DNA from: Bifidobacterium asteroides
GTDB lineage: Bacteria; Actinomycetota; Actinomycetes; Actinomycetales; Bifidobacteriaceae
Reading direction: 5' to 3'
Assembly (NCBI RefSeq): GCF_003202755.1
Contig: NZ_QGLK01000004.1
Location: forward strand, 248,001-312,000
DNA: 64,000 nt
Within the stretch, counting starts at the first letter, position 1, and every line of letters begins with the position of its first letter. The notes under the pieces were generated by a model, which ran no database searches, was not told the origin of the DNA, and was given only the letters and a program-made list of their open reading frames with translations. Positions 1 through 64,000 of this stretch are shown here, piece by piece. A program made the position numbers and the translations under genes.

Positions 1-817
1 CTGCGATGGACAAAATCAAACCAATTTGGTCAGAAGAAAGACCTATTTGTTGACGTAAGACGATCAGACTATCGTTCTGAAAGTTAGCCGATGCCATATT
101 AACCAAGGCGGCAAGCACAAGAGGGTACAGAACAGCGCGAATTTTAGCAGTGTATCGCACCCCATCCTTTATATCTGTGAATACTACATTTATACTGTAC
201 TTAACAGAGGATAACCTTGCAGAAGGGTCGCTCTGGGATACCAGAATTATATTATTCACCAGCAATAGGCTAATTAAATAGAAAACCGCGCAAATTGCAG
301 TCAGCAAACTGTGAGGAAAATATTTATACAGCACTCCCCCTAGTATGGGTAAAGCGAAATTGACACCATACTGTATTCCGTAAACCGTACTGTTTAATTT
401 CGAAAAATCCTCTTTTTTGACTAAGAATGAAACAAAAGTAATTTCCGACACTGTACTTAAAATATTCATAACACTTACTGCAAGCGAAACTATGTAAATG
501 ACAAAAATCATAAATGCTGACGGTATTTTCAACGCCAATGCGAGAGCAAGAACCGAATAACTCAGCAACCTGATCAAATCACTAAAGACGATGATCTTCT
601 TTACATCTAATCTATCTATTATCGCACCTATCGGAAGACCCAAGATAAGGAACGGTATTGTTTCGATTGCAGAGATAAATGACAGATGTATTCCGCTACC
701 TGTTATATCCAGTACCATGAGAGGTAACGCAAACATCATTAAAGAACTCCCAAAGTTATCTGTAACTACTGAGGAAAGATATAATCTGTTGTTCCTATTC
801 TTTAATAAATTGTCCAT
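1..817 (-). CDS. MFS transporter, N-terminal part (cut by window edge)
   Basis: An open frame of 272 codons runs from the ATG at 817 off the left edge with no stop. The protein opens MDNLLKNRNNRLYLSS and continues through hydrophobic helices typical of the first half of a 12-helix major facilitator. A loop reading LPIGAIIDRLDVKKI after helix 2 matches the conserved MFS motif A (G-x-x-x-D-R). AAGG lies about 12 bases before the start. Codon use is AT-rich, unlike the rest of the window. The start overlaps the end (795) of a decayed upstream frame, suggesting an old operon on this strand. The family resembles drug or peptide exporters; the substrate is unknown. The 3' end is not visible. Confidence 0.85.
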   Translation of the reverse strand, partial: MDNLLKNRNNRLYLSSVVTDNFGSSLMMFALPLMVLDITGSGIHLSFISAIETIPFLILGLPIGAIIDRLDVKKIIVFSDLIRLLSYSVLALALALKIPSAFMIFVIYIVSLAVSVMNILSTVSEITFVSFLVKKEDFSKLNSTVYGIQYGVNFALPILGGVLYKYFPHSLLTAICAVFYLISLLLVNNIILVSQSDPSARLSSVKYSINVVFTDIKDGVRYTAKIRAVLYPLVLAALVNMASANFQNDSLIVLRQQIGLSSDQIGLILSIA

Positions 818-1244
818 GAAAATATCCGAGGCCTTTATCTCCGATTAGTATTACTTTATATGAGTGAACGTCTCGTTCTAGAGCGACAGCATCCATACAA
901 ATTACGACTATTTAATCTAAATCTACTAGTTTCTCCACCATTAGCTCGTCCATAGTGTTATTCGATACAGTCAAATAGTAGCAATTGTATATGTCATAAT
1001 TTATTTAAAATCTTGATCAACCACGGGAGATAAACGGATATAAATGACTAACAAAATCATTATTACCCTCTTGTATCGAACCAATTCTGCAAGTTGGGCA
1101 TGACCGGGGAATGAGTGAGGGTTCCCCGTCAGTTGCTGCCCCCCCCCCGCAAGCGTGGTACCGGGCGACAGGGGGGGGGGGGCATTTTTGCTCAAAAGAA
1201 TTGATGGTTTGGGTCTGCCGAACATGTTTTGTATAGAATTCCAA
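795..1244 (-). pseudogene. Decayed reading frame upstream of the MFS gene
   Basis: One reading frame from 1244 to 795 is protein-like but broken by at least three in-frame stops. Visible pieces are a stretch with CPTCRIGSIQEGNNDF, a middle piece with TMDELMVEKLVDLD, and a last piece with HSYKVILIGDKGLGYFHG ending at TAG 795. It overlaps the MFS start by 23 bases, as in translationally coupled operons. The frame also crosses the poly-C/poly-G inverted repeat at 1137-1184, so tract-length changes there would shift it. I do not recognise the family. It may be chance coding in AT-rich DNA, but the overlap and the run of plausible residues argue for a decayed gene. Confidence 0.35.
1137..1184. repeat. 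Poly-C(10) / poly-G(12) inverted repeat
   Basis: Ten C (1139-1148) and twelve G (1171-1182) flank 22 bases. The outer bases are also complementary (TG on the left, CA on the right), so the two arms can pair in a hairpin of at least 10-12 G-C pairs. It sits in otherwise AT-rich DNA. Such tracts are prone to slippage. Its function is unknown. Confidence 0.8.
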
Positions 1245-1331
1245 GGTGTCACCTAAAGTTGATAGATCAATTGAATCTCTGGGTTGAGATCTGGATAGTT
1301 GCTCTAAATGATCAACTTACGTTAACGATTT

Positions 1332-1640
1332 TTACCTCAAATTAGAGACAATCGTCATATGCTGTCCATCGGTAATCCTTATCTGCTTCAAAAAAAAATT
1401 AAACTGTCTGTTTACCCGAGTAACGCAAAAGTCTCTCTCGTTCTCCTGGATTTTGCACAAACGAACAGCTGACGTATGAAGAAGTAAAATTGTTAAAATA
1501 CTATAGTTCAACAACTACTAATCTATAGTTTTGAATTTGCCAGTAATAATAGGACCACTTCGGAGCACAAAGGTAACGGCCTTATCAGAAAAATGATAAA
1601 TAATTTGCATATCATTTTTCGAAGATTGCAGACATCAAAC
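1332..1640 (-). pseudogene. Decayed reading frame, unknown
   Basis: In one frame on the - strand the sequence reads MQIIYHFSDKAVTFVLRSGP and ITGKFKTID, then two stops in a row (about 1525), then a second open stretch of about 60 residues containing LCKIQENERDFCVTRVNRQF up to a stop at 1332. The residue mix looks like real protein on both sides of the stops, consistent with a small decayed gene upstream of the frame at 795-1244. No family was recognised. The left and right limits are approximate. Confidence 0.25.
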
Positions 1641-2386
1641 TTTTATCCAATACAGGATGGTTATTAACAATTCCACGGTCAATCCCTTGACCGTACCAGG
1701 CTGACCCTGCTGCCACAGGTCTGTGACCTTGCTGAAAAGCCTTCAGGAATATCGGAGATCCGCGCATCGGTTCGAACATATTCGGTTCTCAACTCCTATG
1801 AACATCTCATCGTCTGCGTGCCATCGTTCAGAGAGCACCAATCCGACAAACCATTAAGAACCATCACGAACACTTACAGTGAAGACCAAATCCATTCAAT
1901 GACATGGTTCATCCGGCTTCAGATAAGAAGAACAATGATCAAGATTCCGGAGAACATCACGTCGAACCGGAACCCGCTTAAGGTCTCAAATACAAAAGTC
2001 TTAGCCAGCTACGATCCTGCCATATCTGCATCATGCCCTGCTTCGAATATTGCCTCAGCATTAGTGAACCACCTATTCCTATGACGCATCCCAAGCGTAG
2101 CTCTTTGTCACTAGAGCTTGAAGCCATCTTGATGCGAATCAACTGGATTGAACGACATTGTATTAGGCGAAGGATCAACGCTCCGTATTTACCACACAGT
2201 GTAGGGTTTATACGAAGGCGAATATAGAAAACCTGATTGAAATTGCAGACTCATTCGTAGGTCCAACCGTGAGCGTTTTTGGATACACTCACGATACGGA
2301 AAAGTGACCGGATAAATTATATTCTCCATCAGCCCAAGAAAGAGAATTATAATAAAATAAGAACGAGTTCAACTGCAAGATTGGCA
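1641..2386. other. Gene-poor AT-rich stretch
   Basis: Only short open frames occur on either strand. A + strand frame over about 1690-2084 (containing LPQVCDLAEKPSGISEI) is open for over 100 codons but has no ribosome site and no recognisable motif. Nothing here could be supported as a gene. Confidence 0.4.
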
Positions 2387-3538
2387 GTGAAAAGGTCTAG
2401 AGGTCTTTCCACGATAGCATGTGGCCAAATTGCTTCTGTCCTTATTTTTTATACTCCTGTAAGTGCTGTCCTCCTTACCTCCAGAGGCCTAGACTACTCA
2501 GAGATTTTCACGCTGGAAAGCGTGCTCCTCCTCTCAATATTGTTAGTCGAGATGCCCTCTGGTGTTTGGCGGATAAAGTTGATAGAAAGCGCCGATTATA
2601 TTGGGTTTGCGCTTAGTGCTGTTTCAAATATAGTCTATGCACTAGGCCAGGGCTTTGCTTGGTATGCGGTGTCCTACAGCATGAGTGGTTTCAGCATTGC
2701 GCTACTCTCAGGCATATTAGAAGCATACGTTTACGGATCTCTTGATAAGGATGCAGACAAGCTTGCAACAGGGATCTTCGGCTTCTATAAATCACTGGAA
2801 CTCATAAGTGGCGTGCTTGCCTCATTGTGCGGATCATACCTCGCTCACCTAAATATCTCGTTTCCCGCATATACAACCGCTATGGTCTCGTTCATCGGGT
2901 TCTTATTCATGCTTAGACTGCCTTCTATTCCTGTGAGCAATCGCAAACACAGTACAAGCAAGAGGTCATTTCTGCAGGATTTGATGAAGGGAGCAAACGT
3001 ATTGATAAGAAGGCCTGTTCTCGCTTTCGTTAGCATCACATCTAACGCTTCGTTCGTGCTTTTCAACGCTGTTTATGCGTTAAATCAACCCTAAAATGAA
3101 CATACGAATTTGCCTATGTCATACTGGGGCTTGCTGTCATCCACTGCTCTTATTTTAGCCGCAGTTTATAGCTACCTTTCTGACAAGCTTGAGGTATATC
3201 TGGGAAGATCAAAAGCTCTCTTTTTAGCCTTTACTATAGGGGGCAGCTGGTTTCGCGCTCATGGCAGTTCCTTCACCAATCGTTGTAGCGATCGGATTCC
3301 TGCTTGTCGTAATGGGTATGAATGGAAGGGGACCCATAACTTCGGCAGTTGCGAATAGTCTGATTCCGTCTGATCAGCGCTCCACTGTTCTTAATATTCC
3401 GAGCTCGCTAGGTGCTTGATTGGCATGGTCTGCAACTCGATCATAGGTTGGAGTGCGGATCGAAATACCGCAATCACTACTATTGGAATCGCCGGGATTT
3501 TAGTTCTGATTGCGAACAAATATATGAAGAATACCTAA
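2387..3538 (+). pseudogene. MFS transporter pseudogene
   Basis: Pieces of one major-facilitator protein lie in sequence but in different frames. The start is probably the GTG at 2387. Frame 1 reads QIASVLIFYTPVSAVLLTSR to VEMPSGVW. The conserved loop LADKVDRKRRLYWVCA is then found only one frame over (about 2569-2616), after which frame 1 resumes with FALSAVSNIVYALGQGF. The frame stops at 3094, continues from about 3110 in another frame (SYWGLLSSTALILAAVY), shifts again near 3245 (MAVPSPIVVAIGFLLVV) and again near 3412, ending at TAA 3536-3538. At least four frame changes make it non-functional. It is a different MFS type from both neighbours. Confidence 0.8.
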
Positions 3539-3867
3539 TGGCTGTACGCATATCGAGCAGTAGCACCAACATGGGAAATCTGATATATAAATGCCGCAAA
3601 GATGCAGCATATCGTTTTCAAGAAGACAAGATTTGATTAAGAAGTCCCCGAAGCACTTGAACCTAAACTCGTGGAGCATAAAATACGGTACTGAGCCGAA
3701 GCGCGAATTTTACTAGACCCAAATCGGCCATTTTAAAATCAGAGATAAACAAATCACGGAAGGCATAATATTATTTATTAAGGAATTTGAATTCCACACG
3801 ATGAAATCCTTGAAGGTTAACAACATTCTGCTGACTGAGCCATAAGTAGACGAAGGATGTATGCCAC

Positions 3868-5160
3868 ATGTTAAGTAAAGCAGCGACAACATTCGTAGCC
3901 CTCAAAGACGTTTTGAGACACAAACCATTGGTTACATTATCGCTTGGTGCTTTCTTTACCAGTCTTGTCGGTGGAATCGTTAATCTCTTACTGACCATTC
4001 ATGTATACGATATTTCGGGATCGTCGCCACTAGCGGTCAGTGCCCTTTTTTTAGTTACCTTTATGCCAAATTTAATCGTAGCTCCGCTGTTTTCTGGTAT
4101 AGCTGACAAATATAATCGCAGAATTGTTTTAGCAGTGGGCGGAACGCTACGAGCTCTTTGTTGTTTGTTGCTCGCATTTAACCATAACATTGCTGTTTCA
4201 TTTATTCTTGCTTTTGTTATAACAAGTATAGCTGCGGTTATGAAGCCAGCGCGATATGCAAAAGCTGCTGAACTAGTTTCAGATTCAAAACTGTCAGTTC
4301 TCAATTCTGTTTTATCTTTCATGATCAATGCTGCAGGTATCGCCTCAGGCGCCCTTGCCGGTTTGCTCACCAATTTCAACAGTAGCGCTGCATTTGCGGT
4401 TGCTGCTTTTGGTAGCTTAATTGCTGCTTCACTTGACGGTTGCTATTCACATGAGGAGCATAATTCGAAGCGAACTGTCGATTCACACAATGATTTTCGG
4501 GAAAGTCATAGTATTTCCTTCTGGGTTAAGTTAAAAAGGATAATTTCTTCAACCAACATTCGATTGAAAAATGTTTTAGGCCTTATCAAAAAGGAACGAC
4601 TTCTTGCTGCCCTGTCCATTGTTGTTCTTGCACTTTGGTTCGGCCTCGGACTACAAGAAACTCTACTCGTTGTTTTCACCCGTACGGTGTTACATGCTCC
4701 AAACTCTGTTTACGGGTATTTGAACACAATTGGATCCATTGGGGCACTTATCGGAGCAGCACTAGCTGCACCTTTTTCCTCAAATACCCGATCAGCAATA
4801 AAAAGTTTGCCAATGTCCCTCATCGCTTCTGGAATAGCCTTCTGCGCGTTTGCATTGAGCGGTCAATCTCTGATTTTCGCTTTCTGCAGCTTTTTTGTAT
4901 TTTCTTTATTCTATACAATTGCCAATGTAATTGAAGAATTACTTGAGCAAGTTCTCTCCCCCAATGAATACAGAGCTTCTGTGATGTCCACTATAGGCGC
5001 GGTAGGTACGGTCGGATATCTAATCGGAGGATCTCTAACCGGCTGGTTATCAGACTTAGTCGGTCCTACGAATACCGCAATTCTAGCGGCAGCTAGTCTA
5101 ATAGGCGCAGGAATTTTTGCGGGATTGACTATGATTCGACATCGAGTAGAAAAGGTTTAG
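3868..5160 (+). CDS. MFS transporter, EntS/macrolide-efflux-like
   Basis: This intact 430-residue integral membrane protein has about 12 hydrophobic segments. The loop after helix 2 reads FSGIADKYNRRIV, the MFS motif A, and the organisation resembles the MFS_3 group of small-molecule exporters (EntS, macrolide efflux). The start ATG at 3868 follows AAGG at about 3853, a weak site. The gene is AT-rich and is the only intact transporter of the three in this region. Its substrate cannot be told; export of a drug, siderophore or peptide is the family's usual role. Two short frames (3801-3845 and a five-codon frame just before the start) could affect translation. Confidence 0.85.
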   Translation: MLSKAATTFVALKDVLRHKPLVTLSLGAFFTSLVGGIVNLLLTIHVYDISGSSPLAVSALFLVTFMPNLIVAPLFSGIADKYNRRIVLAVGGTLRALCCLLLAFNHNIAVSFILAFVITSIAAVMKPARYAKAAELVSDSKLSVLNSVLSFMINAAGIASGALAGLLTNFNSSAAFAVAAFGSLIAASLDGCYSHEEHNSKRTVDSHNDFRESHSISFWVKLKRIISSTNIRLKNVLGLIKKERLLAALSIVVLALWFGLGLQETLLVVFTRTVLHAPNSVYGYLNTIGSIGALIGAALAAPFSSNTRSAIKSLPMSLIASGIAFCAFALSGQSLIFAFCSFFVFSLFYTIANVIEELLEQVLSPNEYRASVMSTIGAVGTVGYLIGGSLTGWLSDLVGPTNTAILAAASLIGAGIFAGLTMIRHRVEKV

Positions 5161-5164
5161 CCTT

Positions 5165-5712
5165 ATGCTGCCTGGTGAGAAACAGCATTTAGTCGATAAT
5201 CATAATTCAGTTTTAAAACCGTGGGATCAATATAATGTCCACCAAGGGTACTTGCATCCATTTAGAAGTTCATTTGGATTGAAGCTGGACTGCAAAAGAA
5301 GGAAAATATAGATTTCTCTCCAGTGAGAATCATTCAGATTGGTTCGACTCAGAAGAAGAGATAGTTTCTTATATCAATATGAGGGTTCTACAGATATTCT
5401 AACTGGTTATATTTTGCTATATAAGTAGGTCATGTTTCGAAACTATATTGGGTGGTTCCAGACGGAATTTAGTTCTCATCTCCTGTGTCATTCATGTCAT
5501 TGCTCGAAAAACAGGCTGGAACAATAAGCGTTAGCTCACTACTAAGGTTTTTGCTCAGAGGCCCATACTTATTTGAGCTGAATCACTGTACTGTGATTGT
5601 GGGCGAGCTTAAGGATCTTCCCGAGTTTAACGAAAACGATAGAGTTTTACTAGATATTGGTCTTGATTTCTTTTCAAATTACCTGAAGAAAGCCAATATC
5701 AATGATTTGTGA
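5165..5712 (+). pseudogene. Decayed small protein gene, unknown family
   Basis: An ATG at 5165, five bases after the MFS stop, opens a 48-codon frame (MLPGEKQHLVDNHNSVLKPW to stop). At its end another frame continues with EGKYRFLSSENHSDWFDSEE and EIVSYINMRVLQIF. A further frame reads SKLYWVVPDGI, stops at TAG (5470-5472), then stays open as a 75-residue piece (GTG 5485 to 5712) containing GPYLFELNHCTVIVGELKDL. The whole looks like one protein of about 170-180 residues, once cotranscribed with the MFS gene and now broken by two frameshifts and at least one nonsense codon. The last piece could still be made as a 75-residue product. No family is recognised. Confidence 0.45.
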
Positions 5713-6068
5713 TGTCCATGCTTCTCGTTATTAGATTTCGAAGTATTTGAATAACTTATTATGCAATGATTATTTCTATTTGTTTCTCAAAACAGCGGAT
5801 ACGCATCTGCTGAACTGACAGAAAAGTTGGATTTTGTATATCGTAATTTTGACACATTCCCCTCTGGACTAGATTTGCAAGCTACCCATCCCCTCGATAA
5901 AGGGCTCATACCTAAGCTATAAGCACGCCTGCGCAACGTTGCACAGATGGGATTCTGGGGGGATTTATAGTTGGGAGTTACTGTCGTTCCTATCGTTTAC
6001 CTTCTTACAGATGTGAGTAACACAACCTTGGCGTCGGCCCAGGAGCCAACAGGACCTCACATGGAGAC
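5713..6068. other. Intergenic stretch at the low-GC/high-GC boundary
   Basis: No gene is visible. Base composition changes from AT-rich to the window norm near 5,900. It contains one palindrome (5930-5945), listed separately. Confidence 0.5.
5930..5945. promoter_or_regulatory. LacI-type operator-like palindrome
   Basis: TGCGCAACGTTGCACA is a 16-base near-perfect palindrome centred on CG, the shape of operators bound by LacI/GalR regulators. No LacI-family gene lies in the window. The closest downstream gene on the + strand is the SDR dehydrogenase at 6258. Confidence 0.4.
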
Positions 6069-6098
6069 TTGACAACCATAGCGGATTCTTCCTATATC
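6069..6098 (+). promoter_or_regulatory. Sigma-70-type promoter of the SDR gene
   Basis: TTGACA (6069-6074) and TATATC (6093-6098) are separated by 18 bases, a good match to the housekeeping promoter. This leaves a leader of about 150 bases before the SDR start at 6258. CATATG occurs just downstream at 6102. Confidence 0.55.
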
Positions 6099-6257
6099 TG
6101 CCATATGGGCGTTCATCCGTCAGGCCCCAATCCGACAGGCTCGCTTGATCCAGCTCAAGCTCGCATGATAGAGGAGCCACCCAGCTATCGACCACATGAC
6201 TAGCATAGACATGGAGCGAGTGTGCAAGGCGCACACATATGAACAAGGAGGTCAACC

Positions 6258-6998
6258 ATGGCACGACTGGACGGTAAAGTGGCAATTATTACTGGAGGAG
6301 CCAAGGGCTTCGGTCTGTCAACTGCACAACTGTTCGTGCAGGAGGGAGCCAAGGTGGTCATCACCGATCTGGATGAGCAAGGTGGTCAGAAGGCCCTAGA
6401 CACCATAGGCAGGGACAAGGCAGCTTTCGTAGCCCAAGATGTCGCAAAGGAGGACAGCTGGGAGCCTGTCTTCAATGCCGCACGCGACAAGTTTGGCGAA
6501 GCCAATGTACTGGTCAACAATGCGGGCATCCTCTTCTTTGACGACGCTGAGCATATTGAAATGGACGAATGGCATAAAATTCTATCTGTGGATTTGGATG
6601 GGGTCATGCTGGGCGTCAAACATGCTATCGCGCACATGAAGGAGCATGGCGGCTCCATCATTAATATGTGCTCTATTGCAGGATTGATTGGCATAGCCAA
6701 TCTGTACGCATACAACGCCGCCAAAGGCGCGGTACGGCTGCTGACCAAGTCGGCCGCCCTCTATTGCGCTCAGCAGGGATACCCAATCCGGGTCAACTCC
6801 ATTCATCCCGGATACGCCCACACTCCCATGGTCGATGCCTATCCCCAGATGCGCAGCGATCTAGAGAAGCTGCACCCCATGGGTCGACTGGGTTCAGCCC
6901 GCGAAATAGCCAATATGGCCCTATACCTCGCCAGTGATGATTCTTCCTTCTCAACTGGATCCGAGTTCGTTGTTGATGGCGGGTATACGGCGCAATAA
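6258..6998 (+). CDS. SDR-family NAD(P)-dependent oxidoreductase
   Basis: This is a classical short-chain dehydrogenase of 246 residues. The cofactor motif TGGAKGFG is at residues 12-19, NNAG at 87-90, and the catalytic triad is S139, Y152 and K156 (YNAAK). The C-terminal end has the usual GSEFVVDGGYTAQ. AAGGAGG at 6245-6251 fixes the ATG start. It acts in the cytosol, oxidising or reducing a hydroxyl or keto group. The family includes gluconate 5-dehydrogenase, sugar-acid dehydrogenases and alcohol dehydrogenases, and the exact substrate cannot be read from sequence. Beside a GntR-type regulator, gntK and gntP, conversion of a keto-sugar acid to gluconate is the likeliest job. Confidence 0.9.
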   Translation: MARLDGKVAIITGGAKGFGLSTAQLFVQEGAKVVITDLDEQGGQKALDTIGRDKAAFVAQDVAKEDSWEPVFNAARDKFGEANVLVNNAGILFFDDAEHIEMDEWHKILSVDLDGVMLGVKHAIAHMKEHGGSIINMCSIAGLIGIANLYAYNAAKGAVRLLTKSAALYCAQQGYPIRVNSIHPGYAHTPMVDAYPQMRSDLEKLHPMGRLGSAREIANMALYLASDDSSFSTGSEFVVDGGYTAQ

Positions 6999-7156
6999 CA
7001 AGTACACTCTGCTCCAGAGTAATCTGAGCAGCGGCCGCCCAGATTATGATGAAACGCTGGACGGCCGGGCACCTATTACAGCACACCTTTCCTGTGCTTA
7101 TCCAAATTCCCAGAAGGAACTCTCTTCGGCCATATGATATTGATGATCTGTAAATT

Positions 7157-7956
7157 ATGAGCACTACCAGCAGTCTTGAAACGTCACCGACAAGAACGGG
7201 AAGCGGCAAAACACTGAGTGCTTCGCAAAAGTCCCGCAGCAGAGCATCCGGCCACTGTGACACCGAAAAATCCGCCAGGCCCAATGCTGCTCATATTGCG
7301 GAGCTGCTTGCCATTGACATTATCGAGGGACGCTGGCCGCCTACAACGAGCATTACCCTGGCAGACATACAGCAACGTTTTTCGGTCTCCCGAACTATAG
7401 CCAGAGAGACAGCACAAACGTCGCAATCCGTGCAAGCTGTGAATATTAGAAAAAGGGTGGGGCTCATTGCCAAGAGCCTTGATCAAGGGAATTCATTGGA
7501 CACGCAAATCATGTGTTGGGAATTACATTCCTCTCATCGTAAGGAACAGCTGCTTTCCCTAACTGAACTACGCTTGGCAGTGGAACCGATAGCTGCAGAA
7601 GATGCCGCACGAAGGGCTCCGACTGAAGTTCGTGCCTTGATGCCGGTTCTTGCAATGAAAATGCACAAAGACGGGAAATCCGGAAATTAGAGGAATTTCA
7701 CCAGCTCGATATCCGATTTCACGATGAAATCCTCAAATACAGCGGCAACGAATTGTTCGCCTCGCTTTCACCGCTGGTCAACACCATGCTCTCCAGCAGG
7801 GTCGAACTAGGCATGTACCCAGCCAAGCCCAGACCGGAAGCCTTGGAGGCACATGATCAGGTGGCAGAAGCGATATGGAAGGGAGAACCTGACCTTGACA
7901 GAGAGGCCATGACTCGTATCGTCGACGAAGTATGGACCACAACTGAACAGGCCTGA
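7157..7956 (+). pseudogene. GntR/FadR-type regulator with a frameshift (gluconate cluster)
   Basis: From ATG 7157 the frame encodes a low-complexity N-terminus, then a winged-helix region (FSVSRTIARET, VNIRKRVGLIAKSL), then the start of an FCD ligand-binding domain (ELRLAVEPIAAEDAARR). It stops at 7690. One frame over, the same domain continues without gap as EIRKLEEFHQLDIRFHDEIL through LASLSPLVNTML to the stop at 7956. A one-base change near 7665-7680 therefore splits the gene. The DNA-binding half could still be made as a truncated 177-residue protein. An intact version would be a repressor of the surrounding sugar-acid genes, induced by a sugar acid. TATGAT at 7133 is a possible -10 box. 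A sequencing error cannot be excluded. Confidence 0.8.
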
Positions 7957-7997
7957 ACCTTGAAACTCTGCAAATGAATGAAGAAGCTGCAATTATG

Positions 7998-8027
7998 GCA
8001 TAAACAGGTGCAGGCACCTGTTTATGC
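7998..8027. terminator. Perfect hairpin between convergent genes
   Basis: GCATAAACAGGTGC (7998-8011) and its exact complement (8014-8027) are separated by two bases. It lies between the end of the regulator (+) and the end of gntP (-), as expected for a shared terminator. The A/T-rich outer stem supplies only a weak T tract. Confidence 0.6.
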
Positions 8028-8084
8028 AGGTTAGCCCGCACCTGATAATGACCCGTTGGGTATTCGAGATTCCAGAATGTCTAA

Positions 8085-9509
8085 TCAGACCCAGCCCAGG
8101 GCGCTAGCTCCGCAAAGCACAGCGAAACCGATGATTCCCCCCAAGGCATTCAGTGTGGTCAGATATTTGAGACCCTGTTTGGTGTTGAGATTGAACAGCG
8201 AAGTCATCATCCAGAAGCCGCTGCAATTGACGTGCCAGAATACCATGGAGCCGCAGCCGATAGCAAGAGTTGCGACGACCGGAGACAATCCCAAAGCGCC
8301 CATCATAGGGTTGACCAGTGATGCAGAGATCATGACTGCAATGGTCATCGAACCTGTGGCTCCCATCATCACTGCCGCCAGCACAAAGGGAATGATGACC
8401 GCAGGAACGCTGAGGTTGACAATCATGGCGCCTAGTTGCTTGACCATAGCATTATCTTGAAGGATCCCGCCCAAGGCTCCTCCCATGCCAATCATGATCA
8501 ATGGGTCGATGGCGGTCTTCATGGCGCGACCCACCCAGCTGTTCATAGTGATCTCCAAGGCAGAAGACTTGTCGGACAAGGATGCATCGCTTTTGCGAGC
8601 GCTGGCGAGCACCTTGTTCTTGCGCCCGACAACCAGCAGAGCAACCAGGACGACCCCTACGAAAAGGGCAAATGTGGTGTTGCCTAGGGAATTGAAAACT
8701 GCATATGCTGTGCTGCCTTTCTTCACGCCAAGGGTTCCCAAGGATCCGGCGGCTATCAGAACCAGTGGCACAATCAGAGGCATGAAAGACCAGAAGGTCG
8801 AAGGAGTGCCTTCTTCCTTGATGTAGAGCTGATCGAGCGGGGCGTTTTCCGGCGCCTCCTCATAGCCAGCCGCGAATTCAGGATTTGGCGCGATGTATTC
8901 TCTGCCCAAGAAGGGTCTGCTGATGAGATAAGAGGCAACGAAAGCGATGAAACTGATGATGATGCCCCATACCATCACCTTGCCGATGTTGGCCTTGAAC
9001 ATGATGCTCACTGCTAGAATCCCCGGATGTGTCGGAACAAGTCCGTGGGTCAGTGTCAATCCCAAACAGACCAGAGGCGCAATCAGCGCCATAGTGATCT
9101 TCTTGCGCTTGGCTATGATGGCAGAAATCGGCGCGGTCAGGACCTCGGAAATATTTCCAAACACTGCCAACGTCATTACGAAAGCAGCCGAGGATGGCGC
9201 AAGCTCAAGGTGCTTGCCTCGGAAGATTCGTATGAAGAAATTAGTAATTTTTGTGGCTGCACCAGTGTCCTGGATACCCATGGCGATAATGGCGCCGAAG
9301 ATGATGACAATGGCGATGCCCGCCAGAGTGGATCCGAAGTATTTATTGATCTTGTCCATGGTGTCGCCAAGAGAGCCGCCGAGCACCAAACCCAGTATTA
9401 CGGCTATGACGAACAGGGAAATGACCGGATGAATCTTCAGCTTGATGGTGGTGTAGACAAGCAGTGCGACTGCTAGCACCAAAACTATAAGAAAAATTGT
9501 CGGTGTCAA
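8085..9509 (-). CDS. gntP: GntP-family gluconate/sugar-acid permease
   Basis: This is an integral membrane protein of the gluconate:H+ symporter family, with 12-14 hydrophobic segments over about 474 residues, near the family's usual 440-460. Recognisable pieces are LFVIAVILGLVLGG near the N-terminus, FGNISEVLTAPISA, and GCGSMVFWHVNCSGFW near the C-terminus. I place the start at TTG 9509 because AGGAGGT (9516-9522) precedes it by six bases. An in-frame ATG at 9575 would add 22 polar residues but has only a weak ribosome site. It imports gluconate or a related sugar acid. It is the last gene of a - strand run gntK, oxidoreductase, isomerase, gntP, and presumably feeds GntK. Confidence 0.9.
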   Translation of the reverse strand: MTPTIFLIVLVLAVALLVYTTIKLKIHPVISLFVIAVILGLVLGGSLGDTMDKINKYFGSTLAGIAIVIIFGAIIAMGIQDTGAATKITNFFIRIFRGKHLELAPSSAAFVMTLAVFGNISEVLTAPISAIIAKRKKITMALIAPLVCLGLTLTHGLVPTHPGILAVSIMFKANIGKVMVWGIIISFIAFVASYLISRPFLGREYIAPNPEFAAGYEEAPENAPLDQLYIKEEGTPSTFWSFMPLIVPLVLIAAGSLGTLGVKKGSTAYAVFNSLGNTTFALFVGVVLVALLVVGRKNKVLASARKSDASLSDKSSALEITMNSWVGRAMKTAIDPLIMIGMGGALGGILQDNAMVKQLGAMIVNLSVPAVIIPFVLAAVMMGATGSMTIAVMISASLVNPMMGALGLSPVVATLAIGCGSMVFWHVNCSGFWMMTSLFNLNTKQGLKYLTTLNALGGIIGFAVLCGASALGWV

Positions 9510-9614
9510 CGGTGTACCTCCTGGTATGTTGACGTTCTTGTCCCCTCTAAAGATGCGGTCAGCAATCGACGGCATAGTCGCATTTCCTGCTCACCGCATC
9601 GTTAGCTGGTATTG

Positions 9615-10493
9615 CTAGAAGACGATACCTGCCTTCTGCATCATTGATCGAGTGGACTGATAGGCATTATCCACCACCCACTGCGGCGAACGACTCCAAT
9701 ACTCGGGCCGGAATGTCTCGATGGATACATTGCCCTGGTAATCGAGGCGTTGAAGTACACGAAGGAAGTCCATCAGATCTATATTTCCTTCTCCGCAGAA
9801 GACCCTGTTGGATTGCATCAATCCTTGCATGGGAGAATCATCCGCGTCATTGATGTGCACGTCGAAGATCTTCTCCGGATTCACCAACTCCATTACAGAA
9901 AAATCCTGAAGATGATGATAAAGATAAAGGTTGCATGCATCAAAGCAAAGACCGACATTGCTCATATCGACTGCTTTGACAATGTCCCAAGCCCGTTCTA
10001 CCGTCCTAACGGCGCTGTATTCGTGTCCAACCAATTCCAGGCACAGATTCACCTTGAATGGCGCAGCCATCTGCCCTAGGGTCATCAGAATTCGAACGCA
10101 GTTGGAGAATACCTCTGGCCACGGCTCATCATAAGGGCCTTCAAGGTCCGGCTTTCTATGCAGAGGCACCACCACGATCAGATATCTGGAACCGATATGC
10201 TGGGCTGCACGACAGGCCAGATTGAAATCGTTCATGGCGGTTTCTCGCTCGGATGGATCATCGTCTTGCGCGAATAGCTTCTCATACAGATAGAGGGCAT
10301 TCATTGCATGAGGCTTCAGATGGCTCGTAGCGAAGAAATCTGATAGCTCATCAAGGTCGTGATCCTTCATGTAGTTCCTGAGCATGTCCAAACGGATTTC
10401 AATGGAATCAAAACCTGCGCGTTCGCATAATTTCAAATCAGTTGATAAATCAGAACAATCTCTAGAAGTTGCTTCGTTAAATCCAAGTTTCAT
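9615..10493 (-). CDS. Sugar phosphate isomerase/epimerase (TIM barrel, IolI/IolE-like)
   Basis: This 292-residue protein belongs to the xylose-isomerase-like TIM-barrel (AP_endonuc_2) family. Likely metal ligands sit at the ends of strands: the Glu in NLCLELVG, the Asp in LCFDACNLY, the His in FDVHINDAD and the Glu in VSIETFRPEYW. Relatives include inosose isomerase (IolI), inosose dehydratase (IolE) and hydroxypyruvate isomerase. It acts on a keto-sugar in the cytosol. It lies directly after the Gfo/Idh/MocA oxidoreductase (7 bases apart) and before gntP. An oxidoreductase plus this barrel is the classic pairing for oxidising a cyclitol or sugar and isomerising the keto product. The specific substrate is unknown. 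Confidence 0.85.
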   Translation of the reverse strand: MKLGFNEATSRDCSDLSTDLKLCERAGFDSIEIRLDMLRNYMKDHDLDELSDFFATSHLKPHAMNALYLYEKLFAQDDDPSERETAMNDFNLACRAAQHIGSRYLIVVVPLHRKPDLEGPYDEPWPEVFSNCVRILMTLGQMAAPFKVNLCLELVGHEYSAVRTVERAWDIVKAVDMSNVGLCFDACNLYLYHHLQDFSVMELVNPEKIFDVHINDADDSPMQGLMQSNRVFCGEGNIDLMDFLRVLQRLDYQGNVSIETFRPEYWSRSPQWVVDNAYQSTRSMMQKAGIVF

Positions 10494-10499
10494 AACCGA

Positions 10500-11597
10500 T
10501 CACCGATCCTGACTGGCATGCAGGGGAAACTTGATGACAGCATCGTCCTTGGTACTCCGGTAGATGGCGGTAAACAGCTCGACCGTTCGGCGTCCTTCAT
10601 ATCCATCGACTAAGGGCGTGCCGTCTTCGATGACAGCCTTGAGGAAGTCCTCGACCTGCAGCTGATGATAATAGTGCATAGAATCCACGCTATTGAAGAA
10701 GTCGCTGTCCTCTTTCTTCCAAGATTCCAATTTATCGGCCTCGTCTTCAACGGTCCATAAATCGTTGTACGGGGGTTCAGTGATCGTTGACATTCCAGCG
10801 ATGAACATTGCTCCCCCATCGGTCTGCACGCCGACCCCTGCGCCGTTGTCGCCATACACGTGCACCTTGCCGTACAACGCGGGATTTTGGGAATTGCTGA
10901 CTACAACATTTCCTAAAGCGCCATTTTTGAACTTGATCACGGCGACGGCTGTGTCCTCTACCTCAATATAAGGGTGATTGAAATTGCGCCAAACGCCATA
11001 GACCTCATCAACCTCACCCATGTACCAAAGCAGCAGATCAAGTTGGTGCGGAGCTTGGTTCACCAGAACACCGCCACCTTCGCCATCCCAAGTTCCCCGC
11101 CATGGATCACTGTCGTAGTATGGCTTGTCTCTCCATCCAAGCATACGAACCGCGCCAAGCACTGGTTTGCCGATCTTCCCTGCATCAATCGCCTGCTTAA
11201 TGCGCATACATGGTCTATAGAATCTACGCTGCGAAATTACTCCGACTTTCTTGTGCTCCTGTTCAGCCACAGCCAACATGGCATCACAATCCTCCAAAGA
11301 CGAAGCCATCGGTTTTTCAACGAGAATATGCGCACCGGCCTTCATAGCTTCAATCGCCGGCGCCGCATGGGCCGGATGGGGTGTACAGATGCTGACAACA
11401 TCTATATGCTCTTTGCTGATCATCGCCCGAATGTCATCGTAAGCGTGAACCTTGTACGGTTCAGCGAATTTCTGGGCTCTTTGAAGATTGCGATCGTACA
11501 CTGCCACGAATTGCGAATCAGGCAGGTTTACGAAGGCCTTAGCGTGAAAGTCGGCGACTTTGCCGCAACCGATGATAGCTGTTCTTAATGTAGTCAT
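10500..11597 (-). CDS. Gfo/Idh/MocA-family oxidoreductase
   Basis: The protein is 365 residues. The N-terminal Rossmann fold opens TTLRTAIIGCGKVADFHAKA (GxGxxA-type motif), followed by the family's VSICTPHPAHA and LVEKPMASSLEDCD segment carrying the catalytic EKP lysine. The C-terminal half holds the usual beta-sheet domain with PHQLDLLLWYMGEVDEV. GGGAG seven bases before ATG 11597 decides the start; a longer frame to 11663 lacks a site. It oxidises a sugar, cyclitol or sugar acid with NAD(P). Together with the IolI-like barrel downstream it probably converts a sugar into a form entering the gluconate route. The family is broad, so the substrate is open. Confidence 0.88.
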   Translation of the reverse strand: MTTLRTAIIGCGKVADFHAKAFVNLPDSQFVAVYDRNLQRAQKFAEPYKVHAYDDIRAMISKEHIDVVSICTPHPAHAAPAIEAMKAGAHILVEKPMASSLEDCDAMLAVAEQEHKKVGVISQRRFYRPCMRIKQAIDAGKIGKPVLGAVRMLGWRDKPYYDSDPWRGTWDGEGGGVLVNQAPHQLDLLLWYMGEVDEVYGVWRNFNHPYIEVEDTAVAVIKFKNGALGNVVVSNSQNPALYGKVHVYGDNGAGVGVQTDGGAMFIAGMSTITEPPYNDLWTVEDEADKLESWKKEDSDFFNSVDSMHYYHQLQVEDFLKAVIEDGTPLVDGYEGRRTVELFTAIYRSTKDDAVIKFPLHASQDR

Positions 11598-11789
11598 TAT
11601 TGACTCCCTTGTCAGAGTATATTGCCAATACTTTTTATGGACATCATCCATGTATTTCATCATGTCTGCATCATTTTGATTACTTTGTTTTCCTTTCTGT
11701 AGAGATGTCGTATTATTTGAACTTCATTTACTTGGCGGTAGCCACCCCCGGAGGGCGCCATAAATGAGGTCGCGTTCACATCACAAGTT
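11598..11789 (-). promoter_or_regulatory. gntK to oxidoreductase intergenic region with an imperfect hairpin
   Basis: This 190-base gap holds a long imperfect inverted repeat at about 11727-11772 (CTCATTTATGGCG paired with CGCCAAGTAAATGAAG). It may act as an attenuator, processing site or internal terminator setting expression of gntK apart from the downstream genes. No gene is visible. Confidence 0.3.
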
Positions 11790-12329
11790 TCAATGTTTCC
11801 GATCTGCATCAGTTCCTTCTGATACACGACGGTATTCATCAATGACATCAACGACGTGGTCTGCAACCTCATCCGCTGTACCGTCAATTGATACAGTGCT
11901 GCCCGTTTCATCAGCCTCCAACGCTTCTAGGTCAGCAAACTGACTGGGCAGCAAGGATGCGGGCATGTAATGGCCAGTCCGTTTGGCGAGCCTGTCGGCA
12001 ATCAGCTGCGAAGATCCTGACAAATGCACAAAAAGCACCGGAACGTCATTTCGAAGAATGTCACGATAGGCACGCTTAAGAGCCGAACAGGAGACCACAG
12101 TTGATTTTCCTTGAGTATCGCAACGAATCATCCACCGGTTGATGGCCCTCAACCAAGGCCAACGATCCTCATCTGTGAGTGGAATGCCACGACTCATTTT
12201 CTCAATGTTGGCTTGAGAATGAAAATCATCACCTTCTGCCATGACAAAGCCTAATCGATTGCTCACAGCCTCACCTGTCGTGGTCTTACCGCAACCTGCA
12301 ACACCCATGATGACGACGTGTACAACCAT
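11790..12329 (-). CDS. gntK: Gluconokinase
   Basis: This 179-residue kinase matches the small GntK family (usually 165-180). The Walker A motif GVAGCGKTT is at residues 9-17, followed by EGDDFHSQANIEKMSRGIPL, DRWPWL and CSALKRAYRDILR, all GntK hallmarks. AGGAG before ATG 12329 sets the start; the longer frame adds 47 residues from AT-rich DNA. It phosphorylates gluconate to 6-phosphogluconate with ATP in the cytosol. In bifidobacteria this could enter the phosphoketolase pathway through 6-phosphogluconate dehydrogenase. It is the first gene of a - strand cluster ending with the GntP permease. Confidence 0.92.
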   Translation of the reverse strand: MVVHVVIMGVAGCGKTTTGEAVSNRLGFVMAEGDDFHSQANIEKMSRGIPLTDEDRWPWLRAINRWMIRCDTQGKSTVVSCSALKRAYRDILRNDVPVLFVHLSGSSQLIADRLAKRTGHYMPASLLPSQFADLEALEADETGSTVSIDGTADEVADHVVDVIDEYRRVSEGTDADRKH

Positions 12330-12375
12330 ACTTCTCCTTGCGACCTTGCAATGGCCTTTCATAATTAAGAGAATA

Positions 12376-12394
12376 CATATGTCATACGAATATG
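12376..12394. promoter_or_regulatory. Candidate operator upstream of gntK
   Basis: CATAT and ATATG arms (12376-12380 and 12390-12394) enclose nine bases, in the AT-rich stretch just before gntK. GACATAT is also directly repeated on the - strand. CATATG recurs near the SDR gene (6102, 6236) and before the regulator gene (7132). A role as regulator site is a guess. Confidence 0.25.
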
Positions 12395-12711
12395 TCAAAA
12401 GACGATTATATAGAATACAGATAGGATTTAAATATATGAAATCATCACATTTGTGAGGCAATAAATTCATGCAGGCAATCAGAAGACCGGTATAAATGCT
12501 AGGATCAAGCTACTTTGGATAAAAAATCTTCTCGTTGTTCAATGTGCTTTTACTCTTATCTGCACGAACGAACTTCATCAGCTCCTAAATGCAGGATCAA
12601 CACTTCTCTGTCTCTTTAGCGGAAATGGTTGATATGATAAGCAGGCACAAGGGTTTCCTGGTGGGGATGCTAGTCCTATCTTTTTCCGCACGGATTGCTG
12701 GGTTGGGTTGG
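12395..12711. other. Intergenic stretch, no gene
   Basis: It is AT-rich at first, then mixed. An 86-codon + strand frame at 12589 is only the reverse of the glycosyltransferase remnant over part of its length and has no recognisable content. Confidence 0.4.
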
Positions 12712-13224
12712 TCAGGTTTGGTTGGGGATGTGGTCCAGATCTTTGACTATTTGTTCGTTGCCGCCGGACTTTCGCATGTCCTCGCTGATACTGTTGACAT
12801 TGTCGGCAATTTGTTTGTCTACCAGAATCTTCGAGGCGGCACGCCCTAGTGTCTGCCCGTTGATCTTTCTTCGGCTCACGACCGTTCCCAGCCCGAGCTC
12901 AGCGATTCTCGCCCCTACCATCGGCTGATCATCGGCCATGGGAACGACCGCCATGGGCATCGTGTAGCAAAGAGCCTCGTTCACGCTGTTCATGCCGCCA
13001 TGCGTGATGAACAGGTCAGCCCTCTCAAGGACCGCCAGCTGGTCTACAGACTGGTGGATGAATATATTCTCAGGAATCCGCCCCAACTTTGCCTGGTCGA
13101 AATCACGGCCAACCAACAGCACCACTGTGACATCTCTATCTCCGAACGCTTCCACTACCGCCTGATAAAAGGCATGAAGGTATTGAAGATCTTGCCCAAA
13201 GATGCATATCCCCAAGCTGGATGA
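12712..13224 (-). pseudogene. Glycosyltransferase (GT1/MGT type), C-terminal fragment
   Basis: About 170 residues of the nucleotide-sugar-binding half of a UDP-glycosyltransferase are present. Features are VTVVLLVGRDF, then IHQSVDQLAVLERADLFITH followed by GGMNSVNEAL (the conserved H-G-G donor site) and PMADDQPMVGARIAELGLG. The N-terminal acceptor domain is missing: homology stops at about 13224, right where the integrase remnant begins on the other strand. The intact gene would glycosylate a small molecule or be a macrolide-type GT. The truncation coincides with an element boundary, so it was most likely cut by integration or deletion. Confidence 0.75.
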
Positions 13225-13242
13225 TGCCTAATCATAGAGGGA

Positions 13243-14274
13243 TGCAGTCGAAGGGGATCTGAGAAGCGGCAAGTACGTACCGGACACACTCAGAAGAATT
13301 ACTTTCAGGGAGGCAGCCAAGGACTAGCTGAGTTCGAAGCATAACCTGAAGGCATCAAGCATCAATCGATATTGTCGGCGAACAGAAGAAGTATATGCTT
13401 CCACGATGCAGCAACGTGCAGTGAACGCCGTAACGGAGACGGACATAAACACCTGGATCGAGGATCTCAACAAAGGCGAAATCCCTTGCGAGTTCAGTAC
13501 CACCCACAAACCCCAAGCCACTGTCACCCAACAGCATTCCCAGCACAGCGGAAGTTACTTTCGGCAGCGTGCTACGGTATACGGTAGCTCCTAAACGCCG
13601 GTGGCTTACCATCGACCCACTGTCAGGAATCACACTCCCTCGCAAGCAGGTCACAGTCGAACAGATATATCTGACCTATGCGAAAGTAGAAAACCTGGCA
13701 GAGGAAGCAGACAAGATTGATCCAGCCATATCAAGTACTCTAGTTCGATTCCTCGCATATGTGGGTCCGCGGATCGGCGAGGTAACAGCGCTGAGAGTCT
13801 CAGATAAGGACTTTGAGAAGCGGCGGGCCAGTGTCCTACGAACCTGGAAGGAAGATGACAAAGGCAAACCGGTCCTAGCTAGGATCTTCGAAAACTTGGG
13901 AACACAGGCGTGTTGCGATTTCCAGTTTCTTCGTCTTCCCCCTCAAAAGGGTCTGTTCAGGGCTACCACCAGATGCCTTCGTTTTCCTCCCCAAACGCGG
14001 AGAGCACATCAACATAAAGAACTGGTATAACCGCATCTGGGTGAAAGCGGTGGCCAGGAACGGACTTGAGCTACCTGGGCTCACGATACATAAGTCTCGG
14101 CCACACTTTCGCATCTCTATCCATCGCTGCAGGGGCAGACGTGAAAACGGTCCAAAACACCTGGAATCATGCGGATGCCAGCATACTTTGAATGTGTATG
14201 CGTCGCTCTGGCCTGACCGTCTGGATGAAGTAGCCGAGATCATGGAACAACAGCGAGACAGGCCACTGAACTAA
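13243..14274 (+). pseudogene. Tyrosine-recombinase (phage-type) integrase pseudogene
   Basis: Fragments in order are DLRSGKYVPDTLRRITFREA with a TAG (13325-13327) in place of the next conserved residue; SSKHNLKASSINRYCRRTEE and TDINTWIEDLNKGEIP (core-binding domain); then a frame change to RRWLTIDPLSGITLPRKQ and LVRFLAYVGPRIGEVTALRV, which carries the first catalytic Arg; then HTFASLSIAAGADVKTVQ and NTWNHADAS; and after a last shift LNVYASLWPDRLDEVAEIME with the catalytic Tyr. At least one nonsense codon and three frameshifts inactivate it. It lies next to tRNA-Arg, the classic target of such integrases. Confidence 0.85.
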
Positions 14275-14334
14275 AGCACTTTCACCCATCGTGTCTAATC
14301 GTGTCTGAAGGGGAATGACCCGGATATTAAATAA

Positions 14335-14360
14335 CCTCTGGAAGCTAATGCTTCCAGAGG
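14335..14360 (-). terminator. Rho-independent terminator of tRNA-Arg
   Basis: An 11-bp perfect stem (CCTCTGGAAGC and its complement) with a four-base loop is followed on the - strand by TTATTT. It sits seven bases past the tRNA 3' end. Confidence 0.85.
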
Positions 14361-14367
14361 CTCTCGG

Positions 14368-14441
14368 TGCGCCAGACAGGATTCGAACCTGCAACCTGCT
14401 GATCCGTAGTCAGCTGCTCTAATCCGTTGGGCTACTGGCGC
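14368..14441 (-). tRNA. tRNA-Arg (anticodon ACG)
   Basis: The 74-base cloverleaf is complete. The acceptor stem GCGCCAG pairs with CTGGCGC and the discriminator is A. The anticodon arm GCTGA-CTACGGA-TCAGC gives ACG, read as ICG for CGN arginine codons, and the T arm contains GTTCGAATC. CCA is not encoded (ACCG follows). A decayed integrase ends 93 bases away, so the gene probably served as an attachment site. Confidence 0.95.
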
Positions 14442-14546
14442 ATGTCATCTTGACGAGGAACTCGTTTTGACAACTCATTTATACTACCGCAATTGTGGAT
14501 TCTGTCCAGTCTGGTGTGTCGCACAGGAAGCAGGAAACCATAGGCT

Positions 14547-15356
14547 TTAGGCCGACTGTGGCCAAGACAGCCAGAGCAAATATTCCACGTTGCCATGGGC
14601 TCCTGTTATGGGCGATGGCATGGTAGCACGAATAACGAATCCATGCTCACGTGCACAGGCCAAGACACGTTCCAGAGCCTCTTGTCTGCGGTCTTCGTCC
14701 GTCACAATGCCATGATGGCCCAGAAGGCTACGTCCGACCTCGAACTGGGGCTTAACCAGCAACAGACAGTTGGCAGCATGCGCCAGCAAGGCAGGCAGGA
14801 CAGGAATGACATAGGTCAGTGAGATGAAGGACACATCCGAGACCACATATTCCGGGCGATAAGGCAGGTCCCCCGGCTGGACTTCGCGTATGTTGACACC
14901 ACTCATGTCAATCACTTTAGGATCAGCAGCAATCCTTTTCAGCAGCTGTCCGTGGCCCACATCAAGGGCGACAACACGCCTCGCGCCACGTCTGAGCAGA
15001 ACATCAGTGAAACCGCCCGTAGATGCCCCGATATCGAGGCAGAGCCTGTCACGCGGACCAGGCATCCCCAGCGCCGCAAAAGTAGTCAGGGCACCCTCCA
15101 GCTTCAACGCCCCCCGTGAGGCATAGTCATCGCCCGGATTCAGAAGAATCACATCGCCTGGCTGGACGCTCTGAGCAGGCCTTGATGCCAAATGATCATT
15201 GACCGTAACCCGGCCCTGTCGAATCAGCGCCTGGGCTCTGGCCCGCGAATCCGTCAACCCCTGTGCAGGCAGGATGCGATCAAGCCGGTCGCGGGCAAGA
15301 ACCACGGTTCTTCTGCGACCAGCCCCAGCGCTGACGACCGTATCCTCATCGTTCAC
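14547..15356 (-). CDS. tlyA: TlyA-family rRNA 2'-O-methyltransferase
   Basis: This 269-residue protein has an N-terminal S4 RNA-binding domain (RLDRILPAQGLTDSRARAQA, RQGRVTVNDH) and an FtsJ/RrmJ-like SAM domain (LDIGASTGGFTDVLLRRGA, VVALDVGHGQL). In mycobacteria TlyA 2'-O-methylates 16S and 23S rRNA and its loss gives capreomycin resistance; older annotations call it hemolysin. The start overlaps the upstream small gene's stop in an ATGA. It is the last gene of a tyrS-TPR-HAD-small protein-tlyA run. In other actinobacteria nadK and recN come next; here tRNA-Arg and element debris follow instead. Confidence 0.93.
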   Translation of the reverse strand: MNDEDTVVSAGAGRRRTVVLARDRLDRILPAQGLTDSRARAQALIRQGRVTVNDHLASRPAQSVQPGDVILLNPGDDYASRGALKLEGALTTFAALGMPGPRDRLCLDIGASTGGFTDVLLRRGARRVVALDVGHGQLLKRIAADPKVIDMSGVNIREVQPGDLPYRPEYVVSDVSFISLTYVIPVLPALLAHAANCLLLVKPQFEVGRSLLGHHGIVTDEDRRQEALERVLACAREHGFVIRATMPSPITGAHGNVEYLLWLSWPQSA

Positions 15357-15673
15357 TTGCCCTCCCGGTTCAGGTCCTCCTGAAGCCCGGTCAGCACCTT
15401 GCCGAGCAGCTCGATCTGTTGGGCATCGTCCAGATCGTCCAATTTCGCTAAATCAGGAAAACGCTCCAAAATAGGGGCCATGGCTTGTTTATCCATGGGC
15501 TCTTCAGGTTCTGACACAGTTGTATTCTCGTCTTCTGTCTGTGAGAATCGTTCAGAATGCCCAGACTCTACAGGCTGCTCAACCTGGCCGGACTGCTCAG
15601 ATAGCCCGTAGTCAATGGAACCTTGCGAAGATCCACTCACTCCAAGCTGTCCTGACTTGACCTCTTCCAACAT
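15353..15673 (-). CDS. Conserved small acidic protein (tyrS-tlyA operon)
   Basis: This 106-residue soluble protein has a disordered Ser/Glu/Gln-rich N-terminal half and a C-terminal helix-rich segment (ILERFPDLAKLDDLDDAQQI, LLGKVLTGLQEDLNR). The C-terminal part is what similar small proteins at the same place in other actinobacterial tlyA operons look like. There are no catalytic motifs. It starts five bases after the HAD gene and overlaps tlyA by four bases, so it is co-translated with both. Its function is unknown. Confidence 0.75.
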   Translation of the reverse strand: MLEEVKSGQLGVSGSSQGSIDYGLSEQSGQVEQPVESGHSERFSQTEDENTTVSEPEEPMDKQAMAPILERFPDLAKLDDLDDAQQIELLGKVLTGLQEDLNREGK

Positions 15674-15678
15674 GGGCG

Positions 15679-16743
15679 CTACGCCCCGACGACAAAGGCA
15701 GGCAGATCCAGCGAATCCATATCTCCACCACGATCCTGATACTCCCAGATCGCACAGGCGCAGGCCCGCACAGCATCCAGATCAGATATGGGGTCGCTGC
15801 CGTCCTCAAGAGCACGCAGGGTGACATGCCCGTCATCATCCACCTTTGCGGTTTGGTCTCCGCAGTGCCAGGTCTGGTCGGCCTCCTTACTAGGCTGCGG
15901 TTGCGACTCGGCCAAGCCACGCAGGTCTTCAGCCAGATAGGTCGGCCGCCACTTGGCTGGTGCAGTCAGAATAGCGGGTGTTCGGGCCACACCCGTCAGT
16001 ACGAGCATAGAGTCGTATCCGCCCCGGTTGGCTGCCTCAATGTCAGTGTCCAGACGATCGCCCACAGGCAGGCATCGGTCAATGTCCAGGATCTTCTCCT
16101 GGCTGCCAGCCAAGAGCTGCCGAGCCTCATCGTACATGGCCGATTCCGGCTTGCCCGCCGAGTCCTCCGGTTGCTTGCCAGTGGCCAAAATCACCGGTTG
16201 GAGCATGGCCCCATTGCCGGGCGCCATACCGCCCTCTCGGGGCAGGGTCTGATCCTTGTTGGTGGTGAAGTAACGTGCACCATTTTCAATGGCAAAGGCG
16301 GCCTGGGCCAGGTCTTGCCAGCTCAGTTCGGGATACCAAGCCTGAATAACAGCATCTGGCTGGTCTGCAGCCTTATCCACGGGCACCATCCCGTTGATGC
16401 GGATCTGCTCGCGCAAATGGTCTGAACCGATGACCAGCACCCGGGCGCCCTCCGGCAGATATCGGCGCAACATTCGTGCGGCGACGACGGCTGAGGTAAT
16501 GACCTGGCCATCCTCCAGGGTCAGCCCAAACCCGCGCAGCTGATCGGCCACCACATGGGGAAACCGGGATGCGTTGTTGGTGGTATAGGCCATGCGCATG
16601 CCAAGCGTCTGGGCGCGGTCGATGCCCTCGGCCGCATGCTCAACAGGGTCAGCGCCCCGGTAGACCACTCCGTCCAGATCCAGTAGAGCCAGACTGTAGA
16701 TCTTTGCCGGGGCTTCTTCAGTTCCTTTGAGGAAGACGGTCAT
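15679..16743 (-). CDS. HAD-IIA (NagD-like) phosphatase
   Basis: The protein is 354 residues. The nucleophile motif LDLDGVVYRG (D22, D24) is followed by MAYTTNNASRF (motif II), a C2-type cap, and PVGDRLDTDIEAANRGGYDS (motif IV) before SMLVLTGV. This is the NagD/phosphoglycolate phosphatase-like subfamily, likely a cytosolic phosphatase for small sugar phosphates or for damaged metabolites. About 70 C-terminal residues beyond the usual domain (from WHCGDQTAKVDDDG) form an extra small domain seen in actinobacterial homologues. It overlaps the upstream TPR gene by four bases. Confidence 0.88.
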   Translation of the reverse strand: MTVFLKGTEEAPAKIYSLALLDLDGVVYRGADPVEHAAEGIDRAQTLGMRMAYTTNNASRFPHVVADQLRGFGLTLEDGQVITSAVVAARMLRRYLPEGARVLVIGSDHLREQIRINGMVPVDKAADQPDAVIQAWYPELSWQDLAQAAFAIENGARYFTTNKDQTLPREGGMAPGNGAMLQPVILATGKQPEDSAGKPESAMYDEARQLLAGSQEKILDIDRCLPVGDRLDTDIEAANRGGYDSMLVLTGVARTPAILTAPAKWRPTYLAEDLRGLAESQPQPSKEADQTWHCGDQTAKVDDDGHVTLRALEDGSDPISDLDAVRACACAIWEYQDRGGDMDSLDLPAFVVGA

Positions 16744-18827
16744 GATTCGGCCCTGGCTTCATCAGACGTATCCGACTCCTTGACCTGCACATCCTTGGAC
16801 TGTTCATTTTGATGATCGGCAGTATCGGCTTCGGATCCTGCGTCCTTGCCAGACAGATCACCATCATCAGCAGCCGGTTCATCGGCAACAGTCATGTCGG
16901 TTTCGTCGCCAGTCTGGTCACTTTGAGAGCCATCCCCCGAAGCTTCCACATCAAGGCGAGAAGGCTCTCCCTCGGATTGCTTCACAGCATCCGATGATTC
17001 CTGCATTCCGGATTCGGACATTGCGGATGAATCAGCCGACTCAGTTGAATCAGCTGAATCAACTGTGTCAGTCGAGTCCGCTGAATCGTTCGAAGCTACT
17101 GATTCAGGAGATTCCTCAACCTGGCTTTCATCGGCACTCTGTACCGATTCGTCAGTGACATCAGACTCGGCATCTTCGGTCTCAGCCTCATCCGAGTCTT
17201 CCTCGCCACCATCCGGGTCAATGGAGAGATCCTCCATCATGGCCGGATCCAGGTGCTCCAGGTCGTAGTCGATCAGGATCTCCTCGGACTGTCCGTCCTT
17301 CTGGCCATCCTCGTCCTCATCCTCGTCGGCATACTCCGCTTCCAGCCGATCCAGCAGGGGTTCCAGCTCCAGGGCCTCCTGGCTGCGACCAGCCTGTTCG
17401 AGGAAGTTCTGCTCGGCCTGCACGGCACGCATCCGGTAGTCGCCGCTGAGCCCACGAGCCTTGGCCAGGGCCTGAACGGTCTCGATGGCCTTGTCCCACA
17501 GGCCCAGATCGCCCAAGGCTCCGGCATAGACCAGGAACATCTCCGCCTTGGACTCGCCCTGGAGCTGGCTGCCCTCCTCAGAGGTGGCCTCCTCAATGGC
17601 CTTGCGGGGATTGCCCAGACCACGCTCGCAGTCGGCGATGAAGGGCAGGTAATCGGAATAGCCGTTCATGCGGTGTGCAGTGCGGAACTCCTTCAAGGCA
17701 AGCTTGTAGTCGCCCTGACGGTAGGCCACCAGGGCCAGCGTCTCACGAGCGAGATCGATCCGCGAGGCCTGCCGGGCAGCCCACTTGGCATGAGCCAGAG
17801 CCCCCTGGGGATCGGTCTCCTCCAGCGCGTAGGCGGCCAGGATGTGCAGTCCGATGTTCTCCGCGTGCTCCTTGCTCAGCCCGCGCAGGCGCAGACGGTC
17901 ATCCTTGGAGAGCATGGACCATTCAAGGCCCTTGGGCATCTTGGGCTCGCCAGGCCGGCGATCCGTGTAGGGGTTCTGCGAGGGATAGGAGATAGTCCCG
18001 TCTGAGTTGCGGCGACCGCGGTCATAGCCATTCTGGCGGTCACGCTGATAGGTCCCGCGGCGGTCGTCATGGCGACGGTCATCGCGGCCACGCTGGCCCT
18101 GGTAGCGGTCACCATGGTAGCGGTCGCCACGATAGCCGCCTTGACGATGGTCATCACGGGAACGGTCGCCGTAGGGACGGTCCCCATGTGAACGGTCTTG
18201 ACGTGGACGGTCGCCACGGGAACGGTTGTTCCATGGACGATCCCCGCCGGACCGCTCATCCTGCCGACGATCAAACCTCCGGTCGTCACCCCGACGGCGG
18301 TCTCCGTGGAAGCCCTGACCACGATCACGGTCACGGTCATGCCGCTGGTAGCCGCGACCGGAACGACGATCGCCATACCCCGACCTACCGCGGTCGTTGT
18401 CATGATCACGATGCCCGTATCCGCCATGCCCATTGGCATGGAAATCGCGACGTGGACGGTCGCCATCCTGTCGACGGCCGTGGCGATCCTGGTCGGAATC
18501 CCTGCGGAAGCCGCCGTGGCCATCCTGACGGTCATGCCTGTATCCGCGATGGTCGCGGTCGAACCGGTCGTGCCCGCGCCCGCGGAAGGGCCGCTGTCCA
18601 TTCCTGCCCTCGTAACGACGCTCTTCGCCGCCCTCGCCGTCATGGTTGTGGAAGTTGCCGGAACGGTGACCCCCCGAACGATAGCCTCCGGAGCGGTATC
18701 CGCCCGAGTGCGAACTGCCCTTGTGGAAGCCCGAAGAGCGACGACCGCCCGACCGGAATCCGCCCGGACGCGAACCTCCCCGGCCCCGTCCGCGATCGCC
18801 CCGGGAATGATTGTGTTCTTCTGCCAT
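16740..18827 (-). CDS. TPR-like protein with RG-rich N-terminus and acidic tail
   Basis: This 695-residue protein has three unlike parts. Residues 1 to about 275 are almost wholly Arg, Gly, Asp, His and Tyr in repeats such as GDRPRQDRSHGDRPYGDRSR, resembling eukaryotic RGG boxes that bind RNA. Residues about 275-500 are helical repeats of TPR character (AKWAARQASRIDLARETLAL, YKLALKEFRTAHRMNG). Residues about 500-695 are very acidic and Ser-rich (DSADSTESADSS). There is no signal peptide or membrane segment. The TPR core corresponds to a conserved gene between tyrS and the HAD phosphatase in actinobacteria; the RG head and acidic tail are extra. RNA or ribosome binding is an inference from composition and neighbours. 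Confidence 0.8.
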   Translation of the reverse strand: MAEEHNHSRGDRGRGRGGSRPGGFRSGGRRSSGFHKGSSHSGGYRSGGYRSGGHRSGNFHNHDGEGGEERRYEGRNGQRPFRGRGHDRFDRDHRGYRHDRQDGHGGFRRDSDQDRHGRRQDGDRPRRDFHANGHGGYGHRDHDNDRGRSGYGDRRSGRGYQRHDRDRDRGQGFHGDRRRGDDRRFDRRQDERSGGDRPWNNRSRGDRPRQDRSHGDRPYGDRSRDDHRQGGYRGDRYHGDRYQGQRGRDDRRHDDRRGTYQRDRQNGYDRGRRNSDGTISYPSQNPYTDRRPGEPKMPKGLEWSMLSKDDRLRLRGLSKEHAENIGLHILAAYALEETDPQGALAHAKWAARQASRIDLARETLALVAYRQGDYKLALKEFRTAHRMNGYSDYLPFIADCERGLGNPRKAIEEATSEEGSQLQGESKAEMFLVYAGALGDLGLWDKAIETVQALAKARGLSGDYRMRAVQAEQNFLEQAGRSQEALELEPLLDRLEAEYADEDEDEDGQKDGQSEEILIDYDLEHLDPAMMEDLSIDPDGGEEDSDEAETEDAESDVTDESVQSADESQVEESPESVASNDSADSTDTVDSADSTESADSSAMSESGMQESSDAVKQSEGEPSRLDVEASGDGSQSDQTGDETDMTVADEPAADDGDLSGKDAGSEADTADHQNEQSKDVQVKESDTSDEARAES

Positions 18828-18850
18828 CAGTGTCCTTAATTTCTACGTTC

Positions 18851-20182
18851 CTACTTGCCGGCCCGACGCTCAAGTGCGCCCAGGGCCTTCTTTCCTCTGC
18901 GAACCAGGGCGAAGCGCCCATGCAGAAAGTCCTTGTTCTCCAAAACCTGATCCGGATCCTCGACCCGCTGGTTATTCAGGTAGAAACCGCCCGATGCCAC
19001 AGTCTTGCGCGCCTCGGAGACCGAGCGGAAGAGTCCAGCCGCAACCCCGGCTTCTACCAGACGCTGGCCCTCGCTGGCCGCGGGCAGAACTCGCCCGCCT
19101 TGACCATCATCGACTTTGAGGCCGTCGAGTGCGGAATCCAGCACATCCTCGTCCAGCTCCTCCAGAGTCTTACCGCGACCAAAGAGGGCACCAGAGGCAT
19201 CAATGGCCCCTTGGGCGGCATGCTCGCCGTGCACATAGGAGGTCACCTGCCAGGCCAGCACCTTCTGGGCCTCGCGCGCCCCCGGATCCTGGGCGGTCCT
19301 CTCCTCCAGACGCTCGATCTCGGCCTTGGGCAGGAAGGTGAAGGTCTTCAGCAGCTTGACCACCTGGTCGTCAGGCTGGTTGAACCAGAACTGGTAGAAG
19401 CGATAGGGGCTGAACATGGTGGGATCCAGCCAGACTGCGTTGCCCTCGGACTTGCCGAACTTCTTGCCCTGGGAGTCAGTAATCAACGGGCTGGTCATCA
19501 CATTGACTGACGCGTTGCGCACCTTGCGGATCAGGTCCAGACCACTGGTCAGGTTCCCCCACTGGTCGCTGCCGCCAAGCTGCAGACTGCATCCGTAACG
19601 GTCGAAAAGCTCAAGGAAGTCGTTGCCCTGAAGCACCTGGTAGCTGAACTCGGTAAAGGAGATGCCCTCGTCGGAGTCTAAGCGGCGGGCCACCGTGTCC
19701 TTGGCCAGCATGGTGCCCATGCGGAAGTTCTTGCCCACATCGCGCAGGAAGTCGATGGTGCTCATGGAACCGGTCCACTCGTAGTTGTTGACGAACCGGA
19801 CGGGGTTGTCCCCCTCGGTGTCCAGGAAGCGCCCGATCTGGCCACGCAGACGCTCGGTCCATTCAGCCACGGTCTGCTTGGGATTCAGAGTGCGCTCCCC
19901 CGACTGCCGAGGATCACCGATAAGCCCGGTGGCACCGCCCACAACGGCGATGGGATGCAGACCGGCCGCCTGCAGGTGACGCATGTTGAGCAGCTGGACC
20001 AGATTGCCCACGTGCAGTGAGGGGGCTGTGGGGTCAAATCCGCAATAATAGGTCACCGAGGGGTCGGCCAGCACCTTCCTGAGCTCGGACTCGTCCGTGC
20101 ACTGCGCAATGAGACCGCGCCACTTGAGTTCGTCGAAAAGCGAGTCGAAACCCGCCTGCCTGAAATCGGTGACCTGCGACAT
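18851..20182 (-). CDS. tyrS: Tyrosyl-tRNA synthetase
   Basis: This 443-residue class I synthetase charges tRNA-Tyr. The HIGH-type motif is in [12 protein letters not shown], the tyrosine pocket in [21 protein letters not shown] is present, and the KMSKS-type loop is [11 protein letters not shown]. The C-terminal end has the S4 domain ([20 protein letters not shown]). GGGAG nine bases before ATG 20182 supports the start. It heads the tyrS-TPR-HAD-small protein-tlyA run. The 250-base upstream gap shows no T-box. Confidence 0.96.
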
Positions 20183-20430
20183 GAGAGGCTACTCCCTATC
20201 GAATATTTGATGAACATATGCTAAACCCTACTATTCTTGCAACAGATACCGACACGGCAGAGCCCCGAACCACTGCAGACAAGGCCGCACCAAGCCGGAA
20301 TCACCAAGGCCTGAAGGCGAACTTATTATTCATTGCGAATCAACCGCTGTCGATTGACTATTGACCGCTGACTGTCTCGCTAAGGCAGGGCCACCAGAAG
20401 GAGCCTCTCAGCGTAATTGCTGCATTCAAG

Positions 20431-21162
20431 TCAGGAATGTACAGACACAGATAACTTATTAATCAAGTCTTGGGGAATGTGGTCGACCACACAGGCGGCC
20501 ATGCGCTGGTACCCTTGGACTCCCGGATGAAAGTGGTCAATACCCCAGAAGTCGGGTCGGTCGGTGCCAACGTCGTCGCGGGTGGCATCCACGAAAGGCA
20601 CCGAGGCGTCTTGACAGATCTGACGGCTGGTCTGTGTCTGACGGGTTATCCGACGCTCCACCTCGGCCCTGAGCGCCCGGCCCAGGGCTGGATCCCGATA
20701 GAGCTGACCGGAGCTGAGGACCAGCACCTGACGGCCTTTATCTTTAGCCAGCTCGATGCTGGCTGCCAGGTCATCCCGCCATTGCTCATCGGTGCGGTTG
20801 GCCATGATGTCATTGGAACCTGCACACAGGACCAGCAGATCAGGATGGTCCTGCAGAGCGGGCAGGAACCTATAGCGCACCCTGCGAATGGTGGCCCCGA
20901 GCCGACCCTGGGTCGACCAGGATACCGGGCGCCCCAGCCGAGTGGCCAGACAAGCGGCTATGTCAGGGACGAAGCCCTGGCTCTGGTCCTCTACCCCGCA
21001 GCCGACCGCCATGGAGTCGCCCACCACCAGCATGGTCAGCGGCTCCAGGTCGCGGCCTTTGTCCGGAGGCGAACACAGCCCACGGCGTGAGCCGGGCGGC
21101 TCTTTTGCCAGGGTGATGTGCTGCTTGGCCCACCAAGCCTGGACCAGTGCCACCGGATTCAT
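20431..21162 (-). CDS. SGNH/GDSL-type hydrolase
   Basis: The protein is about 243 residues. Block I is MLVVGDSMAVGCGV (catalytic Ser), block III is LCAGSNDIMANR (G-x-N-D), and the His block is GIDHFHPGVQGYQRMA. This is a small esterase or lipase-type hydrolase of the SGNH fold, in the cytosol since no signal peptide is seen. AAAGGTGG before ATG 21162 favours that start over the GTG at 21174. It lies 93 bases after the end of argH on the same strand. The substrate is unknown, and deacetylation or thioesterase activity is possible. Confidence 0.85.
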   Translation of the reverse strand: MNPVALVQAWWAKQHITLAKEPPGSRRGLCSPPDKGRDLEPLTMLVVGDSMAVGCGVEDQSQGFVPDIAACLATRLGRPVSWSTQGRLGATIRRVRYRFLPALQDHPDLLVLCAGSNDIMANRTDEQWRDDLAASIELAKDKGRQVLVLSSGQLYRDPALGRALRAEVERRITRQTQTSRQICQDASVPFVDATRDDVGTDRPDFWGIDHFHPGVQGYQRMAACVVDHIPQDLINKLSVSVHS

Positions 21163-21255
21163 GCTCGCCGCCACCTTTCGCTGTTTGCCGTCCCCTTTGG
21201 GGAATTGCCGTTCGGAATTTTAACGCGGCCACCGGCCTGGCGGAAATCAGAAAGC

Positions 21256-23954
<2,699 letters not shown>

Positions 23955-24013
23955 GGCGATCCTCTTTCCTTCTAATTTCACACTTGTCAATATTCAGTTC
24001 GTTCTTCCAGCGA

Positions 24014-24550
24014 TCATCGGGCCTTGGCATCCTCCTGGCCGGAGATTATGGTCATGAGCCAGTCGGCCCGGGATGAAGCCGATTCATCGTCTGCAGCGAT
24101 GATCAGAATCGTGTCGTCCCCGGCTATGGTGCCCAGGATTCCATTGATGGGCTGGCGGTCCAAGGCGGAGGCTGCATATTGGGCGGCACCGGCCGGGGTT
24201 CTGACCACCAGCAGGTTGCGGGCCCGTGCCACCGAGGTGATCAGCCCGGTCAGAATCTTGGCCAGGTAGGCATCGGTCTTGTTCTCCCCTTCGACCTCAG
24301 GCCCCTCGGCGGCAGCGGCCTCCATGGCCTGCTGATCGGTGGTGGCGGGAATCCAGTAGGCCATGCTGCCGTCTGCATACCGCAGTTTGGTGGCGTGCAG
24401 GTCGTCCAAGTCCCGGCTCAGGGTGGCCTGGGTCACCTCGATGCCCTGCTCCGCCAGCAAGGCTGACAGCTGCTGCTGGGAATTGACACGATGTCGGTTC
24501 AGGGCCTGACGGATGGCATCCAGCCGGGCCACCTTGGTCGTCGGACGCAT
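24014..24550 (-). CDS. argR: Arginine repressor
   Basis: This 178-residue repressor has an N-terminal winged helix (QQQLSALLAEQGIEVTQATL, SRDLDDLHATKLRY) and a C-terminal oligomerisation and arginine-binding domain (INGILGTIAGDDTILIIAAD). ATG 24550 overlaps the argF stop (TGATG) with AGGGG upstream. It senses arginine and represses the operon it sits in, probably through the boxes upstream of argC. The linker is longer than in E. coli ArgR. Confidence 0.94.
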   Translation of the reverse strand: MRPTTKVARLDAIRQALNRHRVNSQQQLSALLAEQGIEVTQATLSRDLDDLHATKLRYADGSMAYWIPATTDQQAMEAAAAEGPEVEGENKTDAYLAKILTGLITSVARARNLLVVRTPAGAAQYAASALDRQPINGILGTIAGDDTILIIAADDESASSRADWLMTIISGQEDAKAR

Positions 24551-25524
24551 CAGCACACCCCTTGCAGGAGTGACTCATCGCCCCTGGAGCGGGCTACCAG
24601 CCAGGTCATCAGTGCCTTCTGGGCGTGCAGTCGGTTTTCGGCCTCATCCCAGACCACGGACTGGGGGCCGTCAATGACCTCAGCCGTCACCTCTCGACCC
24701 CTGTATGCAGGCAGGCAGTGCTGGAAGAGGGCATCCGGGCGGGCATGGGTCATAAGTGCGGCGTTGACCTGATAGGGCATGAATGGGTGGGAGCGAATTT
24801 CATACTGATCCTCCTCGCCCATGGAGACCCAGGTGTCAGTGAAGACACAATCAGCGTCCTCCACAGCCTGAACAGGATCCGTGGTGACCAGAATGGATCC
24901 GCCGTTTTCAGTGGCCAGAGTCTGCGCCTGATTCACCAGGCTCGGATCGGGCAGAAAGCCGTGGGGGCCGGCAATCCGCACGTTCATACCGGCTACTGCC
25001 CCGCCCAGCAGATAGGAGTTGGCCATGTTGTTGGCTGCGTCTCCCAGGTAGGCGATGGTCATGCCAGCCAGGGCATCGACCCCACCCCGATGCTGTGCCA
25101 GGGTCAGGAAGTCGGCCAGAACCTGGCAGGGATGGAAGGAATCGGTCAGCGCGTTGATGACGGGCACGGTGGCATGGGCAGCCATGGTCTCCACCCGATC
25201 CTGGCCAAAGGTGCGCCAGACTATGGTGGATGTCATCCGTGTCAACACGTTAGCGGTGTCCGCCACAGGCTCGCCACGGCCCAGCTGCGAGCCTGAGCTG
25301 TCAATGACCATGGGATAGCCACCCAGCTGGGCCACGCCTACGCAGAAGCTTGTCCTGGTTCGCGTGCTGGGCTTATCGAAGATGATCGCCACGGCCTGAG
25401 GCCCATGGTAAGGCTGGGACAAATAGGGATTGGTCCTGAAGGCCATGCCTAGTCGAAGCACCTCCAGTTGCTCCTCGTGGTTGAGGTCGTCGTCACGCAG
25501 CATGTGCCGCAAACCGTTGCTCAT
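24550..25524 (-). CDS. argF: Ornithine carbamoyltransferase
   Basis: This 324-residue enzyme makes citrulline from ornithine and carbamoyl phosphate. The carbamoyl-phosphate loop is FDKPSTRTRTSFCVG, the ornithine loop includes VFTDTWVSMGEE, and the HCLP motif is FQHCLPAYRG. GGGAGG five bases before ATG 25524 fixes the start, 17 codons inside the longest frame. It is the anabolic type by context. Confidence 0.95.
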   Translation of the reverse strand: MSNGLRHMLRDDDLNHEEQLEVLRLGMAFRTNPYLSQPYHGPQAVAIIFDKPSTRTRTSFCVGVAQLGGYPMVIDSSGSQLGRGEPVADTANVLTRMTSTIVWRTFGQDRVETMAAHATVPVINALTDSFHPCQVLADFLTLAQHRGGVDALAGMTIAYLGDAANNMANSYLLGGAVAGMNVRIAGPHGFLPDPSLVNQAQTLATENGGSILVTTDPVQAVEDADCVFTDTWVSMGEEDQYEIRSHPFMPYQVNAALMTHARPDALFQHCLPAYRGREVTAEVIDGPQSVVWDEAENRLHAQKALMTWLVARSRGDESLLQGVC

Positions 25525-25571
25525 CTCTGCCTCCCTATCGCTATGATTACGCACGTCATTGATGGCTGATC

Positions 25572-26885
25572 TCACTGATCATCCTGCCCCAAGCCCTTCC
25601 CGAGACTGACCGGAGCCTTAGACAGGATATCCACGGCCAGGTCGATCTGGTCGGCTTCGATGATCAGGGGCGGAGCCAGCCGCAGGGCATCAGGGGCCAC
25701 TGCATTGACGATCAGCCCATGGTCCAAAGCCCAGGAGGCCAGATCCCCGGCACAGGGAGCACTCAGCTGAACCGCATCCAGCAGCCCCCTGCCTCTGACC
25801 TGGTTATAAAGGGGATTGCCGCAATCAGTAAGGCCAGCACGCAGCCTCTCCCCCATCTGCCGCGCCCGTTCCAGCAGACCCTCCCGCTGGATGGTCTCCA
25901 AGGTGGTCAGTGCCAGGGCCGATCCCAGAGGATTGCCACCGAAGGTGGACCCGTGCATGCCAGGGGTCAGCAGACCTGATGGCCCAGAGCCGAAGGTGAT
26001 CATCCCGCCCATGGGGAATCCGCCTGCGACCCCCTTGGCGAAGGTGAGCACGTCTGGGCAGGCTCCCCCAGACAGGCTCTGATCCTGAAAGGCGAACCAG
26101 TGACCGGTCCTGCCCATGCCGGTCTGCACTTCGTCCAAAATCATCAGGGCCCCATACCGGCTACAGAGCTCGCGCACCTCACGAACATAGTCAGGATTCA
26201 GCGGTAGCACCCCGGCCTCTCCCTGGATGAGCTCCAGAATGACGGCAGCCACCGGCTCTCCTGAGGTCTCCCCCTGTGCAAAGGCCTTCTCTATAGCATC
26301 GCCGTCTTCTGCCGGCAGGAAGCCCATACCCGGGACCAGGGGTTGGAAGGGCTCACGGATGGCCGGCTTCCATGTCAGGCTCAAGGAGCCCATGCTGCGG
26401 CCGTGGAAACTATGGGTCAGAGCCAGGATCCGGCCAGGGTGACCGCCCATGCGAGCGCCATGCAGCCGGGCAAGCTTGATGGCCGCCTCATTGGCCTCGG
26501 TTCCCGAGTTGGCGAAGAAGACGCGGGACCCCTCCGGAGCCTGTGCCAGGTCCAGCAATCGTTCGGCCAGCTCGATCTGAGGCTGGGAGGCGAAGAAGTT
26601 GCTGATGTGGGCCATCTTTCCTGCCTGCTCAGCCAGTGCCTTGTTCCAGGCAGGATGGGCGTAACCCAGAGCATTGACCGCAATTCCGGCCATCATGTCC
26701 AGATAGCGGTTGCCGTCCAGGTCCCAGATCCAGGCGCCTCGGCCATGGTCCATGACTCTGCCCGGGCGTCCGAAGACCTTCATGTGAACGCGGTCATAGC
26801 GGTCTGCCCATTGACTGCTCTGCGGCCCTTCGGGAGTCCTCATAGGCTCAGCAGTTTCGGCAGTGGGCGCATCAGCCTTCGTCAT
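25572..26885 (-). CDS. argD: Acetylornithine aminotransferase
   Basis: This 437-residue class III PLP aminotransferase converts N-acetylglutamate semialdehyde to N-acetylornithine. The PLP motif includes [20 protein letters not shown] and the Schiff-base lysine in [23 protein letters not shown] precedes ATG 26885. Residues 1 to about 30 are extra to the usual enzyme. It overlaps argB by 14 bases. Confidence 0.95.
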
Positions 26886-27819
26886 GGCTCCTCCTCATGA
26901 TCATGTCCCGGCCCGGCACGACCACCGTGCCGATGCCGTTGCGGGTGAATATCTCGTTGAGCATGGAATGCGGTCGCCGTCCGTCGATGACGTGCGCCTC
27001 GCCCACCCCGGAGCGCACGGCCTGCAGGCAGGCTTCCATCTTGGGGCGCATCCCCTCATGCATGTCCTCCAACATATCCTCAAGTCGGTCCACGCCGATG
27101 CTGGAGACCAGTGAATCGGCCTGGGGCCAGTTGGCGTACAATCCCTCCACGTCGGTGAGAATGACCAGTTTCCGGGCCCCCAGAGCTACTGCCAGAGCAG
27201 ATGCGGCCGCGTCGGCATTCACGTTGAGCACCTGGGTGGGATCCTGCTCGTCAGGAGCCACGGAGGAGACGACAGGGATCCGCCCGGCATCAATCAGGTC
27301 TTCGACGGCCGAAGCATCCACGCCCACGACCTCACCCACCAGACCCAGATCAACCGGCTGGCCATCCGCCATGCCGGTACGGCGAGCCGCACTGAACAGG
27401 CCGGCATCTTCCCCTGACAGGCCGACAGCCATGGGACCGTGAGCATTGATGGCGCCGACAAGATCTCTGCCCACCTGTCCGGTTAGCACCATGCGAACCA
27501 CCTTCATGGTTTCCGGGGTCGTTACCCTCAGGCCGCCACGGAAGACTGAGGGAATCCCAAGGGCCTGGAGCATGTGGGATATTTGCGGGCCGCCACCGTG
27601 CACCACCACCGGATGCATGCCCACCTGCCTCAGGAAGACCATATCCTGGGCGAAGCACTGGCGCAGATGGTCGTCCACCATGGCATGGCCGCCGTATTTG
27701 ACTACGATTCGCTGGCCGGCGAACTCCTCCAGCCAGGGCAGGGCCTCGATGAGCACCTGGGCCTTGCGGGCGTCGTCCAAGGCCTTTTCAGCTTCGGCAT
27801 CCTGCTCGTCATCCGCCAT
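26872..27819 (-). CDS. argB: Acetylglutamate kinase
   Basis: This 315-residue kinase phosphorylates N-acetylglutamate. The amino-acid-kinase motifs [30 protein letters not shown] and [11 protein letters not shown] are present. I choose ATG 27819, which follows a purine-rich AAGGAAGGGGA stretch; ATG 27843 would add eight residues. The N-terminus before WLEEFAGQ is longer than in E. coli, as in arginine-sensitive hexameric forms. Confidence 0.95.
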
Positions 27820-27890
27820 CCTCTTCCCCTTCCTTATGACCATCTTCCGATTGCTGCCGCTCCTGGCACTGCGTCCGATCAGACTTCCTA

Positions 27891-29060
27891 TCAGGTGTGG
27901 TAGTCGGCATTGATGGTCACGTATTCGTGGGTCAGATCATCGGTCCATACCGTGGCCTGGCTGTCGCCCTGACCAAGGTCGATGTCGATGTGAACCTCGG
28001 GAACGTGCAGATCGACCAGCTCCGGGTCCTGTCCGGGACGGCCTCCCTGGCAGACCTTGATGCCGTTGAAGCTGACATCCACATGGGCCGGATCATAGGC
28101 CGCCGTAGAAACAGGCACAGTGCCCAGGGAAGACACCACTCGACCCCAGTTAGGGTCTTCCCCGGCCACAGCGCATTTGAGCAGCGTGGATCCGGAGACC
28201 GCCCGGGCGCAGGCAAGGGCTGCACCCTCGCTCTCGGCACCGTCCACACGGATGCGGATCCGATGCCTGCTGCCCTCACCATCAGCCACGATCCGATGGG
28301 CTAGATCCGTGCATGCCTGACCGAGCTTCTCCTGGAACTGCTCGGAGTCGGGCCGTACACCAGAGGCCCCGGAGGCCATCAGCAGGACGGTGTCATTGGT
28401 GGACATACACCCGTCCACGTCGATCCGATTGAAGCTGAGTCGGCAAGCCTCGGATAGGGCTTGACGTGCCTGTTCCGGCTCCAAAATGGCGTCAGTAGTG
28501 ATTACACAGATCATGGTGGCCAGCTGCGGGGCAATCATCCCGGAACCCTTGACCATGCCCCCCAGCCGCCAGCCAGACCCGTCCACGGCCACTGTCTTGG
28601 TGCAGGTGTCGGTGGTCAATATGGCCTTGGCGGCCTCTTCACCAGCCTCCTGACTGGACGACATCCCCTGGGCAGCTTGGTCGATGCCAGTCAATATGGA
28701 ATCCAGATGGAGCAGATGACCGATAATCCCGGTGGAGCAGACAGCGACCCGATTGCTCGGCAGGCCTAGTTTCTCTCCTGTCCGCTCGGCCATGGCTCTG
28801 GCCTGGTCCAGGCCCTCAGGACCAGTACAGGCGTTGGCATTACCAGAGTTGATGACCACGGCTCCGGCACGGCCTTCTTCAAGGATCTTGCTGGTCCAGA
28901 TAACCGGAGCGGCCCGGAAACGATTAGGTGTGAAGACCCCCACAGCCGTGTCCATGGGTCCGCTGTTGACGACCAGGGCCAGATTGCGGCGCTGTGAGCC
29001 TCCCGGACGGTGGGCGATAGCGGTGCCGGTCCGGAAGCCTGCAGGGTAGGTGATGCTCAT
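27891..29060 (-). CDS. argJ: Bifunctional ornithine acetyltransferase / N-acetylglutamate synthase
   Basis: This 389-residue ArgJ recycles the acetyl group from acetylornithine to glutamate. The self-cleavage site lies in [20 protein letters not shown], where the Ala-Thr bond is cut and the Thr becomes the nucleophile. GGAG before ATG 29060 and the ATGA overlap with argC support the start. No separate argA is needed in this arrangement. Confidence 0.95.
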
Positions 29061-30151
29061 GGTGCCACTCCTATAGTTGTCAGTCCGGTCTCCTCAGGTA
29101 GGCCCAAGGCCAGATTTACGGCCTGGAGAGCCTGGCCTGCGGTGCCCCGGGTCAGGTTGTCGATGGCTGCAAAAGCGTAGAGGCGGTCAGCGCGCTGGTC
29201 CACAGCTACCTGGACCTGGGCCCGGTTGGAGCCGTAGACATCGGCCGTGGAGGGAAGCCTGCCCTCGGGGAGCAGATCGACAAACTGCTCCCCGGCATAG
29301 ACCTCTTTCCAGATTCCGCGAACATCAGACACCCCCATGCTCCGTCCACGCGTGCTCAGCTTGGCTGAGACCACTGCCAGAATCCCCCTCGACATGGGGA
29401 CCAGTATAGGGGTCAGCCCCATGCGGATGGGTTGTTTCCCAAGACCCCCTATGCTCGGGTTCGCAGCTGCGGCCTTACGCAGATTTTGCAGAATCTCAGG
29501 GATATGCCGGTGGGTGCCTCCGACCGAGTAGGGATGGGCTGAATTGATGGCCTGGGCTGCCAGCAGGTCCATTCTGCCGCCTGAGCGTCCGGCGCCCGAG
29601 TAGCCGACCGCCAGGTCAGCAACCAGATCATCGATCTGCACCAGTCCGGCGGCTAAAGCAGGCTGGAAGGCCAGAGTGACTGCCGTGACATTGCAGCCAG
29701 GACCAGCGATCCGCCGAGTCTGTCCAAGCAGCTGACGCTGGCGACCGCCACCCGGATTGAGCAGCTCAGGCATCCCGTAGGTCCACGGGCTTGAGAAAGG
29801 CCCGCCGTAGTAGTCTTGCCAGTCGCCCGGATCCTCCAGCCGGTGATCAGCACCCAGGTCGACCATCAGCGATTGCGGATCCAGCTGCTCTGCCAGGGGA
29901 CCTGAAGCCCCGTGAGGCAGTGCCAGAACCACCAGATCGTGGCCGGCCAAGATCTTTGGATCGGTATCCTGAATCTGCAGCGAGGCTATCGACTCCGGGA
30001 GGTTGGGCGAGAACTCCCCCAGCAGCCGGCCAGCCGAGCCATGACCGGTGACCGTGCAAACCTGAAAGGCTGGATGGGCCGCCAATAGACGGATCATCTC
30101 CGAGCCGGCATACCCCGAAGCTCCCGCTACAGCCACCGTGTATTGCCGCAT
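29057..30151 (-). CDS. argC: N-acetyl-gamma-glutamyl-phosphate reductase
   Basis: This 364-residue enzyme reduces acetylglutamyl phosphate with NADPH. GASGYAGSEMIRLLAAHP is the Rossmann start, RRIAGPGCNVTAVTLAFQP carries the catalytic Cys, and SVGGTHRHIPEI the conserved His region. AGGGAG before ATG 30151 picks that start over 30166. It is the first gene of argCJBDFRGH. Confidence 0.95.
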   Translation of the reverse strand: MRQYTVAVAGASGYAGSEMIRLLAAHPAFQVCTVTGHGSAGRLLGEFSPNLPESIASLQIQDTDPKILAGHDLVVLALPHGASGPLAEQLDPQSLMVDLGADHRLEDPGDWQDYYGGPFSSPWTYGMPELLNPGGGRQRQLLGQTRRIAGPGCNVTAVTLAFQPALAAGLVQIDDLVADLAVGYSGAGRSGGRMDLLAAQAINSAHPYSVGGTHRHIPEILQNLRKAAAANPSIGGLGKQPIRMGLTPILVPMSRGILAVVSAKLSTRGRSMGVSDVRGIWKEVYAGEQFVDLLPEGRLPSTADVYGSNRAQVQVAVDQRADRLYAFAAIDNLTRGTAGQALQAVNLALGLPEETGLTTIGVAP

Positions 30152-30177
30152 GAGTGCTCCCTTCATCGGGCACCATC

Positions 30178-30212
30178 ATACATACTCATGCAGTAAAACG
30201 CATATTTATGCA
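30178..30212 (-). promoter_or_regulatory. Candidate ArgR boxes upstream of argC
   Basis: Two TGCAT-containing imperfect palindromes lie 27 bases before argC: GCATATTTATGCA (30200-30212) and ATACATACTCATGCA (30178-30192). They resemble the tandem ARG boxes bound by ArgR hexamers, and argR is in the operon. This gives arginine-dependent autoregulation, inferred from the pattern. Confidence 0.6.
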
Positions 30213-30259
30213 ATTCGGCGTGTCGCTATATATCTGCTCTAGCTGTGCAACGCTTCCAA

Positions 30260-30850
30260 CTATGCGAAGGGGTCATAACCGGAGTCTCTGTTGCGGATAT
30301 ATTCCATTTGCCTGCTGGCCTTTTCCGCAGCCTCGGACCCGCACGCCTCCTCTACAAAGGCCAAGGCCATATCGATGCCGGCCGAGATACCCGAAGATGT
30401 ACGAAACTTGCCATCGACCACCCAGCGCGCATCCTTGATCCAGTCCACACGCTTCCCTGTGCTGACGACCCAGTCAAAGGCCAAGTCATTTGAGGTCGCA
30501 CGCCGACCGTCGAGCACACCAGCGGCAGCCAAGAGAGCCGAGCCTGTGCAGACCGTCATTACCTGCGGCGACCTGGCGGCCAAGCTTGCCAGCTGCCCTG
30601 TCCATTGGTCGTCCCCAACCAGAGTTCGAGTACCGGACCCGCCGGGTATCAGCAGAACCCCTTGGGAATTGATATCTTCTGGCCCTACAGTTTCGACCCT
30701 GACACCGCCCTCACCGACTTTCATGCCGGACCCGTCAAGAGAGAAAAGCCGCACTCGGGCACCATCAGTATTGATGAAAACCTCAAAGGGGCCAAAAACA
30801 TCCAAGGGTTCAAACCCGTCGAATACGACGATATTGACATCCAAACCCAT
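30260..30850 (-). CDS. DJ-1/PfpI-family protein (type 1 GATase-like)
   Basis: The protein is about 196 residues. It opens GLDVNIVVFDGFEPLDVFGP, has LLIPGGSGTRTL, and carries the nucleophile-elbow Cys in VMTVCTGSALLAAAGVLDG, followed by RRATSNDLAFDWV and SGISAGIDMALAFVEEACG. This is the subgroup found in AraC-type GATase regulators and isonitrile-hydratase-like enzymes, here without a DNA-binding domain. The start is unclear: ATG 30850 has GAGGGG 12 bases upstream, ATG 30862 is possible, and a longer frame to 30994 is Cys-rich and unlikely. The function is unknown. Confidence 0.8.
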   Translation of the reverse strand: MGLDVNIVVFDGFEPLDVFGPFEVFINTDGARVRLFSLDGSGMKVGEGGVRVETVGPEDINSQGVLLIPGGSGTRTLVGDDQWTGQLASLAARSPQVMTVCTGSALLAAAGVLDGRRATSNDLAFDWVVSTGKRVDWIKDARWVVDGKFRTSSGISAGIDMALAFVEEACGSEAAEKASRQMEYIRNRDSGYDPFA

Positions 30851-30977
30851 CTGATCGAACATCCCCTCGTAGATCTCTATATCCCAAGGCTGACAGCATA
30901 TGCACAAACATGAATTCCGGCTCATGCAAATGCATAATCGCATCCAGACATCCAGAAGGAGCCAGTGCCTTGAGTTT

Positions 30978-31583
30978 TCAGGCGCTGACGCCACCTGAGC
31001 CGGATCCGCCGCCCGTCGAAGGCGATGGCATCATCTGCTGGTAGAAATCATTCAGGGAGATGCCGTTGACCAGCAGCCAGATCCAGGCAAGCGTGAAGAG
31101 CAGGTTGATGATCAGGGCCGCCATGGCCAATCCATAGCCCTTCATATGCAGTCGGCGGGTCCGATACATGGAAACGCCACCCAGCAGAGCGGGAATCACA
31201 GGCATGGGCAAGAAGAGGGCCATAAGGAAGGCGATGATGGCGCAGGGATCCCAGTGGCCGTAGGCCGGATTTTGGGAGGGGTCGTTCAGATCGGGCATGC
31301 CCTGAGGAGGCCAGACCGGAGCGCCGGGACGGGCTTGAGGATTCCCAGGGTTTTCGCCACGACCGGGACCCGGCTGCCCCGCCATGTGCATAGGACGGTT
31401 GGCGGGGTTGCCTTGTGACGAATCGGATTCCTTGGCCTTGGGCTCAGGGTCTGGGCGACCGTATATGTACGGATTCCACCCTGGATAACGATCGGCGCGT
31501 GCGCCGTACAAAGGCTGGTCGCCCCCATCATGATCCTGGCGGTCAGGTCCACCGGCTGTGCCCTGTTCTTGAGAATCCGTCAT
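30978..31583 (-). CDS. DUF4190-type membrane protein
   Basis: This 201-residue protein has a Pro/Gly/Asp-rich cytosolic N-terminal half (residues 1 to about 115) and two hydrophobic segments (PCAIIAFLMALFLPMPVIPA and LAMAALIINLLFTLAWIWLL) separated by a basic loop. A Ser/Gly tail follows. This layout matches the DUF4190 family common in actinobacteria, whose role is unknown. It starts 27 bases after pheT, so it may be read with pheST. Confidence 0.75.
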   Translation of the reverse strand: MTDSQEQGTAGGPDRQDHDGGDQPLYGARADRYPGWNPYIYGRPDPEPKAKESDSSQGNPANRPMHMAGQPGPGRGENPGNPQARPGAPVWPPQGMPDLNDPSQNPAYGHWDPCAIIAFLMALFLPMPVIPALLGGVSMYRTRRLHMKGYGLAMAALIINLLFTLAWIWLLVNGISLNDFYQQMMPSPSTGGGSGSGGVSA

Positions 31584-31610
31584 GTCCCTCGGCCCCCTTG
31601 TGATGCCCGG

Positions 31611-34217
31611 TCAAGCGCGCAGTACGGCGCCCAGACCCGCAGTCTTGTCAACGATGGCCTGACGCAGGGATTCGCTGTCCTCGGACGTCAAGGTGCGGTC
31701 CGGGGCGCGGAAGGTGACTGCGAAGGCCAGTGATTTTGCATGCTCACCGATCTGATCGCCAGTGAAAACGTCGAACAGCTCGATGGATTCAAGACTAGAC
31801 CCAGCCGCTTCTCTGATGGCGGAAGTCAGATCAGCTGCCGAGACCGTGTCCGGCACAGTGAAGGCCAGATCCTGACGGACCGGCGGGAAGGTCGAGACCG
31901 GCTTGGCCTGCAGGGGTGTGTAATCCAGGTGGTCCAGCACCATGTCCAGGCTCAGCTCGAAAGCGGCAGAATGGGCAGGGAAACCCAGAGCCTGATCAAC
32001 CCGAGGATGCAGCTCGCCCACCATGCCGACGAGCGTGCCGTCATCCAGGACCAGCCTGGCGGTGCGGCCCGGATGCCACTGGTCAGGCACCTGCTCGGCT
32101 GAGGGTTGCTCCAGCCGATAATCGGCACCCAGCCTGTCCAAAACCCGGCGAGCCGATTCGACTGCATCAGTCCAGTCCACATCCCTGCTGTCCTTAAGCC
32201 AGCCGTCTTCCTGGGCCCGGCCTGTCAGCAAGGCCGCCACATGCAGCCGTTGCTCTGGCAGACCCTGGTCCAGGCGAGCCAAATCCTCGTCGCTGGGCCG
32301 CACGCCGCCCGGAAGTGTAGGTACCGCAGGAGCCTTGGGGTCGCGACGGAAGACATAGCCGATCTCGAAGAGACGCACATCAGTGTTGCCACGTCGCAGG
32401 TTGCGGCCCACGGTGTTGGCCAGTGGCAGCAGCAGGCTCTGCCTCAGATAGGGCCTATCAGCGGCCATGGGGTTGGCCAGCTCCACGCTGTTGATATGGA
32501 CCTCATCAGGATCCATGCCGAAGGCCTTGAAATCATTGTCACCGACAAATGGATAGTCCAGAACCTCGGTCAGCCCATACTCGGCCAGGGTGTCCGCCGC
32601 CCAACGGCGACGCTGCTGGCGATCGGTCAGACCAATTGCTCCGGAAACCTTGGGTGATGGCACGGTGACGGGGATACGGTCGTAGCCCACCAGGCGGGCC
32701 ACCTCTTCGACCAGGTCGCAGCCCTCGCCCAGGTCGGGCCTCCAGGTTGGCGGAGTCACGGACAGCCGGTCCTGAGGATCGCCTTGGACCGTGCAGCCTA
32801 TGTCGCGCAGAATGGCCACAATGCGCTGGGGTTCCACATCCAGTCCAGTCAGCCTGGCCACCTCGCTGACAGTAAAGTCGATGACTGACATGGGCTTGGT
32901 CTGGTTCATATCCAGCGGAGCATCCAGGTCCTGGCCACCGGCAAGGCGATGCAGCAGGTCAGCGGCCATAGCCGCGGCAGCCGGCTGCATCTGCGGATCG
33001 ACCCCGCGCTCAAAGCGCTTGGAAGCCTCGGAGGGCAGCTTGTGGCGACGTGCGGTCCTGGCGATGGTCACCTGGTCGAAGTGGGCGGACTCAATCAGAA
33101 TATTCCGCGTCTGATCGGTCACCTCTCCATACAGACCACCCATGACTCCGGCCAGACCCAAGATACGGGATCCCTCTTGCCCCTCGGGCGAGTCGGTAAT
33201 GAGCAGATCCTCGGTGCTGAGCTCGCGATCCTTGCCATCCAGAGTGGTCAGGTGCTCACCCTGCCTGGCCCTACGGACTACGATGGGCCCGCTGAGCTTG
33301 TCCAGATCATAGGCGTGCAGGGGCTGGCCCAGATCCAGCATGACATAGTTGGTGATGTCCACCGGCAGACTGATGGAGCGCATGCCGGCACGTACCAACC
33401 GCCGACGCATCCAGCTGGGAGTGGCCGCCTTGGGGTCACACCCGGTCAAGGCACGCAGGTAGTACCGATCACAGCCTGGCTGACCGTGAATAGGGTTCTC
33501 GTCCTGAATGCGCACGGCCAGCGGAGCCTGATCCTCCTGAGCTGCGGGGGCCGGCACTGTCTTGTTCAGCTCAATCACCGGATCCGTGTACTCAGCACCC
33601 GTGGAGTGGTGGTATTCCCTGGCAACCCCCCGGTAGGAGAAGGCATAGCCGCGGTCGGGTGTGATGTTGATCTCAAGAACAGGCCTGTTCATATGGAGCA
33701 GAGCTATGGCATCGTCACCTGGCTTGAGCTGCTCGTACTGCTCGGGGGTGAACCCGTAATTGCGCAGCAGGATGATGCCCTGATGGTCCGAGCCCAGCCC
33801 CAGCTCACGCTCTGAGGCGCACATGCCGTCCGAGATGTGGCCATAGGTCTTGCGCGGTTCGATACGGAAGTCCCCAGGCAGGACGGCCCCTGGCAGGGTC
33901 ACCACCACCTTTTCGCCCGCAGCCATGTTTGGGGCCCCGCAGACTATGCCTCTAGGCACCTTGTGACCCTGGTCGTCCACAGCGTTGTACTGCTCGCCCA
34001 CATCCACATGGCACCAGTTGATCGTCTTGCCGTTCTTCTGAGGTTCAGGCTCAGCATCCACCACATAGCCGACCACGATAGGACCGGTCACCGTGGACTC
34101 ATGAATGTCCTCTTCCTCCAGACCGACCCGAACCAAGTCCTTGGCCAGCTGTTCATAGGTCAGATCCTCAGGGACCTGCACATGCTCCTTGAGCCAGTCG
34201 ATATCTACCATTGGCAT
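31611..34217 (-). CDS. pheT: Phenylalanyl-tRNA synthetase beta subunit
   Basis: This protein is about 868 residues. It has an N-terminal OB-fold tRNA-binding domain (GYVVDAEPEPQKNGKTINWC, VVTLPGAVLPGDF), B3/B4 editing domains (SISLPVDITNYVMLDLGQPL), a B5 domain (VARLTGLDVEPQRIVAILRD), a catalytic-like core and a C-terminal FDX-ACB anticodon domain (AKPVSTFPPVRQDLAFTVPD). It forms the alpha2-beta2 enzyme with PheS. ATG 34217 or 34211 is the start; GGGGAG lies upstream within the end of pheS, so the two overlap slightly in control signals. Confidence 0.96.
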   Translation of the reverse strand: MPMVDIDWLKEHVQVPEDLTYEQLAKDLVRVGLEEEDIHESTVTGPIVVGYVVDAEPEPQKNGKTINWCHVDVGEQYNAVDDQGHKVPRGIVCGAPNMAAGEKVVVTLPGAVLPGDFRIEPRKTYGHISDGMCASERELGLGSDHQGIILLRNYGFTPEQYEQLKPGDDAIALLHMNRPVLEINITPDRGYAFSYRGVAREYHHSTGAEYTDPVIELNKTVPAPAAQEDQAPLAVRIQDENPIHGQPGCDRYYLRALTGCDPKAATPSWMRRRLVRAGMRSISLPVDITNYVMLDLGQPLHAYDLDKLSGPIVVRRARQGEHLTTLDGKDRELSTEDLLITDSPEGQEGSRILGLAGVMGGLYGEVTDQTRNILIESAHFDQVTIARTARRHKLPSEASKRFERGVDPQMQPAAAAMAADLLHRLAGGQDLDAPLDMNQTKPMSVIDFTVSEVARLTGLDVEPQRIVAILRDIGCTVQGDPQDRLSVTPPTWRPDLGEGCDLVEEVARLVGYDRIPVTVPSPKVSGAIGLTDRQQRRRWAADTLAEYGLTEVLDYPFVGDNDFKAFGMDPDEVHINSVELANPMAADRPYLRQSLLLPLANTVGRNLRRGNTDVRLFEIGYVFRRDPKAPAVPTLPGGVRPSDEDLARLDQGLPEQRLHVAALLTGRAQEDGWLKDSRDVDWTDAVESARRVLDRLGADYRLEQPSAEQVPDQWHPGRTARLVLDDGTLVGMVGELHPRVDQALGFPAHSAAFELSLDMVLDHLDYTPLQAKPVSTFPPVRQDLAFTVPDTVSAADLTSAIREAAGSSLESIELFDVFTGDQIGEHAKSLAFAVTFRAPDRTLTSEDSESLRQAIVDKTAGLGAVLRA

Positions 34218-34224
34218 CTGACGG

Positions 34225-35292
34225 TCACTCCCCCATCTCGAACTGCTGACTGAACCGCACGTCACCCTCGACCAGGTCGTGCATATCGTTGATGTCGTGG
34301 CGCAGGAGCAGGGTGCGCTCCATGCCCACGCCGAAGGCGAAGCCTGAATAACGCTGCGGATCCACGCCGGCCGACCTCAGAACGTTGGGATTGACCATGC
34401 CGCAGCCTCCCCATTCGATCCATCCAGGGCCGCCCTTCTTGTCGGGGAACCAGAGGTCCATCTCGGCGCTGGGCTCGGTGAAGGGGAAGTATGAGGGACG
34501 CAGTCTGGTCCGGGCCTCGGGACCGAACATGGCAACGGCGAGCTTGTCCAGGGTGCCCTTGAGGTCGGCCATGGTCAGATGCTCGTCGACGGCGATGGCC
34601 TCGCACTGGTGAAAGACCGGGGTGTGGGTGGCATCCAGTTCGTCGGTGCGGAAGACCCTGCCCGTGCAAGCCACATAGAGCGGCACGCCGCGGGTTATCA
34701 GAGAACGGGCCTGGTCGGGCGAAGTATGGGTGCGCATGACCATGTTGGAGCCGACGAAACCGGCGGCGTCCCTGGCCTGGCTGCCCTTGACATAGAAGGT
34801 ATCCTGCATCTGGCGGGCAGGATGGTCAGGGCCGAAGTTAAGGGCATCGAAGTTGTACCACTCGGCTTCCAGCTCGGGGCCCTGGGCGATGCTCCAACCC
34901 ATGGAGACGAAGAAGTCCTCTACGTCCTCCATGAGCTTGGACAGTGGATGCCGAGCACCCTGCGGATGGCGGTTGACCGGCAGGGTCATATCCACCTGCT
35001 CGGCAGCCAGACGGCGGGATTCCTCCTCCTGGCGCAACTGCCGCTCCTTGAGCCCGTAGGCGCGGCCAAAGTCAGCCTTGAGCTTGCCAGCTAGGCGGCC
35101 GGCGGTTTTCTTCTGATCCGCTGGCAACGTACCGATAATCCGACCGGATCCGGCCAGGGCTGAACCTGTCCCCGCATACCGGGCCTTGATCGCCTTGAGC
35201 TCCTCCAGATCAGAGGCCTCGCGAATCCTGCCGATGCCCTCGTTGACCTCGTCGGTCATCGCCGCGGGGTCGAATTCTTCCTGTGCCACCAT
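34225..35292 (-). CDS. pheS: Phenylalanyl-tRNA synthetase alpha subunit
   Basis: This 355-residue class II catalytic subunit has an N-terminal coiled coil (YGLKERQLRQEEESRRLAAE), motif 2 in LYVACTGRVFRTDELDATHT, and motif 3 in GFAFGVGMERTLLLRHDI. AAAGG before ATG 35292 is the best start; the longest frame adds seven residues. It is cotranscribed with pheT seven bases downstream. Confidence 0.96.
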   Translation of the reverse strand: MVAQEEFDPAAMTDEVNEGIGRIREASDLEELKAIKARYAGTGSALAGSGRIIGTLPADQKKTAGRLAGKLKADFGRAYGLKERQLRQEEESRRLAAEQVDMTLPVNRHPQGARHPLSKLMEDVEDFFVSMGWSIAQGPELEAEWYNFDALNFGPDHPARQMQDTFYVKGSQARDAAGFVGSNMVMRTHTSPDQARSLITRGVPLYVACTGRVFRTDELDATHTPVFHQCEAIAVDEHLTMADLKGTLDKLAVAMFGPEARTRLRPSYFPFTEPSAEMDLWFPDKKGGPGWIEWGGCGMVNPNVLRSAGVDPQRYSGFAFGVGMERTLLLRHDINDMHDLVEGDVRFSQQFEMGE

Positions 35293-35361
35293 GGACCTTT
35301 CCACTGTTGCCAATGCCGTATCCGGGCCGCAAATCAGCGGAAATCCCGGTCGTTGACGCCT

Positions 35362-36288
35362 TCACATTCTTTCAATACGACTCGACATGGCCATGGCGTA
35401 GAGCAGCACCGCCGCCGAGGTGGCCAGGTTGAGGGATTCAGCCCGCCCATATAGAGGAATGCGGACGATCTGATCCATGGATTGCAACAACTCCTTGGGC
35501 AGTCCGCGTGCCTCATTGCCGAAGAGCAGAACCATGGGCCGACCCGCCGAGTCTGGCCTGGTCAGGGCTCCGCTCGCCATCAGATCAGCCAGGGAGCGGA
35601 CGGGCTTATCCGGTGTTCCATAGACATCGGCCGCCACCATGGTCCGACCCTGCCGTCTGCACAGGGCCAGGAAGTCCTCGGTGCTCATGGTCATCAGGGG
35701 TATGTGAAAGGCCGATCCAGCCGTGGAGCGAATGACCTTAGGATTGGTGAGTTCCACGCACTGGTCCACCAGGATGACTGCCTTGCAGCCAGCGGCATCG
35801 GCAGTGCGGATCACAGTGCCAGCATTGCCCGGGTCACGAATCTGCCAGAAAGCTGCCACCAGGTCGGGCCCCTCTTTCGTCAGGCGCTGGGGATCCTCGA
35901 AGTCCATCGATTGTGTCAGAAATCCGTCCGTACGCGCCTGGGCCACGATCCCCTGTGCATTGCCGCTGATGGCACGCATGACCCTGGCGGAGACGAAATG
36001 TCCGTAGCAGTCAGGCAGCTCCCGAGCCTGCTCCACGATGGCGCCCACAGTCTCGTTGAACGGCCGTGGATGACCGCCCCGGGCTGCAGGAGAGGATTCG
36101 TCCGACTGAATATAGAGGTCAGTCAGCAGGTCAGAACGCCAGCGGACCGCCTCGCGCACACTCTGCGGCCCCTCTATGAGGAAGCGGCCATGACGCTGCC
36201 GTGCCCGCCGATCCTGCAGTTCAGCCAGGCGACGAATTCGTTGGGCACGGGGATTGTCGAGAATGGAATCATCAAAGGGCATGGGCAT
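35362..36288 (-). CDS. SpoU/TrmH-family RNA 2'-O-methyltransferase
   Basis: This 308-residue protein has an N-terminal RNA-binding-like segment (LAELQDRRARQRHGRFLIEG) and a SPOUT knot domain with AAFWQIRDPGNAGTVIRTAD, LLFGNEARGLPKELLQSMD and RIPLYGRAESLNLATSAAVL (motifs 1-3). It methylates a ribose in rRNA or tRNA. A similar gene (tsnR) lies upstream of pheST in mycobacteria. On the - strand TAGAGT (36290-36295) lies seven bases before an in-frame ATG at 36282, so a leaderless start there is an alternative to 36288. Confidence 0.92.
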   Translation of the reverse strand: MPMPFDDSILDNPRAQRIRRLAELQDRRARQRHGRFLIEGPQSVREAVRWRSDLLTDLYIQSDESSPAARGGHPRPFNETVGAIVEQARELPDCYGHFVSARVMRAISGNAQGIVAQARTDGFLTQSMDFEDPQRLTKEGPDLVAAFWQIRDPGNAGTVIRTADAAGCKAVILVDQCVELTNPKVIRSTAGSAFHIPLMTMSTEDFLALCRRQGRTMVAADVYGTPDKPVRSLADLMASGALTRPDSAGRPMVLLFGNEARGLPKELLQSMDQIVRIPLYGRAESLNLATSAAVLLYAMAMSSRIERM

Positions 36289-36374
36289 AACTCTAGCCTC
36301 GACAGTCGAGAGCTCTGAGATCGGACCTCAATCGGCCTACATCTGTGGGAAAGTTCACTGAAAGAAAGGCCTGC

Positions 36375-36407
36375 GCCCCTTGTGCTCGCCGGACAAGGGG
36401 CTAGGGT
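36375..36407 (+). promoter_or_regulatory. sodA promoter with overlapping inverted repeat
   Basis: TTGTGC (36380-36385) and TAGGGT (36402-36407), 16 bases apart, form a plausible promoter about 95 bases before sodA. A 9-bp perfect inverted repeat, GCCCCTTGT (36375-36383) and its complement (36393-36401), covers the -35 box and the spacer. That is the usual place for a repressor operator. Confidence 0.45.
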
Positions 36408-36502
36408 AAAAGAACCGGTCGGGTCGACCACGTCCACAGCTGGTATGGCGCAGACCGACCATGGCACATCTGGCTTGGCCAGAATCATTGTGAGGAGACG
36501 AT

Positions 36503-37123
36503 ATGCCCGTATACACACTTCCCGATCTGCCCTACGACTACTCGGCGCTGGAGCCGTACGTGTCCGGCAAGATCATGGAGCTGCACCATGATAAGCACCA
36601 TCAGGCTTACGTGAACGGTGCCAACAAGGCCCTGGAGCAGATCCACGACGCGGCCGAGTCCGGCAACGTGGCTCAGTCCAACCTGCTGGAGAAGAACCTG
36701 GCCTTCAACCTGGCCGGGCACAAGAACCACTCCATCTTCTGGAAGAACATGGCCCCAGCCATCGGCCAGGAGCCCACTGGCGAGCTCAAGGCCGCCATCG
36801 AGGACCAGTTCGGGTCCTTCCAGGGCTTCCAGACCTACTTCGAGTCCATGTGCGCAGGCATCCAGGGCTCCGGCTGGGCCGTCCTTGCCTGGGATACGCT
36901 GGGTGAGCGCCTGGTCACCCTGCAGATGTACGACCACCAGGGCAACCTGCCAGTCACCATCTTCCCGCTGGTCCTGCTGGACCTCTGGGAGCACGCCTAC
37001 TACCTGGAGTACCTGAACGACCGGGCCAGCTACGTCAAGGCCTGGTGGCACATCGTCAACTGGGAGGACGCCTCCAAGCGGTTCGACGAGGTGCGCAACA
37101 TCAACACCACTCTGGCCAGGTAA
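36503..37123 (+). CDS. sodA: Superoxide dismutase (Fe/Mn type)
   Basis: This complete 206-residue SodA/SodB-family enzyme converts superoxide to oxygen and hydrogen peroxide in the cytosol. Metal ligands are H28 (ELHHDKHHQAY), H76 (GHKNHSIFW), D160 and H164 (LLDLWEHAYY). No signal peptide is present. GAGGAG before ATG 36503 is a good ribosome site. Fe versus Mn use cannot be told by eye. SOD is absent from most bifidobacteria but known from B. asteroides, where it fits the more oxygen-exposed bee gut. It is transcribed alone, away from the rRNA methyltransferase, and ended by a strong terminator. Confidence 0.96.
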   Translation: MPVYTLPDLPYDYSALEPYVSGKIMELHHDKHHQAYVNGANKALEQIHDAAESGNVAQSNLLEKNLAFNLAGHKNHSIFWKNMAPAIGQEPTGELKAAIEDQFGSFQGFQTYFESMCAGIQGSGWAVLAWDTLGERLVTLQMYDHQGNLPVTIFPLVLLDLWEHAYYLEYLNDRASYVKAWWHIVNWEDASKRFDEVRNINTTLAR

Positions 37124-37148
37124 AAGACCGGCGCTTCCAACCACAGGC

Positions 37149-37198
37149 GGACCCCGGTCCTTTCCCCTCTCTGCGGGAGGTGGAAAGGACCGGGGTCC
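37149..37198. terminator. Strong bidirectional hairpin after sodA
   Basis: A 17-bp perfect stem (37149-37165 with 37182-37198; GGACCCCGGTCCTTTCC on the left) is separated by a 16-base loop. It lies between the convergent ends of sodA and the ECF transporter gene. Confidence 0.85.
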
Positions 37199-37235
37199 CT
37201 CCATATCCGGAGTCTGCTGCGGAAAACCCTGACAG

Positions 37236-39731
37236 TCAGTTGCCGAAGAAGGCGATGGAACCGGTCAGCGCAGCCACGGTAAGGGAAATCGCGGGCACAG
37301 CCAAGCATATGAGCAGGAAGCCCACATCACGAAGACTGACCTGGGAGACCCGGGCATGGGTGCGTGGTGTGCTGCCGCCGAAGCCCCTGGCCTCCATAGC
37401 CGTGGCCAAGGTCGTCGAACGCCTGATGGACAGGACCAACAGGGCGAAAGCCTGTGGCATAAAGGCCTTGAAACGGTTCTCATCGCCCAGTCCACGGCTG
37501 CGGCGCGAGGCGGTCAGGGCCGACCAATCATCCTTGAGAACAGTGAAGAGCCGCATACCGGCCAGCCCCCCGTAGACGAAGCGATCAGGCAGGTGGAGCA
37601 CCTGGCTGAAGGCGTCGGCCAGGTCGGTGGCGTCTATTCCCAGTACGGTGATGATGGCGGGGATTCCGATGGCCAGGATTCGCAAGGCAGTGGCCAGGGC
37701 CAGATCCAGCGAGCGCTGGGTGATGTGGATCATTCCCCACTGCCAGAAGGTGGCGCCGCCGCTCTTGCCATAGAGGATGATCGCCAGGGCCGAGCCTGGC
37801 GCCCCCAGGAAGATGGGCCAGGTGGATCTGACCACGCGCAGGGGCGTGAAGCCTGCCGCACCCAGCAGCAGGAACTCCAGGATCAGGGCCGTCGTGGCCG
37901 AGACCGAGTCCAGACTGATCAGCAGGGGCAGAGCCGCCAGAAAGGCCCCTATCAGGCGAAAGGCCGGATTGATGGAGGCTATGTATGGCGACCGGCTGGC
38001 CGGTTTGACCGGTTCATCCCGCTGATCCATGGGTGTGACGGTCAGCCTGGTGGCAACGGTCTCCTGACGAGTCTGCAGCCTTGACCCGGCTATAGGCCAG
38101 ACGGCTTTCTTGTTTCCCGGTGGCGTCATTTCCACCAGACGGGCATCCAGGGCCTGGACCAGCTCCCGGTCGTGGGTGACCAGGATGATGCAGGCTCCCT
38201 GGTCGCGCAGGTCTACAATCAGCTGGGCCATACTGACCCAGGTGTTCCTGTCCTGGCCGAAGGTGGGCTCGTCAAGAATCAGCATCTGGGGTGCTGCCGC
38301 CAGGGCCGAGGCCACCGTGAGACGCCGTTTCTCGCCGCCCGAGAGCGTGTAAGGGTTGGCGTGCGCGTACTGCCTCAGCCTGAAACTGTCCAACAGCTCA
38401 AGCGCACGGGCCTGGGCCTGGTCCTCGGTCATGCCGGTGCGGATGGGGGCCAGTTTGACCTCATCCAGGACCGTGCCCCTGGCGAACTGATGTTCAGGAT
38501 TCTGAAAAACATAGGCAATGCGCGCGGCCAGTTGGGATGAGGTCCACCGGATGGGCTCAGGCTCGGCAGGCGTCTGCCCTTGGGTTTCCCGAAGCAGGCG
38601 ATCCTGGGCAAGGACTGAACCGGCCACCGGCTCCAGCAGACCAGCCAAGGTCATGGCCAGAGTGGACTTGCCAGCCCCATTGGCCCCGACCAGGGCGGTG
38701 ACCTGACCGGCCCTGAATTCCAGATCGATATGCTCGGCCACTGCCTTGTCCTGACGACCCACCGCCAGATCCTGGGCAGCCAGCAGAACGGGATGTTCAT
38801 CCTGGCCGATGTCGGATTGCCGATGTCTGCTCCTGTCCTGACCAAGCGCAGGAAGCGAATCCTTGGCGCTCCTATAGGCTTCCGGAACCCAGATGCCCAG
38901 GGCGGCCAGATCCAGTCCAGGATCAGTGAAGACCTCCTGGGGGCTCCCGTCGGCCATGATCACAGTCTTGCGATAGGCCGCAGCACCCGATCCTTCAGTG
39001 CCGCCTTCAACCTCACCCAGCCCAAGCACGATGACCCGGTCGATCATGTCCATCCAAGGCCCTGCCCGGTGCTCGACCAGAATCATAGTGGAGCCTTGCC
39101 GATCCAGGACCTTTCTGACGGCATCGACAATCTGCTCGACGCCGACCGGGTCCAGATTGGCCGTGGGCTCGTCCAGCAGGAGCAGCCCAGGCTGCATGGC
39201 CAGGGCACCAGCCAAGGCGAGGCGCTGCATCTGTCCTCCACTGAGATGCATGGTGGGCCGGGTCAGCTGCAGGTCGGCCAAACCCACCTCGGCCATGGCC
39301 TGACGCACCCGTGGCCAGATCTCATCTCGTGGCAGCCCCATGTTCTCTGGTCCGAAGGCCACATTGTCTCCAAGGCGCTGAAAGATGGCCTGAGCATCCG
39401 GGTCCTGAAGGACCAGTCCCACACGCCCCCGGCTGGAGACGGCGGGATTGCCGTCGATCAGGACCTGGCCCTGGGTCACCCCGCCCTCGTCATCCTCGAC
39501 CTGGTCCTGGCCGCTCTGCGGTGCATGATCGCCCAGCAGACCGGCCACACCTTCAAGGATGGTCGACTTGCCAATGCCCGAGGCTCCCAGCAGAAGCACC
39601 CGCTGACCTGCAGGAATGCGTAGGGAAAGATCCCTGACGGCGAAGTGGTTCCGATAGGCATGCCGGTACCCCCAGCCGCGCAGTTCCAAGGCTGCGGGTC
39701 GATAGGAATTGTCCTGGATGCTCTGGTCCAC
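37236..39731 (-). CDS. ECF transporter: fused ATPase-ATPase-EcfT protein
   Basis: This 831-residue protein joins three modules of an energy-coupling-factor transporter. The first ABC domain has Walker A GASGIGKST and signature LSGGQMQRLALAGAL, with Walker B LLLDEPTANLD. The second (from about residue 315) has GANGAGKST, LSGGEKRRLTVASAL and LILDEPTFGQD. From about residue 580 a membrane EcfT part follows with several helices and the two coupling-helix motifs SRRSRG and EARGFGG. In Bacillus the same system is YkoD (fused ATPases) plus YkoC (T); here both are one chain. It starts 10 bases after ykoE, its substrate-binding partner. The substrate is probably thiamine or its HMP moiety. Confidence 0.9.
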   Translation of the reverse strand: MDQSIQDNSYRPAALELRGWGYRHAYRNHFAVRDLSLRIPAGQRVLLLGASGIGKSTILEGVAGLLGDHAPQSGQDQVEDDEGGVTQGQVLIDGNPAVSSRGRVGLVLQDPDAQAIFQRLGDNVAFGPENMGLPRDEIWPRVRQAMAEVGLADLQLTRPTMHLSGGQMQRLALAGALAMQPGLLLLDEPTANLDPVGVEQIVDAVRKVLDRQGSTMILVEHRAGPWMDMIDRVIVLGLGEVEGGTEGSGAAAYRKTVIMADGSPQEVFTDPGLDLAALGIWVPEAYRSAKDSLPALGQDRSRHRQSDIGQDEHPVLLAAQDLAVGRQDKAVAEHIDLEFRAGQVTALVGANGAGKSTLAMTLAGLLEPVAGSVLAQDRLLRETQGQTPAEPEPIRWTSSQLAARIAYVFQNPEHQFARGTVLDEVKLAPIRTGMTEDQAQARALELLDSFRLRQYAHANPYTLSGGEKRRLTVASALAAAPQMLILDEPTFGQDRNTWVSMAQLIVDLRDQGACIILVTHDRELVQALDARLVEMTPPGNKKAVWPIAGSRLQTRQETVATRLTVTPMDQRDEPVKPASRSPYIASINPAFRLIGAFLAALPLLISLDSVSATTALILEFLLLGAAGFTPLRVVRSTWPIFLGAPGSALAIILYGKSGGATFWQWGMIHITQRSLDLALATALRILAIGIPAIITVLGIDATDLADAFSQVLHLPDRFVYGGLAGMRLFTVLKDDWSALTASRRSRGLGDENRFKAFMPQAFALLVLSIRRSTTLATAMEARGFGGSTPRTHARVSQVSLRDVGFLLICLAVPAISLTVAALTGSIAFFGN

Positions 39732-39741
39732 TCCCGAGCCT

Positions 39742-40416
39742 CTACTTCCCGGCCATGCGAATATCGCGGCCGGAGGCGAAGCGGTCCAGGGCCCCGGTCG
39801 CGGCGATGGCCTTGTAGAGGTACCAGACCAGCACTCCGGCGATCAGCGCGCCTGAAATCAGGGTGGCTATCAGATAGATCACCCCGTAGGGGCCGGTCAG
39901 GTTGATGGCCTGCAGGTGCGTGCAGAAGGAGTATAGCCAGCAGCCGAAACCAGCTGCCGCACCGGACAGCGCCACCGTGGGCATGTTCCAACGCCGATAA
40001 CGCAGCAGTATGAAGACCAGCTCGGCCATGAAGCCCTGAAGCAGACCGATCAGTATGGTCTCCACAGGCACCCATTGGCTGCCCAGCAGCGACTCCAGGA
40101 TGGCTGCCACCAGCTCGGCGTAGACGGCAGCCCCCGGCTTGCGTACGATGACCAAAGCCAGGGGCCCGGCAAATAGGTAGAGGCCGTTGAGGATACCTCC
40201 CAGACCGGGCACAACCCCATCCAGGAAGGACCAGGGAATGGTGGTCACCATGGCGACCACCCAGTAGATGACGGCGGAGGCCACCCCGATGACCGAGGCG
40301 ACGGCGATATCCACCACCCTCCACCGTTTGGAGGGGATCCTGACCTGGGAGGGGGTCCGCTCAGACTCCGGCTCCGATCCGGAAACAGTATTGTTCATGA
40401 AATGACCATCGGTCAT
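39742..40416 (-). CDS. ykoE: ECF substrate-binding component for HMP/thiamine (YkoE)
   Basis: This 224-residue membrane protein has about six hydrophobic helices (DIAVASVIGVASAVIYWVVA, LNGLYLFAGPLALVIVRKPG, AELVAAILESLLGSQW). These match the YkoE family, which gives specificity for hydroxymethylpyrimidine or thiamine to ECF transporters. AGGAAAGG upstream supports ATG 40416; the longer frame runs into the leader. A TPP riboswitch lies just upstream, strongly supporting a thiamine-related substrate. Confidence 0.9.
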   Translation of the reverse strand: MTDGHFMNNTVSGSEPESERTPSQVRIPSKRWRVVDIAVASVIGVASAVIYWVVAMVTTIPWSFLDGVVPGLGGILNGLYLFAGPLALVIVRKPGAAVYAELVAAILESLLGSQWVPVETILIGLLQGFMAELVFILLRYRRWNMPTVALSGAAAGFGCWLYSFCTHLQAINLTGPYGVIYLIATLISGALIAGVLVWYLYKAIAATGALDRFASGRDIRMAGK

Positions 40417-40436
40417 GATCTTGTGCCTTTCCTCGG

Positions 40437-40455
40437 GGCGCTCCCTATGAGCGCC
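40437..40455 (-). promoter_or_regulatory. Possible riboswitch expression-platform hairpin
   Basis: GGCGCTC and GAGCGCC pair around five bases on the - strand, just upstream of the ykoE ribosome site (AGGAAAGG). It could switch access to that site when TPP binds. Confidence 0.45.
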
Positions 40456-40481
40456 ATCCCGTTCAGGCACGGGTCCAGTGA

Positions 40482-40574
40482 CATCCGTGCGCCGGCATTA
40501 CCCGGTAAACGTTCGTCCGGTTGAGGCTGAGCCTCCTCTCAGCCGCACGCCCTCAGGCATACGGCCCCCGTGTC
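40482..40574 (-). ncRNA. TPP riboswitch (THI element)
   Basis: On the - strand the conserved blocks appear in order: CTGAGAGGAG (P2/J2-3 region, about 40530-40540), then the ACCGGACGAACG segment, then ACCGGGTAATGCCGGCGCA (about 40486-40505) and a closing CGGAT. These are hallmarks of the thiamine-pyrophosphate riboswitch. It controls ykoE and the fused ECF gene. Only 35 bases separate it from the end of the M20 peptidase gene. TTGGCC and TATAGG 17 bases apart before it are a possible promoter. Confidence 0.9.
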
Positions 40575-40608
40575 ACCTATAACCCTAGAACACACCGTGG
40601 CCAAAAAG

Positions 40609-41985
40609 TCAGTTCTGACCCGCGCCCAGGGAATCCAGCAGGAGGGCCTCGGTGATGATGTTGTCGACCAGCCCCTGCAGGGAGATGGACTCGTTCGGAC
40701 TGTGGGCGTTGGACTGGGGATCCTCGGGGCCGGTCACCAGAACCTGAGCCTCAGGGAAGAGCCGCTTGAGTTCGGGAATGAAGGGGATAGATCCGCCCTC
40801 GCCCTTGTTGACCGGGTCGCGTCCGAAGGCCTGCCGCATGGCCTCCTCGGCCTGCCGGACCACCGGGCTGTCGGCATCCATGGCCCATCCCATGCCCATG
40901 TCGCCGGGCGTGACCTCCACCCTGGCCCCTTGAGGAGCATGGGCGATCAGGAAATCGGCCAGTGCCTGCGCGGCCTGCTCAGGACGCTGGGTGGGCGCGG
41001 TGCGCAGGGAAATGCGGAAGCGGGTCTTGTCGGCCAGCACGTTGAAGGAGCCCTCCACCGGGTGGGCATCGAAGCCAATCACCGCCGCTGCCGGCTTGGT
41101 CCAGAGACGGGATGCCAGGGAGTCGGTTCCGGCCAGCCGGTAGGAGTACACCACACCGGCATCTGAACGCAGCTGGGCCTGGTCCAGGTCACGCTGCAGG
41201 CCGCCGATAGGCTGGTCGCTCTCCAGGCCGGGCACCGCAAGCTGACCCTGGTCGTCATACATGGAGGCAATCAGCATGGCAGCCAAAGTGTTGGCATCCA
41301 AAATAGGCCCGCCGAACTGGCCGGAGTGGACCGGATGCTCCAGGGCTGTGACCGTGACATCCAGGTCCGCATTCCCTCGCAGAGAGGTGGTCAGGCTTGG
41401 GGTGTCCGCCGACCAGTTGCCCGAGTCAGCCACGATGATCAGATCCGAGGCGAAGTCGTCCCGATGAGCCTGAAGGAAGGGGATGAAGCTTTGCGAGCCC
41501 ATCTCCTCCTCCCCCTCAATAAAGACCTTGACGTTGACGCGCAGGTCCTTGCCCAAGGCATGCAAGGCACCCGAGTGGATGGCAATACCGCCTCCGTCGT
41601 CGGCCGACCCACGTCCGTAGAGCCGTCCCTCCTTCTCCACACCGGTAAAGGGATCAGTGGACCACTGGGAGGGATCGGGCACCGGCTGCACATCGTGATG
41701 AGCATAGAGCAGAACAGTCGGAGCATTGGGATCCACTTGACGGGATCCGATGACCTCGAAGGCACCAGGGGTCCCGTCAGGATTGGTGGCCTGGACCACA
41801 TGGGCGTCCACACCCACCTGCCGCAGCTGTCCGGCCACATAGTCGGCTGAGCGCCGCATGTGATCCCCGGTGATTCCCTTGGCTGAGACCGAGGCCAGGG
41901 CGATCTTGTCCTTGAGCAGATCGACGACCCGGCTCTCATCGTCCTGAACACGTGTGCGGATCGTTTCCAGGCCCAGCTTTGCCAT
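40609..41985 (-). CDS. M20-family dipeptidase
   Basis: This 458-residue zinc metallopeptidase has metal-site motifs VLLYAHHDVQPVPD, YGRGSADDGGGIAIH (bridging Asp) and FIEGEEEMGSQSF (catalytic and metal Glu). A dimerisation domain insertion follows from about residue 200. AGGAGGT four bases before ATG 41985 fixes the start. It resembles the PepV/CNDP group cleaving dipeptides in the cytosol. It is divergent from the DUF3043 gene. Confidence 0.92.
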   Translation of the reverse strand: MAKLGLETIRTRVQDDESRVVDLLKDKIALASVSAKGITGDHMRRSADYVAGQLRQVGVDAHVVQATNPDGTPGAFEVIGSRQVDPNAPTVLLYAHHDVQPVPDPSQWSTDPFTGVEKEGRLYGRGSADDGGGIAIHSGALHALGKDLRVNVKVFIEGEEEMGSQSFIPFLQAHRDDFASDLIIVADSGNWSADTPSLTTSLRGNADLDVTVTALEHPVHSGQFGGPILDANTLAAMLIASMYDDQGQLAVPGLESDQPIGGLQRDLDQAQLRSDAGVVYSYRLAGTDSLASRLWTKPAAAVIGFDAHPVEGSFNVLADKTRFRISLRTAPTQRPEQAAQALADFLIAHAPQGARVEVTPGDMGMGWAMDADSPVVRQAEEAMRQAFGRDPVNKGEGGSIPFIPELKRLFPEAQVLVTGPEDPQSNAHSPNESISLQGLVDNIITEALLLDSLGAGQN

Positions 41986-42051
41986 CGCTACCTCCTGTGA
42001 TTGCTTGTGAATCAATGCTTGCGAGTCTAGGCGTCACCGTAACCTGTTCGC

Positions 42052-42678
42052 ATGACATGGAACCCCTTCTCACGCAAGGATCGACGGGACAAAGATGCGG
42101 AGGCGGACCAGACGGCCTCCGCTGAAGAGGTACGAGGCAAGGGACGCCCCACACCCAAGCGCAAGCAGGCCGAGGCCCGGAACCTGCGTCCGCTGGTCCC
42201 CAAGGACCGCAAGGCCTCGCGCAAGGCCGCCAAGGCCCGGATCCGAGCCCGTGAGGATGCCCAGTACGAGGCCATGAGGACCGGCGACATCGACCACATG
42301 CCCAAGTCGGAGCGCCTGCCTTGGAGGATCTACATCCGCGACTATGTGGATGCTCGCTTCAACCTGCTGGAATGGATCTTCCCGGCCATCATCCTCATGT
42401 TCGTGGCCACCCTGATGGGCATGTTCGTGGGTCCGCAGCATTACGCCACCTTCACCATGGTGGTGACCATCCTTCTCTATGGCTACCTGATCGTGGCCCT
42501 GGTCGACACCTGGCTGATGTGGCGCAAACTCAAGCGCCTGCTGATCGACAAGTTCGGCGAGCGCTCGGTGGCCAAGGGTTCCCGCTCGGCCTCCTATGCC
42601 TGGCAACGGGCCATGATGGTCCGGCGCTGGCGGGTCCCCAAGCCCAGCCAAAGCAAGCGTGGGCACTGGCCCAAGTGA
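42052..42678 (+). CDS. DUF3043 membrane protein
   Basis: This 208-residue protein has a highly charged Lys/Arg-rich N-terminal region (residues 1 to about 100) ending in LPWRIYIRDYVDARFNLLEW. Two hydrophobic helices follow (PAIILMFVATLMGMFVG and TMVVTILLYGYLIVALVDTW) and then a basic tail. This is the DUF3043 pattern of actinobacteria. No clear ribosome site precedes the ATG. The function is unknown. Confidence 0.85.
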   Translation: MTWNPFSRKDRRDKDAEADQTASAEEVRGKGRPTPKRKQAEARNLRPLVPKDRKASRKAAKARIRAREDAQYEAMRTGDIDHMPKSERLPWRIYIRDYVDARFNLLEWIFPAIILMFVATLMGMFVGPQHYATFTMVVTILLYGYLIVALVDTWLMWRKLKRLLIDKFGERSVAKGSRSASYAWQRAMMVRRWRVPKPSQSKRGHWPK

Positions 42679-42720
42679 CAGCCGGTTGTCCTGACTTACC
42701 GACCCATCGATTAGCCGCGC

Positions 42721-42748
42721 CGCCCGGTTCCACTTGAGGTTCCGGGCG
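42721..42748 (+). terminator. Terminator after the DUF3043 gene
   Basis: CGCCCGG (42721-42727) pairs with CCGGGCG (42742-42748), extended by a few more pairs inside, and is followed by TTCTTCG. It is a modest rho-independent terminator. Confidence 0.55.
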
Positions 42749-42819
42749 TTCTTCGTATTCACTCCACATTCTGCTGATGGTCTTCATTCTCCCAGCCTCT
42801 ACGGCTAGCATTGATTGTT

Positions 42820-44307
42820 ATGCAGCAATCGATCAACCAACCCGGTACGCAGTCCCTGGACCCCTGGGATGCCAACAGCCGCCAGTACGACACCGTCATC
42901 ATCGGATCCGGCCCAGGCGGCTATGCCACGGCCCTTCGCACGGCAGAACTGGGCGGAAGGGTGGCCCTGGTCGAGCAGGACCCTGTTGTTGGCGGTGTCT
43001 GTCTGAACCGGGGATGCATCCCCACCAAGGCCCTGCTGACCGCCACCCAGGTTCTCGAACAGGCCGACCTCGGGGCCGCCATGGGCATCAACATCAAGTC
43101 GGCCGATATCGACTACCGGAAGCTCCAGGATTATCAGGACCGGATGGTTGATGCCATGACCGGAGGCCTGTCGAGCCTGCTGAAGCAGCGTGGCATCACC
43201 GTGGTGCACGGCCATGGCACCATCGTCGGCGACGGCCTGGTGGAGGTGACCGATGCTGACGGCAATCAAACCCGCCTGACCACCTGCGACACCATCCTGG
43301 CCACCGGGTCTCATGCCAGGGCCCTGGAGGAACTCCCCTTCGATGATCTTGTCATCGACACCGACCGGGCCCTGACCCTCAAGCCCTTCCCCCGCCGGGC
43401 ACTGATCATCGGCTCAGGTGCGGTGGCCCTGGAATTCGCCACCATTTGGAATCAAGCCGGCTGCCAAGTGACCCTGATGGTCAGGCGGGACCGGGTCCTC
43501 TCCCACTGGGGGCGGCGGACCGGTCAGATCCTGACCCGGGAGCTGGAGCGTCAGGGAATTCGGATCATCACCCATGCCCGTTGTTCGGGCGGGCACCGTC
43601 TACCCGCTGATGGAGGCATCCAGGTCGACTACCAGCCAACGGACGACAAGGGCCAGGCGGGAACGATCGAGACTGATCTGGTCCTGGTAGCCATCGGCAG
43701 GGACCCCAACACCGATCCCAGGCACATGAAGGAGCTGGGCATCGACCTGGACGAACATGGCCAGGTCCTGACCGACTCCCAGGGACGCACCAGCCGCGAC
43801 CGGGTCTGGGCCCTGGGCGACATCACCCCGGGTCACCACCTGGCCCACAGGGCCTTCCAGCAGGGCATCACCCTGGCCGATGCCGCCTCCGGTCTGGACC
43901 CCGAGCCGGTCAACGAGGCCACCATCCCCCGCGTGGTCTTCTCCTCCCCCCAGGCCGCAGCTGTGGGCTTCAGCCGTCAGGAGGCCGAGGACGATCCATC
44001 ACTGAATCAGGTCAAGGAGACCATCTACCCCATGATGTCCAACTCGCGCATGCGCATGAGCGGCATGCAGGGCACCCTCAGTCTGATCACCGCCTGCCAA
44101 GCCACCGACATGGAGAAGCAGATAGTGGTCGGTCTGGAGATGGTATCCCCCCAGGCTTCGGAAAACATCGCCGAGGCCCAGCAGCTGGTGGGCAACCAGA
44201 TCCCCCTGCACCGGGCGGCCGGGCTCATCCACCCCCATCCCACCTTCTCGGAAGCCATTGGAGAGGCCCTGCTCAAGGCTGACGGCAGACCCCTGAACAT
44301 GCGGTAG
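42820..44307 (+). CDS. lpd: Dihydrolipoamide dehydrogenase (pyridine nucleotide-disulfide oxidoreductase)
   Basis: This 495-residue flavoprotein has FAD motif VIIGSGPGGY, redox disulfide C61 and C66 in GGVCLNRGCIPTKALL, NAD motif LIIGSGAVALEFA, and second FAD motif VWALGDITPGHHLAHRA. It ends with the catalytic His-Glu in IHPHPTFSEAIGEAL. It would reoxidise dihydrolipoyl groups of E2 or H proteins, but no E1, E2 or lipoate gene is in the window. TAGCAT at 42806-42811 is a -10-like box only eight bases before ATG 42820 and no ribosome site is present, so the mRNA is probably leaderless. Confidence 0.9.
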   Translation: MQQSINQPGTQSLDPWDANSRQYDTVIIGSGPGGYATALRTAELGGRVALVEQDPVVGGVCLNRGCIPTKALLTATQVLEQADLGAAMGINIKSADIDYRKLQDYQDRMVDAMTGGLSSLLKQRGITVVHGHGTIVGDGLVEVTDADGNQTRLTTCDTILATGSHARALEELPFDDLVIDTDRALTLKPFPRRALIIGSGAVALEFATIWNQAGCQVTLMVRRDRVLSHWGRRTGQILTRELERQGIRIITHARCSGGHRLPADGGIQVDYQPTDDKGQAGTIETDLVLVAIGRDPNTDPRHMKELGIDLDEHGQVLTDSQGRTSRDRVWALGDITPGHHLAHRAFQQGITLADAASGLDPEPVNEATIPRVVFSSPQAAAVGFSRQEAEDDPSLNQVKETIYPMMSNSRMRMSGMQGTLSLITACQATDMEKQIVVGLEMVSPQASENIAEAQQLVGNQIPLHRAAGLIHPHPTFSEAIGEALLKADGRPLNMR

Positions 44308-44355
44308 GCATGCGGTAGACTGGTCAACCAGTGAACGTTTCCGAGTGAGGATGGC

Positions 44356-45090
44356 ATGGCTACAGAGGACACCAAGGGCAAAAAAGCAAAAAAGAAGACC
44401 AGTACGATCAGCCAGATCGTCAAGATCTACCAATTCACTTATGAAGAGGACAAGGCCCTTCCCTGGCTGCTGGCCGCAGCCATTCTGGTGCCCACACTGA
44501 TAGCAGTGGTGATCTGCCTGCTGGCCCACTTCAGCTGGCTGTCCTGGATACTGACCGTGCTTCTGGGCATCATGGTCGGCCTGCTTCTGGCCACCATGAC
44601 CCTGACCAGGCGATCAGACCGTGTCGGTTACGCCAAGATGGAGGGTCGTCCAGGCGCTGCCGCCGCCGTCCTGAGCAGCATCTCCAAGGCAGGTTTCTCC
44701 TTCCCCCAGGAACCCGTCTGGATTGACGCCAAGACCAAGGATGCCATCTGGAGGGGCACCGGTCGCACCGGGGTCTATCTGATAGCCGAGGGCGACTACA
44801 ACCGCGTCAATAAGGCCATGAACCGCGAGGAGGAGAAGATCCGCCGCATCACCCGCGGGTCGGCCATCCCCATCTACCGGATCAGCGTGGGCCACGGTCC
44901 AGACCAGGTCCCGCTCAACAAGCTCCAGCGCACTGTGATCAAGAAGAAGGTCAAGCTGACCGCCACCGAACTGGAGACGCTGAACGACCGGCTGGTCACC
45001 CTGCAAAAGCGGCAGAGCGCCCTGGGGATGCCCAAGGGCATTGATCCGACCAAGATACACGTCAGCCGCAAAGCCATGCGCGGGCGCTGA
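44356..45090 (+). CDS. DUF4191 membrane protein
   Basis: This 244-residue protein has a Lys-rich start and two transmembrane helices (LPWLLAAAILVPTLIAVVIC and WILTVLLGIMVGLLLATMTL). A soluble domain of about 150 residues follows, with GRPGAAAAVLSSISKAGFSF and IWRGTGRTGVYLIAEGDY. This is the DUF4191 family, found just upstream of glnA in many actinobacteria, as here. GAGGA before ATG 44356. The function is unknown; the domain resembles restriction-endonuclease-like folds only in general layout. Confidence 0.85.
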   Translation: MATEDTKGKKAKKKTSTISQIVKIYQFTYEEDKALPWLLAAAILVPTLIAVVICLLAHFSWLSWILTVLLGIMVGLLLATMTLTRRSDRVGYAKMEGRPGAAAAVLSSISKAGFSFPQEPVWIDAKTKDAIWRGTGRTGVYLIAEGDYNRVNKAMNREEEKIRRITRGSAIPIYRISVGHGPDQVPLNKLQRTVIKKKVKLTATELETLNDRLVTLQKRQSALGMPKGIDPTKIHVSRKAMRGR

Positions 45091-45098
45091 TGTTTCCC

Positions 45099-45137
45099 AA
45101 GGTCCCGACATCTCCCTCAGGGAGGTGCCGGGACCTT
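45099..45137 (+). terminator. Terminator after the DUF4191 gene
   Basis: AAGGTCCCG (45099-45107) pairs with CGGGACCTT (45129-45137), and the inside holds a further CTCCCTCAGGGAG hairpin. There is no clear T run. Confidence 0.6.
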
Positions 45138-45234
45138 CGCATGAAACACCCCCGTAACCTCAGTGGCGCATTGCCGAAAAAACCGGTCCCCTAGACTGGG
45201 TGACCGTTACGGTTTCCACGAAAGGAGCAGTTCA

Positions 45235-46671
45235 GTGAGCGAACTTAAGTCAAAGGCCGATTGCGAAGCTCTGATAAACCAGGAGGGCGTGGAATATGTC
45301 TCAGTCAGGTTCACGGACCTGATCGGGGTCCAGCAGCACTTCACCGTCCCCGCCAGCGAATTCCTCAAGGACGCCTTCACGGACGGCATGGCCTTCGACG
45401 GCTCCTCCGTCCAAGGCTTCCAAGCCATCAACGAGTCCGACATGAAGCTGATTCCGGATCCTGAAACAGCTTATCTGGATCCCTTCCGCCGCCACCGCAC
45501 CTTGAATGTGGCCTTCTCCATCGTGGACCCGGTGACCGACGAACCTTACTCGCGCGACCCCCGGCAGATCGCCTCCAAGGCCGAGGCCTACCTGCGGTCC
45601 ACCGGCATCGCCGACACGGCCTCCTTCGCTCCCGAGGCCGAGTTCTTCATCTTCGACAAGGTTCGCTTCGAGAACAGCATGCAACGCTCCTTCTATGAGG
45701 TCGACTCCATCGAAGCCCCCTGGAACTCGGGCGTGGATGTCGAAGAGGACGGCTCCGACAACATCGGTTTCAAGAACCGGGTCAAGAGGGGCTACTTCCC
45801 TGTACCGCCCATCGACCACTATCAGGATCTGCGCGACGACATGGTGGCCAACCTGCAAAAAGTGGGCCTGATTCTGGAGCGCTCCCATCACGAGGTGGGC
45901 GGCGCTGGCCAGCAGGAGATCAACTATCGCTTCAACACCCTGCTGCACGCTGGCGACGACCTGATGAAGTACAAGTACGTGGTCCACGAGACCGCCGCTC
46001 TGGCTGGCAAGGCCGCTACTTTCATGCCTAAGCCCATCGCCGGGGATAACGGGACAGGCATGCACTGCCACCAGTCCCTCTGGAAGGATGGCAAGCCCCT
46101 CTTCTATGACGAGAATGGCTACGGCGGACTCTCCGACATCGCCCGCTGGTATGTGGGCGGCCTAATTGAGCATGCCTCGTCCGTCCTGGCCTTCACCAAC
46201 CCCTCCACCAACTCCTACAAGCGGCTGGTGCCCGGCTATGAGGCCCCGGTCAACCTGGTCTACTCGGCCCGGAACCGTTCGGCAGCCATCCGCATCCCCC
46301 TGGCCGGCACCTCGCCTGCTGCCAAGAGGATCGAGTTCCGCGCGCCCGACCCCTCCTGCAACCCATTCCTGGCCTTCTCGGCTCAGCTTATGGCAGGACT
46401 GGACGGCATCCTCAACCACACCGAGCCCCCGGCCCCCATTGACAAGGACCTCTATGAGCTGCCTCCGGAGGAGCACGCCCAGATCAAGCAGGTGCCGGGC
46501 TCCCTGGAGGAGGCCCTGAACGCTCTGGAGGAGGACCACGACTTCCTGAGCGAAGGCGACGTCTTCACCGACGATCTAATCCAGACCTGGCTGGACTTGA
46601 AGCGCGGTGAACTGGACCAAACCCGTCTGGCTCCCACCCCTCTGGAGTATGAGCTCTACTTCCACATCTGA
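45235..46671 (+). CDS. glnA: Glutamine synthetase, type I
   Basis: This 478-residue GSI makes glutamine from glutamate, ammonia and ATP. Signatures are [25 protein letters not shown] (substrate loop), [46 protein letters not shown] (ATP site) and the adenylylation-site Tyr in [16 protein letters not shown] six bases before GTG 45235 decides the start, 24 codons inside the longest frame. Adenylylation by GlnE is likely. TAGACT at 45192 is a possible -10. It ends in a strong terminator. Confidence 0.96.
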
Positions 46672-46687
46672 GCCATGGTTAATAAAA

Positions 46688-46721
46688 GTTGGGGCTCCAT
46701 CCTTTACGATGGAGCCCCAAC
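46688..46721. terminator. Terminator after glnA
   Basis: A perfect 14-bp stem (GTTGGGGCTCCATC at 46688-46701 with 46708-46721) encloses a six-base loop. It lies between glnA (+) and the small membrane gene (-) and can serve both. Confidence 0.85.
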
Positions 46722-46760
46722 TGTATCCGATTACAGTTACATCAATCCAGTTTGAAAGCC

Positions 46761-47213
46761 TTATCTGCCGGTATTCTTACGCACCCTAAAGAAAGAGGTG
46801 ACAACGGCCAATACAGAGGCCAGCGCGAAAAGGACTATGGCAATCAAGGCACTCTGCAAATCAGCCATATTCTGCGCATTTTGCTCGAAAGTCATGATGC
46901 TGGCAAAGCCATTGATCCGACTTGTCAGAAAACTCACCATACTCAGTACGAGCAGTACGGCTGCTAAGCAAAGAGCTATATCGCGAGCCAAGGCTAACCA
47001 TCTGCTGCCTTGATAGACCTGCCCGGAGACAAGGACGAAAATCTCTGACGCCATAGCTACGATGGCACAAGCCAAGACACTTGGCTCGACTCCCAAATTT
47101 TGGAAGTAAGCTGTTTTCCCGTTAATTTCAGCATAAATCAAGGCAGCCAAAGTGACAATGAAGGTTAGGGTGCCCATATAGAAACCGATTGATTGACGCT
47201 TGAAAAAATCCAT
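46761..47213 (-). CDS. Small four-helix membrane protein next to GH3
   Basis: This 150-residue protein has four hydrophobic segments (FYMGTLTFIVTLAALIYAEI, SVLACAIVAMASEIFVLVSG, IALCLAAVLLVLSMVSFLT, ALIAIVLFALASVLAVVTSF). AAAGGTGG before ATG 47213 gives the start, 12 bases after the GH3 stop, so the two are cotranscribed and probably coupled. The family is not recognised. It could anchor, assemble or export the membrane-bound GH3 enzyme; that is inferred from position only. Confidence 0.75.
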   Translation of the reverse strand: MDFFKRQSIGFYMGTLTFIVTLAALIYAEINGKTAYFQNLGVEPSVLACAIVAMASEIFVLVSGQVYQGSRWLALARDIALCLAAVLLVLSMVSFLTSRINGFASIMTFEQNAQNMADLQSALIAIVLFALASVLAVVTSFFRVRKNTGR

Positions 47214-47225
47214 GATCTCCACCTT

Positions 47226-50200
47226 TCAGATTGACCTGTAATAACGGCGACGACTGACCATGTACATGACCAAGCTCAAAAGGGTCAGCAGAGCCGTACC
47301 CGCCGTCGACCACATCAGAACTTTGTCGTACCAAGTGCGGATAGTCTCCAAATGTGACTTCGCATCCAAACCGTCCATTACATTGGAGTTCGCATAGGCG
47401 TAATTCTGCCAAGTCATGTTCCTTTTCAAGTCACTCATGAGCTGGGCGTCCTTGCTGACATTCTTCAGGTTCCACTCTGGCCACTTTCTTGATACGGCAT
47501 CCAGGCTGTCATTTCCGGTACTGGTCAGCATGGTTACTCCGTTATGGGCAGAAGCCGGTAGATTTTGATATTCGGTATCCATGATGAAGTCCTGGGAAAG
47601 CACACCTTTAAAGCCCCACTCCTTACGGAGTATGTTCATGAGCAGTCCAGTATGGGCATTGACAGCCACCACACCAATCCGGTTAAATCCGGTCATCATA
47701 CCCAAGGCTCCGGCATCTTCGACTATGCTCTGGTTAGCTCTAAGCTCGCCCTCACGCGCCTTCTGCTCAGTCATGAAAACAGCTATGCCCGTGCGATTGA
47801 TCTCTGTGTCGTTGAAAGCAAAATGCTTGGGCGCCAAAATACAGCCGTACTTTCTGGCTTGGCGGACGGAGGAAGCCGCTTGATAGGCAGTCAGCATAGG
47901 ATCCTCGGAATAGTATTCATGGTTCCGGGCATTGTACGCGGTGCGATGAAGATTGGTGCCGACACCCCAGATAAGCGCAGTGTTGGCCCAGATCGAATAA
48001 TTACCCAGGGCCTTACCCCACTGACCTGCCAAGTCCTTGCTGAATGTCTGGCCGATAACGGTTTCCACGGCCATGACCCCCATGGTATAGGAAAGGTTGT
48101 GATCCGTCCCGTCAACCGCATAAGGATCACCTGATTGCTTGTCCTTGTTGGCATACTGCCCTAAAGGATAAGAAGCAAATCCATTGGGACCGTCGTTCTG
48201 AACTACTTCAGGTGAGCTGATGGAACGAATGGGCTTGGTCGAAGTTCCTCCGAAAGCGGTCCTGATCATGGCTTCCGGCAAGGTCAACTGATCCATGAGC
48301 TTGGACCATCGCTTATCTTTGATGTCTGTAACACCCTTCAGCTGGGCCAAGGTCATCCCATTATTGGCACCGAACTTTACCGACTTAGGATCGCCTTGGG
48401 ATTTTATCTGGTAAGTCTGATTGGTCAGACCCTGCTTGAGCATACTGGAGCTCGCCGTCAACCCCTTATAAGTTTTGGGCCAAGTGCTTTCCCAATCGCT
48501 TCTGCTCAGGTTAGTGACCGAACCTGGCTTGTAGAAGTTCAAGTCTGCATTCGCTAGCTGGTTGGTCACTTTGGCACCTGTCTTGCTGACTGCGTAACGA
48601 CTGGTGTCGCGCTGCGCCAGATTCCAGCTTGCCACCTGATCCATCATGCCATCTGCAGATGCGCCCTTGGCCTTAAGGACATTTTCCACAGCTTGGTGGG
48701 CATCATCTCCCAAAGCGAAGTAATAGTCCCCAGCATCCAGGACATAACCCCCTTTACGTCCGTGATTGCCAAGAGTGGAATCCCAGCTGGCCATATACTG
48801 GGCATCCGCTTTGATCGTTAAGGTCTGCGATTGACCGGGCTGAAGCAAATCGGTTTTGCCATAGTCCAACAACTGGACCTCGGATTTTTCAACATGATGC
48901 TCACGGTCATAGTCGGTATAAGGAGTGCTTACGTAGAACTGTGCAACATCCTTGCCGGCCACCTTACCAGTGTTAGTCACTTGGATGCGCGCGGTTACTG
49001 TGCCCTCTTTCATATCTACTGCTACTTGGTCCAATGTTTGACGAAAGCTGGTGTAAGAGAGACCATAACCGAACGGATAGGTTACTTCCCTGTTGTAATC
49101 CCAGGCATCGCCAGTAGTCGAACCAACCTTGGCATCTGCTTTGCCCTGACCCAGCACCTTATCGGCATATCTGGTCTCATAATACTTATAGCCGGTGTAG
49201 ATGCCTTCAGCTTCGACGATTTCGGAGTTAATGCTGTGGGCAGGATCCGCATTAGTCCAACTGTAGTTTCCGTAGTTGTTGACTGCCGGAGCGCTGGTGT
49301 TGTTGGCAGCCCAGGTATCTGTCAAGCGTCCGGATGGATTCTCTCTGCCACAGAGAAGATCAGCAACACCATTGAAGCCATAAGCGCCTGGCAGGCCCAC
49401 CTGCATGATGGCGTCTACTCCATCTTGATTTGCCAGCTCTTGAATCTGCATGGGATTAACGCTATTGATAAGAATGATCACCTTGCCATGATTGGTCTGC
49501 TTGGCTTTGACTGCAGCGTCGATCAACTGGCGCTCATCGTCCGAAAGTCCCAAGGGATCACGTTGATCGAGGTGCTGTTTGCTGTCCACCCCGTCCTTGC
49601 CTGGCGTATAGTTTCTATTCTCTCCCGAAGCCCTTGCCAAGGTTACAATCATTACATTGTCCTTATCCAAACTCGACCGCCAATCAGGCCGTGCCTGATC
49701 CATCTGGGATTGGGAGAGCTCCTTGCTAGAGAACCGTTCACCGATAAGGGGCGCCGTAATACGTGTGACCTTGCTTTTATGACCGAAATTATTGATTTCT
49801 GTCGAGAATTCATCTTTTTTAGACTGATAAAGCTGCTGAAGCGTTGAGTTGATGTCAAACTGCCTCGAGCGAAGAGCGGCTATCAAGTCAACCGTGTCGG
49901 CATCCGTACCCTTGTTCATACTCACAGAAGAACCCATGTCGCCGCCCAGGACCGGGTAATAGCTCGAGAATCCCAAAAGGGAGACTCGATGGGTTTCTTT
50001 CTCCGTCAAGGGCAAAGCTCCGTTGTTTTTTAAGAGAACAGAGCCCTCTGCGCTCATTCGTCTACCCAAATCAGCCACCGATGTCAACAATTCCTTAGTA
50101 CTTGAGTAATCAGAACGGTAGGTGTAAGCCTTCCTGGCATCCTTGCCCTGGGCTGTGACGAAACGTGAGCTTTTGGTTCCCAGAAACTTATCAATATCCG

Positions 50201-50306
50201 TGCGAAAACCATTGACGGCCCCTGTAACTGAAAGAGACAAGGCCAGCAATGATGCAAAAACCGTTGTCATCCCCCTCCAGGCCTGTATACGACGATCATT
50301 TCTCAT
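47226..50306 (-). CDS. Membrane-anchored GH3 glycosidase with permuted domain order
   Basis: This 1,026-residue glycoside hydrolase of family 3 is probably a beta-glucosidase type. The alpha/beta sandwich domain comes first (GRRMSAEGSVLLKNNGALPL), then a fibronectin III-like part (YGLSYTSFRQTLDQVAVDMK). The TIM barrel comes last, with KHFAFNDTEINR and the nucleophile region GVLSQDFIMD (Asp near residue 906). This is the reverse of the standard GH3 order and is known for a subset of the family. A signal anchor lies at about residues 15-35 (TVFASLLALSLSVTG) and a second helix at 1000-1020 (GTALLTLLSLVMYMV), followed by a basic tail. GAGGAGG before ATG 50306. It is likely an outward-facing enzyme. 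Confidence 0.9.
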   Translation of the reverse strand: MRNDRRIQAWRGMTTVFASLLALSLSVTGAVNGFRTDIDKFLGTKSSRFVTAQGKDARKAYTYRSDYSSTKELLTSVADLGRRMSAEGSVLLKNNGALPLTEKETHRVSLLGFSSYYPVLGGDMGSSVSMNKGTDADTVDLIAALRSRQFDINSTLQQLYQSKKDEFSTEINNFGHKSKVTRITAPLIGERFSSKELSQSQMDQARPDWRSSLDKDNVMIVTLARASGENRNYTPGKDGVDSKQHLDQRDPLGLSDDERQLIDAAVKAKQTNHGKVIILINSVNPMQIQELANQDGVDAIMQVGLPGAYGFNGVADLLCGRENPSGRLTDTWAANNTSAPAVNNYGNYSWTNADPAHSINSEIVEAEGIYTGYKYYETRYADKVLGQGKADAKVGSTTGDAWDYNREVTYPFGYGLSYTSFRQTLDQVAVDMKEGTVTARIQVTNTGKVAGKDVAQFYVSTPYTDYDREHHVEKSEVQLLDYGKTDLLQPGQSQTLTIKADAQYMASWDSTLGNHGRKGGYVLDAGDYYFALGDDAHQAVENVLKAKGASADGMMDQVASWNLAQRDTSRYAVSKTGAKVTNQLANADLNFYKPGSVTNLSRSDWESTWPKTYKGLTASSSMLKQGLTNQTYQIKSQGDPKSVKFGANNGMTLAQLKGVTDIKDKRWSKLMDQLTLPEAMIRTAFGGTSTKPIRSISSPEVVQNDGPNGFASYPLGQYANKDKQSGDPYAVDGTDHNLSYTMGVMAVETVIGQTFSKDLAGQWGKALGNYSIWANTALIWGVGTNLHRTAYNARNHEYYSEDPMLTAYQAASSVRQARKYGCILAPKHFAFNDTEINRTGIAVFMTEQKAREGELRANQSIVEDAGALGMMTGFNRIGVVAVNAHTGLLMNILRKEWGFKGVLSQDFIMDTEYQNLPASAHNGVTMLTSTGNDSLDAVSRKWPEWNLKNVSKDAQLMSDLKRNMTWQNYAYANSNVMDGLDAKSHLETIRTWYDKVLMWSTAGTALLTLLSLVMYMVSRRRYYRSI

Positions 50307-50384
50307 GACACAACCTCCTCGTTGTTTGTGCGACTTTGATGCTTGATGAACAAGCACCGAGTCTTGCTTCTCTACCCCCTGCTG

Positions 50385-52094
50385 CTACTGCTCAAGATGG
50401 AGCTTGCGCTTCCAACTCAGCAGAATTTTTTGTCTATCCTGATACTTGGATTCCTCCTTTTCGAAGTCCAGCCCTTTCCTGACGCATCGTTGGCGTAGTT
50501 CTTCCTGTCTTACGGATTCGGCCTTTCTATCCGCCTCATCCTGTTCCCGTTGCAGACGGACGGAAGGGTCCAACCACTCTCCACCTGCCGCCAAAACCTT
50601 CTCTTTCTGATGCCTGAGAATCAAGGCATGGTCCTCGTCCGAATGGCGTTCCACATTGAGAAAAATCATGAGAACCGCGATGGCCGCATAACAGACCAAT
50701 TCGAAACCTATGTAGCAGACAACCAGCACTGACTGGACTGTTCTGTTCTGTCGAGGCAGAGAAGGGTCATAACCTGACGCGGTGAGAAGCATATTGATCA
50801 GACCGCTGCCTAAGCCAGTCATTCCAACCATGATCGCCCCATAGACGGCCATGGTGAATCCATCCGAACGGAACCCGTTTTTAGCCTCCAAGTGGTCCAG
50901 TACATCGGAAAGAAGAGCCAAAGTCACATACATGGCAGGAATGGAGCCGACCCCCTTCAAGGCGACACCTATGCAGACCATTTTCAGGCTATGAACGTCA
51001 ATAAGGCTGAATGATCCTCCGATGACGGCAATGACCATCCCCCAGGCCACAGCTTTCCTCTTGCCCAGCTTATTGGCGATCGGCCAAGCCAGGACCATGC
51101 CAATAGCAGTGGGGATGCCGCCGATCAGACCAAGAGCGCTCATAGCCCCGCCTGCGGCTCCCTCCCCGGTCACATCGTTGAACATCCACCGGCTGTAGTA
51201 GCTCATAGAACCGTTTTTGACCATGCCGGAAAGCTGGAATAGAAGGAAATATAGGATGATGACCCACCAGAAAGGTTCAGTCATGCAGGCTTTGACCTGT
51301 CTTGCCATGGGTAACTTTGTCTCTTTGATCTTGAGCTTGAGATTCTCTTCGGTTATCCGTTCACGGGTGAAGTAGTACTCGCAGAGAATACCGAGAAAAG
51401 TGATCAGACAGAGGACTAAAATTACCACCTTCCAGTGATTGTATGAGGCCTGTGTATCAATGACCCCCCCATGATCTACGAACAGAAAACCCTGAAGGAG
51501 GACCGGCACCAGTATGCTGGCGCCGATACCAACTGCAGCCACGCCTGCTGCGTTGGACAAAGTGGCCAGGAGCCCCCGCTGATTGGTGTTGCGGGTAGAA
51601 AGATTGACCATAGAACTGTGAGCCGTATAGAACATAGGGTATGCCAACGCGTAGTAAAGGTTATAGGAGACGCAAATCCAGACCATCTGCATCGTCGGCG
51701 AGGAGTTCCTAGGAGTCATGAAAAGGCCGATGATGGCAACCATAAGAATCGGAGCCGACAAAAGAAGATAAGGCCTTGCCTTGCCCTGAGGGGTTCTGGT
51801 CAAATCCATCATTCGTCCCACCAGAAGATTACCCAGAACCACGACTATGACGGAGACCATTGGCATAAAGGTTGCAAAGAGACCGAATTTGCTCTTATCG
51901 GTCCAGTGGAGAATATCCGAATAGTACCTGTTCAGATAAGAGGCGAAGATGGCATTCGAGATAAGGGCGCACAATGGTCCTACAAGATAACCGAGAACCA
52001 TTTCCTTGATCTGGACATTGGCCGAGGTGATGCGGGTGCGCAACCAGCTCGAAGAAAAGAACTGTTCTAATAGATTTATTTTCTGCTGAGCCAT
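50385..52094 (-). CDS. GPH-family glycoside:cation symporter
   Basis: This 569-residue transporter has about 12 helices. The GPH (MelB/LacS-like) pattern is seen in VGRMMDLTRTPQGKARPYLL and in YALAYPMFYTAHSSMVNLST. A long charged C-terminal tail (residues about 490-569, rich in Glu, Arg and Lys) may be regulatory. Its ATG overlaps the end of the GH78 gene by one base, so it is translated with it. It probably imports rhamnosyl glycosides or rhamnose for the cytosolic rhamnosidase. Confidence 0.88.
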   Translation of the reverse strand: MAQQKINLLEQFFSSSWLRTRITSANVQIKEMVLGYLVGPLCALISNAIFASYLNRYYSDILHWTDKSKFGLFATFMPMVSVIVVVLGNLLVGRMMDLTRTPQGKARPYLLLSAPILMVAIIGLFMTPRNSSPTMQMVWICVSYNLYYALAYPMFYTAHSSMVNLSTRNTNQRGLLATLSNAAGVAAVGIGASILVPVLLQGFLFVDHGGVIDTQASYNHWKVVILVLCLITFLGILCEYYFTRERITEENLKLKIKETKLPMARQVKACMTEPFWWVIILYFLLFQLSGMVKNGSMSYYSRWMFNDVTGEGAAGGAMSALGLIGGIPTAIGMVLAWPIANKLGKRKAVAWGMVIAVIGGSFSLIDVHSLKMVCIGVALKGVGSIPAMYVTLALLSDVLDHLEAKNGFRSDGFTMAVYGAIMVGMTGLGSGLINMLLTASGYDPSLPRQNRTVQSVLVVCYIGFELVCYAAIAVLMIFLNVERHSDEDHALILRHQKEKVLAAGGEWLDPSVRLQREQDEADRKAESVRQEELRQRCVRKGLDFEKEESKYQDRQKILLSWKRKLHLEQ

Positions 52095-54700
52095 CAGTTT
52101 TTGTCCTCTTCTTGCCTTGTTCCCAAGTTGATGGTCTGATTAACCTGGTGATCACCAGGACAGAGATCTTGTGTCTGCCCCCCCTGCAATTCCAGGCGAC
52201 AACGTGTCCCTATAGGAACATGGACACGAACGGCAAGAAGGGAATCCTCAACCTTCCAGGAGGCACTAATAGTGCCGTAGGGAGTCTGAACGTGTCCCTT
52301 GGCCCAGTTCAGGCTGGAGTGAATAATGGGTTTAAATCTGAAGGTACGATATCCTGGATCGATCATCTCAATTCCGAGTACGCGACGGTAGAGGAAGTCT
52401 CCCACGGCACCTGATGCATAATGGTTGTAGGAAATCATCAGATCAGTGCCGTCATCACCGATAGGACACTGACCGGATTCGTCAAGGCCATCCCAGCGTT
52501 CCCATATCGTTGTGGCGCCCATTTTCACCTCGTAAAGCCAAGATGGACAGGTATCGTTCAACAGCATCCGATACGCAGCATCTACTTGTCCGTTATCAGC
52601 CAGAGCAAAGAGGATATAAGGCGTCCCAGGAAATCCGGTGCCGATTCGGTACCCATTCTCTTTTACCAGCTCGGCCAGGCGAGCTGCTGCTTCTTTTCTT
52701 TCTTCCCCTTTGAACATGTGCAAGTAGAGAGGGAGGACATACGCTGTCTGGAATTCTTTTTTCAGATGCCCCCGTCCATCAGTAAAAACCGATATGTAAG
52801 CATCAGCCACCTTGTCGGCCAACAGGTCGTACTCCTGTGCCTCACGATCCTTGCCTAGCTCTCTTGCCACTTTTGCCAGGGTCCGGCTGGTGTTGTTGAG
52901 ACTTGCTGTGGCTGTCCAAGGACTCCGGGCCTGCCATTGAGACATTTTGGGAAGGTCAGGTGCCACCCAATCGCCGAAATGAACCACTGCTGGGGTGTGC
53001 CAGATGTATCGCCTCTTACCTATACCCCAAAGCCCAGCCCAGAACCGGCAGGCACGAACATAGCGTTGCATTACCGGATACATCCGTTCCAGGAGATCAA
53101 TATTGCCTCGAGCCTGATATTCGGCCCACGGTACCAAGACACAGGCATCTCCCCACCAGTCAACGGCCATCGTGGGCATCGTGTCCGGGAATCCGAACCC
53201 CTGCGCTGGCACTGTGTTCGGTATTCCGCCAGTCCGCGCTTGCTCATCGGCTACATCCTTCAGCCATTTGTCAAGGAATCGACTCATATCGAAGTTGTAG
53301 CAGGCTGTTGGAGCGAAGACTGCGATATCGCCTGTCCACCCCATACGTTCGTCCCTTTGGGGACAGTCTGTTGGTATATCCATCAAGTTGGATTTGGCAC
53401 CCCAGACAATATTGCTCTGCAAACGGTTCAGCCTGGGTTCTGAACATGAAAAATCCCCGGTCACAGGCATATCTGAGTAGAGAGCCAGACCTTCAACTTG
53501 GATCCTGCCAGCTGATATGCCGCTGACGGAAACGTACCTGAACCCCATATATGTAAAGCGAGGGGAATAAACCTGGCGGCCCTGGCGACAGATATAGGTC
53601 AAGGTCGCTTTGGCCGTACGAAGGAACCGGGTGTTGAGGCTGCCATCCGGGTTGAGGATTTCGGAGTGACGGACCTTGATGATCTGCCCTTCTTTCCCAT
53701 CGATGGTCAGCCTAACCACACCCGCAAAATTTTGACCCATATCATAAACCAGCTCATTAGAGGAGAGTCTGGATACGCTAATAGGCTTCAAGACTTCGTG
53801 GGGCCGAACCGGACTACCATAGTCAGCAACCAGAAGAGGATGGATTTTCGGCTTCTCAATAGCTGCAGGGTGCCAGTCAGGACCCATTTGCGACTCACTC
53901 AAATCGATCCTGGCATCGTAGGTCTCACCGTCATACAGGTCAGCCATCCGGCAGGGACCGTTCAAAGTGACTGACCAATCCTTATCAGTGCCAATGATCT
54001 GACTGGTGCCATCTTCGAACTCAATCCGAAGCTCGGCCAAGAGCGCCTGACGGTCTGCGCTAATCCTGTTTTTCCTAGTAAAGGAAAAGGATCCTACAGC
54101 CCACCCACCGGCCACCACGGCTGTGATCTCCTTCTGACCGCCACCGGCCAGAAGATTTGTGACATCGTAAGTCTGGTACTGGAGCTTGGAGGCATAGGAT
54201 GTGAAGCCGGGGGCGAAATACCGATCGGAGACCTCCTTGCCATTTATGGTGAAGTCGTAGATACCCAAAGCAGTGGTATAAAGACGTGCCCTGATGACCT
54301 TCCCCTCCTTCAAGGAGCAAACTCTCCGAAAAACCATAGGGGAAGGCGAAACCTTCTTTTCATGAAACCTATAGGTGCCGTCCGTGATCCATTTGGCCTG
54401 CCAAGGGGTTCCCATGCGTCCGGTTTCGAATTGGGCAACGGCAAAGGCAGACTGACCGAGCGTATCCCTGACGTTCAAGTCGAGGTTGTAGCTGGTGAAG
54501 GGCTTTAAATCAGGACCCCCATATCTGATAGACATATCATCGCCAGGATTACCCACCCATGAATTCACCTTGAGGGTGGCTGATTCCATGCGATCATCCT
54601 GACAGTCACTGTCAAGATTGAAAGTGAAAAGGGGATGAACTGAATCAGTGACGCAGCCCTCGGTCATATTCTCAACAGCAAGACGGCCCACCGTCAGCAT
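52094..54700 (-). CDS. Alpha-L-rhamnosidase (GH78)
   Basis: This 868-residue enzyme has N-terminal beta domains (MVFRRVCSLKEG, GIYDFTINGKEVSDRYFAPG; VYDMGQNFAGVVRLTIDGKE) and an (alpha/alpha)6 barrel. The barrel has DCPQRDERMGWTGDIAVFAP, the GH78 acid/base region, and GATTIWERWDGLDESGQ with the partner Glu; a C-terminal beta domain follows. No signal peptide is present, so it acts in the cytosol on imported substrate. It removes terminal alpha-L-rhamnose from plant glycosides such as flavonoid rutinosides. It is the first enzyme gene after the sensor kinase, 154 bases away, and overlaps the symporter gene. Confidence 0.93.
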   Translation of the reverse strand: MLTVGRLAVENMTEGCVTDSVHPLFTFNLDSDCQDDRMESATLKVNSWVGNPGDDMSIRYGGPDLKPFTSYNLDLNVRDTLGQSAFAVAQFETGRMGTPWQAKWITDGTYRFHEKKVSPSPMVFRRVCSLKEGKVIRARLYTTALGIYDFTINGKEVSDRYFAPGFTSYASKLQYQTYDVTNLLAGGGQKEITAVVAGGWAVGSFSFTRKNRISADRQALLAELRIEFEDGTSQIIGTDKDWSVTLNGPCRMADLYDGETYDARIDLSESQMGPDWHPAAIEKPKIHPLLVADYGSPVRPHEVLKPISVSRLSSNELVYDMGQNFAGVVRLTIDGKEGQIIKVRHSEILNPDGSLNTRFLRTAKATLTYICRQGRQVYSPRFTYMGFRYVSVSGISAGRIQVEGLALYSDMPVTGDFSCSEPRLNRLQSNIVWGAKSNLMDIPTDCPQRDERMGWTGDIAVFAPTACYNFDMSRFLDKWLKDVADEQARTGGIPNTVPAQGFGFPDTMPTMAVDWWGDACVLVPWAEYQARGNIDLLERMYPVMQRYVRACRFWAGLWGIGKRRYIWHTPAVVHFGDWVAPDLPKMSQWQARSPWTATASLNNTSRTLAKVARELGKDREAQEYDLLADKVADAYISVFTDGRGHLKKEFQTAYVLPLYLHMFKGEERKEAAARLAELVKENGYRIGTGFPGTPYILFALADNGQVDAAYRMLLNDTCPSWLYEVKMGATTIWERWDGLDESGQCPIGDDGTDLMISYNHYASGAVGDFLYRRVLGIEMIDPGYRTFRFKPIIHSSLNWAKGHVQTPYGTISASWKVEDSLLAVRVHVPIGTRCRLELQGGQTQDLCPGDHQVNQTINLGTRQEEDKN

Positions 54701-54854
54701 CTTTGCCTCTTCTCGATTACTACGGCGAGAGGGTCACCTTAAGCTGCCCGCGGTCTCGTCGTTTCTTTGTCGAATACCCTCTAAGGCTCTCGCATGAGAA
54801 GTGAGCGACCAAGCTGCATGACACGAAAGGTTCTTTTAGATACACGAAATGAAT

Positions 54855-56171
54855 TCAGGGTACAGGAAGAAGGATATTAAGTCGGAAAATCCCCTGCGAG
54901 TCATCAACCACCATATACCCCTTATAACGCGTCACGATCATACGCATGGAACGCATGCCAAACCCGTGATAGCGCGCATCAGATTTGGTGGTGACCGGCA
55001 GATCGTCTTTGAAAATCAGCCTTCCCTTGTAGGGGTTCTCCAAGTGGATCACCGCCATTCCTTTGTCAGGATGCACAATCAACCTGATGTACTTATCTGT
55101 CATGACATCCAGGGAATCCGTAGCCTCTATGGCGTTGTCCATGGCATTGGCAAACAGGGAATATACGTCCCCCTGCCTCATAAAGTCCAGGCAAGAACCA
55201 TCTATCATACGGTCGAATTGAATGCCACGCTTTTGACAGAGCAGGGCTTTACCAGCCAACAGTATTTCCAGCGCTTCATTCCCAGCCTTGACTTTGGTGT
55301 CATAGACATCAATCAAAGTATTAAGGTCCTTGATCTCATCCTTATCCAAGGCAGTTCCCAGATCGTTGATCTCTTTCTTGATGTCATGGGCTTTGATGTT
55401 GATGAGATCGACTGTTTCTTTGTCGTGCTGCATCTGCTGCTCCTGCTGTGCCAGAAGACGCTGCAGCATGAGCCCATCCTGCTCGGCCGCCCTGCGACCA
55501 GATATCTCATCAAGCAAGACCAGAATGAAAATGCACGTGATCAAACGGGTGAGTGTGAACATCAGATAAGCCAGAACTGGGATGCGGGTGTTTCCTACAA
55601 GTTCATCGAAAAGACAGGCAAAGACGTTTACACACAACATCACGCCAACAAGTATGAGCGGAATGTGCTTGCTGACCGTGCTGGGTGGTGCATGTTCGAC
55701 TATGGAACGCGCAAAGACCCTATATACGACAGGCAGGAGAGCCAGGAAGATCACCGGATAAACCAAATAGGACAGCATGTCGCCACGCATATCTGTGAAG
55801 CTTTTCAGCAGGGAAACAATGATCTGGGCGCCGCAATAGATCAAATGCTGAGTAGCTACGCCCGCCACCAGGTAAAAGACAGCCTGTCCCGTGCTCAAGC
55901 ACAGGCATATCTTCATGGCAGCCAGACACATAGCATAGAAAACGGTGACCCTAAGGATGAGGGTATAAGGGTTCTGATGTACAAGTTCTGCCCAAACAAG
56001 GCAGATGATCAACATGAGCGTCAATGATAGACCCATCCGGAAAAAGATCGGAGGACGACGATCCAACTTCCATGTATAGAGACCGATTGAGAGAATCAGC
56101 TCAAATAAGAATCCCGACGACTGGAAGAACCAAAGAACGGTCTCAATCGGGTCTTCAGATAACATGGTCAT
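54855..56171 (-). CDS. GHKL sensor histidine kinase (AgrC-like)
   Basis: This 438-residue protein has six or seven transmembrane segments within about the first 215 residues. A coiled coil with the likely phospho-acceptor His follows (HDKETVDLINIKAHDIKKEI), then a GHKL ATPase domain with N box LFANAMDNAIEATDSL and G box HGFGMRSMRMIVTRYKG. This architecture belongs to AgrC-type kinases that pair with LytTR regulators and often sense peptides. It overlaps the regulator gene by 17 bases. The signal is unknown. Confidence 0.9.
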   Translation of the reverse strand: MTMLSEDPIETVLWFFQSSGFLFELILSIGLYTWKLDRRPPIFFRMGLSLTLMLIICLVWAELVHQNPYTLILRVTVFYAMCLAAMKICLCLSTGQAVFYLVAGVATQHLIYCGAQIIVSLLKSFTDMRGDMLSYLVYPVIFLALLPVVYRVFARSIVEHAPPSTVSKHIPLILVGVMLCVNVFACLFDELVGNTRIPVLAYLMFTLTRLITCIFILVLLDEISGRRAAEQDGLMLQRLLAQQEQQMQHDKETVDLINIKAHDIKKEINDLGTALDKDEIKDLNTLIDVYDTKVKAGNEALEILLAGKALLCQKRGIQFDRMIDGSCLDFMRQGDVYSLFANAMDNAIEATDSLDVMTDKYIRLIVHPDKGMAVIHLENPYKGRLIFKDDLPVTTKSDARYHGFGMRSMRMIVTRYKGYMVVDDSQGIFRLNILLPVP

Positions 56172-56868
56172 TGCCGATGCAAGTGACGAGTTGAGCCATG
56201 AAAGTCTTACGGTAGACTCGGCCGATAGTTAAAACAGACCCATTTAGGAGGGTGATCTCCTCCCCCTTTACCAGACGTATATAACGCTGATTGACTAGAA
56301 AGGACTTAGATGAGCGAATAAAACCATGTCCCTGGAGCATGTCTTCCACTTCTTGAAGACTGCCCACCCCATGTATCAGACCCTTGTCGGTATGGAAATC
56401 CAACTGATGGCGTCGAACCTCGATGTAGGCCAAGTCCCGCAGGAAAATACGTTGACCCTTTGACCTGTATCTTATGGTAATGGTATCAGCTTGCTGCCGA
56501 CACAGGGACACGGCCCTGTCCATTTTCCTATTGAAATCCTCTTTAGTAAAGGGTTTTACAATATAGTCTAAAGCCGAAACTTCATATCCTTTGACTGCAT
56601 ATTGAGCCATATTGGTCACGAAGATAATAATGACTTTCTGATCCATGTGCCTTATTCGCCTGGCAGCTTCGAGCCCATTCATATTGGGCAGATCAATATC
56701 CATGAAAATCAGGTCGTACCGAATCCGATACGGCTCAACTAAGGCCGTGGGCTCACGAAAATCGGTTATTTCGATCCTCGCCTTTGTCTTGTCCATGTAA
56801 TCATCCAGACAGCGGTGCAACCAGGCTGTGGCGGGCTCATCATCCTCGACAAGGGCTACCGTCAACAT
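56155..56868 (-). CDS. LytTR-family response regulator
   Basis: This 237-residue protein has a receiver domain with acidic pocket VEDDEP and phospho-acceptor D57 in LIFMDIDLPNMNG, and the conserved Lys in SALDYIVKPFTKEDF. A LytTR DNA-binding domain starts at about residue 140 (ITIRYRSKGQRIFLRDLAYI, KGLIHGVGSLQEVEDML, FIRSSKSFLVNQRYIRLV). It is transcribed before its kinase and upstream of the rhamnosidase genes. It probably activates the downstream glycoside locus or its own operon. Confidence 0.93.
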   Translation of the reverse strand: MLTVALVEDDEPATAWLHRCLDDYMDKTKARIEITDFREPTALVEPYRIRYDLIFMDIDLPNMNGLEAARRIRHMDQKVIIIFVTNMAQYAVKGYEVSALDYIVKPFTKEDFNRKMDRAVSLCRQQADTITIRYRSKGQRIFLRDLAYIEVRRHQLDFHTDKGLIHGVGSLQEVEDMLQGHGFIRSSKSFLVNQRYIRLVKGEEITLLNGSVLTIGRVYRKTFMAQLVTCIGNDHVI

Positions 56869-57025
56869 TCAGCACTCCTTCTCGACCTATCAATCCTGAG
56901 CATACAGTATGGCGTTGGAAAGTTAATGGTCGATCTTGCCGCAAATAGTCATGCCTCCGATTACCATCAACATTAATATTGTCCGTAATTATGCCTTATA
57001 TAGGGCCAAAGTCAGGGGTGGTGAA

Positions 57026-58372
57026 GTGCGCTGGCTGCGTGAGTTCATGGAGTTGCCCGTATATTTGCGAGCCATGCTCATCGTAGACCTCATGTGCAAC
57101 TTCGGCATCGGCCTGGTCATGCCCATCGAGCTGCTCTTCGCCACCCATTCCCTGGGCGCGACCATGAGCGAGGCAGCGCTCCTCGTGACCATCAGCTCTG
57201 TAGGGTCCCTGATCTCCAATCCCATCATCGGCTGGGTCTCGGACCGTCACTCCTCATGGCTGGCCATGCACACAGCCATGATCTTCTCGGTCATCGGCCC
57301 CCTGATCTTCACCATGGCCCACGACTATCGTGCGGCAGTGGCGGGAGCCTTCGTATCAGGCCTAGGGATGGGCATGCAGACCTCCTGGGCCAGCATTCTG
57401 ACGCAGATCTCCACCAGGAAGCAGCACCGAATCGTCTACGGCATCAACCAGGCCGAACTAAACCTGGGCATCGGCCTTGGAGCGGCCGTTGGCGGACTGC
57501 TGGCCGCCGGTGGTCAGGACTTTCTCTATCGGCTCGGCTTCGGCGGTAGGGCCCTGGGATTCGCCCTGCTCAGTCTGTCCCTGCTGGTCATCGAACGACA
57601 CTGGCAGCTGCGACGATTGACGGCTGAGCTCAAGGCCAAGGCGGAACAGGAGGTCGTCCAGGAATCCGTACAGTCCACCAATGCTCTGCAGGCCAGCCGA
57701 TCGGACAGCACAGAAAGCAAGACCGTCAACGGCACCTTTGGAGGGCGGACCAGCTCCCTGACCAGGGTGCTGGCCTCCATGATCCTGCTGACCCTCGGCA
57801 CCTTCTTCATGGATCTGTTCGGCTACTCCCAGTTCGACGCCGGCCTGGTCACCACCCTGATTTCGGATCCGCACATCCCACGCTGGTCTCTTTCGGTGGT
57901 GGATGTGGTCAATACCTTCTCGGTGGTCATCATGAACATCGTGCTGCTACCCCGGCTCAAAGATGCCAACCATGTGCGCCTGCTGCGCACCGTGCCGGTC
58001 TTCTGGGCTGCGGCCTGGATGATTATCGTCCTGGGCCTGCGCCTGGATTCCACCCCCGGCGCTCTGAGCGTCGCCTCCCTGGGCATCACCATCTTCGGAC
58101 TGGGCGAGGTCATGATGGGCATCTCCCAGCCGGTGGTGGCCGCTGAGCTGGCCGGACCATCGTTCAGCGGACGCATGTTCGGCCTGCTCAACACGGCCGC
58201 CTCCCTGGGCTACATCGTGGGACCCATGTTCGCCTCCTACATCCTGGCAGGCCATGAGGTCATTCCCTTCCTGGCCATGTGCGCCATCGGCCTGGTCCTG
58301 CTGGCAGTCCCCTGGTTCCTGGCCATCCCCTCGCGACAGATCACCAGCCGGAAGAGCCCGGCCGGCGTCTAG
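57026..58372 (+). CDS. MFS transporter
   Basis: This 12-helix transporter of about 448 residues has helix pair YLRAMLIVDLMCNFGIGLVM and motif A in NPIIGWVSDRHSSWLAMH. A long polar central loop (about residues 190-245 of this form) and a second half follow. I favour the GTG at 57026, preceded by AGGGGTGG, because the AT-rich upstream part looks like promoter (TATATA near 56995) rather than coding. An ATG at 56951 or TTG at 56936 would extend it by 25-30 residues. It resembles sugar or drug efflux permeases and is divergent from the LytTR regulator. The substrate is unknown. Confidence 0.85.
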   Translation: MRWLREFMELPVYLRAMLIVDLMCNFGIGLVMPIELLFATHSLGATMSEAALLVTISSVGSLISNPIIGWVSDRHSSWLAMHTAMIFSVIGPLIFTMAHDYRAAVAGAFVSGLGMGMQTSWASILTQISTRKQHRIVYGINQAELNLGIGLGAAVGGLLAAGGQDFLYRLGFGGRALGFALLSLSLLVIERHWQLRRLTAELKAKAEQEVVQESVQSTNALQASRSDSTESKTVNGTFGGRTSSLTRVLASMILLTLGTFFMDLFGYSQFDAGLVTTLISDPHIPRWSLSVVDVVNTFSVVIMNIVLLPRLKDANHVRLLRTVPVFWAAAWMIIVLGLRLDSTPGALSVASLGITIFGLGEVMMGISQPVVAAELAGPSFSGRMFGLLNTAASLGYIVGPMFASYILAGHEVIPFLAMCAIGLVLLAVPWFLAIPSRQITSRKSPAGV

Positions 58373-58503
58373 CTTCAGACAAAACGCGGCACCGGATTAA
58401 AACTCCAAGGTTGGCTAAATTCGGAGGATGGCCGAGAAGGCATACCCACAGTGGCCAGTCCAGCGGACTGAGTCATCTCTCTAAAGTCGGTCCTCGTTGA
58501 GAG

Positions 58504-59700
58504 TCAGTCCTCACCAGCGGCCCGACGGGCATCGCCGGGCTCCGAACCCTCCATCAGGGTCTTGGCCAGGTCCACAAATCGCATGGTCAGCGGCGAATCA
58601 TCCAGGGAGCCATCCGGTCTGAGTACGGCCGGCCGGCCGGACTCCCCCGATTCGCGCAGGTCGGTCTGCAGGGGCAACTGCTCCAGCAGGGGCACCTGAT
58701 ACCCCAGATCCCGGGTCAGCTGATCAGCCACACGCTGGCCGCCTCCCTGCCCGAAAATGCGCAGCCGCTCGCCATTGTGCTCGTACCAGGACATGTTTTC
58801 AATCACACCCTGGACCTTGGTGGGCAGCTGGAGGGCCACCAGCCCTGAACGCACGGCCACCTGCGAGGCCGAGGGCTGAGGGGTGGTGACCACGATCAGC
58901 CGGCTGTTGGGCAGGGCCTGGGCCACCGATAGGGCCATGTCCCCGGTACCTGGGGCCAGATCCAACAAAAGCACATCGGGGTCTCCCCACCAGACATCGG
59001 AAAGGAATTGCTCCAGCGAGCGCTGTAGGCGTGGACCCCTCCAGAGAATGGCCCGGTCCGACCCGGCGAACATGCCGATGGAAATCAGCTTGACCCCCCA
59101 TGCGGTGACCGGCATCAGCATGCCGTGCAGATTGGTGGGCCGGCTGTGTACACCGAAGAGCCCAGGCAGGGAGAATCCGTAGATGTCCGCGTCGATGGCA
59201 GCCGTGTCATAGCCTAGGGCAGCCAGCGTGGCCGCAAGATTGACCGTCACCGAGGACTTGCCCACGCCGCCCTTGCCCGAGGCAATGGCGAAGATGCGGG
59301 TGCCCACGCCGGGCTTGGAGAAGGGGTTGCTGCGCCGGGCGGCCTTGAGGTCGGCTACCAGGTTGTCCAGCTTTTCCCGGCTCATGGAGGAGACATCGAT
59401 ATGCGGGCGCAGCCGGGCTCGCGGATAGGAAGTCACGGTCCCGTTGATCTGGTTGGTGATGGTGGCCGACAGCGGGCATCCCTTGATGGTCAGCTCCACC
59501 CGCACGGTCACCTCATAATCGGCCTGGGCATCCCTGGCTGGCTCGACAATGATGTCGGTGATCATGCCCAAATCGGTAATGGACCGTCCCAGCTCTGGAT
59601 CGATGACCCGACTGAGCCGCTCATAGACCTCCCCCTTGATTCTTCGAGGCAGCTCCTCCAGATCCCGGGTCCCTTCCTTGCGATGCTCTACTTGTTCCAT
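58504..59700 (-). CDS. mrp: Mrp/ApbC-type iron-sulfur carrier ATPase
   Basis: This 398-residue P-loop NTPase has an N-terminal MIP18/DUF59-type domain (LSRVIDPELGRSITDLGMIT) and the deviant Walker A IASGKGGVGKSSVTVNLAA. DVLLLDLAPGTGDMALSVAQ and GVIENMSWYEHNGERLRIFG complete the fold. The CxxC found at the end of many Mrp proteins is missing, as in several actinobacterial members. It likely carries or inserts Fe-S clusters. Confidence 0.92.
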   Translation of the reverse strand: MEQVEHRKEGTRDLEELPRRIKGEVYERLSRVIDPELGRSITDLGMITDIIVEPARDAQADYEVTVRVELTIKGCPLSATITNQINGTVTSYPRARLRPHIDVSSMSREKLDNLVADLKAARRSNPFSKPGVGTRIFAIASGKGGVGKSSVTVNLAATLAALGYDTAAIDADIYGFSLPGLFGVHSRPTNLHGMLMPVTAWGVKLISIGMFAGSDRAILWRGPRLQRSLEQFLSDVWWGDPDVLLLDLAPGTGDMALSVAQALPNSRLIVVTTPQPSASQVAVRSGLVALQLPTKVQGVIENMSWYEHNGERLRIFGQGGGQRVADQLTRDLGYQVPLLEQLPLQTDLRESGESGRPAVLRPDGSLDDSPLTMRFVDLAKTLMEGSEPGDARRAAGED

Positions 59701-59769
59701 GCCGTCACCATATCGCGCCCAGCCATCGGCTGCTAGGGCGCGGCTGGTCGGATATTGCGAATGTCACAA

Positions 59770-63997
<4,228 letters not shown>

Positions 63998-64000
63998 GCG

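Follow-up and report, generated by a model that had tools for sequence, protein, structure and literature searches.

Does a two-component system encoded directly upstream of a set of glycosidase genes control those genes, and what would it sense? The locus that raises this question lies in the window, a 64,000-nucleotide stretch of a Bifidobacterium asteroides genome. A sequence-only reading had described GH78, GPH symporter, and GH3 genes with a GHKL/LytTR pair upstream, and we found all of these where it had placed them, on the − strand. We judge, with a probability of about 0.7, that these genes form an operon that was gained horizontally and is complete in itself, with its own GHKL/LytTR switch acting on its four structural genes.

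Gene content of the locus

The locus comprises six genes, all on the − strand, from 46761 to 56868 (regulator, kinase, GH78, GPH, GH3, and four-TM protein). They and the associated features are as follows.

56155..56868, − strand: LytTR response regulator (Response_reg plus LytTR; Pfam)
54855..56171, − strand: GHKL sensor kinase resembling AgrC, with about 7 TM helices followed by DHp/CA (Pfam HATPase_c_5, motifs, structure model)
54821..54850, − strand: putative LytTR operator ATTTCGTGT-N12-CTTTCGTGT (two direct copies whose starts lie 21 bp apart)
52094..54700, − strand: GH78 alpha-L-rhamnosidase (four GH78 domains, catalytic and accessory, above curated Pfam cut-offs)
50385..52094, − strand: GPH-family (MFS_2) sugar:cation symporter (Pfam)
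47226..50306, − strand: GH3 beta-glycosidase with permuted domain order and a predicted TM anchor at each terminus (Pfam, model, sequence)
46761..47222, − strand: small four-TM protein, 153 aa (no Pfam family; downstream of many permuted GH3 genes)
46689..46720, − strand: likely operon terminator, 13-bp perfect inverted repeat then T-rich DNA (direct sequence reading)
46673..57026, no strand: acquired block between glnA and an MFS gene (comparison with relatives)

The kinase gene starts within the last bases of the regulator gene, the GH78 and GPH genes have one base in common, and the gap between GH3 and the four-TM gene is 3 bp. The operon probably ends at the hairpin and T-rich − strand tail at 46689 to 46720. 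The GH3 open frame extends from a GTG at 50357; the ATG at 50306, which has a good ribosome site, is the more likely start. NCBIfam models for alpha-rhamnosidase, GPH, and GH3 matched as well, each below its curated cut-off, and the equivalog level was not reached. A Pfam search with the four-TM protein returned no family at cut-off and only scattered weak matches. T37, R102, and N115 of this protein are invariant in 22 aligned sequences (alignment A2), and we counted 33 frames of this kind accompanying permuted GH3 genes.

GHKL/LytTR systems are well known, and AgrC-like kinases are commonly taken as peptide receptors. The H-box (KxHDxKK), N-box, and G-box of GHKL ATPases are all present in the window kinase, and the adjacent gene encodes a regulator with a receiver and a LytTR domain. 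The structure model of the kinase has seven N-terminal helices matching the TM segments, plus a kinase core. With this AgrC-like architecture the pair might sense a secreted peptide, as AgrC and ComD do, and tie cell density to glycoside use, as the sequence-only reading had hinted. A Foldseek search with the kinase model placed the cytoplasmic half of AgrC among the top matches, along with many other kinases; the two structures superposed poorly. AgrB (PF04647), however, has no match in the genome, no convincing peptide ORF adjoins the pair, and the steady neighbour of such pairs is GH3. A search of the locus for an AgrD-type precursor gave short overlapping frames only, small peptides being hard to exclude. 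We rejected Agr quorum sensing because no AgrB was found in the genome, and from these searches, which covered the Agr proteins, we regard peptide sensing in general as quite unlikely. AgrC/AgrA, SilB/SilA, and other GHKL/LytTR systems likewise combine a polytopic-sensor GHKL kinase with a LytTR regulator and direct repeats about 21 bp apart; the window locus differs from them in that no AgrB was found in its genome and no peptide gene was seen in the locus, and in its proposed target, a glycosidase/symporter operon. YpdA/YpdB and BtsS/BtsR are also LytTR two-component systems and are tied to nutrients; they have LytS-type kinases, belong to enterobacteria, and regulate transporters. None of them is known to be embedded in a glycosidase operon.

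The window GH3 differs from ordinary GH3 enzymes. Its domains run C-domain, Fn3, N-domain in one chain, the order of the permuted subfamily that has already been described (PMC5104943), and membrane helices are predicted at both ends. Its model matched 5k6m colinearly over the whole length; with a mean pLDDT of 64 (middling confidence), the model was used for this fold match only. All 10 sequences compared have the candidate catalytic residues D923 and K844-H845, and beta-glycosidase activity is predicted. GlyA1 (PDB 5k6l) and the Paenibacillus barengoltzii enzyme (5wug) share the domain order, whereas the window GH3 differs from both in its two predicted TM helices and its linked GHKL/LytTR pair. 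The words "transmembrane" and "two-component" are absent from the text of the GlyA1 paper (PMC5104943). A hydrophobic segment at both ends was found in 136 of 148 permuted GH3 frames. Open frames of 1727 to 2003 aa in three other loci (L186, L224, and L232) may hold two permuted GH3 enzymes in a single chain. GH78 has no signal peptide, TM helix, or hydrophobic segment. Since GH3 has a hydrophobic segment at each end and GH78 has none, the body of GH3 is probably outside the cell and GH78 is probably cytoplasmic.

A putative LytTR operator precedes GH78

Known LytTR sites are 9-bp repeats with 12 bp between them (PMC2766830, PMC6193735). The sequence-only reading had proposed a search for such sites in 54701 to 54854, and the search yielded a LytTR-type repeat at 54821 to 54850. 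This TTTCGTGT direct repeat is exact over 8 bp at 21-bp spacing and lies just past the kinase stop, upstream of GH78. Its layout, 9-bp half-sites some 12 bp apart in front of a presumed target gene, is that of known LytTR sites, and binding by the regulator is predicted. In a genome-wide search for the TTTCGTGT repeat, the next best matches had 3 mismatches and were equal in number to those of the reversed control. We rejected autoregulation through the same operator, as the genome contains no second site with fewer than 3 mismatches. The streptococcal LytTR Regulatory Systems (LRS) share this operator geometry and a membrane partner, which in their case is an inhibitory membrane protein in place of a kinase (PMC6193735).

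A TTYRTGA-type repeat at 21-bp spacing is present in nine syntenic loci, including the window and two without GH78; half-sites in this alignment were chosen by eye, and the second is weak in L107. We also pooled 52 non-redundant kinase-to-next-gene regions with no motif preselected. We found that 34 of them have a self-match of at least 7/9 at spacing 21 (z of about 8.7), against a mean of 8.3 and a maximum of 16 at other spacings and a maximum of 14 in block shuffles. The family set, again with no motif chosen, also favors spacing 21, and an independent, mostly Firmicutes set has a single peak there. In several single regions the best-scoring 21-bp repeat is other than the TTYRTGA-type motif. 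By eye, the half-site appears to vary by clade (TTYRTGA, CGTTC, TTTTGCC, or TTCATGC); such variation would be expected of regulators that each recognize a site of their own.

Alternatively, the pair could ride along as a passenger and regulate something else, for instance the divergently adjacent MFS gene that starts near 57026. The gap between the regulator and this gene lacks any repeat with a self-match of 8/9 or better at spacings from 20 to 23, the MFS gene sits beside glnA in 19 relatives without the block, and the pair is syntenic with GH78 and GH3 elsewhere. We rejected control of the MFS gene on the first two of these findings, and the passenger reading as a whole is very improbable.

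The six genes were gained as one block

The GC content of the block is about 50% (47000 to 57000), against 58 to 66% outside, and the borders are sharp. In the window genome, 10.35 kb (46673 to 57026) separates glnA from the MFS gene. In 19 relatives of the genus without the block, the two genes adjoin (about 200 bp apart or less), with about 200 bp of other sequence at the block site; a twentieth relative, whose contig ends at the glnA/MFS site, is outside this count. Because the flanking genes touch where the block is absent, we concluded that the pair and the enzymes arrived together. The data support horizontal gain of the six genes as a single piece with its own switch and operator. This suggests a route by which a glycoside operon can be transferred independently of host regulation.

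Among 26 other species of the genus, we found no close relative of the window kinase and no GH78 nearer than 39%. The donor thus lay elsewhere than in the genus. The nearest kinases (about 50% identical) and the nearest GH3 (about 66%) are in other genera of the family, and a Lachnospiraceae MAG carries a GH3 59% identical to that of the window.

The gene order is conserved in distant genomes

The full gene order also occurs in six other genomes of the family (G132, G042, G106, G035, G034, and G033) and, with a different kinase lineage, in two Firmicutes MAGs (L156 and L157, from Oscillospiraceae and Lachnospiraceae). In these MAGs the kinase is 22 to 24% identical to that of the window, whereas GH3 is 55 to 58% identical, which indicates that the individual kinase/regulator pair is exchangeable. 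The switch in both MAGs seems to have been swapped for a different member of its class. The pair of G091 (L110) is inverted and divergent from GH78. G128 and G125 lack GH78 and have a GH2 behind GPH; in the latter (L130), the kinase, GH2, and several GH3 genes are fragmented, by decay or sequencing error. The operator in the gap before GH78, the gain of the block as a unit, and this synteny together bear out the assignment of the pair to the sugar locus.

Proposed mechanism and substrate

According to our model, the kinase would detect a signal at the membrane, perhaps glycan derived, and phosphorylate the LytTR regulator. The regulator would then bind the direct repeat in front of GH78, with its 21-bp spacing, and presumably turn on, rather than repress, the GH78, GPH, GH3, and four-TM genes. 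Outside the cell, GH3 may trim a beta-linked sugar from a rhamnose-containing glycoside; the symporter would bring in the fragment, from which cytoplasmic GH78 would remove alpha-L-rhamnose. The gene content, unit acquisition, conserved synteny, operator geometry, and two-phylum linkage were each established by computation, and a switch acting locally on its own operon is their most economical reading.

The sequence-only reading had favored rutin-type substrates in particular, and our data do not support this. With GH78 probably inside and GH3 predicted outside, the order is wrong for terminal-rhamnose glycosides: the terminal rhamnose of rutin or naringin must go first, and as the enzyme that would remove it is predicted to be inside, import would be needed beforehand. 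A search of the genome for RhaA found none, and we rejected classical rhamnose use on this basis. The gain may therefore come from the other sugars or from a different rhamnose route.

GHKL/LytTR pairs accompany permuted GH3 genes

The sequence-only reading had called the pairing unusual. Our counts showed instead that permuted GH3 genes with membrane anchors usually have such a pair, both in the family and in Firmicutes. In eight genomes, picked for holding a match and with coordinates transcribed by hand, a LytTR gene lies within 8 kb of 40 of 51 permuted GH3 genes versus 5 of 21 ordinary ones (Fisher 2.7e-5), some of those 5 ordinary genes being immediate neighbours of a permuted GH3. All 4 LytTR genes of the window genome are within 8 kb of a permuted GH3 (0.21 expected). 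In the family's 20-kb loci plus the window, 49 of 53 kinases have a permuted GH3 within 5 kb, and kinase and GH3 distances correlate (Mantel r, 0.50; permutation maximum, 0.12); these kinases were selected by similarity to the window kinase, and both values partly reflect relatedness. When GTDB genomes were searched from GH3 first, 25 of the 37 GH3 genes with 7 kb on both sides lay no more than 6 kb from a kinase gene or a LytTR gene.

Permuted GH3 loci might remodel bacterial or host surface glycans instead of harvesting plant glycosides, with the GH78 variant as a specialized offshoot. The genus's most widespread pair adjoins a GT2 glycosyltransferase, a GtrA-like protein, and GH3 genes, L195 also has a GT2/GtrA-like set, and the lack of a RhaA match fits as well. 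The window operon, however, carries a symporter and GH78, and other members carry GH2 with GPH. We consider this account unlikely and retain the self-contained glycoside operon for the window.

A search of the open-access literature, with most subscription journals outside, for papers that connect LytTR or GHKL to Bifidobacterium or to glycosidases gave nothing relevant. Provisionally, three things are apparently undescribed: the steady link between GHKL/LytTR pairs and permuted GH3, the membrane anchors at both ends of GH3, and the operators that differ by clade. We tentatively propose, with more doubt than confidence, that in at least two phyla membrane-anchored permuted GH3 enzymes are as a rule regulated by AgrC-like GHKL/LytTR switches. 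These would read a carbohydrate or aglycone signal, not a peptide, which the anchored enzyme, perhaps together with the four-TM protein, makes at the membrane, each clade using its own half-site at the fixed 21-bp spacing. The large set of AgrC-like kinases linked to one type of glycosidase, with their predicted operators, provides candidate glycan sensors that can be tested in bacteria of the gut and rumen, and it offers a rule for regulon prediction.

Three GH3 plus GH78 neighbourhoods of the genus have no pair nearby (G010 C1:235266, G009 C7:31392, and G000 C1:196387); the last (C1:196387-205192) is a second neighbourhood of GH78 and permuted GH3. One of the five genome GH78 matches (G000:C5:157911-160148) has two in-frame stops. 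In L034 (G000:C1:6001-26000), a pair common to most species of the genus lies opposite GT2, GtrA-like, and ordinary and permuted GH3 genes, an arrangement that is perhaps the ancestral form.
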